This document shows positions 1 through 37,998 of a DNA stretch of 37,998 bases, piece by piece. The stretch covers positions 1 to 37,998 of the forward strand of contig CAIWMU010000165.1 of NCBI GenBank assembly GCA_903913865.1, given 5' to 3'. The position numbers were made by a program, and so were the translations under genes. The stretch is from an uncultured Verrucomicrobia subdivision 3 bacterium. GTDB taxonomy: Bacteria; Verrucomicrobiota; Verrucomicrobiia; Limisphaerales; UBA8199. Below the pieces are notes generated by a model that saw only the letters and a program-made list of their open reading frames with translations, had not been told where the DNA came from and searched no databases. Positions within the stretch are counted from its first letter, which is position 1. The number at the start of each line of letters is the position of its first letter.

Positions 1-354
1 GACATCAAGCCCGGGGATGACTCGGATGGGGACGGGTTGTCGAACCTGCAGGAGTATCTGGCGGGGACGTATGCGTTTGACCCGGCGGACGGGGTGAGAT
101 TGGACATTGTGGACTCAAACCACGGGAAGCCGCTGCTGGACTTTCTGGCGATCCGGGGGAGGACCTACACGATCCTGGGGAGCGGAGATTTGAAGGCGTG
201 GGAGCCGATAGCCTTCCGGCTGAGCGGGAGTGACACGAATGCGTCATCTGTGGGCAGGTATATGGCGACGGATGTGAGGGTGGTGCGGGTAGAGGCGGAC
301 ATGCCCGCCGAGCAGGCCCCCAGACTCCATGTGTTCAAACTCATGGTGCAGTAA
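1..354 (+). CDS. C-terminal part of a secreted protein (5' end outside window)
   Basis: The reading frame is open from base 1 and ends at TAA 352-354, so only the last 117 residues are visible. The visible part begins with an Asp/Gly-rich calcium-binding-like stretch, DSDGDGLSNLQEYLAGT, typical of thrombospondin-3/EF-hand-like repeats near the end of secreted proteins of Verrucomicrobiota and Planctomycetes. It then runs into a beta-rich tail with GRTYTILGSGDLKAWEPI, ending in VFKLMVQ. This tail resembles the C-terminal segments of five other secreted proteins in the window. The function of the full protein cannot be told from the fragment. The gene converges with the minus-strand gene at 521-2533. 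Confidence 0.8.
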   Translation, partial: DIKPGDDSDGDGLSNLQEYLAGTYAFDPADGVRLDIVDSNHGKPLLDFLAIRGRTYTILGSGDLKAWEPIAFRLSGSDTNASSVGRYMATDVRVVRVEADMPAEQAPRLHVFKLMVQ

Positions 355-400
355 TCTTCACGAGGGTCGAAGGGGGGGTATGCCACTTTGGTTGTGGGAT

Positions 401-452
401 GCCCCGCCTGGCCCGCTTACAAAATCGAGGAAGGCTCCTTCGGGTGCGGGGC
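401..452. other. Imperfect hairpin in the convergent intergenic gap
   Basis: The complementary arms GCCCCGC (401-407) and GCGGGGC (446-452) enclose a smaller palindrome (GAAGG, CT, CCTTC). The structure follows the plus-strand stop at 354, but the plus strand shows no T-run after it. It may help end transcription of the first gene; this is weak. Confidence 0.25.
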
Positions 453-494
453 AAAAAAAAGTGCGAGGCCTTCGCTTCGCAGCGAAAGCCTCGC
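453..494 (-). terminator. Rho-independent terminator of the 521-2533 gene
   Basis: Arms 463-476 and 481-494 pair over 14 positions with a single mismatch around a TCGC loop. On the minus strand the stem is followed after 2 nt by eight T residues (the A-run 453-460 on the plus strand). It lies 27 nt beyond the stop of the minus-strand secreted-protein gene. Confidence 0.85.
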
Positions 495-520
495 AGTGGG
501 ATAAACTTTCGGGATCGGGT

Positions 521-2533
521 TTAGTTCTTCAGGCGGAAGAAACTTGTGGCCTCGTTTGCATCCAACGGAAGCACCCAATTTCCGGATTGAACTGTGGGCT
601 GATTCGTAACGGTTTGCCAGCCGGAGGCGCCATCACTCTTCTGAACAGACCAGCCTTCGAGACTATTGGTCCAGGACAGGCTTACCTTGTTGGCCGCCGG
701 AAGGTAGTTGATGCGGAGCGTGGGTGACTTGTGGTCGGCCAGCAGGTTGATCCCGGCATAGGGTCCGCAGGGGCGGATCACTGCGTAGCGGACGCGTGAG
801 AAGAAGATCTTTCCGGTGACCCTGAAACGGGCTGCAGCTTGGGGCTGCTGGTTCACACCGTTGAACTTCACGTCCGGCAACTCGAAATAGGCCTCGCGCC
901 AGCGGTCGGTGCCCTCAATGACCACGGCTGAATTTCCGGGTGTGAAGCCCAGTGTTGTCACACCGTTACGGTCGGAGCTATAGACCTCCGGGCGGAAGGT
1001 TTTCCCGATGAGTGCCGAATCATCGTAGTAGTTGATGCACATCGTCAGATGGGCGTTGGGTTGGGTGGACGGGCCAAAGATCTGGCCGGAGATGGCGAGG
1101 TTCAGGTTGTCGTGGGAGAACAGGGGGTTGCCGTCATCAAGGGCCGGGCGAATGGCGAGGCGCCGATCGTTGGCCGGGCCGGCTTCGCCCTGGATCATCT
1201 CCTGATCACCGGTGGAGGTGCCGGGTTCGAGCCCGACGAGAACTCCGTTGGCGAGATTCATCTCAGCGAAGTTGCCGTAGGTGTCGGTGCAGATCAACGG
1301 ATCCTCGTAAGCATCCGGCACGGGATCCAGTCCGGCGAGCGGATGGGGTGACTGGCGAATAATGCCCAGATCGTAGCGGGAGATGTAGGGTGTTCCGTCC
1401 TGGAAGAAGAGGCGGGGTCCGCCCGTCAACGTGTCAATGTTGACCCCCTTCAGATTGACCGCTGGAACAACGAATGCGACCCGCATCCATGTACCGGATC
1501 CGCGCAGGGTGTAATAGCGGGAGTTGTTGAAGAATCCAATGCCCCCGGCGGCATCCGTGGCGTAAGCTTCGGGGCCGAAACGCACACCGGTCAGGGCTGG
1601 ATCATCGTAGAACTCGACGCAAACCTTCATTGTTTGGGCATTGTTGCAGGTTTTGCCCAAATAATTGTCGATCACGCCAAAGTTCATCAGGCTGACCTGG
1701 GCGCGGGCTGCGCGGCGCTGATCGTTGGCGGGTCCAACCCCGTCAACGATTTCGACCAGTTGATCATGGTCGTTCAGGATCGTGAGGTGGTTTGAAGTGC
1801 CGTGCTGGAAGTCGATGAACGCCAGGTTGGTGGGGGGTTCCGGATCGCATGTATCCGGCGCTTCGAAATCGGCATAGTCCGCAGGCTCGCCAAAAGCACC
1901 CTGCTCACCGAAGGCGACGAAGCGCACGATGAGGCCGGGGACCTCCTGAACGCGGATGGTGCCGGAGTTGACGCCGCCGAACGTAGAGGCGCCCTGGGCG
2001 TTGGCCGGTATTGACCCAACAAACCGGGTGCCATCTGAGGCACGGGTGCCGTTGGGGATACGGAACAGGACCCAGTTCCATTTCTGATTTTTGGCGGTCG
2101 CTGCGATCTGTCCGCCTACGGGGGAGTCCAGCTCCGGCAGCGTGCCGATGAGGAAGTTGTAGTTGCGCGCATTGGTGCCGCTAAGAATGGCCCCATCCCC
2201 ATAAACCTGCATGAGGATGTCGATGGTGTCCGTAGTGGCCCAATCGGTGAACGAACTGTCGGCAAGGTTCATATTGTTGCCGGTGACCTTTAGACCTTGA
2301 TGGCCCCGCAATGCGATGTTCTCGGTATTTTGATCGCCTCCGGAGAGGATTGCGATGGTTTTGGACCAGGCCGGCCCGAGCGGGTCGAAGTTACCGTCGG
2401 TGCTGGTATAATGAACCACCTTGTTGGTGTTCACAACGGATGGCCAGGTCTCCGGATCGAAGGGTCCGGCCTGACACAGGGATCCGCCCGCCCAGAGGGA
2501 GGCGCAGAGGATGGATAGCAGATGTTTTTTCAT
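521..2533 (-). CDS. Secreted protein with a tandem-duplicated beta-rich module
   Basis: The 670-residue product starts with a signal peptide (MKKHLLSILCASLWAG, likely cleaved after CQA). I chose ATG 2533, not an in-frame start at 2575, because it places the Lys pair and hydrophobic core correctly. No Shine-Dalgarno is visible; the leader is A/C-rich. After about 220 unassigned residues come two related modules. Both contain GPAND(Q/R)R, a Cys followed by (E/N)(F/Y)YDD.AL, a F(G/R)PE.Y motif and a W(M/R).A(F/Y) strand. The last 65 residues (KVSLSWTNSLEGW to FFRLKN) match the C-terminal module shared by other secreted proteins here. No enzyme motif was recognised; a structural, binding or adhesin role is a guess. 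It lies 53 nt after the CotH-like gene and may be co-transcribed with it. Confidence 0.8.
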   Translation of the reverse strand: MKKHLLSILCASLWAGGSLCQAGPFDPETWPSVVNTNKVVHYTSTDGNFDPLGPAWSKTIAILSGGDQNTENIALRGHQGLKVTGNNMNLADSSFTDWATTDTIDILMQVYGDGAILSGTNARNYNFLIGTLPELDSPVGGQIAATAKNQKWNWVLFRIPNGTRASDGTRFVGSIPANAQGASTFGGVNSGTIRVQEVPGLIVRFVAFGEQGAFGEPADYADFEAPDTCDPEPPTNLAFIDFQHGTSNHLTILNDHDQLVEIVDGVGPANDQRRAARAQVSLMNFGVIDNYLGKTCNNAQTMKVCVEFYDDPALTGVRFGPEAYATDAAGGIGFFNNSRYYTLRGSGTWMRVAFVVPAVNLKGVNIDTLTGGPRLFFQDGTPYISRYDLGIIRQSPHPLAGLDPVPDAYEDPLICTDTYGNFAEMNLANGVLVGLEPGTSTGDQEMIQGEAGPANDRRLAIRPALDDGNPLFSHDNLNLAISGQIFGPSTQPNAHLTMCINYYDDSALIGKTFRPEVYSSDRNGVTTLGFTPGNSAVVIEGTDRWREAYFELPDVKFNGVNQQPQAAARFRVTGKIFFSRVRYAVIRPCGPYAGINLLADHKSPTLRINYLPAANKVSLSWTNSLEGWSVQKSDGASGWQTVTNQPTVQSGNWVLPLDANEATSFFRLKN

Positions 2534-2586
2534 GGATTTTACTGTTTTGTTTTTGTTAGGGGTTGATGGGATCACCGGCGGGAAAT

Positions 2587-5500
2587 TCAGGGGGGCAACA
2601 AGCGCAGGCGGTAAAAGCGCGATGCTTCCGATGGTGGACGGATGTCGAGCAGGGAGTTTGTCCCGTTGAGATCAAGGACAACCGGGCAGACTTGTTCCCA
2701 ATCGGAAAGGTGGGTCGAGCTTTCCAGGGCATAGGATCGATGCGGGGAGCCCTGCAGATCGAACCGCCATTGTCCGGATGTTGCCGGGTGGATCCCCGTC
2801 AGGCTGCCCGGGAGCGCTGGCACCGCAGGGGCCACTCTGATGTCATCGAGGCGCAACTCCGCCCGGGCGCCGCTGTTGCCGGAAAGAAAATAATAGTGCC
2901 AGCGCAACTGCACGTAGGGCTGGCCATTGGCGGCAGCGGGCAGTGTCACCGGGCCCATGAGTTGCTGATGACCAGCCAGCGGGCTCCGGACATATTCCAC
3001 AGGCTGGCCATCGCGTGAGAGCACATCCTGAAACGAGCCCTCCCCCAATGCGAGTTGGAGGCGGATTGCATAGGCCTGCTGGTTCGGGAGCACGGTGCCC
3101 CCCAGCCAGCTGACCTCAATATTTGTCACCCCGATGGTTCTGAGGGCCACGGTCATTGTGCCAAGGTAACCGGCCCCGGGAATATCCTGGGCGCTGCTGG
3201 TATTCAGGAAGGAGATTCCACTCTCTCCCAGACCGTTCAACCGGCTGCGGCTGGTGAGGTTGTAAGGCAACGCCCAATCCCCATCCAAAGGCGTGGCAAG
3301 GCCGGGATCCTTCGCGGATGCTTGCTCGAACCGGACATGCGGGGGGGTGCTGCCGGGCGTTGAATCGGGGCTCCAGGCGGTGAAAAGAAAAGGGCCCTTC
3401 AGTAGGTCGTGGGGAGCTGCCCGTTCGAAGAGTGCGGTATAGGTTTCCGGATCGGTCGGGTTGATGGAGATCAGAGGTTGAAGACCCAGATCGGTGCGGT
3501 TGCTCCATCCGACGAAGGCGTAACCGGGCTCCGGGATGGCCTCCAGTTCCACCGGCACTCCGCGGAAGTAGATTCCGCGCCAGGGATAGGGCGCACCCTT
3601 TGTGGCGCCGGGAGTGTTGGCATCCAAGGTAAGGGTGTTGATGCGGAGGTGACCACGGTTGGTATGGGAGACATTCAAGGTGAGTGGTGCGTAGCCTGCG
3701 AGCTTGAACTCGGTCACCATGTGCTGCCGGCAGAAAATGGTGCGCTGGCTTGCGAAGGTGCGCATGATGCGGACGTTGTTGCTCCAGGAGTTCACGGAGC
3801 CGCCCATTGTGCGCCAGCGGTTGATATGCTCGGCCACGGAGTTGGCAAGGGTGGCCTGCATCTGATTCACCATGTTCCCGGCGCGGGTCTCGGTGAAAAC
3901 GGAGTTGAGCAGGTCCGCCATGGTGTTGATGTATTCGGCACGGAACCGGGGGTTCAACATGAGCCGTCGAAAAATCACCGTGGACCACGGGGCGATGAGG
4001 CCCGGCCTGCCGGTTGGGTTAAGGGCGCAGGAGAGGCTGTTCTCGCCGTAGCCCCCGCTCCAGGGGTGCCCGTAGCTCAGGTCGGTGTCGAACATCGCCC
4101 AGCGCCAGCGTCCATCATGCCCGTAGGGGGCGTCCGGCTCGAATTGAGCTGTGCGGCGACGCCAATAACGGATGTTGTTGTGTGGCCAATCGGCGTTGGC
4201 GATATAGATCTCGGTGGCCTGGTAGGTGATGAAGTTTTGAACATCCATCCGGGTGTTGATCCAGGCATAGTTCGCAGCGGTTGTGACGTCGTTGGTCTCT
4301 ATGAAGGCCCGCATGGTGCGGTAATGCAGTTCGTCACCCGGCAGCCCATCCACCAGGGATCCATCCGCCTCGCAGATCACAACATCCCCCTTGGGGACAC
4401 TGTAGTGGTTTGCGGCGAATCCCGGATCCAACTGTTCCCGGGCATTTTGGATACCCCAGTATTCGCCATCCAGAAAGAGGATCACCGGGCTGTAGGCCAG
4501 CGTATCGACACGGGTCGGAGCGGCAAGCTGATGGCACAGGGAATCGCGGAACATGGTTTCGTTCCAGTCGTTGCCTGAATTGGCGAGGCGGAGGTTCTCG
4601 AATTGCACCAGCGGCAGCCCCTTGCGGTCGGCCAGACCGGGCCAGAGATCGTAGGCAATGGTGTCGGTGGGTGCGGCATCGTTCCGGGCCTTGATCCCGA
4701 GGGTCTTCTGGCGGAATGAGCGGGTGGATTGGCCCTGGATGTCCACAAGAACGTTCTGCTCCCAGCCAGGGCGGCCTCCGGGCTCGAAGTATTCGAGATG
4801 CGCCGGGCGCTCCCATGCATTTCCGCGCTGGGTGTAGTTGCCGGGTGTGTGGCCGGTCAACGTCTCGCCCGGGTGGCTGTTGGTGTAGTCGGTGAACACC
4901 TTGCCCAGCATGTAAATGCCGTTTGTGTAGTCAAAAAGGTCGTTGGTGCTGATGGAGATGGAGATGACCGGAAGGGTGTAACGCTGAAAGGCGTTGGTCC
5001 AGACGCAGTAGGTGTGAGTGACGACGGGGCTGGGCCATGCATTTGGCTGGAAGGCGCGTGCCCGGACCACGGTGGACTTGTTGACGAGGCCATCCGGTGG
5101 GAACCAGCCGTCCGTATGCTGATTTGCGGTGGATGTGCCGGAAATCATCGATAGCAGGTTCGTTGCGGCTGAACGGTCGTTGATCAGGAGCGGGCCCGAG
5201 TAAAGGGGGGAGTTGGTGGTTGGCTCTGAGCCGTTCAGGGTGAAGCGGACCTGTGCGTCCGGTGCACTGGTGATGGTGAGACTGATTGAGTTGGTGTGAA
5301 ATCCACCCGGATCTGAAAAGACCGGTGTCGGGGCGAACGAGGCAAATGCCTGGCCGAGGTTTTTTGTCCCGGGTGTGGGCGTGGGGAAGAAGCAGAGGTT
5401 TGTGGATCCATCCGGCTTTCGGCCAAGGGAATAATCGCGTGGGATACTGTGTACGGCCCATTGGTCGGCGCGGGTGCCATCGGGCCGGGTCAGAAACAGG

Positions 5501-5889
5501 GCCTCCCCTTCGGAGCGGATTGAGAAGTTGGCGTGCAGTTGGATGCTGTTCGTGCGGTTCTTGCCTGAAGCAAACACCAGGAGGAATCCGCCCGCAGAGA
5601 TGACCCGCGTTGGCACGATCCACTTGAACGGATTCGTTTCATCATCGGAAAGGCCGTAGCCACGAAAATAGCCCGCCTGACTGCCGCCGTTGTAGATTTC
5701 AATCCAGTCGGGGTGGTCGCCATCCTCATCAGCCAATCCGCTGTCATTGAACGAAACCACTTCGTTGATCAAGAGAGTCTGCGCGCCCAGTGGGGTTGAG
5801 AGGAACGGGGATGCAATCAGGATAAGCGTGACAAGGAGAAGCGATCTACGTACATGGCTTTGCCTAAGTGCGCGACCTTTTGGGATCAA
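2587..5889 (-). CDS. Secreted lamin-tail / CotH-kinase-like multidomain protein
   Basis: 1100 residues. A signal peptide (residues about 14-36, RRSLLLVTLILIA to LGA) is followed by a lamin-tail domain (about 37-150, LLINEV and DWIEIYN), a chitobiase-C-terminal-like segment (about 200-290, RFTLNGSEPTTNSPLYSGP), a CotH kinase-like domain (about 305-720) and an InlB-B-repeat-like segment (about 735-823, EPGYAFVGWS). Then comes a beta-sandwich (about 835-1025) and the shared C-terminal module ending FYRLRLLPP. CotH-family hallmarks are DIQGQSTRSFRQKTLGIK, LRLANSGNDWNETMFRD and the acidic pair D601/D603 in MFDTDLSYG. CotH proteins are atypical secreted kinases of spore coats and cell surfaces; kinase activity here is inferred from family only. 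The start is TTG at 5889, the only start before the signal peptide in this frame. Confidence 0.85.
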   Translation of the reverse strand: MIPKGRALRQSHVRRSLLLVTLILIASPFLSTPLGAQTLLINEVVSFNDSGLADEDGDHPDWIEIYNGGSQAGYFRGYGLSDDETNPFKWIVPTRVISAGGFLLVFASGKNRTNSIQLHANFSIRSEGEALFLTRPDGTRADQWAVHSIPRDYSLGRKPDGSTNLCFFPTPTPGTKNLGQAFASFAPTPVFSDPGGFHTNSISLTITSAPDAQVRFTLNGSEPTTNSPLYSGPLLINDRSAATNLLSMISGTSTANQHTDGWFPPDGLVNKSTVVRARAFQPNAWPSPVVTHTYCVWTNAFQRYTLPVISISISTNDLFDYTNGIYMLGKVFTDYTNSHPGETLTGHTPGNYTQRGNAWERPAHLEYFEPGGRPGWEQNVLVDIQGQSTRSFRQKTLGIKARNDAAPTDTIAYDLWPGLADRKGLPLVQFENLRLANSGNDWNETMFRDSLCHQLAAPTRVDTLAYSPVILFLDGEYWGIQNAREQLDPGFAANHYSVPKGDVVICEADGSLVDGLPGDELHYRTMRAFIETNDVTTAANYAWINTRMDVQNFITYQATEIYIANADWPHNNIRYWRRRTAQFEPDAPYGHDGRWRWAMFDTDLSYGHPWSGGYGENSLSCALNPTGRPGLIAPWSTVIFRRLMLNPRFRAEYINTMADLLNSVFTETRAGNMVNQMQATLANSVAEHINRWRTMGGSVNSWSNNVRIMRTFASQRTIFCRQHMVTEFKLAGYAPLTLNVSHTNRGHLRINTLTLDANTPGATKGAPYPWRGIYFRGVPVELEAIPEPGYAFVGWSNRTDLGLQPLISINPTDPETYTALFERAAPHDLLKGPFLFTAWSPDSTPGSTPPHVRFEQASAKDPGLATPLDGDWALPYNLTSRSRLNGLGESGISFLNTSSAQDIPGAGYLGTMTVALRTIGVTNIEVSWLGGTVLPNQQAYAIRLQLALGEGSFQDVLSRDGQPVEYVRSPLAGHQQLMGPVTLPAAANGQPYVQLRWHYYFLSGNSGARAELRLDDIRVAPAVPALPGSLTGIHPATSGQWRFDLQGSPHRSYALESSTHLSDWEQVCPVVLDLNGTNSLLDIRPPSEASRFYRLRLLPP

Positions 5890-5940
5890 AGATGTGCAGC
5901 CAAAGGAGAACGGGATTCTTTTCTCGTTTGTGATGGGCTC

Positions 5941-5968
5941 AACCTATCGACGATGTCCGACTTGTCAA
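5941..5968 (-). promoter_or_regulatory. Possible sigma-70 promoter for the lamin-tail/CotH gene
   Basis: On the minus strand a perfect -35 TTGACA (5963-5968) is followed after 16 nt by TAGGTT (5941-5946), which keeps the first two and last bases of the -10 consensus. It would give a leader of about 45 nt before the TTG start at 5889. No comparably good promoter was found for the divergent arabinofuranosidase gene in this 260-bp gap. Confidence 0.35.
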
Positions 5969-6150
5969 CAGGGATCTATGGGTGTTGCGAACAAGAAGTC
6001 GTTGTATATCAACAAATACTGTACTATTAAAACCTGACGCCGGTATCCCTTGCGACCGGTGTGGGGACGTTGCTTTGGAGTCCCGAACTCTGAGCCCCAG
6101 TGGAAGTTCCGGGATGGACCGGCGAGACCCCTGACCTCATACTGCCGCGC

Positions 6151-8241
6151 ATGTCCTGCCACATCGCAAAACGAAGCAAAGTATGGAAGAGAAGAATCTG
6201 GATGGCCATTTGCGCCATGGTTGCGGGGCTTGCCTGTGGGAATTCGCCAATTCTGGCGAAGGATTCAGGGGGCGGGCCCAGCCTGCTTCCGAACCCCTCC
6301 TTTGAAGAGCAGGAAGGGGATGGGGCGAAGGGGTGGAAGAAGCGATCGTGGTCCGGCGGGGAGCGTGCTCAATGGACTGTTCCATCGCCAGGGAGAACCG
6401 GGGAGCGGTGTGTCTCCATCCGTTCCGGGGCGGGGTCTGATGCGGCGTGGACCGCGACGGTGGGGGTGAGGTCGAACACATGGTACCGGCTTTCTGGCTG
6501 GATCAGGACGAGAGATGTCAGCGGGGCAACCGGGGCGCTGTTGAACATCCAGAACCTGCAGGAAGTGCGGACGGAAGGGATCACCGGGAGCAGGGATTGG
6601 AGCCTGGTATCCGCAGTTTTCCAGACCGGTGCAGCGGCAGAGGTGGAGATTAACTGCCTGTTTGGCGGCTGGGGGATGTCCACCGGGCAGGCCTGGTATG
6701 ATGACATCGCTTTGGAGCCGGTGGATGCCCCGCCGCAGGACATGAACGCCACCGTGACGATTGACACTTCAGCCGCATCGGTTGCCTACAGCCCGATGAT
6801 CTTCGGGGGATTTCTTGAGCATTTTGAGCATCAGGTATATGGGGGTGTGTTTGAGCCCGGCTCGCCGCTGGCAGACAGGAGGGGGTTCCGCCGGGATGTG
6901 CTTGCGGCATTGGGGGAGTTGAAGGTGCCGACCGTGCGGTGGCCTGGAGGTTGTTATGTCAGCGGATACCATTGGGAGGCCGGGGTTGGCAGAGAGCGCA
7001 AGCCGACGGATGACATGGCCTGGGGTGTTGTTGAACCGAACACATTCGGCACGGATGAATATGTGGAGCTCTGCCGGTTGATGTGTTGGGAGCCCTACAT
7101 CTGCAACAACGCCGGGAACGGGACGGTGGCTGAGATGAGGAACTGGGTGGAGTATTGCAACGGACGCACGGGGAGATACGCACAATTACGGAGGGAGAAC
7201 GGGCACAGGAAACCGCAAAACGTCAGGATCTGGAGCATCGGCAACGAGAACTGGGGGCAGCATGAGATTGGCTACAAGCCGATCGCCGAGTGGGCACCGC
7301 TGGTGCTGGCGGCGGCGAAGGAGATGAAGGCTGCGGACCCGCAGATCCAGCTTACGGCGGCGGCCCTTCCCACCCGGGAGTGGACTCTGCCGCTGCTGAA
7401 GATGGCGGGCCAGTATCTGGATTACATTTCGATCCACAGCTACTGGCTGCCGTTGTGGGGCAGAAACGATTCGCCGGATTATCTGTCCTGCATCATGGAA
7501 TCGGAGGGGCCGGAGAAGTTGATTTCGAATTATGTCGGGGTGCTTGAGGAGTCGGGGCATCGTGGTCGGCTGAAGATTGCGTTTGATGAATGGAACCTGC
7601 GGGGCTGGCACCATCCGGGCTTCCCCCGGAAATCGGTTCAGGATTATGGTGATCCGCAGGTCCGGGAACTGGTGGAGGCGAGAGGGAAGAACGCGATTGC
7701 ATCCCAATACACCATGGCAGACGCCCTGTTTTCAGCCTCGTTTTTCAACGCCTGCCTGCGCCATGCGGAGGATGTGGGGATGGCGAATATCGCACCCATC
7801 GTGAACACCCGGGGGCCGCTGTATGTGCATCCGGGGGGGATCGTGAGGAGGACCCATTTCCACACCATGGCGATGTATGCGGGGGGGCTTGAGAAGCGGG
7901 TGGGGAAGGTCCTGGTGGAATCCGGAAGCCTGGTGCAGGGCAATCGCAGGCTTCCGGTGGTGGATGCCCTTGCGACCGTGAACCCGTCCGGCAGGCACTG
8001 GGTCGTTTCCCTTGTCAATCGCCACCCGGATCGGGAGGTTGCCTGCACTGTGAAGATGAAAGAACGGCTGCTGGAAGGGGACTATGCGGCCACGGTGCTG
8101 GATGGCGATTCACCCGATGCCTACAATGACATTGAACATCCCAACCGTGTGGTGCCGAAGAAAACGAAGCTGAAGTTTGTCAAAGGAGTGGTCCAACTTC
8201 CGCCCCATTCGCTGGTCTTTGTGGAAGTGCGAGGGAAGTAG
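6151..8241 (+). CDS. Secreted GH51 alpha-L-arabinofuranosidase
   Basis: The 696-residue product hydrolyses terminal alpha-L-arabinofuranosyl groups of arabinan or arabinoxylan, by family. ATG 6151 gives a signal peptide with a basic N-region (KRSKVWKRRIW) and hydrophobic core ending near ILAKDS; an earlier GTG at 6100 would bury it. Residues about 45-200 look like a CBM4/9-type sandwich (LLPNPSFEE, TWYRLSGWIR, AWYDDIALEP). The catalytic part has GGCYVSGYHWE, EPNTFGTDEYVELC, the acid/base Glu in SIGNENWG (E366) and the nucleophile Glu in AFDEWN (E480), and ends in the usual beta-sandwich (LPPHSLVFVEV). Length fits GH51 plus one extra domain. It faces the GH144-like glucanase tail to tail with 21 bp between, suggesting a plant-polysaccharide locus. 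Confidence 0.93.
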   Translation: MSCHIAKRSKVWKRRIWMAICAMVAGLACGNSPILAKDSGGGPSLLPNPSFEEQEGDGAKGWKKRSWSGGERAQWTVPSPGRTGERCVSIRSGAGSDAAWTATVGVRSNTWYRLSGWIRTRDVSGATGALLNIQNLQEVRTEGITGSRDWSLVSAVFQTGAAAEVEINCLFGGWGMSTGQAWYDDIALEPVDAPPQDMNATVTIDTSAASVAYSPMIFGGFLEHFEHQVYGGVFEPGSPLADRRGFRRDVLAALGELKVPTVRWPGGCYVSGYHWEAGVGRERKPTDDMAWGVVEPNTFGTDEYVELCRLMCWEPYICNNAGNGTVAEMRNWVEYCNGRTGRYAQLRRENGHRKPQNVRIWSIGNENWGQHEIGYKPIAEWAPLVLAAAKEMKAADPQIQLTAAALPTREWTLPLLKMAGQYLDYISIHSYWLPLWGRNDSPDYLSCIMESEGPEKLISNYVGVLEESGHRGRLKIAFDEWNLRGWHHPGFPRKSVQDYGDPQVRELVEARGKNAIASQYTMADALFSASFFNACLRHAEDVGMANIAPIVNTRGPLYVHPGGIVRRTHFHTMAMYAGGLEKRVGKVLVESGSLVQGNRRLPVVDALATVNPSGRHWVVSLVNRHPDREVACTVKMKERLLEGDYAATVLDGDSPDAYNDIEHPNRVVPKKTKLKFVKGVVQLPPHSLVFVEVRGK

Positions 8242-8262
8242 GCACGGCGCGGCCGGGTTGAC

Positions 8263-10086
8263 CTACGGCTGGCTGAACTGGAAGACCCGATAGAAGCGCT
8301 GGCTGACGGAGAACGGTTTGGCGTCCGTGGCAGGCGGGCCGGAATCGGTCCATTGGGCAAGGGTGCCGGCGGATGAAACCTGTCCGGTGGGTGAGTAATA
8401 CCAGACATCGAGGTTCGGGGAGTATTCGATCTGGTAAACCTTCCCGGAAGCGGCATCCCAGGAGAGGTTGACCTGGTTTTGCAACGGGTCCGGGGTAAGC
8501 CGCGGGCTCATGAAGGAGAGCGGGAGGAATCCAGCCCGCTGCAGGCCCCGTTTCACCCGATCATCCTGCATGAACCGTTTCCAGACCTTCTGGTTGCGAT
8601 AGTTCTCGATCATGATGACGATCGGGCCCTGATCGATCCCCAGAACATCGGCATCCCACCAGTTGGATCCAAGGTTGAAGGCATCGCAGAATCCGTATGA
8701 GGTCCAGATGAAGGTGCGGAAGTGGTCATACATGTAACGGAGAGTCGGGACGCAGAATTCCGGGGCGAAAGCGACGGAGCCTCCGGCGGCGGTGGGGGCT
8801 ATGGTGCCGTCGTCATTCTGTGCCGGGGGCACGCCACGGGCGGAGTAGCCGGAGGGGCCATCCGAGGCGGTGAGGCCCCAGATGTAGCCACCGTAACCCG
8901 CCCTGGCGAGCGGGTTGGCGATGCAGTAACTGCGTTGGGCGATGGTGGCGCGGCGGGAGTTCTCAAAGTAAGTGGATCCCCTGTTGCGCATGTAGGGATC
9001 GGCTGAGTGGCGCAGGTCGAGCCAGCATTGGGAATACTGGTGGCCGAAGAGGGGCGGGAAGGGGACGAACGAAACGCCGTAGTTGGTGGACCATGTGTAG
9101 CCAGCTGTCCATTTTGTCCAGGCTGAGGACGGGAGGGGGTTGGTGGCGGCGCCGAGACCGAGGATGTAAAGAATGGAAGCCTCGTTGTAGCCCACCCAAT
9201 AGGCGCTGAGGAAGCCGGTTTTGGGATACCACCCCATCGAGAGAACATCGCCGTTCTGCGCCATGAAGTTCCAATCCAGCCGGTCCACGAGAGCATCGGC
9301 AGTGGAGCGGATGGCCATCTCGTCAGGGTGGTCGGTGGTGAAATAGTGCCGGGCATCGATGACTCCTCCCAGAAGCAGGGCGGTGTCGATCGAGGAAAGT
9401 TCGGTACTGAAGGTGGTGTAGGGGAGGGCGGTCTTCATGTCCAGGAAGTGGTAAAACCAGCCCTTGTAGCCGATGTTGCCATTCACGTTGGTGCCCTGGG
9501 GCTGGTTCAGGAAGGTGTTCAGGGTGGTCAGCACCCGCTGGCGGCCCTGCTCCCGGGTGATCCAGCCGTGGTCAATCCCGATGTTGATGGCGGTGAGGCC
9601 GAATCCCACGGCGGCGATGCTGCAGGGGGAGTTGACCGTGCTGCGGTCCGGGACAAGGCCATTGGCCGGATTCGCCTCATACCAGAAATAGTCAAAAGCG
9701 GTCTGCTGGACATAATCCAGAAACTCATCATTGCCGGAGAAGAGATGGGGGGTGGTTGTGATGGTGGGGGAGGGAGGGCTTTCATCACCGGTGCTCACAA
9801 CAGCTGTGATCTGGTAAAAGTAGGGGGTGCTGTTGGCGACCTTCAGGTCGGCGAACCCGGGTGATGTGAGCAGTTTGTTGGTGCTCTGGAGGGAGTAGGG
9901 ACCGTTGGTGGCGGCGGCGCGGTAAACGCGATAACCGGCCAGATTGGTTTCCGAATTACGATTCCAATGCAGGACGATGCTGCGATCTCCGGCACGGGTG
10001 ACCACGCCGGACGGGGTATTCACCGCAGAGGCGGTGAGTTGGGCGAGGACGAGCAGCAGCAGGGCTGGCAGAGCGATTTTTTTCAC
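8263..10086 (-). CDS. Secreted glycoamylase-family (GH144-like) glucanase with fibronectin III domain
   Basis: 607 residues starting at GTG 10086, with a signal peptide (KKIALPALLLLVLAQLTASA). Residues about 25-110 form a fibronectin type III domain (VLHWNRNSETNLAGYRVYR, STPYFYQITAV). Residues about 120-520 match the glycoamylase family (Pfam PF10091): FDYFWYEANPANGLVPDRS, AAVGFGLTAI, GYKGWFYHFLDM, STELSSIDTALLLGG, and a C-terminal SYGFCDAFNL with DQGPIVIMIENYR. Characterised members in GH144 are endo-beta-1,2-glucanases; the exact substrate here is not established. The end (VNLSWDAASGKVYQIEYS to FYRVFQFSQP) is the C-terminal module shared with other secreted proteins. The start is GTG, and no Shine-Dalgarno is visible. 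Confidence 0.88.
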   Translation of the reverse strand: MKKIALPALLLLVLAQLTASAVNTPSGVVTRAGDRSIVLHWNRNSETNLAGYRVYRAAATNGPYSLQSTNKLLTSPGFADLKVANSTPYFYQITAVVSTGDESPPSPTITTTPHLFSGNDEFLDYVQQTAFDYFWYEANPANGLVPDRSTVNSPCSIAAVGFGLTAINIGIDHGWITREQGRQRVLTTLNTFLNQPQGTNVNGNIGYKGWFYHFLDMKTALPYTTFSTELSSIDTALLLGGVIDARHYFTTDHPDEMAIRSTADALVDRLDWNFMAQNGDVLSMGWYPKTGFLSAYWVGYNEASILYILGLGAATNPLPSSAWTKWTAGYTWSTNYGVSFVPFPPLFGHQYSQCWLDLRHSADPYMRNRGSTYFENSRRATIAQRSYCIANPLARAGYGGYIWGLTASDGPSGYSARGVPPAQNDDGTIAPTAAGGSVAFAPEFCVPTLRYMYDHFRTFIWTSYGFCDAFNLGSNWWDADVLGIDQGPIVIMIENYRNQKVWKRFMQDDRVKRGLQRAGFLPLSFMSPRLTPDPLQNQVNLSWDAASGKVYQIEYSPNLDVWYYSPTGQVSSAGTLAQWTDSGPPATDAKPFSVSQRFYRVFQFSQP

Positions 10087-10098
10087 AATGGCGATGGG

Positions 10099-10127
10099 AC
10101 GTTACGTGTTCAATTAACACGATTCAA
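10099..10127 (-). promoter_or_regulatory. Candidate promoter of the GH144-like gene with a palindromic spacer
   Basis: On the minus strand TTGAAT (10122-10127) and TAACGT (10099-10104) are exactly 17 nt apart. That spacer (10105-10121) is a perfect inverted repeat with arms CGTGTT and AACACG around AATTG. This is the position where a repressor would block RNA polymerase. The -10 is a poor match, so the promoter is tentative; the palindrome itself is plain in the sequence. Confidence 0.35.
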
Positions 10128-10241
10128 AGCCGGTTTCAAACGAAATACCCGGTGGAAAACGATCCGGGATGGGGGGCAGCCACAGGGATAGCAGGAGTTT
10201 TTTTCTTCCTTTGACGGCGTCGGGGATTAAGATGTCTGAAA

Positions 10242-10267
10242 TCTGCCCGATGGGGGCAGAGTTTTTT
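10242..10267 (+). terminator. Terminator-like hairpin in the aldolase leader (possible attenuator)
   Basis: Arms TCTGCCC (10242-10248) and GGGCAGA (10254-10260) pair perfectly around GATGG and are followed by G and six T residues. The structure ends 24 nt before the aldolase ATG. The upstream gene runs the other way, so it does not end another gene's transcript. It could act as an attenuator of the aldolase mRNA. Confidence 0.5.
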
Positions 10268-10291
10268 AAATCGAAACCTGACACGGATTTT

Positions 10292-11257
10292 ATGCCACTG
10301 ACACATACGAAAGAGTTGTTTGCCAAAGCGCTGAAGGGAAAATATGCGCTGGGCGCGTTTAACGTTAACAACATGGAACTGCTCCAGGGAATCGTGGAGG
10401 CATGTGAGGAGGAGAAGGCACCTCTGATGCTCCAGATTTCAAAGGGGGCCAGGCAGTATGCCAATCCGGTTTACCTCAAGAAGCTGATCGAGGCGGCCGT
10501 GAGCCTCTCCAACATCCCGATCGCCGTTCATCTTGATCACGGGGACACCTTTGAACTGTGCAAGGACTGCATCGATGAGGGCTTCACCAGTGTGATGATA
10601 GATGCATCCCACGAACCGTTCGAGAAGAACGTCGAGATCTGCCGCCGCGTTGTGGAGTATGCCCACAAGCACGACTGCGTGGTGGAAGGGGAACTGGGTC
10701 ACCTGGTGGGTGCGCAGTTCGATGACGGGGAAGAGGGTGGCAATTATTCAAGGTCCGGCCATTACACGAACCCTGAGGAGGCGGTCAAATTTGTGAGGAT
10801 GTCCGGAGTGGACTCCCTCGCCGTGGCGATTGGAAACTCGCATGGTGCCTACAAGTTCAAGGGTGAGCAGCATCTCGACCTGGAACGGCTCAAGGCGATC
10901 AAGCAGGCTCTCATGGACGCCGGGCTGGGTGATTACCCGCTGGTGCTGCACGGTGCCTCCAGCGTGCCCAAGGATCTGGTTGAGGAAATCAACCGGTATG
11001 GCGGCAAGATGGGGACGGATACTGCGGGAGTGCCGGAGGCCGACATCGAGGTGGCCCGCCGGACAGGCTGCACGAAGGTCAATATCGACACCGACCTGCG
11101 CCTGGCCATGACCGCCGCCATCCGGAAGGCCTTCGCCGACAACCCGAAGGAGTTCGATCCCCGGAAGTTCCTGGGACCGGCACGCACCAAGGTGAAGGAA
11201 CTCGTGCGCCACAAGGTGCGCAACGTCCTCTGCTGCTCCGGTCATGCTTTTGACTAG
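10292..11257 (+). CDS. fba: Class II fructose-1,6-bisphosphate aldolase
   Basis: 321 residues, a normal length for the class II family. The enzyme reversibly condenses dihydroxyacetone phosphate with glyceraldehyde 3-phosphate in cytosolic glycolysis and gluconeogenesis. The family signature HLDHGDT contains the catalytic Asp and first zinc ligand (D82, H83). Other zinc/substrate residues lie in VVEGELG, GNSHGAYK (H184) and VLHGASS (H220). The N-terminus PLTHTKELFAKALKGKYALGA is typical, which fixes the start at ATG 10292 although the frame is open to a start at 10169. No strong Shine-Dalgarno precedes it. It stands alone, with a terminator-like hairpin before it and a strong terminator after it. 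Confidence 0.95.
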   Translation: MPLTHTKELFAKALKGKYALGAFNVNNMELLQGIVEACEEEKAPLMLQISKGARQYANPVYLKKLIEAAVSLSNIPIAVHLDHGDTFELCKDCIDEGFTSVMIDASHEPFEKNVEICRRVVEYAHKHDCVVEGELGHLVGAQFDDGEEGGNYSRSGHYTNPEEAVKFVRMSGVDSLAVAIGNSHGAYKFKGEQHLDLERLKAIKQALMDAGLGDYPLVLHGASSVPKDLVEEINRYGGKMGTDTAGVPEADIEVARRTGCTKVNIDTDLRLAMTAAIRKAFADNPKEFDPRKFLGPARTKVKELVRHKVRNVLCCSGHAFD

Positions 11258-11292
11258 AAGCCTGCCTCTGGCAATCTGATCTGTATTTGCAC

Positions 11293-11324
11293 AAAGTGGC
11301 GCCCGGGGGCGCCACTTTCGTTTT
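11293..11324 (+). terminator. Rho-independent terminator of fba
   Basis: The 11-bp perfect arms AAAGTGGCGCC (11293-11303) and GGCGCCACTTT (11308-11318) enclose CGGG and are followed by CG and four T residues. It lies 35 nt after the fba stop. Confidence 0.9.
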
Positions 11325-11363
11325 GATGACGGACGGTTTCTCCCCGGGGGGAGATGCGGGGGC

Positions 11364-12662
11364 TTACTTCTGCCAGGGGGCGGTGGCTTCGTTCGCCCAG
11401 ATATCAGCCACATCCTGGCGGCGGCGGACGAGGGCTGCCTTGCTTCCATTCACCAGCACCTCAGCCGGGAGGCTGCGCGAGTTGTAGTTGGATCCCATCA
11501 CCGAGCCATAGGCACCGGCACTCATTAGGGCCAGGCAGTCCCCGGATCCCACCTTGGGCAGGGGGCGGTCATGGCAGAAGTAGTCGCCCGACTCACAGAT
11601 CGGCCCCACCACATCAGTGGATAGCAGTGCCCCGCCTTTTTTGGTCAAAGGCAGGATCTGGTGGTAGGCGTCATAGAAGGCAGGCCGGATGAGATCGTTC
11701 ATGGCGGCATCCACAATGAGGAAGTTTTTCTTGCCTGTGCGCTTCACGTATTCGATCCGGGTCACAAGGATTCCTGAATTCCCGGAAATGTAACGGCCGG
11801 GCTCGAGGAGGATGCGTAATCCGAGAGCCTTTAGCTCGGGGAGGAGGCGTGCAGCGTAACTGGCCGGCGTGAGGGTCTTCTTACCCGGTCCGGTCTGCCA
11901 CCATGCAGGGGAGCCGCTTTCGAGAGCCGGATCGTAAACGATTCCGATGCCGCCGCCGATGCTGAGGAACTCGATCCCGTGCCGGGCTTTGAGTCGGGCG
12001 GCGAGCGGGGCGACTTTGCGGACGGCGGTCTCAAACGGTTCACTGTCGGTGATCTGGGAGCCGATGTGCATCTGAAGACCCCGAAGGTTCAGATTTTTGA
12101 GTCGGCTGGCACGCTTGTAAACCCCCTCGATCTCCTCGAAGGCGATGCCGAACTTGTTCTCGTAGGTGCCGGTGGTGATTTTGGCGTGGGTGTGGGCCTC
12201 GACGTTGGGATTCACGCGAACTGCCACATGAGCTTTGACCTTCAGGCGACCGGCAATGGCGTCAATGCGCTTTAATTCCGGCTCACTCTCGACGTTGAAA
12301 GTGTGGACCCCCTTCTTGAGGGCGTATTCGATCTCGGCCTCCGATTTGCCGACTCCTGCAAAGGCGCATTTGCCTGCATCGCCCCCCGCTTCGATCACCC
12401 GGCGAAGTTCTCCGGCGCTGACGATGTCAAAACCACCCCCCAGGTCGGCGATGGTGCGCAGGACAGCCCGATTGGAATTGGACTTCACTGCAAAGCAGAC
12501 AAGGTGGTCAATCCCGGCGAGGGCCTGATCCAGCGCGCGGAAGCGGTCTGTCACAGTCTGCTGTGAATAGACATAAAGAGGGGTGCCGAACTTCTGGACC
12601 AGGGATTCAATGCTGACCCCTTCGCAGTGGAGGGTCTTGCCGGAATAATGAAAGTGATGCAT
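11364..12662 (-). CDS. lysA: Diaminopimelate decarboxylase
   Basis: 432 residues. This PLP enzyme converts meso-diaminopimelate to L-lysine, the last step of lysine synthesis. The family features are in order: the PLP-binding lysine in CFAVKSNSN (K60), GGGFDIVSAGEL, the HIGSQI strand, the glycine loop IGGGIGI that holds the cofactor phosphate, LLEPGRYISGNSG, and CESGDYF, which supplies active-site residues at the dimer interface. The start ATG 12662 gives the common short N-terminal lead (HHFHYSGKTLHCEGV). No Shine-Dalgarno is visible. It lies 89 nt downstream of the coiled-coil repeat gene, with a terminator-like hairpin between, so it may have its own promoter. Confidence 0.95.
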   Translation of the reverse strand: MHHFHYSGKTLHCEGVSIESLVQKFGTPLYVYSQQTVTDRFRALDQALAGIDHLVCFAVKSNSNRAVLRTIADLGGGFDIVSAGELRRVIEAGGDAGKCAFAGVGKSEAEIEYALKKGVHTFNVESEPELKRIDAIAGRLKVKAHVAVRVNPNVEAHTHAKITTGTYENKFGIAFEEIEGVYKRASRLKNLNLRGLQMHIGSQITDSEPFETAVRKVAPLAARLKARHGIEFLSIGGGIGIVYDPALESGSPAWWQTGPGKKTLTPASYAARLLPELKALGLRILLEPGRYISGNSGILVTRIEYVKRTGKKNFLIVDAAMNDLIRPAFYDAYHQILPLTKKGGALLSTDVVGPICESGDYFCHDRPLPKVGSGDCLALMSAGAYGSVMGSNYNSRSLPAEVLVNGSKAALVRRRQDVADIWANEATAPWQK

Positions 12663-12694
12663 GTGTCGTTTTTGGTTGTTGGAAGGCAGTGATT

Positions 12695-12731
12695 AAAAGG
12701 GAACGCCGCCAGCCCCTGCGGACTGGCGGCG
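12695..12731 (-). terminator. Probable terminator after the coiled-coil repeat gene
   Basis: Arms CGCCGCCAG (12704-12712) and CTGGCGGCG (12723-12731) pair perfectly around a 10-nt loop. On the minus strand a TTTT tract follows after five bases. The hairpin begins 20 nt beyond the stop at 12752. Confidence 0.7.
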
Positions 12732-12751
12732 GTAAAAGGAACCGGAGACAA

Positions 12752-13864
12752 TCAGGGTTCAGCCAGAATGCGGGCCCGTTCGCGGTGATAATCGTCGGGG
12801 GTGATGTCGTCCGCCCGATAACGCTCCAGCAGGACGGCCAGCCGGTCTGATTTCGATTTGGACAACGGGGAAGGAGGAGCATCCAGAGCTTTAAGTGCCT
12901 TCGGTGCTTCCGCCGATTTGACCACTGCAGCAGGAGCAACTTCAGCAGGCTTTTGCTTGATCTGAGCCTGCTCCGACTTTTTCTTTGCAACGGCCTCTTT
13001 TGCAGCAATCTCAGCCTGCTTCTTCGCTTCGGCGTCCTTCCGGGCGGCTTCAGCCTGCTCAGCCTTCTGCTTTGCAGCGGCTTCCCTGGCAGCGATCTCA
13101 GCCTGTTTCTTAGCCTCGGCATCTTTCCGTGCGATCTCGGCCTGTGCGGCCTGCTGTTTCGCGGCGGCTTCCTTGGCAGCAATTTCAGCCTGTTTCTTGG
13201 CGTCAGCCTCTTTTCGGGCGATCTCAGCCTGTTCGGCCTGCTGTTTCGCAGCGGCTTCCTTGGCGGCGAGTTCGGCCTGCTTTTTGGCGTCAGCCTCTTT
13301 TCGGGCGATCTCAGCCTGTTCGGCCTGCTGTTTCGCAGCGGCTTCCTTGGCGGCGAGTTCGGCCTGCTTTTTGGCGTCAGCCTCCTTGCGGGCGGCTTCG
13401 GCCTGTTCAGCCTGTTTCCTTGCAAGGGCCTCTTTGGCCGCCAGTCCAGCCTTCAGCCTGGCTTCTTCCTGGGTGCGGAGATACTCGTGGAGTGCTGCGG
13501 TGGCCTTCGCCTGTGCAGCTGAATCCGGCTTTGCGCCCTGATTAAGTTCCTGCAACTTCTGCTCGACTGCCTTCTGGGCTTCGGACTGTGCCTTGATGTC
13601 GGGCTGGGGAACAGCCATGGAGGGTGCTGCAGGGTTCTGCGAGAGTTCCTTGAGTTTGGCCTCCAGAGCCTGTCTGGCCTTCTCCTGTGTTTGGGGATCG
13701 GCAGGGGTGGGGGATGTCGCGCCGCCAGCCTGAACAGCGGCGATCTTCTCCTGAAGAGCGCGGCGGGCCTTGGCCTGAGCCTCATTGTCATCCCTGGCAG
13801 CGGCTGGAAGCGCGCAGGCAAGGGAAGCTCCCACGACGAGCCAGAAAGTTTTTGACTTATGCAT
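12752..13864 (-). CDS. Exported Ala/Lys/Glu-rich coiled-coil repeat protein (TolA-like composition)
   Basis: 370 residues from ATG 13864, chosen because a signal peptide follows directly (MHKSKTFWLVVGASLACAL, cleaved near AAA/RDD). Most of the protein is a charged alpha-helical coil of Ala, Lys, Gln and Glu. Its centre holds about five copies of a 29-residue repeat containing KKQAE(L/I)AAKEAAAKQ. The last 34 residues (LAVLLERYRADDITPDDYHR) resemble a SHOCT-type short C-terminal domain. The composition recalls the TolA stalk, but no TolA membrane anchor or C-terminal domain is visible, so I do not call it TolA. A periplasmic spanning or scaffolding role is a guess. Long opposite-strand frames here come from its low-complexity composition. 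Confidence 0.8.
   Translation of the reverse strand: MHKSKTFWLVVGASLACALPAAARDDNEAQAKARRALQEKIAAVQAGGATSPTPADPQTQEKARQALEAKLKELSQNPAAPSMAVPQPDIKAQSEAQKAVEQKLQELNQGAKPDSAAQAKATAALHEYLRTQEEARLKAGLAAKEALARKQAEQAEAARKEADAKKQAELAAKEAAAKQQAEQAEIARKEADAKKQAELAAKEAAAKQQAEQAEIARKEADAKKQAEIAAKEAAAKQQAAQAEIARKDAEAKKQAEIAAREAAAKQKAEQAEAARKDAEAKKQAEIAAKEAVAKKKSEQAQIKQKPAEVAPAAVVKSAEAPKALKALDAPPSPLSKSKSDRLAVLLERYRADDITPDDYHRERARILAEP
13020..13455. repeat. 87-bp tandem repeat inside the coiled-coil gene (about five copies)
   Basis: Units of 87 bp (29 codons) run head to tail. The copies at 13201-13287 and 13288-13374 are identical base for base, while the outer copies have diverged. The length keeps the reading frame. 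Identity at wobble positions points to recent duplication or ongoing homogenisation. Confidence 0.9.
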
Positions 13865-14212
13865 GACAAGTTTCTTAAGACAAAAAGGCTCCCTACGCAA
13901 CAGCTTTCGGTGGGGGAATTGTAGTGAAAGTAGCTTGTTCAGAGCGTGAGTTGTTCCAGAGGGGGGTATTTTCATCGAAAAGTGTGCGTTGAGGGTTGCG
14001 TGGCAGCGAGGATCGCAATGATTGCGATCACAACCGGAGGTGCAATAAGAGTGAAAGCGGACCGGGCAACGTGCATGAGAGTGCTGTTAAAAGATATCTC
14101 AAGGTGCGCGGGGTTGCAGGTGAAGAAGACAGGTTTACCGGGCAGATCGACTGGGGGGAGAACGGAAAAGGAATCAGCTGGAGGCCATGCTCCGGAACTG
14201 GCTGGCAGCTTT
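13865..14212. other. Gene-free gap upstream of the coiled-coil gene
   Basis: No credible gene was found. It holds a perfect palindrome with arms GATCGCAA (14011-14018) and TTGCGATC (14022-14029) around TGA. A possible minus-strand -10 TACAAT lies at 13918-13923 without a good -35. Both lie upstream of the coiled-coil gene start at 13864. The palindrome is a candidate regulator site. Confidence 0.4.
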
Positions 14213-14214
14213 CG

Positions 14215-14253
14215 AAAAGGTCAGCGGGAGGGGTGGAATGCCCCTCCCGCTGA
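14215..14253 (-). terminator. Rho-independent terminator of the 14283-17504 gene
   Basis: Arms TCAGCGGGAGGGG (14221-14233) and CCCCTCCCGCTGA (14241-14253) pair perfectly over 13 bp. On the minus strand the stem is followed by CC and TTTT. It starts 30 nt beyond the gene's stop. Confidence 0.85.
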
Positions 14254-14282
14254 GTGGATTTACCATCAACCATGGACGGGCA

Positions 14283-17200
14283 TCAACGCTTCAGGTTGAA
14301 GCACTTGGCACCCGCTCCGATGGGAACCGTCATGCTGTATTGACCGTTCACAGGCCCCGTAACCGCGGGCTGCGGGCTCACTGCCGACCAGGAGGACAGG
14401 GGGCTTGCGACGCTCGTAGAGGAAACGAGGGTGAACAAGCCGGCATTCGCATTCCAGGAGATGACCAGATTGGATCCGGACCGGATGGCGGACATTGTCA
14501 CAGCGGGCGATGCCAGGGGAGCCGGATGCGAGATGACGGTGTAAACCGTTGTTTCAGGCATGGTGTCCGGTTCCGCTGAGGCATTGTTGGTGCTGTTCAG
14601 TGTGCCCTTCGCTGCAAAGCAGATCTGGCGTGTGGTCATGGAAACCATGGCACCCTCAGTCTTGTAAGGGATGGTGGTGGTGCCGCCGTAGGCATCATGG
14701 TTCACGAATGGGAAGAACGTGGGAGTGAGCCACGTGACGGTGCTGCCATTGAATTGCCCCACGCGGCCCGCGACCTGGTTTTGCAGGAAGTTCGCGGTGG
14801 GCTTCAGCAGGTAGGCCACCGTGAAGCGGTCCTGGGCGTCAACCGCAATAGCAGTCCGGTCGGCTGTAGAATAGGCAGGATCCAGTTCACAAACCTTTGA
14901 GCTGGTCACGAACTGGAATGTCCTCGCATCCCAAATGCCGACGTAGTCGGATTTGGCCACCTGACCGGCGAGGTAAACATAATGGCTGCGAATGTCCGAG
15001 CCGAGCCGGGTTGCATCGCCGCGGCCGGTATCCCAGGAGATGCCGCTTTCGGTGACCACGTTGTTCGTATGAAGGGGCTTGCCTGTGTTGTCGAAGAAAT
15101 ACAGGAATTCGTGGGTGCGGATGGCGAAACCACCACTGAAGGCGGCCATGTTTTCCCAGATGTCGCGTGCATCGACCAATGTGGGGCCTTTGACGACCCG
15201 GCCATTGGGATCAATGATGGCAAAGGTGGTGACCTCACCTGCGGCGCTGCTAATCGCCGTTTTGTCATCAATCATCACCACGATGTTGCCGTTGTCCAGG
15301 AAGTTGGCGCGTCCCCCAGTGCGGCCGCACTGAGGAGCGTTGTTGGCTGCTCCCATGCTCCCGGAGTAAGGACCATAAACATAGTCCCAGGCGTTGGTGA
15401 CAGGGGTCTGGCGCAGGGTGGCGGGGTCGAGATTGAAGAGTTGCTCGGCCGGGTATCTGTTGATGCCCTGATAGATATTGTTGGCATTCCAGCGGTTGTT
15501 GGCCTGAAATTGCGGCAATTGGCCTATCGAAACTTCGCACTCAGTGATGAACCGTGTGGCGCCGTAGCGCATGTCGCCTGCCACGCGGCCCGGGTTTCCG
15601 TTCTGACGGGAGAGGTTGATCTGGCCCTTGAAGGGAAGACCGCTGTCGTCGTAGAAGGCATAGTCGATGACCGGTGCGCCACCCGTGGCGGGTTGCTTGG
15701 CGATCACGTTGTTTTGATTAAGCAGGGTGCCGTCATTGGCATAGGTGCTGAACTCGATCAGGAAGGTGCTGTCGCCCAAAACGCTCGTGTAGGGTTCCCA
15801 GTTTCCAAGGTTTGGCGCTCCCTGCTCGGCAATCTTGACCGGTCCGTTTGTGATCTGGTTGAGGACGCTGTTCCACCAGCAGATCATGTCGGGAACTACG
15901 TAGGTGAGGCCTGCCGTCTCGGGTCCGCCCAGCGGAGTTGTGATGACTGTGTAAACGGTGGTATTACCGAGAGGTGAATCGGGGAAGGACGGGCTGTAGG
16001 GGTTGTTGGTGCTGTTGATCAGGCCTTTTCCAGTGATGCAGATTGCCTTGTCGGTCATGGCCACGGCGGGGCTGAGTGTTGTGAACCCGAGCGGACCGCC
16101 ATTGAAGGCAGTGGTGTTTCCGTTGTCGGAATTCTGGAAGGCATAAAATGAGGGACAAAGATAGCTGATCTTTGAACCATCAAACTGGACAACTCGGGCG
16201 ATGATCTGGGGCTGGTATCCTGCCCATTTGTCGTGATTACCGGAGAAGGCGACACAGACGCGATTGTATTTATCCACGGCAAGTGCCGTCCGCCCGATGG
16301 TTGCGACGGAGGGGTCGATGTCGGTGCTGACCATCACGTTGGTGATGAAGGCCCCGGACTGACCATTCCAGACGGCCATCATGCAGGCGTTGCTGTCGGC
16401 ACTCATGGCTACCCCGCCAGCGATGTAAACGTATGGGCTGCGGATATCGCCACCCATGCGCACGGCATCGCCCCGGCCGAGATCCCATGAGCCGGTGAAC
16501 TCCCAGCCGTTCGGGGCGGGAGCCTGCAGGTTGGCAGTTGCCTGCACCAGATTGTTGCTCTTGATGAGGGAACCATCATTCCGGTAGAACAGAATGTCGG
16601 CTCCGGCACGGATGCAAAAGCCGCCCTGGAAAGCCGACATGTTGTCCCAGATGTCGCGTGCAGCGGCCAGTGTCGGGCCTTTGACAGAGCTTCCATCGGG
16701 CTTGATGATGGAGAAGGTGGTAACCTCCCCGGCGGCGCTGGAAATCGCCGTCTTGTCGTCGATCATCACGACAATGTTCCCGTTGTCCAGAAATTCAGGA
16801 CGTCCGCCTGTGCGGCCGCACTGGGGTGCGTTGTTTGCCGCCCCCATCGAGCCGACATATGAACCATAAACGAAGTCCCGTGCCCGCGTGAGCGGTGTCT
16901 GTGTCAGGGTGGAAGGTTCCAGACCGAACACCTGTTCGGCCGGATAGCGGTTAATTCCGGAGTAAATGTTGTTGTTTGCCCAGCGGCCATCGGTTTGGAA
17001 GGCTGGTATCTGGCCGACGGAAACCTCGCATTGCGTGATAAAGTTTGTTGCCCCGACGCGTTTGTCACCAGCCACCCGGCCTGGATTCCCGTTCTGACGG
17101 GACAAATTGATCATGCCTTTGAAGGGCAGGCCGTTGTCCCCGTAAAATGCGGAGGCAACCTTGGATGCCCCCCCGGTGGCAGGCTGTTTCACGACCGCAT

Positions 17201-17504
17201 TGTTCTGGTTCGCGAGCGAGCCATCATTTGCGTAGGTGTTGAACTCGATCAGAAAGGTGGTGTCGCCCACCACGGATGCGTAGGGTTCCCAGTTGCCGAG
17301 GTCCGCAGGCACTGCGGCGTTTTCCAGGTCAATGAACCCGTTGGTCACATATCCGCCGGAAGCGGTACTAAACCAGCAGGCGGTATCTGGAACAATATAG
17401 GCCAACCCGGCTGAGCGGGCGTCGCCTGGTATTGTTTGGGCATGGGCGGCAGTGCACACTACTGCAAAGCACGCGAGGATGGGGATGCGGGGGTTGAGTT
17501 TCAT
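14283..17504 (-). CDS. Large secreted protein made of two diverged copies of a ~498-residue unit
   Basis: 1073 residues from ATG 17504, with a signal peptide (MKLNPRIPILACFAVVCTAA, cut near AHA/QTI). The frame is open to 17594, but the extra residues would bury the signal. The body is two homologous units offset by 497-499 residues. Shared landmarks are GL.Y.VPD..CW, LGNWEPY.SV.GD, INLSRQNGNPGRVAGD, INRYPAEQ, SMGAANNAPQCGRTGGR, FLDNGNIVVMIDDKTAISSA, and a final TTVYTVI. The C-terminal 75 residues (LVISWNANAGLFTLVSS to CFNLKR) match the module on other secreted proteins here. The motifs suggest a beta-propeller-like or beta-rich extracellular fold, but I recognise no named family and no catalytic site. 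The conserved Cys residues suggest extracytoplasmic disulfides. Confidence 0.85.
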   Translation of the reverse strand: MKLNPRIPILACFAVVCTAAHAQTIPGDARSAGLAYIVPDTACWFSTASGGYVTNGFIDLENAAVPADLGNWEPYASVVGDTTFLIEFNTYANDGSLANQNNAVVKQPATGGASKVASAFYGDNGLPFKGMINLSRQNGNPGRVAGDKRVGATNFITQCEVSVGQIPAFQTDGRWANNNIYSGINRYPAEQVFGLEPSTLTQTPLTRARDFVYGSYVGSMGAANNAPQCGRTGGRPEFLDNGNIVVMIDDKTAISSAAGEVTTFSIIKPDGSSVKGPTLAAARDIWDNMSAFQGGFCIRAGADILFYRNDGSLIKSNNLVQATANLQAPAPNGWEFTGSWDLGRGDAVRMGGDIRSPYVYIAGGVAMSADSNACMMAVWNGQSGAFITNVMVSTDIDPSVATIGRTALAVDKYNRVCVAFSGNHDKWAGYQPQIIARVVQFDGSKISYLCPSFYAFQNSDNGNTTAFNGGPLGFTTLSPAVAMTDKAICITGKGLINSTNNPYSPSFPDSPLGNTTVYTVITTPLGGPETAGLTYVVPDMICWWNSVLNQITNGPVKIAEQGAPNLGNWEPYTSVLGDSTFLIEFSTYANDGTLLNQNNVIAKQPATGGAPVIDYAFYDDSGLPFKGQINLSRQNGNPGRVAGDMRYGATRFITECEVSIGQLPQFQANNRWNANNIYQGINRYPAEQLFNLDPATLRQTPVTNAWDYVYGPYSGSMGAANNAPQCGRTGGRANFLDNGNIVVMIDDKTAISSAAGEVTTFAIIDPNGRVVKGPTLVDARDIWENMAAFSGGFAIRTHEFLYFFDNTGKPLHTNNVVTESGISWDTGRGDATRLGSDIRSHYVYLAGQVAKSDYVGIWDARTFQFVTSSKVCELDPAYSTADRTAIAVDAQDRFTVAYLLKPTANFLQNQVAGRVGQFNGSTVTWLTPTFFPFVNHDAYGGTTTIPYKTEGAMVSMTTRQICFAAKGTLNSTNNASAEPDTMPETTVYTVISHPAPLASPAVTMSAIRSGSNLVISWNANAGLFTLVSSTSVASPLSSWSAVSPQPAVTGPVNGQYSMTVPIGAGAKCFNLKR

Positions 17505-17695
17505 GGTTGTGTGGGACGTTGCTCCCGTCACGGGGAGCATTTTGGTTTCTGGAACAGCATGGCGGCACGGCAGGGGTGCTGTAACTGACAGCACACCTTA
17601 CGGGTGGCAACCCTGCCCCGCTGCATGTTGTTCCGGGTTTGCATAAGCCACGGCACCTGTTACTGATCGAATACATATGACACCGTCAAGCCTCA
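17505..17695 (-). promoter_or_regulatory. Structured 5' leader of the duplicated-unit protein gene
   Basis: The DNA upstream of ATG 17504 can form several stems: GCTCCC with GGGAGC just before the start (17521-17538), GTGCTGT with ACAGCAC (17576-17594), and GGGT with ACCC (17602-17613). I could not match this to a known riboswitch class. A TTGACG at 17687-17692 (minus) might be a -35, but no convincing -10 follows. Confidence 0.3.
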
Positions 17696-17737
17696 GTGAG
17701 GTGAAGCCGCCATTATCTGGCGATCGAGCACAGGCTC

Positions 17738-17801
17738 ATGATTAGACAGGGTTGTGATGATTAGATCACAACAGGTATTTATGGGTTATTATGCTTAACC
17801 C
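17738..17801. promoter_or_regulatory. Palindrome and direct repeats between the LuxR-type gene and the duplicated-unit gene
   Basis: An 8-bp perfect inverted repeat, GTTGTGAT (17751-17758) with ATCACAAC (17765-17772), spans 22 bp with centre GATTAG. The 9-mer ATGATTAGA occurs at 17738-17746 and again at 17757-17765. A second stem, GGGTTA (17783-17788) with TAACCC (17796-17801), follows. The cluster lies about 250 bp upstream of the 17504 start, just past the end of the regulator gene. It looks like an operator; which protein binds it is unknown. Confidence 0.45.
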
Positions 17802-17825
17802 TTAATCCTCAAAGGGGCTCACGTC

Positions 17826-17891
17826 CATTGCCCTTTAGGGCAATGACTGCCGGATTCGTGCGATTTCGTCCCGGTCCGGGGTTGGGACCGG
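17826..17891. other. Two hairpins after the LuxR-type gene
   Basis: CATTGCCC with GGGCAATG (17826-17845, TTTA loop) and CCGGTCC with GGACCGG (17871-17891) are perfect stems just beyond the minus-strand stop at 17912. Neither is followed by a T-run. They may shape the 3' end of the regulator mRNA, but they are not classical terminators. Confidence 0.4.
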
Positions 17892-17911
17892 AAATTCTGG
17901 CGTGTCCAAGG

Positions 17912-18589
17912 TCAACCCGCTGATTGGAGGGTCGGAGCGTGTTGGAGCCCATCCATCTGGCCGTTCAGTTCCCTGAGAAGGTCGGCCTCATGCAGGGTCA
18001 GGATCAACTGAGCCACGGACTGAACCTGGAGCTTCGAGTTTGCCCGTGTCCGGTGATGTTTGACCGTGCGCTCGCTAAGGGATAGTGCGGCGGCGGTTTC
18101 CTTGTTCATGAAACCGTGCACAACACAGGCGATGACTTCCCGTTCCCGATGTGTGAGGCGGTCAAACCGATGGCGGATCTCGCTTTGGGCGGCCTTCCTC
18201 ACTCTCCCCTGCATGTCCTGATCCAGGGCCATCTGGACGGTTTGAATGAGTTCGCCATCCGTGGTGTCGTTGGTGATAAAGTTGCAGGTCCCCTTGCCCA
18301 GTGCCCGGACAGCGTCCTGAAGTTGTCCCCGGCCCGTCACCAGAAAGACCACCGGGAGCGGGTTGGTGTGGGCTGCGACTGCCCTCTGGATGTCGATCTC
18401 GCAGCCATCCGGAGGTGCAAGGTTTAGAAGCAGGCAACCCACAGGGTCGGAATCCATGCGCCGCAGAAAGTCAGCCCGTGTTTTGTAGGTTTGAACCGCG
18501 TAACCAAGGGTGTTTAGGAGCCTTGCAATCGCGATAAGGCAGGAATCGTTTTCCTCAACGATGTGGACTGTTGATGCCGATGGCTTCAT
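17912..18589 (-). CDS. FixJ/LuxR-type transcription regulator with degenerate receiver domain
   Basis: 225 residues: an N-terminal receiver-like domain (about 6-125) and a LuxR-type helix-turn-helix (about 143-200: LTHREREVIACVVHG, NKETAAALSLSERTVKHHR). The helix-turn-helix is intact and should bind DNA. The receiver has the family fold pattern but lacks its chemistry. The acidic pair is E12/E13 instead of Asp, the phospho-acceptor is Asn (N56 in CLLLNLAPPDG), and the usual Lys is Asn (N107 in NFITNDTT), while T85 is kept. It is therefore probably a phosphorylation-independent atypical regulator. ATG 18589 has a good Shine-Dalgarno (AGGGGAG), which is unusual in this window. No histidine kinase is adjacent. 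Confidence 0.88.
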   Translation of the reverse strand: MKPSASTVHIVEENDSCLIAIARLLNTLGYAVQTYKTRADFLRRMDSDPVGCLLLNLAPPDGCEIDIQRAVAAHTNPLPVVFLVTGRGQLQDAVRALGKGTCNFITNDTTDGELIQTVQMALDQDMQGRVRKAAQSEIRHRFDRLTHREREVIACVVHGFMNKETAAALSLSERTVKHHRTRANSKLQVQSVAQLILTLHEADLLRELNGQMDGLQHAPTLQSAG

Positions 18590-19011
18590 CGCTCTCCCCT
18601 ATGGAATCGCCGCACGAAGCGTCTGGGGCTGGAAAACATGCCGGGATTTTCCTCATTAGAGAACCAAGGGGCAGGTAAACCACTTAAGCCTATTCCCCCA
18701 AGCGGCACGGTAAAACTGTCTGTGAACCCGATACGCCGGAAAATTCGGCCGGCGAAAGGCAGCACGATGGAATGAGTTGCAGACGCTGCAACCCACCTTA
18801 ATTCCAAGGTCGATAGAGTTAACACAAAAACAGGGCTATCCACTCAAGATAAGGGGGCAGTTCGGGATCGAGTCAACTCATTTTTGTGCCACTTTTTGAG
18901 CGTGAATCTTTTGGAGTCCACCTGAGGGTGGATCACCCTTCACACCAGATTCACAAACGTGATATGCGGGTCAGTAGTTCCAGGATTTGACTCAAATTAC
19001 GAATGGCACTG
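18590..19011. other. Gene-free gap with palindromes upstream of the LuxR-type gene
   Basis: No convincing gene was found. A perfect 17-bp palindrome at 18776-18792 (GTTGCAG, ACG, CTGCAAC) lies about 190 bp upstream of the regulator start and is a candidate autoregulatory site. A longer foldable stretch at 18902-18954 has outer arms GTGAATC and GATTCAC enclosing TCCACC and GGTGGA. A weak minus-strand promoter (TTGACT 18871-18876, TATCTT 18846-18851, 19-nt spacer) is possible. No terminator was seen for the glycosyltransferase gene that ends at 19012. Confidence 0.4.
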
Positions 19012-20328
19012 TCAGGAAGACCTGCGGCTTATCAGGGATTGAAACACTTCCAGAATCCGGTTTGCCATGATGGTGGTCGAATAGCATCCATGTGCGGCCC
19101 GGAGGCCATTCTGTCGGAGAACGAGTCTTTTCGGGTGATCCAGCAGCAGGGTTTCAAGTGCCGAGGCTAGCGAATCGGCATCTTCCGGTTGGAACAGGCA
19201 ACCTGCGCCTGATGCCTCGACAAATTCTGTGAAGGCTGCGGTGCGGGGCTGCACGATAGGGACTCCCGAAGCCAGTGCCTCGACCAGATAGAGGCCGAAA
19301 GCCTCACCATAGCGGGCCGGAACCGAAAAAAGGGTTAACGAGTGCAGGAATTGAATCTTCGCGTTGCGGTCAATGTTCGGATGAAAGGTGACCTGACCTA
19401 GGAGATTCCGCTCTCCGAGCCGATGGCGCAACAGGTCCAGAAATGGCTTGTCTGTTGGGGCGCAGCTGCCACCGATTTTAAGGCGGCAACCCCGCACCCG
19501 GCCCCGTTCGTTCAGCCGAATGAAGGCCTCCACGAGGATATCGAGACCCTTGTCCCGGCATTGGCGCGCGAAGTAGCCGATGACCGGGGCGGAGGATGCA
19601 TCGAGGGCGGGAGGATCGGCTGCCACCGGGGGATACCCGTCGAGGCGGATGCCGTTTGGCACAACCGCAACTTTTGCGCGATCCAGATCCAATCGGCGAA
19701 TCATCAAGTCGGCAAAGTAATGACTGGGGGATATGAATTGGTCCACAGTGCGGCTGATCCGGGTTAGTAGCTGCCAGGCCTCTGACTTGTAGGGTTCCGA
19801 GAGGGCATCCAGAAAGGAATCCTCTCCCTGAAGGAAGCAGAGGAGGGGCACTGGAAACGCTGCCTTCAAACCGGCAGCCATGCCGAGGAGGAGGGCGTTG
19901 CTGAGGCAGATCAGGTCGGGAGAGGGTTGGCCCTTGAGCCAGGCAAGCAGATCCTGCATGTCGCGGGACTGGTGACCTTCGCCTCCCTTCAGCATGGAGA
20001 TGGTCATTTCTCCCAATTCCGAGGGGCGGGTGGATCCGGCTTTTCCAGCGGCGAGGCGCAACAATCCGCGCCGCGAGAGAGTGTTGCGGACCCAGGTTGG
20101 GGAGTTGCCGAACCAGGGTAGTTTCTGGTCGAGATAAACATTGATGCCGCTGTAGAAGATCGGGACCTTCGCGCTTTCATCCGGTTCATCCAGAGTGAGA
20201 GGGAGGTAGAGCGGCACCATGGTGACATCATGGCCGGATTCGCGCAGGCTGTGGACGAGGGCGTTGTCCCTGAGGCAGTTGCCACAATACATTCCACCGG
20301 CGCCGGGTGTCAGGATGATGATCTTCAC
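19012..20328 (-). CDS. GT4-type family glycosyltransferase
   Basis: 438 residues. The N-terminal half opens with KIIILTPGAGGMYCGNCLRDN, a GT-B first strand and glycine loop. The C-terminal half has VVPNGI, a GYFARQCRDKGLDILVEAF strand and the nucleotide-sugar site around PARYGEAFGLYLVEALASGVPIV, with the two Glu of the E-x7-E element. Such enzymes move a sugar from a nucleotide-sugar donor to an acceptor at the cytoplasmic membrane; donor and acceptor cannot be told from sequence. The GTG start at 20328 overlaps the stop of the beta-propeller gene by 4 nt (GTGA), which decides the start and implies translational coupling. Residues upstream of this GTG are Pro/Arg-rich and unlikely to be translated. 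Confidence 0.9.
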   Translation of the reverse strand: MKIIILTPGAGGMYCGNCLRDNALVHSLRESGHDVTMVPLYLPLTLDEPDESAKVPIFYSGINVYLDQKLPWFGNSPTWVRNTLSRRGLLRLAAGKAGSTRPSELGEMTISMLKGGEGHQSRDMQDLLAWLKGQPSPDLICLSNALLLGMAAGLKAAFPVPLLCFLQGEDSFLDALSEPYKSEAWQLLTRISRTVDQFISPSHYFADLMIRRLDLDRAKVAVVPNGIRLDGYPPVAADPPALDASSAPVIGYFARQCRDKGLDILVEAFIRLNERGRVRGCRLKIGGSCAPTDKPFLDLLRHRLGERNLLGQVTFHPNIDRNAKIQFLHSLTLFSVPARYGEAFGLYLVEALASGVPIVQPRTAAFTEFVEASGAGCLFQPEDADSLASALETLLLDHPKRLVLRQNGLRAAHGCYSTTIMANRILEVFQSLISRRSS

Positions 20329-21497
20329 GGATGGGGAATGGGGCTTGGGGCTGGTTTGGTGACGGGGGCGGGGCCTGGGGCGAAGCACAGGAGTCGTCCA
20401 TCATTGCTTCCGACGTAGAGTCGGCCATCGGCCACAGCCGGGGAACTTTCGATGGCATGGCCGGTGTCGTAGGACCACTGCTCCAGCCCATCCGCCAACC
20501 CGAGGATGTACATTTTGCCGTCTCCGGAGCCAATGGCGACCACATTCCCGGCCACGACGGGAGATCCATCCACCTTGCCCCGGGTGGCAAACTGCCAGAC
20601 CGGCTTGCCGGTGGAACGTTCAACGCAGTGAACCCGCTTGTCCTGCCCGCCAAAGATCACCCTGTCCACAGTGATGGCCGGGGAGGAAAAATAGGGGAAC
20701 TCCCGGCTTTTGTAGGTCCATTTGCGGGTTCCGGCTTTCAGGTCGATGCAGACGAACTCGTTTTGATAATGCCCGAAATAGGCGTGGTCACTGGCCACGG
20801 CCACGGATGCTGCGACATAGGCGCCGGCCTCCGTCTCCCGGATCTTAACCCCCTTCTCCAGATCCACGGAGTGCAGGACAGCGTCGCATCCGCCGAAAAA
20901 GGAAACACCGTTCAGGATTGCGGGGGAGCCGTTGATATAATTGGAGGTTTCGTAGGCCCAGACCTCCTTGCCAGTGGCGGCATCCACACAGTGCAATTTG
21001 AAATCGTAACTCCCCGCGAGAATCCGCAGCGCAGTTCCCTGCCGGTGCCAGTTGGGCCCGCCGGGGATCTTGTCCCCGGTTTCAAAAGCCCACACAAGCT
21101 TGCCGGTCTCCAGATCCAGAGCGTAGAGTTTTCCATCGTTCGACCCCACATACACCCGCTTTTCCAAAATGAGGGGGGAGGATTCGACCGCATCCCCGGT
21201 TTTGAACTGCCAGGCCTGAACTCCATCCGCCGTCTTGACGGCACGAATGAATCCATCATCCGATCCGAAGACCACAAGCCCCCCTGAGACGGCGGGGGAG
21301 GATTTGACCGGTCCGCCGGTTTTGGCCGACCAGGCGAGGGCCAACTGGTTTGAAAGGGGGGAAGTTGCGACTCCAAGGAGCCCGGGCCCCCCGCGAAACA
21401 TAGGCCATTCGCCAGCAAGGGAACAGGATGCGGACAGGCCGATCAGGCCAACCACAGTTCCAGCGATCCAAAAAGAGAGCCAGCGCAGACACGACAT
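20325..21497 (-). CDS. Exported PQQ-like beta-propeller repeat protein
   Basis: 390 residues from ATG 21497 with a signal peptide (RWLSFWIAGTVVGLIGLSA, cut near SLA/GEW). A Cys in SASC could allow lipidation, but the lipobox is poor. Eight or so blades repeat the pattern SSP.(V/I)..G.V(Y/F).GS.DG.(L/V)(Y/H).(L/V)...TG...W...T, for example VYVGSNDGKLYALDLETGK and LYVGSNDGRLLCF. This is the PQQ_2/BamB-like propeller. No PQQ-dehydrogenase catalytic residues were noted, so a binding or scaffold role in the envelope is more likely than an enzyme. The short tail is Pro-rich. It is translationally coupled to the glycosyltransferase downstream, which suggests a joint role in envelope glycan work. Confidence 0.88.
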   Translation of the reverse strand: MSCLRWLSFWIAGTVVGLIGLSASCSLAGEWPMFRGGPGLLGVATSPLSNQLALAWSAKTGGPVKSSPAVSGGLVVFGSDDGFIRAVKTADGVQAWQFKTGDAVESSPLILEKRVYVGSNDGKLYALDLETGKLVWAFETGDKIPGGPNWHRQGTALRILAGSYDFKLHCVDAATGKEVWAYETSNYINGSPAILNGVSFFGGCDAVLHSVDLEKGVKIRETEAGAYVAASVAVASDHAYFGHYQNEFVCIDLKAGTRKWTYKSREFPYFSSPAITVDRVIFGGQDKRVHCVERSTGKPVWQFATRGKVDGSPVVAGNVVAIGSGDGKMYILGLADGLEQWSYDTGHAIESSPAVADGRLYVGSNDGRLLCFAPGPAPVTKPAPSPIPHP

Positions 21498-21653
21498 TCC
21501 GTAAAGGTTTGCATGCGCGGGGGTTGCCCGCAACGGGTTTTTGAAGAGAAAGTGGCTGTCATCCTTTATGTGCGAGGGGTCTGACGGCCCCCCTTTCTGA
21601 AGCCGGGACAAAAGGAGGGGGATTTGCCGCCGATTGGAGGCGTGCCATCCCAG

Positions 21654-22211
21654 TTACTTGAGCAGGGCCTGGATGTGCTTGAACTCAGGGCTTCCAGCCT
21701 TTTCAAGCCATTCGAACAGGACCATCTCGGTGGATGCCGGCAACGCACCTGCAGAGCGCATGCGCTCAAGGCCCAACCGGCAGTTCTCCGGGGTGCGTGA
21801 GGCGATTGCATCCGCACAGACGAACACCCGGAATCCCTGGCGCAGGAGTCCCAGACAGGTCTGCATCACGCAAACGTGGCTCTCGATGCCCGCAAGAATC
21901 ACATCGGGCCTCCCTGTGGCGGTGAGGGCTTCGGGAATTCCCGGGGTGCCACAGGCGCTGAAGGTCAGTTTCTCGAACACCCGGCAATCTGAGACCTCCT
22001 GTTTCAGGGCGGGGACAGTGTGACCCAGACCCCTGGGATACTGTTCGGCGACCAGCACCGGGATGTTCAGGATGGAGGCTGCCTTTGCGAGCAGAATCGT
22101 GTTCGCAAGCAGTGAGTCCGCGCCGGACATGACCGGGAGGAGGCGCTCCTGAATATCGACGAGCACCAGAACGGAGCGGGCGGTGGTGATGGATTGCGGA
22201 TCAGGTTGCAT
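21654..22211 (-). CDS. Isochorismatase-like cysteine hydrolase
   Basis: 185 residues, the usual length for this fold. The catalytic triad of the isochorismatase/nicotinamidase superfamily is present: Asp in LVDIQERL (D19), Lys in FEKLTFSA (K81) and Cys in GIESHVCVMQT (C114). The GIE.HVCV context is that of the YcaC-like/uncharacterised subgroup; the metal-binding DxHxxxH set of true nicotinamidases is not visible. The substrate is therefore unknown, probably a small amide or ester. It is cytoplasmic, with no signal peptide. It lies 65 nt after polX on the same strand. No Shine-Dalgarno precedes ATG 22211. Confidence 0.9.
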   Translation of the reverse strand: MQPDPQSITTARSVLVLVDIQERLLPVMSGADSLLANTILLAKAASILNIPVLVAEQYPRGLGHTVPALKQEVSDCRVFEKLTFSACGTPGIPEALTATGRPDVILAGIESHVCVMQTCLGLLRQGFRVFVCADAIASRTPENCRLGLERMRSAGALPASTEMVLFEWLEKAGSPEFKHIQALLK

Positions 22212-22276
22212 GATTCAGGCGATCTGGATGCGCTTCTTTTGCCGCGAGGACTGACACCATCGCTTGGGCGGCACGG

Positions 22277-24037
22277 TCATCTGGTTCGGTTGCGCTTCTC
22301 CTGAAGGGCCTTTTTGAGCTTATCGAGGGGCCATGTGTTGACGATGTCCTCCCGGGTCAACCCCGCCTTGCGGGCCAGTCCTGCGCCGAGGCGCAGGAAG
22401 GCGGCATGTTCCAACTTGTGGGCATCACAATTGATCACACATTTGACGCCCCTGGACTTTGCATAGGCCCAGAGACGCCAGTCGAGATCAAGCCGGCTGG
22501 GGCTTGCATTCAGTTCTATCCAGGTCCCGTTTTTCGCGCAGGCATCAATCACGGCCCTCTGATCCACGGCGTAGGCCTCCCGCTCCAGAAGCAGGCGCCC
22601 GGTCGGATGCCCCAAAATATGCACATTGGGATTGCCGATGGCTTTGATGATTCTGGCCGTCATTTCCGGTTCCGGGAGGGTGAAGCCCTGGTGCACGCTT
22701 GCGATCACGACATCCAATTCAGCCAGCACATCATCCGGAAAATCGAGGCTGCCATCTTTAAGAATATCCACCTCGGTGCCGGTCAGCAGCCGGAAATCGA
22801 TGCCGTCCCGTTCCAGATCCACGTTGATCTGGCGCACCTCACGGATTTGCGCCTGAAGTCGGGGAATCATGAGTCCGTTGGCCTGAAAGGAGGACTTTGA
22901 ATGATCTGTGACACCCCAGTAGGCCAGTCCCAGATCGATCATGCTTTTTGCGATATCGGCCGGAGACTGCCGGCCATCACTCCATGTGGAGTGGTTGTGG
23001 AGGGACCCCTTGAGATCGGTCCACTCGACAAGCCTCGGCAGGGGACCGGCGGTGGCCAGCTGGAACTCCCCCAGATCCTCCCGCATCTCGGGTGGCACAA
23101 AGTAAAGGCCCAACTCCTGGAAGATCGCCTCCTCGGTGGGGCAGGGGATGCGAAGGGCGGGGTCGCGGGTTTCCACGCTGGAGCGGAACAGGCCGTATTC
23201 ATTCAGGCGCAGGCCGCGCTCGATCGCCCGCTGGCGCATGACGATGTTGTGCTCCTTGCTCCCGGTGAAATACATGAGGGCGGAGGGGAACTCGGCATCC
23301 GAGACGACCCGCAGGTCGCACTGGACGCCCCCTTCCAGCAGGACGCTGGCCTTGGTCTCCCCTTTGGCGATGATGCTGAGCAGGCCTGGGAGGGATGTGA
23401 AATCGGTGATCACCTCGACCGGGTTGTTTGATGAAGCGAGCAGATCAACATCGCCGACGACTTCACGGCAGCGGCGCAGGCTCCCGGCGGTGCTGCAGCG
23501 GACGACTGCCGGGTGCTGGCGCAGTTGATCCAGCAGACCTTCGGCCAGAGGTTGAACCTCATACAGGAGATGCCGCGAGGCGTAGGTGCGGCGGCGGGTG
23601 ATGCCTTCGAGAATGTTGGTCTGGGTCTTCTCACCGAAACCCTTGAGAGTGGAGACCCGGTTTTCCTGACAGGCCTTTTCGAGTTCCTCGACTGAAAGAA
23701 CTCCCAGCTGGTCACTGAGAGCCTTCACCTTTTTGGGACCCAACCCGGGGATGTCCAGCATCTCCACAAGGCCTGGCGGGATGCTGGCTTTCAGTTCCTC
23801 AAAATAGACAAGCCTGCCGGTGGAGATCAGTTCCACGATCTTGGCCTGGAGGGCATCGCCTATGCCTCTCAGTGCATCCAGCCGACCTTCGTCGATGATC
23901 CGCTGGAGAGGCTCATTGAGGGTTTCAATCTGGCGGGCTGCATTTGAGTAGGCGCGGGTTTTGAAGGGGTTCTCCCCCTTCAACTCGAGCAGCACGGCGA
24001 TTTTGCCGAGCACATCTGCAACCTGATCATTATTCAT
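22277..24037 (-). CDS. polX: Family X DNA polymerase with PHP domain (PolX)
   Basis: 586 residues, normal for bacterial PolX. The domains in order are: an 8-kDa helix-hairpin-helix domain (about 1-85), a second HhH pair (IPGLGPKKVKAL, 96-107; LKGFGEKT, 131-138), a palm with GSLRR (185-189), the catalytic Asp pair GDVDLL (D196, D198) and third Asp in QCDLRV (D241), a thumb with TGSKEHN, and a C-terminal PHP domain (about 340-570) with metal ligands in LHNHSTWSDG, GVTDHS, GTEVDIL, VIASVH and NCDAHK. PolX fills small gaps in base-excision repair, and the PHP domain supplies Mn-dependent 3'-5' exonuclease and AP-endonuclease activity. It follows the beta-CASP gene by 26 nt, so the two are likely co-transcribed. 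Confidence 0.95.
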   Translation of the reverse strand: MNNDQVADVLGKIAVLLELKGENPFKTRAYSNAARQIETLNEPLQRIIDEGRLDALRGIGDALQAKIVELISTGRLVYFEELKASIPPGLVEMLDIPGLGPKKVKALSDQLGVLSVEELEKACQENRVSTLKGFGEKTQTNILEGITRRRTYASRHLLYEVQPLAEGLLDQLRQHPAVVRCSTAGSLRRCREVVGDVDLLASSNNPVEVITDFTSLPGLLSIIAKGETKASVLLEGGVQCDLRVVSDAEFPSALMYFTGSKEHNIVMRQRAIERGLRLNEYGLFRSSVETRDPALRIPCPTEEAIFQELGLYFVPPEMREDLGEFQLATAGPLPRLVEWTDLKGSLHNHSTWSDGRQSPADIAKSMIDLGLAYWGVTDHSKSSFQANGLMIPRLQAQIREVRQINVDLERDGIDFRLLTGTEVDILKDGSLDFPDDVLAELDVVIASVHQGFTLPEPEMTARIIKAIGNPNVHILGHPTGRLLLEREAYAVDQRAVIDACAKNGTWIELNASPSRLDLDWRLWAYAKSRGVKCVINCDAHKLEHAAFLRLGAGLARKAGLTREDIVNTWPLDKLKKALQEKRNRTR

Positions 24038-24063
24038 ATGTCAGGGAAGTTTATCTCTGTTCC

Positions 24064-25440
24064 TCAGACCTGCATGGCTTCGCCGGGTTTGGGTTGGATG
24101 ACCTTGATCCGGGGATGGCGTGCCTTGATCTGTTCTTCGAACCAATTACGCGCATCCGGCTCACCGTGGCCGAGGATGACCACGCGGGGATCCACCTTGC
24201 CGACGAAGTCGAGGAGGTCCTCCCTGTTTGCGTGGGCCGTGAGATCAAAGTGGTCCACCTCGCAGGTTTTCGTGAGCATGCCTGCGGTGCCGCTGAACAT
24301 GAAGGTCTCCCCCTGTTTGGCGGCGCGCAGTCTGCCGCCCGGGGTTGAGGGGTCGGTGTAGCCGACAAAAAAGATCGAGTGCCGCTCCTCTTCAAGCATG
24401 CGGATCGCCAGATTGTAGGCGGCGGTGTTCTCGCTCATCATGCCTGCGGTGATGACAAAGATTTTCCCGCCGCCGAGCTTCATCTCCAACGACTGTTTCT
24501 GCTCCAGGACCTGAAGGTTGAGTGCCTCATTGAGCTGCAGGTTCGGATATTGGCGATGGGTGCGGTGGCTTTGCAGATCGTAAATCTCGGTGAAAACCCG
24601 GCCCAGACCGCCGATGAAAACAGGCTGGCGCGGAATTTTCTTTTCGGCCATCAGCAGAGCCAGCAGGGCGAGGATTTCCTGGGTCCTGCCCAGGGCGAAG
24701 CTCGGAATCAGGACGGAGCCACCCCGCTTGAGGGCCCGTTGAATGGATTGGGCCAGCCGATCGATTTCGGATGTCCGGCTGAAGCCGGGTGGCACCTCGC
24801 GGTTGCCGCGCGTGGTTTCCATGATCAGGACATCCGCCTGAACATCCTCGAAACGGGCGCTCTTCAGAAGGGTCTGGTCGTGGAAACAGACATCCCCTGT
24901 GAAGAAGAGCGTCTCCTTGCGGCCGCGGACCATCAATCCAGCGGAGCCGAGTGCGTGACCTGCGTCAAAGAATTCGAGGCCCGGGGAGAGGAATCCGGCG
25001 CGTGCCTTGTGGAAGGCGGCCCAATCAATCTCCCGATTGTATTTGAACCCCTGGAACAGGGGGGCGATTTCATCCACCTCCCCATGGCTGAAGAGGGGAT
25101 ACTCCTTGATCCCAAGCTCCTCCCGCTGGCGCTTCATCACGTTGACCGAGTTGTGAAGCACACGCTCCACCAGGAAATAGCTCAGCTCCGTCATGAGGAC
25201 GTGGGCCTTGGGAAAGTAGCGCAGCGCCACCGGCAGGGAACCCACATGGTCATGGTGGCAGTGGGAGATGGCAATGGCGTCCACATCCTCCCCCTTGACC
25301 AGATCGAACAATGGCAGGCTGTCGCGGCCCTCGCGGCGGGGGTGAATGCCGGCATCCATCAGCAGGCGGTGGTCCTCAAGGTCAACGAACCATGAGCTTG
25401 CCCCGATGGCGTCATCCGGATTCAGGTTTACTATTTTCAT
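24064..25440 (-). CDS. Beta-CASP metallo-beta-lactamase-fold hydrolase (RNase-like)
   Basis: 458 residues. The zinc motif HCHHDHVG (H60, H62, D64, H65) is followed by further ligands in AGHALGSAG and FFTGDV. The beta-CASP insertion follows (about 200-390: PSFALGRTQEIL, and ITAGMM, where archaeal/eukaryotic CPSF73-type proteins have related sequences). It ends with a third conserved His region (DLTAHANREDLL and VILGHGEPDA). Proteins of this architecture cut RNA (CPSF73/RNase J-like); activity here is by family. There is no signal peptide. No Shine-Dalgarno precedes ATG 25440. Its position before polX suggests a shared nucleic-acid-processing transcript, though the grouping may be incidental. 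Confidence 0.92.
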   Translation of the reverse strand: MKIVNLNPDDAIGASSWFVDLEDHRLLMDAGIHPRREGRDSLPLFDLVKGEDVDAIAISHCHHDHVGSLPVALRYFPKAHVLMTELSYFLVERVLHNSVNVMKRQREELGIKEYPLFSHGEVDEIAPLFQGFKYNREIDWAAFHKARAGFLSPGLEFFDAGHALGSAGLMVRGRKETLFFTGDVCFHDQTLLKSARFEDVQADVLIMETTRGNREVPPGFSRTSEIDRLAQSIQRALKRGGSVLIPSFALGRTQEILALLALLMAEKKIPRQPVFIGGLGRVFTEIYDLQSHRTHRQYPNLQLNEALNLQVLEQKQSLEMKLGGGKIFVITAGMMSENTAAYNLAIRMLEEERHSIFFVGYTDPSTPGGRLRAAKQGETFMFSGTAGMLTKTCEVDHFDLTAHANREDLLDFVGKVDPRVVILGHGEPDARNWFEEQIKARHPRIKVIQPKPGEAMQV

Positions 25441-25525
25441 AATGTGTCTGACTGTCAGTCCGCCGGGGCAGGATCGGGACTGGCTGGCAGACCCGGAACC
25501 GATGAAGTGGGAAGTCGGGGAGCGG

Positions 25526-26284
25526 TCAGCGCCCCAACTGACCTCCCATGACCTTCATCATCATCTCCTGCATCATTTCCTGCGTGTTCTTATATTCCTT
25601 GTAGCCTGTCGGGACGTCAAAAAGGGCGGCCTCCGGCTTGCCGAGTTTGATGTCGTTGAATTGGATCACCACGGTCTTTCCCTTGTCCGTGGTTTGGATC
25701 TGAACGGGAAAGTCCTTCAAATCGGAGGCGTTCCACGTTGTGGCGACAATGGTCGCACCGGAGGCATCGGTCAGGGTGACCTTGTTCTTCAGGCACGGGT
25801 GGCCATTGATGGTTTCCTTTCCAAGTTCAGCTTTCTCGAGTTTGGGCGGGGCCTTTGACGCCTGAACATCCTTGTCCGCCATCGGCATGCGCAACATCGA
25901 TTTGGCATCGGGATAAATCACGAGGACCTGTTTCAGGTCGGGCCGGGAAACGGTGACGACGTGTGCCATGCCGGAGGCTTTCAAAGGGGCAATGGCTGAG
26001 GGGGGCATGTTGGCGCTTTTCATCAGCGTCAAATCAATATCGAACCGGGCACGATCCTCGAGCAGGGAAATGTCCACAGGGGTGGAAACTGTTTCCGTTT
26101 GCTTCTCGTCCAGAGACTGCAAACTGGCCTTGGCTGTGAACGCCTTGTGTTCGCCAAAGAGTCGAAGCAGGGATGAGTTGAAATCCCCGCCGCCCGGCAC
26201 ATTTTGTGCGGGAGCGCTGAAGCGGGTAATTGCGAGCGTGAATGCTGCGAACAGGGTTAGTTTTGGAAGCCAGAACGATTTCAT
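25526..26284 (-). CDS. Exported DUF4412-like protein
   Basis: 252 residues with a signal peptide (MKSFWLPKLTLFAAFTLAI, likely cut at APA/QNV). The mature part has a LolA/DUF4412-like pattern: SLLEDRARFDIDLT, VIYPDAKSMLRMPM, TINGHPCLKNKVTLTD, and a tail VPTGYKEY followed by a Met-rich helix (NTQEMMQEMMMKVMGG). DUF4412 proteins are uncharacterised periplasmic beta-sandwiches related to lipoprotein carriers; a carrier role is inference only. It stands 149 nt after the GDP-fucose-synthase-like gene. Confidence 0.75.
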   Translation of the reverse strand: MKSFWLPKLTLFAAFTLAITRFSAPAQNVPGGGDFNSSLLRLFGEHKAFTAKASLQSLDEKQTETVSTPVDISLLEDRARFDIDLTLMKSANMPPSAIAPLKASGMAHVVTVSRPDLKQVLVIYPDAKSMLRMPMADKDVQASKAPPKLEKAELGKETINGHPCLKNKVTLTDASGATIVATTWNASDLKDFPVQIQTTDKGKTVVIQFNDIKLGKPEAALFDVPTGYKEYKNTQEMMQEMMMKVMGGQLGR

Positions 26285-26433
26285 TTACTTTTCTTGGGGA
26301 TAGAATAGCCCGACCGGCACATTACAACCAGCCAAATCTACCGCCGGAATCCGGACCGACTGCGGCAGCAGAGAGCCGACTCTCCGCCCGGGTTGCAGGG
26401 CAATCCGCAAGGGAACGGAGCGGCAGGGATGCC

Positions 26434-27375
26434 TTAAAGCGGATTTTTGCGATACCACTCAATGGTCCTGCGCAAGCCCTCCTCAAAGCCGGTTTTGGCC
26501 TTGAACCCGAATTCCCGTTCGGCCCGGCTCACATCCAGGCAGCGGCGCGGCTGACCATCCGGTTTGGTATTGTCCCAGCGGACTTCTCCGGTGTAGCCCA
26601 TGAGCCTGCAGAGGGTTTCAACGAGTTGGCGGATGGTGATTTCCATGCCGGACCCCAGATTGACGGGATCTCCCTTGTCATAGTTTTGGGCGGCCAGGAA
26701 CAGGCCCTCGGCGGCATCCTCGACAAACAGAAACTCGCGTGAGGCGGAGCCAGTGCCCCAGACATCAATGAAGGGCTGGCTTAGGACGGTGGCATCATGG
26801 ATCTTTTTGATGAGTGCCGGGATGACGTGGGAACTGGCCGGATTGAAGTTGTCCCGGGGGCCGTAGAGATTGACGGGGAGAAGGTAGATGGCATTCCATC
26901 CGTGCTGCTGGCGGCAGGCCTGCGCCTGGACGAGCATCATCTTCTTGGCGAGCCCGTAGGGAGCATTGGTCTCCTCGGGATACCCGTTCCACAGGTCATC
27001 CTCGCGAAATGGCACCGGGGTGAATTTGGGGTAGGCGCAGATGGTTCCAACGGCCACAAATTTCCTGATGCCGAATAGCCGCGCCTGCTCGATCATGAAG
27101 GTGCCCATCATCAGGTTGTCATAAAACAACGCCGCAGGGTTTTCCATGTTGTAACCGATCCCGCCTACATTTGCCGCGAGGTGGATCACCTGGTCGGCCC
27201 CGGGAAAATCCCGGAACATGGTCATGACATCCCGCTCATAACGCAGGTCGTAATCCTGGCGGCGCGGCACAAAAATGTTCGCGCGGGGCATGCCCTGACC
27301 AACGAACTTTTCCACCAGATGCGATCCGAGGAACCCTGAGCCCCCCGTGATGATGATCCTCTGAGCGTTATTCAT
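26434..27375 (-). CDS. fcl: GDP-L-fucose synthase-like NAD-dependent epimerase/reductase
   Basis: 313 residues, a normal length. The Rossmann motif [12 protein letters not shown] (10-20), [16 protein letters not shown], and active-site Y140-x3-K144 in [12 protein letters not shown] are all of the GDP-fucose synthase (GMER/WcaG) type. The conserved Cys (C113) of the family is present in GTICAYPK, while the usual catalytic Ser position is Thr (T111). The enzyme converts GDP-4-keto-6-deoxymannose to GDP-L-fucose using NADPH, for surface glycans. No GDP-mannose dehydratase gene lies in the window, and related family members act on other sugars, so the exact product is not certain. It follows the sigma-54 activator gene by 34 nt. 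Confidence 0.85.
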
Positions 27376-27409
27376 GGATTCAGGTTCCTGTTGTGGGGTG
27401 GGGTCGGCC

Positions 27410-28771
27410 TCAGACGTCTATGCCGTAGGCCTTGATCTTGTTATAGAGGGTCTGGCGCCCAATTCCGAGGCGCTTGGCTGTCTCGAGTTTGTTGCCGCTC
27501 GTTTCCTTGAGCATCTGGACGATTGCGCTACGTTCCACCCCTTCGAGGAGGGTGAAGTTGGTGTCCAGATTCTCATCCACGCTGTTGTGGAATTTGGTGA
27601 TGGAGAGGTCCCCTGACTCGACCTGCTCCCCCTCGCAGAGCAGCACGGCGCGCTGAACCTCGTTCTGCAGCTGGCGCACATTGCCGGGCCACTCAAAGTT
27701 GGTGAGCCGTTCAACGGCCGCCGGGCTGAAGCCGCGCAGCAACCGGTTGGCCTGGGCGCAGAACCGGTGTAGGAAGGTGTTTGCCAGGGGCATGATGTCC
27801 TCACGCCGCTCGCGCAGGGGGGGGAGGAACACTGAGATGGCGCTGATGCGGTAAAACAGATCCTCCCGCAGCTTGCCATCCCTGATTGCATCCTCGGGGC
27901 GCCGGTTTGTGGCGGCCACGATCCTGCAGTTGGTGCGATAGGCGGTCTTGCCGCCCACCGGCCGCACCTCCTGATCCTGCAATACGCGGAGCAGTTTGCT
28001 CTGGGTATCCACAGGCATTTCTGAAATTTCGTCCAGGAACAGGGTGCCACCCTCCGCCTGGCGGAACAGGCCGTCCCGGTCGCTATGGGCCCCGGTGAAT
28101 GCACCACGAACCGATCCGAACAGCTCGCTCTCGATGAGTTCGCGGGGCAGGGCGGCGCAGTTGATCTTGATGATCCGGTTTTTGCTCCGGCGGCTGAAGG
28201 AATGAACCAGATCCGCGATGACCTCCTTGCCGGTGCCACTCTCGCCTGTGATGAGCACGGTGACATCACTCACGGCGATACGTTCGACAGTCCGCACCAC
28301 GTCCCGCATGGCGGGACTTTGAAAGATCGGGGACGTTCCACCACTGATGGTTTCGAGGGCGCGGCGCAAGGCACCGGCCTCCTCGGTCTGACGCCGACGT
28401 TCCATCGCGTTGTTCAGGTCCGCCAGCACCTTCTGGCCGTCCCAATTGGCCCCCTTGCGGATGAAATTGTAGGCGCCCCTCTTGGTGGCCTCGACTGCCC
28501 AGGAAACGGCCTCCGTGTCGGGTGCCGCACCCGTGAGAATGATCACCTCAGTCTCCGGCCAGCGCTTTTTGAGTGTGGGAAGTTCCTCCAGACCATTTAT
28601 GTCCCCCAGTTCAACATCGAGCAGGACGACGTCGGGGGCTTCCCCGGCATAGGCCCGCTGCAGCGCGGCGCCGCTGTCGAGTTCCGTGACCTCGTATTGG
28701 GTCTCCACCAGCGCCCGGATCAGCATCCGGAACGCGATATCATTATCGACTATTAAAACTTTGCCCTTCAT
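27410..28771 (-). CDS. NtrC-family sigma-54-dependent response regulator
   Basis: 453 residues. The receiver domain (1-120) is intact: D9/D11, phospho-acceptor D52 in LLDVELG, T80 and K106. The AAA+ domain (about 148-380) has Walker A GESGTGKE (176-183), the sigma-54 contact loop GAFTGA (223-228), Walker [10 protein letters not shown] (241-249), and ATNRRPEDA. The C-terminus is a Fis-type helix-turn-helix ([21 protein letters not shown]). It should activate sigma-54 promoters on phosphorylation. No partner histidine kinase is adjacent. Its ATG overlaps the stop of the C26 hydrolase gene by 4 nt (ATGA), so translation is probably coupled. The targets are unknown; no convincing sigma-54 promoter was spotted in the window by eye. 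Confidence 0.95.
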
Positions 28772-29547
28772 ATCTTTACCATCTCCCGCCCACTGCAGGC
28801 CCCGACAAAGGCATCAAAAATTGCCCGGTGTTCGGCATGCTGGGCAACCAGCCGTTCCGGATGAAATTGAACTCCAAGCAAAAAGGCCGCATCCGCGACT
28901 CCCCCGGACTTCAGTTCCAAAGCCTCCACTATCCCGTCCGAACTTTTAGCCACCGTCTGAAGGCATGGCGCAACCCGTGCCACTGCCTGATGATGGGTGC
29001 TGTTTACTCCCAGTGTTTGCCTTCCCGTGATCTTCGCAATCAGAGAGCCCTCTGTCAATGTCACATCATGGACAACCTTGCTGCGTTGTTCCATTCGCCG
29101 GTGGTTCAATGCCCCGGAGACCTCGGTGGGAATGTCGAGGTGGAGGGTGCCACCCAGAGCCACATTCAGAACCTGAATCCCCCGGCAGATGGCCAGAAGC
29201 GGCTTGCGTTGGGAGACCGCCTCCTTGACGAGGAGCATTTCCCGCAAATCCCTTCGCCCGCCATCCGGTGTGGTGTGGGCAAGTGCCTTCTGCCCGATGG
29301 ATGCATCCGGCCGGTGGATGTGTGGGTCCACATCCTCCCCGCCCAGGAGCAGGACCCCATCACAAAGGGCAACGTAGTGGGCGATCAACTCTTCACTGAC
29401 AGTGGCAGCCATGGCCAGAGGGATGGCGCCGGAATCGATCAAGGCCTCCTGATAGGTTTCAGAGACGCTCAGAGCCATGTCGCCGAATTCATCCCCTTTT
29501 TTGTGGATGTTCGGGGCGATCAGGATGAGAGGTTTGGGCCGGGTCAT
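28768..29547 (-). CDS. Class I glutamine amidotransferase-like peptidase C26 (PuuD-like hydrolase)
   Basis: 259 residues. The nucleophile elbow LLAICRGIQ (C121), the NSTHHQAV strand and GVQFHPE (H229, E231) give the Cys-His-Glu triad of the C26 family. GVLLLGGEDVDP is the family's oxyanion-side motif. Known members hydrolyse gamma-glutamyl-GABA or gamma-glutamyl amides; the substrate here is unproven and no putrescine pathway genes are nearby. It is cytoplasmic. It overlaps the neighbouring genes on both sides by 4 nt (ATGA at 29544-29547 and 28768-28771), forming a coupled trio with the 90-residue protein and the sigma-54 activator. Confidence 0.92.
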   Translation of the reverse strand: MTRPKPLILIAPNIHKKGDEFGDMALSVSETYQEALIDSGAIPLAMAATVSEELIAHYVALCDGVLLLGGEDVDPHIHRPDASIGQKALAHTTPDGGRRDLREMLLVKEAVSQRKPLLAICRGIQVLNVALGGTLHLDIPTEVSGALNHRRMEQRSKVVHDVTLTEGSLIAKITGRQTLGVNSTHHQAVARVAPCLQTVAKSSDGIVEALELKSGGVADAAFLLGVQFHPERLVAQHAEHRAIFDAFVGACSGREMVKI

Positions 29548-29816
29548 GGGATTTTGGCCTCGGGAAAGCGCTCCCGGATCATGGTGATCACGCGAAATTC
29601 CTCTTCGGGCTTCAAGTAGCCACGGCCAATCCTGCGGCGAACTGAATCGAGCAGTTCCAGCCAGTCTTCAAGGCAGGGGTTTGGTTCAGCCCGCCATTGG
29701 TCGAAGCGCTTTCCTCTCAGGAAGAAGCGCCATTCCCGGCTGACATGCTGGGCGTAGGCCTGAATGACCTCGCCATCCTCTGTTACACGTTTCCAACTGA
29801 TCTCAGCTTTTGCCAT
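29544..29816 (-). CDS. Small protein of unknown function, coupled to the C26 hydrolase
   Basis: 90 residues, cytoplasmic, rich in Arg, Glu and Trp, with a predicted mixed start (SWKRVTEDGEVIQAYAQH) and helical rest (CLEDWLELLDSVRRRIGRGY and FRVITMIRERFP). I do not recognise the family. It is likely real: it keeps the composition of its neighbours, begins 14 nt after ispF, and its TGA overlaps the next gene's ATG by 4 nt. Its tight linkage suggests a shared role with the hydrolase or the sigma-54 activator. Confidence 0.75.
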   Translation of the reverse strand: MAKAEISWKRVTEDGEVIQAYAQHVSREWRFFLRGKRFDQWRAEPNPCLEDWLELLDSVRRRIGRGYLKPEEEFRVITMIRERFPEAKIP

Positions 29817-29830
29817 GACAAATAATCCGC

Positions 29831-30307
29831 TTAGGGCAGGTCCACACAGGCCACCGCCATTGCCGCTATACCCTCTTCACGACCGATGAACCCCATTCCC
29901 TCGTTTGTGGTGGCTTTGATTCCGACAAGGCGGGGTTCCAAGCCGAGCGCCTGGGCGATGTTCGCTTTCATCCCAGCCGCATGGGGATAAACCTTGGGGG
30001 CCTGGGCGATAAGGGTGGCATCCACATTCACAATTCTACCACCCCTGGCAACGATCATCCGGGCGGCCTCCTCTAGAAACACCCGGCTAGCCACCCCTTT
30101 CCAGCGGGGATCGGTGTTCGGGAAAAAGTGGCCGATATCCTGCTCCCCGGCGGCACCGAGTATGGCATCGCAGATGGCGTGCATGAGCACATCGGCGTCA
30201 GAATGCCCATCCAACCCCCGGGGATGATCGATCTCAACCCCGCCGAGGACAAGCTTTCTGCCCGAAGCAAACGCATGGACATCGTAACCTATTCCAACAT
30301 GAACCAT
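29831..30307 (-). CDS. ispF: 2-C-methyl-D-erythritol 2,4-cyclodiphosphate synthase
   Basis: 158 residues, the standard IspF length. It converts CDP-ME 2-phosphate to MEcPP in the MEP isoprenoid pathway. Metal ligands are in GIGYDVHAF (D9, H11) and DVLMHAICDAILGA (H43). The signature DGHSDADVL, the loop DIGHFFPNTDP and the C-terminal IKATTNEGMGFIGREEGIAA are all present. The frame extends upstream to 30616, but homology fixes ATG 30307. A promoter just before this ATG would give a leaderless mRNA. The gene lies 46 nt after phoR; no other MEP gene is in the window. Confidence 0.96.
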   Translation of the reverse strand: MVHVGIGYDVHAFASGRKLVLGGVEIDHPRGLDGHSDADVLMHAICDAILGAAGEQDIGHFFPNTDPRWKGVASRVFLEEAARMIVARGGRIVNVDATLIAQAPKVYPHAAGMKANIAQALGLEPRLVGIKATTNEGMGFIGREEGIAAMAVACVDLP

Positions 30308-30313
30308 TTCCCT

Positions 30314-30342
30314 ATTATAGGCCGGGATTGCCAATGCTCCAA
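30314..30342 (-). promoter_or_regulatory. Sigma-70 promoter giving a leaderless ispF transcript
   Basis: On the minus strand TTGGAG (30337-30342), a 17-nt spacer and a perfect TATAAT (30314-30319) lie directly before ispF. Only six bases separate the -10 from the ATG, so transcription would start at or next to the A of the start codon. The promoter sits in the phoR-ispF gap and would uncouple ispF from phosphate control. Confidence 0.7.
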
Positions 30343-30353
30343 GCACCATTTGA

Positions 30354-31556
30354 CTACGGGGCGGGGGGATCCTCGAGGTCCAAATCTGGAGCCAGGGGCA
30401 GGGTAAAGAAGAAAGTGGAACCTTTTCCAGGTTCGCTTGTGGCCCAAACCCGGCCTTCGTGGCTCTGGATGATGTGCTTGACGATGGACAGCCCGAGTCC
30501 CGTGCCGCCCTGCTCCCGGGATCTGGCCTTGTCCACCCGGTAGAATCGTTCAAAAACATTCTCCAGAGCATCGGCTGGGATTCCGGGACCGTCATCGGTG
30601 ACCGAACATTCCACAAACTGGTTTTCAGTCAGTCGGGCTGAGATCAGCACATGGCCTGATGAACCTCCATACTTGATCGCATTATCAATCAGGTTGAACA
30701 ACACCTGCTCCAGCCGGGTGGGGTCTGCGGCCACCACCAGAGCAGGAATTTCGTAACGGAGCCCGGTTCCCCGGGCTGCGGCCTTCGGGGTGAGATCGCT
30801 GATAACCTTGTCCACCATGTCGGGCAGGGAGACGGGTTCAATTTGTATTCTCAGGCGGCCGGACTCCAGTTTTGAAATGGTCAGGAGATCCTCCATCAGC
30901 AACCGGAGGCGCTCCGCGTTGCGGTCGATCGTGCGCAGGAACTTCTCGGAAACATCCGGGTTGTTAACCGCCCCATTGAGCAGGGTTTCAACGAACCCCT
31001 TGATGAGTGAGAGCGGGGTGCGAAGCTCATGGCTGACGTTGGCGACGAAGTCCTTTCTGGCACGCTCGACATTTTTGAGGCCTGTGACATCGTGAAAAAC
31101 CAGCACGACTCCCGGCCCGGTTCCTGAGGTGTCCGGGACGAGGGCTGCATTGACCTCAAGCCAGCGCTCCGTGGGATGGGTGATCCGGATTTCGGTGGTC
31201 GCCAATGGATTGTCACGGCCGAGGCTTTTTACAAGCTCTCCCAGTTCATGTCGGCGCAGGGCCTCCATGAGGGGGCGGGATTGAATGTCGTCGGCGATTC
31301 CAAACAGGGATGCCAGGGCACGATTGCTCAGCTGGACCCGGCCGTGGGGGTCGAGGAGCATCAACCCCTCTGTCATGCCGTTCAGCATGGCTGCCTGCTG
31401 CCGTTCGATCCGAAGCCGGTTACGCTCATGCTCCTCGTTTGTGGCTTTCAAAAGGGCTGCCGACTTCTTTTCGGCAGCGAGCAACCGGTCACGCCATCTG
31501 GCGTTCAGCACCACCAGGGCCACAGCAAGGATGAAAACGATTGTGGGCCAGAGCAT
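30354..31556 (-). CDS. phoR: PhoR-like phosphate-regulon sensor histidine kinase
   Basis: 400 residues. One N-terminal membrane segment (about 3-19, LWPTIVFILAVALVVLN) precedes a short coil, a PAS domain (about 50-160, GLMLLDPHGRVQLSNRAL), and the HisKA box FVANVSHELRTPLSLIKGF with phospho-His H176. The ATPase domain follows, with N box NLIDNAIKYG, G1 VTDDGPGIP, and G2 GGTGLGLSIVKHI. With little or no periplasmic domain, it resembles the PhoR type that senses phosphate through the Pst transporter and PhoU. It directly follows phoB (45 nt), and PHO-box-like sites precede phoB, which supports the PhoR name over a generic kinase. No pst or phoU gene is present here. Confidence 0.9.
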   Translation of the reverse strand: MLWPTIVFILAVALVVLNARWRDRLLAAEKKSAALLKATNEEHERNRLRIERQQAAMLNGMTEGLMLLDPHGRVQLSNRALASLFGIADDIQSRPLMEALRRHELGELVKSLGRDNPLATTEIRITHPTERWLEVNAALVPDTSGTGPGVVLVFHDVTGLKNVERARKDFVANVSHELRTPLSLIKGFVETLLNGAVNNPDVSEKFLRTIDRNAERLRLLMEDLLTISKLESGRLRIQIEPVSLPDMVDKVISDLTPKAAARGTGLRYEIPALVVAADPTRLEQVLFNLIDNAIKYGGSSGHVLISARLTENQFVECSVTDDGPGIPADALENVFERFYRVDKARSREQGGTGLGLSIVKHIIQSHEGRVWATSEPGKGSTFFFTLPLAPDLDLEDPPAP

Positions 31557-31601
31557 GATGGGATGTGCAAGTCTTCGCGGCCGGTAACGGGCCGTGCGGG
31601 G

Positions 31602-32285
31602 TCAGACATCGCGAAACCGGTAGCCGACGCCGCGGACGGTATCCAGAAGATCCCCGGCAGGCCCCAGCTTTTCCCGGAGACGCCGCATATGGGTATCCAC
31701 GGTGCGGCTGTCAACGAGAGTGTTGTAGTCCCAGACGTCCTGCAGGAGTTGATCCCGGGACTGGACGCGGCCCCTGCGCTCGGCAAGGACCTTTAGAAGG
31801 TTGAATTCCGTGGCAGTGAGATCGATCGGGGTGCCCTTCCAACTGACCATGTGGCGCGGTTCATCGATGGCCAGATCCCCGATCTGAATCACCTTTCCAC
31901 CCTCCGGGGACACCGAACCCCGCTGCAGGAGTTTGCGGATGCGCAATATCAGTTCCCGGGGGCTGAACGGCTTGGTCATGTAATCGTCCGCACCCAGTTC
32001 AAGGCCGAGGACGCGATCAATCTCAGCCGCCCGTGCGGTGAGCATGATGATGGGAATGGCGGCGGTGGCTGGATCGCGCCGGATCATCTTGCAGACTTCG
32101 ATCCCGTCGATCTCCGGCAGCATCACATCCAAAACCACGAGGTTCGGCATCAAGGTCCGCACCTTTTGCAGGGCCTCAACGCCATCGGCCGCTGTCAGAA
32201 CTTTGAACCCGTTCTGCTCCAGATTGAATTGGAGCAGCTCAACCGCCTCCGGTTCATCGTCCACCACCAGGATTTTTGGTCTCAC
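31602..32285 (-). CDS. phoB: PhoB-like OmpR-family response regulator
   Basis: 227 residues from GTG 32285. The receiver has D9/D10, phospho-acceptor D53 in VVLDVMLP, a T in MLTARA and the Lys in DYMTKPFSP. The C-terminal winged helix has LTATEFNLLKVLAERRGRV, DSRTVDTHMRRLREKL and VRGVGYRF, as in PhoB. The start is uncertain: in-frame GTG at 32291 and 32309 and TTG at 32321 are possible, but family length and the PHO box ending at 32332 favour 32285 or 32291. It probably controls phosphate-starvation genes with PhoR, and probably its own operon. Confidence 0.92.
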   Translation of the reverse strand: MRPKILVVDDEPEAVELLQFNLEQNGFKVLTAADGVEALQKVRTLMPNLVVLDVMLPEIDGIEVCKMIRRDPATAAIPIIMLTARAAEIDRVLGLELGADDYMTKPFSPRELILRIRKLLQRGSVSPEGGKVIQIGDLAIDEPRHMVSWKGTPIDLTATEFNLLKVLAERRGRVQSRDQLLQDVWDYNTLVDSRTVDTHMRRLREKLGPAGDLLDTVRGVGYRFRDV

Positions 32286-32308
32286 GTCCACCTGTTTAGC
32301 AGAATTCA

Positions 32309-32329
32309 CCCCGCCGGACAACGGCGGGG
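32309..32329. other. Strong GC hairpin just before phoB
   Basis: Perfect arms CCCCGCCG (32309-32316) and CGGCGGGG (32322-32329) close a 5-nt loop between the PHO box and the phoB start. No T-run follows on the minus strand. It may end upstream transcription weakly or affect phoB translation. Confidence 0.5.
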
Positions 32330-32331
32330 GT

Positions 32332-32360
32332 GTTACAGGTTTGTGACAATCCGGTGACGA
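32332..32360 (-). promoter_or_regulatory. PHO box: three 11-bp-phased half-sites upstream of phoB
   Basis: On the minus strand the 7-mers TCGTCAC (32354-32360), TTGTCAC (32343-32349) and CTGTAAC (32332-32338) are each separated by exactly 4 bp. The classical PHO box is CTGTCAT repeats of 7 bp with 4-bp A/T-rich spacers. The match in sequence, spacing and position supports PhoB autoregulation. Confidence 0.7.
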
Positions 32361-32366
32361 TTCGGA

Positions 32367-33707
32367 TCAGGACAGGCCTTTGATCTTCCAGCCCTCGCGG
32401 TAGCTGCGGCGGACATACTTGTTGGCCTCGGTCTCGGAGAAGAGCAGTTTGGCGCTGTCCCACTGCAGGGTTGTCTGGGGGAAACGCGAGGCCACGCCGC
32501 CGAGAAGCACGGCTTCAGTCAACGGTGCCGCATATTGTATCCGGGCAGAAGTTTGTGCCTTGCCGAGGCAGGCTTGGACAAATTCACCCCAGTGATCGCC
32601 ACCCTCGGCTTCCGGCAGCTTGATATCCTTGTATTTCTTATCGGGATAGAGGAGGGGGCGTGAGATGTGGGGCAGGACCATCGTGCCGCTGGTGCCGACG
32701 AAGATGGAGCCGGTGTTGGGGCGTTCATCCCCTTCAAGGAGGGCGAGCACTTCTGCCGGGGGTTTTTGATCCCCGTCATACCACGTGATCGGGATCGTCT
32801 TGTCGGCTGTGTGGGATGTGCCGTTGAAAACGTAATGGATCTTCGAGTCCAGAGCCCAGTTGCCGTTGGAAGGGGGTTTGCCCTCGGAACGGACGGAGAT
32901 GGGGGCGCCCAGTTCGAGGGCGGTGAACACGGGGTCAAAAATGTGGCACCCCATGTCGCCGAATGTGCCGGTGCCGAAATCCAAGCGTTTCCGCCAGTTC
33001 GCAGGGTGGTAGTAGCCGTTTCCGATAAAGGGCCGTTTCTCGCACACGCCGAGCCATAGATCCCAATTCATGCTCGCCGGGACCGGGTCGGAGCCGGTCG
33101 GGGTGGGGCCGGGGTCGCCCCACGATTTGGGGCACCAGGAATGCACTTCCTTGATCTTACCGATGATGCCGCTCTGGATGATGATGACCCCCAGGCGGTA
33201 AACGGCGGTGGAATGGATCTGGATGCCCATCTGGGTGACGATGCGCGGGTGCTTCTCCGCGAAATTCTTCAGCTGCCTGACCTCGTAAATGTCGTGGGCG
33301 AGGGGCTTTTGCACGTAGGCGTGCTTGCCAAGCTGCATGGCGCTCATGGCAATCGGGGCGTGCATATGGTCCGGCGTGGAGACGTTCACGGAATCGAGAT
33401 TGGCCCCCTCCTTTTCGAGGAGAACGCGCCAGTCCTGATAGATGCGTGTGCCGGGGAACTGCTTGCGCACCTGCGCTGTCTGGGCCAGATCCACATCCGC
33501 CACAGCGACGAGTTCAACGGAATTCTTGTATTTGGTCAGTTCGCCCAGGTCTGCCCATGCCATGCCATTGGCACCGAAGCTCGCGTGGCGCAGCACGCTG
33601 GAGGGTGGGCGGGAGGCCCAACCGCTGGTGACCCAGGGAGCCGCAAGGGTGGCCGCACCCAGACCTTTTAGGAATGACCGCCGTGAAAAACCAGTTTTGG
33701 ATTGCAT
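32367..33707 (-). CDS. Tat-exported Gfo/Idh/MocA-family oxidoreductase
   Basis: 446 residues from ATG 33707. A textbook twin-arginine signal, FSRRSFLKGLGAATLAAPW, opens the protein and fixes the start; the frame is open far upstream to 34226 but overlaps rnhB there. The NAD(P)-binding domain (about 45-170) has VELVAVADVDL and the family motif YVQKPLAHDIYEVRQL. The C-terminal domain has the GDMGCHIFDPVFTALEL segment with its conserved His. Tat export implies folding with a bound cofactor before secretion. Such exported members are abundant in Verrucomicrobiota and Planctomycetes and are thought to act on sugars or cyclitols; the substrate is unknown. It is divergent from rnhB with a 105-bp gap. 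Confidence 0.93.
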   Translation of the reverse strand: MQSKTGFSRRSFLKGLGAATLAAPWVTSGWASRPPSSVLRHASFGANGMAWADLGELTKYKNSVELVAVADVDLAQTAQVRKQFPGTRIYQDWRVLLEKEGANLDSVNVSTPDHMHAPIAMSAMQLGKHAYVQKPLAHDIYEVRQLKNFAEKHPRIVTQMGIQIHSTAVYRLGVIIIQSGIIGKIKEVHSWCPKSWGDPGPTPTGSDPVPASMNWDLWLGVCEKRPFIGNGYYHPANWRKRLDFGTGTFGDMGCHIFDPVFTALELGAPISVRSEGKPPSNGNWALDSKIHYVFNGTSHTADKTIPITWYDGDQKPPAEVLALLEGDERPNTGSIFVGTSGTMVLPHISRPLLYPDKKYKDIKLPEAEGGDHWGEFVQACLGKAQTSARIQYAAPLTEAVLLGGVASRFPQTTLQWDSAKLLFSETEANKYVRRSYREGWKIKGLS

Positions 33708-33812
33708 GCGCAAGAAAAAGGCATTTTGCAGGGGGAGGTCAAGGTAAAACAAAACCGCGGCGTAAATTGGCTCTTTTCGCCATGGTGCTGGCATCCTATG
33801 GTCTTTGCTGCC

Positions 33813-34493
33813 ATGCCAAAAAAAAACTGGAACCGACTCTCGCACGAACGCGCCCTCTGGGGGCAGGGGGTGCGATTTGTGGCGGGGGCGGATGAGGCGG
33901 GATGCGGTCCCCTGGCGGGGCCGGTGGTGGCTGCGGCGGTCATGTTCCCCTGTGCCTGGGGTGAGAGTGGCCTTGATCCCGCCTTGCGCGGTCTGGATGA
34001 CTCGAAGCAACTGACGGAGGAGGAGCGGGAACGATTCTTTGGTCATCTCACCGGCAGCCCTGAAATTCTCTTTGCCATCTCGGTGATTGATGTTGAGACG
34101 ATCGACCGGATCAACATCCGTCAGGCCGCATGGCGGGGAATGAGTGAGTCGCTGGATCGAATCCAGCCCAGGCCTGAGCATGCCTTGATTGATGGCCTTC
34201 GAATCAAGTGGCTCGCCTATCCCCAAACCGCCATTCCGCAGGGGGATGCAAAGAGCTATACCATTGCTGCCGCAAGTGTGCTGGCCAAGGTGACCCGGGA
34301 TCGGTTGATGCGTGATCTGGATTTACAGTTCCCCGGCTACGGGTTTGCAACGCACAAGGGGTATCCCACCCCGCAACATCTTGCGGCTATCAAACAACTG
34401 GGGCCCTGCCCGGTCCACCGCAGGAGTTTCGCCCCCTTCCGGCCTGTTGAGTTGGAATTGGACTTCGGACCGGACCCGCACCGGAAGTCCTGA
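33813..34493 (+). CDS. rnhB: Ribonuclease HII
   Basis: 226 residues from ATG 33813, a usual length. It cuts the RNA strand of RNA-DNA hybrids and removes single ribonucleotides from DNA. The acidic active site is in VAGADEAGCGPLAGPVVAAA (D27, E28), with DDSKQLTEEER, HALIDGL (third Asp) and the region KSYTIAAASVLAKVTRDR. The C-terminal FATHKGYPT and CPVHRRSF motifs are family-typical. An earlier in-frame ATG at 33798 is possible; the frame is open to 33702 but the extra residues look non-coding. The start region has a run of nine A residues. No clear Shine-Dalgarno was found. Confidence 0.95.
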   Translation: MPKKNWNRLSHERALWGQGVRFVAGADEAGCGPLAGPVVAAAVMFPCAWGESGLDPALRGLDDSKQLTEEERERFFGHLTGSPEILFAISVIDVETIDRINIRQAAWRGMSESLDRIQPRPEHALIDGLRIKWLAYPQTAIPQGDAKSYTIAAASVLAKVTRDRLMRDLDLQFPGYGFATHKGYPTPQHLAAIKQLGPCPVHRRSFAPFRPVELELDFGPDPHRKS

Positions 34494-34533
34494 GGTGGAG
34501 GAAAAGGGGGTTTTTGGAGCTGGATTTGCGGGT

Positions 34534-34580
34534 AAAAAAAGGAAAAAGCCCAAGGCCGGTCGAAACCGCCCTTGGGCTTT
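34534..34580 (-). terminator. Rho-independent terminator of the 34629-37274 gene
   Basis: Arms AAAGCCCAAGG (34545-34555) and CCTTGGGCTTT (34570-34580) pair perfectly over 11 bp. An inner CGGT/ACCG stem closes a CGAA loop. On the minus strand the stem runs into T-rich sequence (plus-strand A-runs 34534-34540 and 34543-34547). It may also stop rnhB transcription from the other side, but the plus strand lacks a T-run after it. Confidence 0.88.
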
Positions 34581-34628
34581 GCAAATGTCAGGCCGCGTTT
34601 TCACGCGGCGAGAACTGAGTCGTCCTGA

Positions 34629-37274
34629 CTACGGGGAGACGATCTGGTAGAACCGCTTGCCGGCGCCGATGGCGTCGGTGGTGGACTTCACGCTGCCATC
34701 ACCGGCAACCGTGCTCAGCAGGGTCCAGGTGCCGCTGAAGAGATCATCGCGATAGAACACGCGATAGGTCGCGCCGGCCTGGGTTGCGAAGGAGATGGAG
34801 ATGTTTCCACCCACCTTGGCCGTGTTCACACTGATCCCGGAGATCGGAACCAGCATCATGTAGTTCGCGTTCGCGCCACCGGTGGTGACGAGGCGGAGGG
34901 TTTCCTTGCCGCCCAGCGTGAGCAGGATCGGCGCGGCGAGACCTTCATCCGTCAACGGGACCCAGTCATAGGTGTCCCAGCCACGACCCACGGCACCCCA
35001 GCGGCCCAGGCGCTTCGTCGTCTGGGTGGTGGTGCCGACCCCGGCAGTCACCTTGTCGAGATACATGGAGTAACCGCCGCCGCCCGAGAAGCGGCCATAG
35101 ACGAGATACTTGCCGGCGGGATAGGTACGGGTGTAGTTCGCCCAATCACCGTTCTGGAAGTAGCCGATGACGTAATCGGTCTCGGAGACATCGGTATACT
35201 TCTGAAGTTTGAAGTCAGAACCGATGCCGTTCGGGATGCCGACCGGGCGGTAGTAATATTGTTCGCCACCAGAGTAGGTGTGGTGGTAATCGACGTTGGT
35301 GACGGCATCCACCAGATTGGTGAAGTAGCCGGAGGGCACCGGATTGTCGGTGAAGAGACCGCCGCCGAAGTCGAAGTCCTCAGCCTGGACGATGTAGTTG
35401 TTCTGGCTGAAGGTGTCGAACTTGCGGGTGATGGCGAGGCCGGTTCCAATGTCGTTCGTGACCGTGATGACGGCGGTGTGCGGCGCATTCAGGAGCAGGC
35501 CGGGATAGACGACGCTCTTCGAGGAGGCTGTGCCTGTAATCTGGAGTCTGGAGGAGACGTCAGCACCATCCAAAGTCATCTTGATGTTGCCCTGGTTGAA
35601 AGTTCCACCTGCGGAACTGACCTTGAAGCTGATGGCGTTCGTGGATTCGAACGGCTGGGTGCCGGTCGGGTAGAGATCGCTCAGCACGGGGAGATCCAGC
35701 TGGGCTTTGACGAGCATAAAGAAGCCCATGTCCACATTGCCGCCGGTGGTGGCCCTGAGGGTGGTCTTGCCGTCGAGGGTGATGTTGGCATTGTTGCCGC
35801 TCGCGTCCTTCAGGTAGAAGTAGTCATAGGTGGTCCAACCCCGGCCGTTGTCGATGGTGAAGGTTCCCAGAGTGGTGGTGCTTGTGTCCGGGTTCACTTT
35901 GCTCAGGGTAAGAGTGCCGCTGCCGCCGCCGTTGGCGAGGCGGGCGATCACCCAGTAGGTTCCCGGGGTGAAGTCGCGGGTGTAGTTCACCCATTCGCCA
36001 CCTTCGAACCAGCCGACCTTGTAGTCGCCACGGCCAGCGGCCGCGAGATTCGGGCGGAGATAGTCGCCGGAACCGGTGGTCGCAATTCCGGTGGTCGGCC
36101 GGTAGCTGTGGTCGCCATCCATCACGGTGTTGTTTTCATCAACCCCTTGAACACCGACCTTGCCGAAATAGCAGTTCGGATTGCCATCCACAGAGCAGAG
36201 TTCCGGATTGTTGATGTAGCTGCCGCCATCGAAGTCGAAGTCTTCAGCTTCCCAGATAAACAATGCCGGTGGCACACCCACCCAGGTGGTTTGAAACCAT
36301 GTGCTGGCGTTCACGGCAAATGCATAGGCATCCTTGACGGTGATCTCAGCGGTATAGGTCGCGTTGGAGCCGAGGTGACGGTAGGCAACGGTCTTGCTGG
36401 AGGCGGTCCCGGTGACTTCCAATCCAGCGGAGACATCGGTGCCGTTGAGGACCAGTTTGATATCGCTGGGATTGATCGTGGTTCCGCTCGGCGAACTGGC
36501 GGTGAAGGTGATGCCATCCGCCGGGTTCACGAAGATCAGGTTGTTCGGGGAAAGGCTGCTAACGATCGGCGGCAGGGGGCCGCTGAGCTGGTTCAGCACG
36601 GCGTCGTCGAACTGACAGGCACCGCCGCCTTCAGGCCAACCACCGCCCTGTGTGTGGGCATGGCGATAGCGCACAAATTTCGTCCCGGCCGGGGCGACGA
36701 GCTGGCTGACTGAGCCAGTGACGGCATAAGTGGGGAAGGAAGGATCGCCTGTGGAGATGACCTGAGAGAGGTCACAAGCATTGGTGACTTCCAGATTGAA
36801 CCAGGTATCCAGCCCCCAGGAGGAGTTGAAATCGGCCGATTTGTAGAGAGCGATCGGGTTTTTAGCATCGTTCAGGAAGGCCACCTCGATCCATGACACA
36901 TTGTTCGGCCCCATGTTGTCACCGGTGACGGTGAAAAACCAACCACTCGCCTTATACACGGAGGTCGGTGCGCTGTTGAAATCCTGATAAATGCCGGCGA
37001 TGTTCGTGCGCGCCGCATCCCAATAAATGCCCCATTCCTTGTAATAATAAGTGCCTGAGTGCTGCCGGTTGCCGGCGTTGTCGATCCAATAGCTGCCGTA
37101 ACCCGCATCGGGTGGCTTGAAATAGGTCCAGCCGGTCGGAACATTATTGCCCGAATTGAGCTCAAAGCCCGGGTTTACGAGGATGTTAGCAGCGTTGGCG
37201 GTGTCCGGCGCGAGAGCCGCAACAGCCAGAGCCACCCCGCACAGCGCGAGGTGTCTATACAGCGTTTTTTTCAT
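34629..37274 (-). CDS. Secreted carbohydrate-binding protein with two Ig-like + CBM6-like units
   Basis: 881 residues with a signal peptide (LALCGVALAVAALAPDTANA). Residues about 30-225 form a CBM4/9-like sandwich (NILVNPGFELNSGNNVPTGW to CQFDDAVL). Then two tandem units of about 290 residues follow, each an Ig-like domain (240-330 and 530-622, both with DG.DVS..L..TGTASSK.V-type strands) and a CBM6-like domain (about 340-525 and 628-825). These open with WEAEDFDFDGG or VQAEDFDFGGG and carry VGWFEGGEWVNYTR or IGYFQNGDWANYTR. The end (ISISFATQAGATYRVFYR to RFYQIVSP) is the C-terminal module seen on other secreted proteins here. No catalytic domain is present, so it probably binds glycans or acts as an adhesin. 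A strong promoter lies about 100 bp upstream. Confidence 0.85.
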   Translation of the reverse strand: MKKTLYRHLALCGVALAVAALAPDTANAANILVNPGFELNSGNNVPTGWTYFKPPDAGYGSYWIDNAGNRQHSGTYYYKEWGIYWDAARTNIAGIYQDFNSAPTSVYKASGWFFTVTGDNMGPNNVSWIEVAFLNDAKNPIALYKSADFNSSWGLDTWFNLEVTNACDLSQVISTGDPSFPTYAVTGSVSQLVAPAGTKFVRYRHAHTQGGGWPEGGGACQFDDAVLNQLSGPLPPIVSSLSPNNLIFVNPADGITFTASSPSGTTINPSDIKLVLNGTDVSAGLEVTGTASSKTVAYRHLGSNATYTAEITVKDAYAFAVNASTWFQTTWVGVPPALFIWEAEDFDFDGGSYINNPELCSVDGNPNCYFGKVGVQGVDENNTVMDGDHSYRPTTGIATTGSGDYLRPNLAAAGRGDYKVGWFEGGEWVNYTRDFTPGTYWVIARLANGGGSGTLTLSKVNPDTSTTTLGTFTIDNGRGWTTYDYFYLKDASGNNANITLDGKTTLRATTGGNVDMGFFMLVKAQLDLPVLSDLYPTGTQPFESTNAISFKVSSAGGTFNQGNIKMTLDGADVSSRLQITGTASSKSVVYPGLLLNAPHTAVITVTNDIGTGLAITRKFDTFSQNNYIVQAEDFDFGGGLFTDNPVPSGYFTNLVDAVTNVDYHHTYSGGEQYYYRPVGIPNGIGSDFKLQKYTDVSETDYVIGYFQNGDWANYTRTYPAGKYLVYGRFSGGGGYSMYLDKVTAGVGTTTQTTKRLGRWGAVGRGWDTYDWVPLTDEGLAAPILLTLGGKETLRLVTTGGANANYMMLVPISGISVNTAKVGGNISISFATQAGATYRVFYRDDLFSGTWTLLSTVAGDGSVKSTTDAIGAGKRFYQIVSP

Positions 37275-37366
37275 TGTTTTGTGTTTGTGTTTATGGGGTC
37301 TTATGCATGACAGTAGTTCTCTTCCACTGATCGCGCAAAGCCTATTTTGTTAACGGGTGGCTTTAT

Positions 37367-37383
37367 GTAATAGAAATTATTAC
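37367..37383. promoter_or_regulatory. Palindrome over the -10/start region
   Basis: Perfect arms GTAATA (37367-37372) and TATTAC (37378-37383) around GAAAT overlap the -10 element and transcription start of the CBM6-like gene. The position fits a repressor operator. Confidence 0.4.
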
Positions 37384-37403
37384 AAAAAAGGCAGGGCTGT
37401 CAA
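37376..37403 (-). promoter_or_regulatory. Strong sigma-70 promoter of the CBM6-like protein gene
   Basis: On the minus strand a perfect TTGACA (37398-37403) is followed by a 16-nt spacer and AATAAT (37376-37381; TAATAA in the adjoining register). The expected leader before ATG 37274 is about 95 nt, A/C-rich and without a Shine-Dalgarno. Confidence 0.75.
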
Positions 37404-37417
37404 ATGATATTTTACGG

Positions 37418-37434
37418 AATTGTGTGCGACAATT
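37418..37434. promoter_or_regulatory. Palindrome upstream of the -35
   Basis: Perfect arms AATTGT (37418-37423) and ACAATT (37429-37434) flank GTGCG, 14 bp upstream of the -35 of the CBM6-like gene. It looks like a LacI-type or other activator/repressor site; the binding protein is unknown. Confidence 0.4.
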
Positions 37435-37492
37435 TCCCACCCTCGGTGATTCGCCCCCAAATTTAAGGTTCAACACGCGCCACAGGGGATTT

Positions 37493-37566
37493 ATCGCACA
37501 GAGGAGCGGACGCGGAGAGCCCGGATCCTTTTTTCTCCGCGGCTCAGCCTCTCAGCGCGATTTTTT
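37493..37566 (+). repeat. Imperfect long inverted repeat ending in a T-run
   Basis: The left arm from ATCGC (37493) through CGCGGAGA and the right arm TCTCCGCG through GCGCGAT (37561) pair imperfectly over about 26 nt, with TTTTTT at 37561-37566. The GAGG/CGCGGAG wording resembles the dispersed 'CTCTGCG' type intergenic repeats of environmental bacteria. No plus-strand gene precedes it in the window, so it is not an obvious gene terminator. Confidence 0.45.
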
Positions 37567-37656
37567 CCGGGTCCCCGGTTTGTGGCGGTCCCAAAACGAT
37601 CGCCCGGAATCAGAATGGCTTGAAACCTGGTTGAGGCACCCGTTCGAACCTTCGGC

Positions 37657-37961
37657 ACAACCCCCTTCGGGGTAGGGTGGGTTGTCGGGTCATACCCGGG
37701 GTAACGCCGCCGACGGCGTAACCCCGGGCTTTGTGGCAGAACCCCGGTAGGGGTTCCCTGAGGGGGTTGCAGTCGATGGGGGGCAGGCATGCGCGGCAGG
37801 CTGGCATCCCTCCGGGAATCCCAACGGGATTCTGCCATGAAGCCCATGGTTGCACCACGGAGGTGCTACCATGGGTAAATGGTGGATAACTCGACAACCC
37901 GGAACGGGTTGTGCCGCAGCAGCACACACGGGAGATTCGTGGAAGGTGTCCCGATGCGGCA
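37657..37961. repeat. Dense train of seven hairpins (candidate structured RNA or palindromic repeat element)
   Basis: Consecutive stems are: ACAACCC/GGGTTGT (37657-37685, inner CCCC/GGGG); CCCGGGGT.ACGCCG/CGGCGT.ACCCCGGG (37695-37728, one A-A mismatch); GAACCCC/GGGGTTC (37739-37756); GAATCCC/GGGATTC (37816-37832, outer GGCA/TGCC); CCCATGGT.GCACC/GGTGC.ACCATGGG (37843-37875, one T-T mismatch); ACAACCCG/CGGGTTGT (37894-37912); and TGCCGCA/TGCGGCA (37912-37961). The first and sixth stems share the sequence ACAACCC/GGGTTGT. Open frames across it are by-products of the palindromes. It may continue past the window end. Confidence 0.65.
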
Positions 37962-37998
37962 GAATGGAAAACGCCACGGTATGTGGCCACCAACGCGC

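Follow-up and report, generated by a model that had tools for sequence, protein, structure and literature searches.

A dispersed three-hairpin repeat family in a Verrucomicrobia subdivision 3 genome and its probable mobilisation by an IS200-branch transposase

The hairpin-rich end of the window (the whole 37,998-nucleotide stretch of DNA that was analysed, from an uncultured Verrucomicrobia subdivision 3 bacterium) is probably part of a non-autonomous, intergenic repeat family, REP/BIME-like and MITE-like in character, which would be moved as single-stranded hairpins by a transposase of the IS200 branch. The basic unit of the family is ~110 nt long and is composed of a hairpin (H1), ~20 nt, a second hairpin (H2), ~10 nt and a third hairpin (H3). 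The earlier note had described a train of seven back-to-back hairpins within 305 bp. All seven stems were located by script and their density is far beyond chance, but they are not independent, as six of them correspond to H1-H2-H3 of one unit (A) plus an inverted copy, H3'-H2'-H1' (unit B), and the seventh extends into a pair spacer. The description of little unpaired sequence between the stems does not apply throughout, as 37757-37815 is a 59-base stretch containing no listed stem. The two symmetric mismatches that had been reported are present, A-A in H2 of unit A and T-T in H2 of unit B, and represent one conserved H2 mismatch on opposite strands; the stem ACAACCC/GGGTTGT does occur twice, in H1 of each unit. 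The features are as follows, with matches to the covariance model R1 (described below) obtained in the source genome.

37630-37652, + strand: spacer tail leading into unit A, assigned by resemblance (alignment to other + units and by-eye comparison with aligned pairs)
37653-37765, + strand: unit A, three-hairpin repeat (R1 match, 103.9 bits)
37657-37663/37679-37685, + strand: H1 of unit A, ACAACCC/GGGTTGT, with an inner CCCC/GGGG (script)
37695-37709/37714-37728, + strand: H2 of unit A, 14 pairs with one A-A mismatch, GTAA at the GTAG position
37739-37745/37750-37756, + strand: H3 of unit A (script)
37807-37916, - strand: unit B, three-hairpin repeat (R1 match, 120.6 bits)
37816-37822/37826-37832, - strand: H3 of unit B (script)
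37843-37856/37862-37875, - strand: H2 of unit B, 13 pairs, mismatch T-T on + and A-A on -, GTAG on -
37894-37901/37905-37912, - strand: H1 of unit B, containing ACAACCC/GGGTTGT (script)
37912-37918/37955-37961: seventh stem, the weakest, 7 bp with a 36-base loop (script)
37917-37998, no strand assigned: start of the pair spacer after unit B (window 37808-37978 matches C127:12463-12633, 82%)

Under a strict hairpin rule (stem of at least 7, loop of at most 12) five of the seven stems in the 305-bp segment were accepted by script. The 305-bp tiles from the rest of the window (n = 123) contained no such hairpin in 90 cases, one in 29, two in three and four in one, and no more than two arose in any of 500 single-base shuffles of the segment. 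Folding of 37640-37998 (359 bases) as a single strand gave z values of -7.5 (+) and -6.7 (-), a stability matched by none of 100 dinucleotide shuffles on either strand. The matching region C127:12463-12633 is a unit (-) plus spacer and is followed by a unit (+) at 12691-12801. Because the window runs from unit B into a similar pair spacer and stops there, the DNA past the contig end would be expected to carry another + unit, and unit B together with 37917-37998 looks like one half of a -/+ pair cut at that point. Elsewhere in the window, an 881-aa ORF with a CBM6 domain (34629-37274, -) has its start codon ~380 bp from unit A, an ORF of 1103 aa (14283-17594, -) gave no Pfam match at E<=0.001, and no tRNA or tmRNA was found.

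A DNA search of the 6.27-Mb source genome with the segment returned 110 matches, many of which were one place on both strands. The covariance model R1, constructed with 42 of the 59 units that had been collected, gave 148 matches in the same genome, or 146 on 70 contigs after two overlaps were dropped; 150 candidates were scored, and the family is taken to comprise at least 146 units. A covariance-model search of this and related genomes had been proposed in the earlier note, and the segment proved to be repeated rather than unique. Units may stand alone, form clusters or be arranged as inverted pairs (unit-, a spacer of 117-138 bp, unit+). Neighbouring units less than 600 bp apart (n = 51) were arranged -/+ in 29 cases, +/- in 12, -- in five and ++ in five, and the gap measured 117-138 bp in 26 of the 29 -/+ pairs; an alignment of 27 such pairs showed spacers that were similar, by eye, within subfamilies. 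One -/+ pair (L029:10640-11245, C234) lies between direct copies of another ~100-bp repeat, giving a mosaic cluster.

The units are intergenic. None of the 125 that were placed on loci (of 146) overlapped a gene by more than 25 bp, compared with 52% of random placements, the genes having been called with a codon-usage script trained on 18 ORFs of the window and not with a standard gene finder. Among 34 units flanked by called genes on both sides, the neighbouring genes were convergent in 18 cases, tandem in 11 and divergent in five. Of the 146 units, 49 begin less than 700 bp from the first base of a contig, and assembly thus seems to have been interrupted by the repeats; the window, too, stops in a pair, and these positions suggest a reason for the break there.

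Pairing within the unit was assessed in both the source genome and others. In the 42 units of the source genome 98.3% of cells pair (92.5% after shuffling) and 73 cells carry double changes (22.7 after shuffling). Two of the five measures failed to beat shuffling in this set: the count of pairs showing double changes was 7 (6.0 in shuffles, 60 of 500 reaching that value) and that of additional pair types 12 (13.1 in shuffles). In 150 units from other genomes 96.0% of cells pair against 80.8% in shuffles and double changes affect 23 of 26 pairs, a signal that was lost when pairing partners were slid. The compensatory changes that had been proposed as a check are thus present, with 506 double-change cells in the foreign units against 134 in shuffles, although these counts overstate the number of independent events, since related sequences beat shuffles easily and the foreign alignment (A3), having been fitted to the model, is biased towards pairing. 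G.U accounts for only 18 of 3501 standard pairs (0.5%) and one-sided intermediates are nearly absent. Scarce G.U in covarying stems suggests hairpins of DNA, and the missing intermediates are as expected if both strands must fold or if a protein reads the DNA hairpin.

Certain letters of the unit are also conserved. The tetranucleotide GTAG, which sits within the 5' arm of H2, was found in 126 of 150 foreign units, and 124 of the 150 show the A.A mismatch at that step; the 42 units of the source genome carry GTAG in 25 cases, GTAA in 15 and the mismatch in 39. The four bases 5' of H1 and those 5' of H3 vary between units and tend to agree within a unit. These feet were identical in 20 of 73 units (146 units reduced to one per locus), compared with a shuffled mean of 3.9 and a maximum of 13 in 2000 shuffles; the rows are related and the significance is approximate. 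In IS200/IS605 elements, as described in PMC8266576, 5' tetranucleotides guide the cut, and the feet bear a resemblance to these, and a resemblance only; their agreement could alternatively reflect common descent of H1 and H3.

A candidate enzyme is encoded on C57, where a gene at 662-1114 (151 aa) sits between a unit at 525-634(-) and a unit at 1179-1289(+), with H1 inward in both. The earlier note had suggested looking for a flanking RAYT-like gene; a Y1 transposase gene between units was indeed found, but it belongs to the IS200 branch, and the RAYT family NF047646 gave no match to the protein at E<=0.001. The protein matched PF01797 (Y1_Tnp) with 71.6 bits (cut-off 23), and its only NCBIfam match was NF033573 (IS200), at 49 bits against a cut-off of 55, a threshold passed by two of the four proteins of the source genome that were tested. 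The motif Y---Q--HH (Y116, Q120, H123 and H124) is invariant in 10 aligned proteins. Among solved structures the ISHp608 transposase is the nearest by sequence, and other chains annotated as transposases come next; several further matching chains are presumably ISDra2, and two of the ten hits were a designed repeat or unrelated proteins with weak E-values. The next homologues in the source genome are only 40-47% identical, so that a single gene copy accompanies many units, a situation also known from REPtrons. Homologues were detected in 62 of 97 genomes searched, the source genome included, and among the matches listed they lie in records labelled Verrucomicrobia, Planctomycetes, Armatimonadetes, Acidobacteria and others; these phylum names are record labels, mostly of MAGs.

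The arrangement around the C57 gene is repeated in other genomes. Scanning of 71 foreign loci with the model located units within 250 bp on both sides of the transposase gene in 41, on one side in 13 and on neither in 17. The two-sided loci showed the -/+ layout in 33 of 41 cases and a different one in eight. Over all scanned loci, the closest unit on the left was - in 37 of 49 and that on the right + in 43 of 46. A model-free count over 105 non-redundant loci gave 1.96 and 1.90 hairpins per 150 bp beside the gene, compared with 0.66 and 0.88 at a distance of 900 bp and 0.74 in shuffles. The median inverted-repeat score between the two gene flanks was 28.5, against 8.5 for far flanks; it exceeded the 95th percentile of far flanks in 82 of 104 loci (22 did not) and that of mismatched loci in 63 (41 did not). 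At some loci with no model match, among them L160 and L205, trains of hairpins are present whose stems differ in sequence. Among the matches listed, inverted flanks above the far-flank threshold were present at 13 of 15 loci with Planctomycetes-type labels, four of four labelled Armatimonadetes/Fimbriimonas and three of four labelled Acidobacteria/Thermoanaerobaculum, and were not above it at single Calditrichota, Ignavibacteriales, Deltaproteobacteria, Sumerlaeota and Treponema loci.

Units and transposases also diverge together. Unit similarity was correlated with transposase similarity over 103 loci (rho 0.37; far-flank control 0.01), with a Mantel value of 0.38 against a maximum of 0.13 in 300 permutations, mostly via the closer pairs. 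In 40 genomes tallied, a C57 homologue at E<=1e-10 was present in 22 of 31 with units and in two of nine lacking units. The nine unit-bearing genomes with no homologue at this threshold possibly contain relics, have missing contigs or use other enzymes.

One locus provided evidence of an empty site. A cluster of units on C127 lies between the convergent 3' ends of permease-like and hydrolase-like genes (as read from translations), which are 681 bp apart. The orthologues in a genome of the same genus (G001), with DNA identities of 77% and 70% over matched stretches, are 19 bp apart, with 16 bp between the matching blocks. This was one of three loci tried, the C39 and C104 loci having no orthologous junction in G001, and loss of the cluster in G001 would produce the same picture.

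The source genome contains eight Y1_Tnp genes. Four of these, at C159:12675, C194:100, C262:6585 and C17:54 (L045-L048), appear RAYT-like by eye; R1 gave no match at E<=0.1 in these loci, the last three of which are at contig ends with one flank each outside the assembly. A further gene, at C69:6293-6730 (L042), is inside a repeat array with stems around CCGGTGGT, and is flanked by weak R1 matches at 1365-1478(-) and 1936-2038(+), as is the gene on C118 by weak matches of its own. The Y1 genes of C39:55899-58437 and C118:17316-18221 lie among hairpin repeats particular to them, with 35 and nine genome matches respectively (queries included), those of C39 mostly in alternating orientation.

The proposed mechanism, in which binding, cutting and mobilisation are attributed to the C57 TnpA and a strand and cleavage site are suggested, draws these observations together. 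A unit would fold when its stretch of DNA becomes single-stranded, as may happen on the template of the lagging strand. TnpA would bind the hairpins, with the H2 mismatch and GTAG and the matched 4-nt feet 5' of H1 and H3 as candidate contacts, cut near the outer end and move the inverted pair or pieces of it, and one TnpA gene might in this way sustain considerably more than a hundred copies. According to PMC8266576, GTAG and a bulge in the stem of E. coli REPs are both important to TnpAREP. The GTAG, the A.A mismatch and the matched feet supply specific predictions for binding and cutting.

Other explanations were weighed against this mechanism. It is unlikely that a different Y1 enzyme, such as the product of a RAYT-looking gene on C159, C194, C262 or C17, moves the units and that the C57 gene is merely among them. 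Eight Y1 genes are available, RAYTs classically serve REP repeats, and three of the four genes show one flank only; yet R1 matches were absent from all four loci at E<=0.1, many genomes have C57 homologues with units on their flanks in this inverted arrangement, and the similarity of units goes with that of C57-type enzymes. That the palindromes propagate themselves with no dedicated enzyme, by recombination, replication slippage or gene conversion, is the least likely of the explanations weighed here: clusters, truncated units and repeated pieces, such as those around the C57 gene, would fit such a process, but discrete pairs with narrow spacing over 70 contigs and the co-divergence of units with the transposase argue against it.

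A function after transcription, as a structured non-coding RNA or as terminators or mRNA-stabilising hairpins, is very unlikely, even though the unit folds strongly, covaries and, in 18 of 34 cases, lies between convergent genes, placing many units where transcripts end. RNA helices usually carry far more G.U than 0.5%. Both strands fold, units are found in both orientations and a transposase gene is flanked by them; Rfam gave no match in the window at the gathering score, and four matches at E 0.57-5.9 were at chance level and far below that score, with nothing beyond chance at E<=10. The structured RNA suggested in the earlier note was consequently rejected. The two other alternatives given there, a mobile palindromic element and the end of a mobile element beyond the window, are supported by the at least 146 dispersed copies, the inverted pairs, the compensatory changes and the unit-flanked transposase gene, but the element is not a textbook REP/RAYT one, given its three hairpins and IS200-branch enzyme. 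An integron attC-like array, considered at first, was set aside once the units had been linked to a Y1 gene.

Movement by the IS200-branch enzyme is therefore the preferred reading, and a broader proposal can be attached to it, for which the chances appear evenly balanced: that Y---Q--HH enzymes of this branch drive a distinct and widespread REP-like system in Verrucomicrobiota, Planctomycetota and their neighbours, with three-hairpin repeats in which a central GTAG/A.A hairpin stands between two with matched guide-like feet. REP repeats and domesticated transposases are described mostly from Proteobacteria in PMC3733652. Three-hairpin repeats with such enzymes were not found among the literature titles and abstract openings surveyed, which covered few subscription journals.

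Comparison with the GTAG REP/BIME/REPIN repeats and RAYTs of E. coli, as presented in PMC3733652, PMC6006769 and PMC8266576, reveals high-copy intergenic palindromes, inverted pairs and clusters in common, along with one repeat-flanked gene per repeat type, GTAG and a conserved stem mismatch. In those accounts the REP is one hairpin of 20-40 nt with GTAG/GTGG free, 0-2 nt 5' of the stem, and is served by a RAYT, whereas the unit here has three helices over 110 positions, carries GTAG within the H2 arm and accompanies an enzyme with no NCBIfam RAYT match; a canonical GTAG-REP/RAYT system was rejected. TIRYTs/TIRtrons (PMC3733652) likewise have Y1 genes between repeated inverted sequences, but they belong mostly to subclass 2.1 and often have repeats with GGGGWSAS, and this identity was rejected since GGGGWSAS on either strand is nearly absent from units (one of 42 in the source genome, five of 150 foreign). 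Class 3 TnpAY1, for which PMC6006769 describes atypical high-copy structures in Planctomycetes and Acidobacteria, a Y----Q motif and CnGA feet, was rejected on the Y---Q spacing.

IS200/IS605 elements with an IS608-type TnpA share with this system the Y1/HuH transposase, ISHp608 as the best solved relative and, possibly, guide-like 5' tetranucleotides. Such elements are characterised by a single-strand circle intermediate and by insertion with no target duplication. Their ends have one subterminal hairpin each and are not inverted repeats, whereas here the ends are inverted and three-hairpin, the gene is single-copy with many units, and the protein remains below the NCBIfam IS200 cut-off. By its motif the C57 enzyme resembles TnpAY1 subclass 1.2, which is characterised in PMC6006769 by Y---Q--HH, as near IS200/IS605 with no IS properties, generally with no typical terminal structures, and mostly from Cyanobacteria and Bacteroidetes. 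Low gene copy number is also shared; unlike that description, the genes here are unit-flanked and, among the matches listed, the records that contain them carry labels such as Verrucomicrobia and Planctomycetes. The pairing of an IS200-branch enzyme with high-copy composite hairpins, in records of several phyla, bears on the passage from selfish IS200-type elements to enzymes that serve repeats. If the broader proposal is true, the system would provide a substrate for a subclass described as generally having no terminal structures, and would form a bridge between IS200/IS605 elements and REPtrons.
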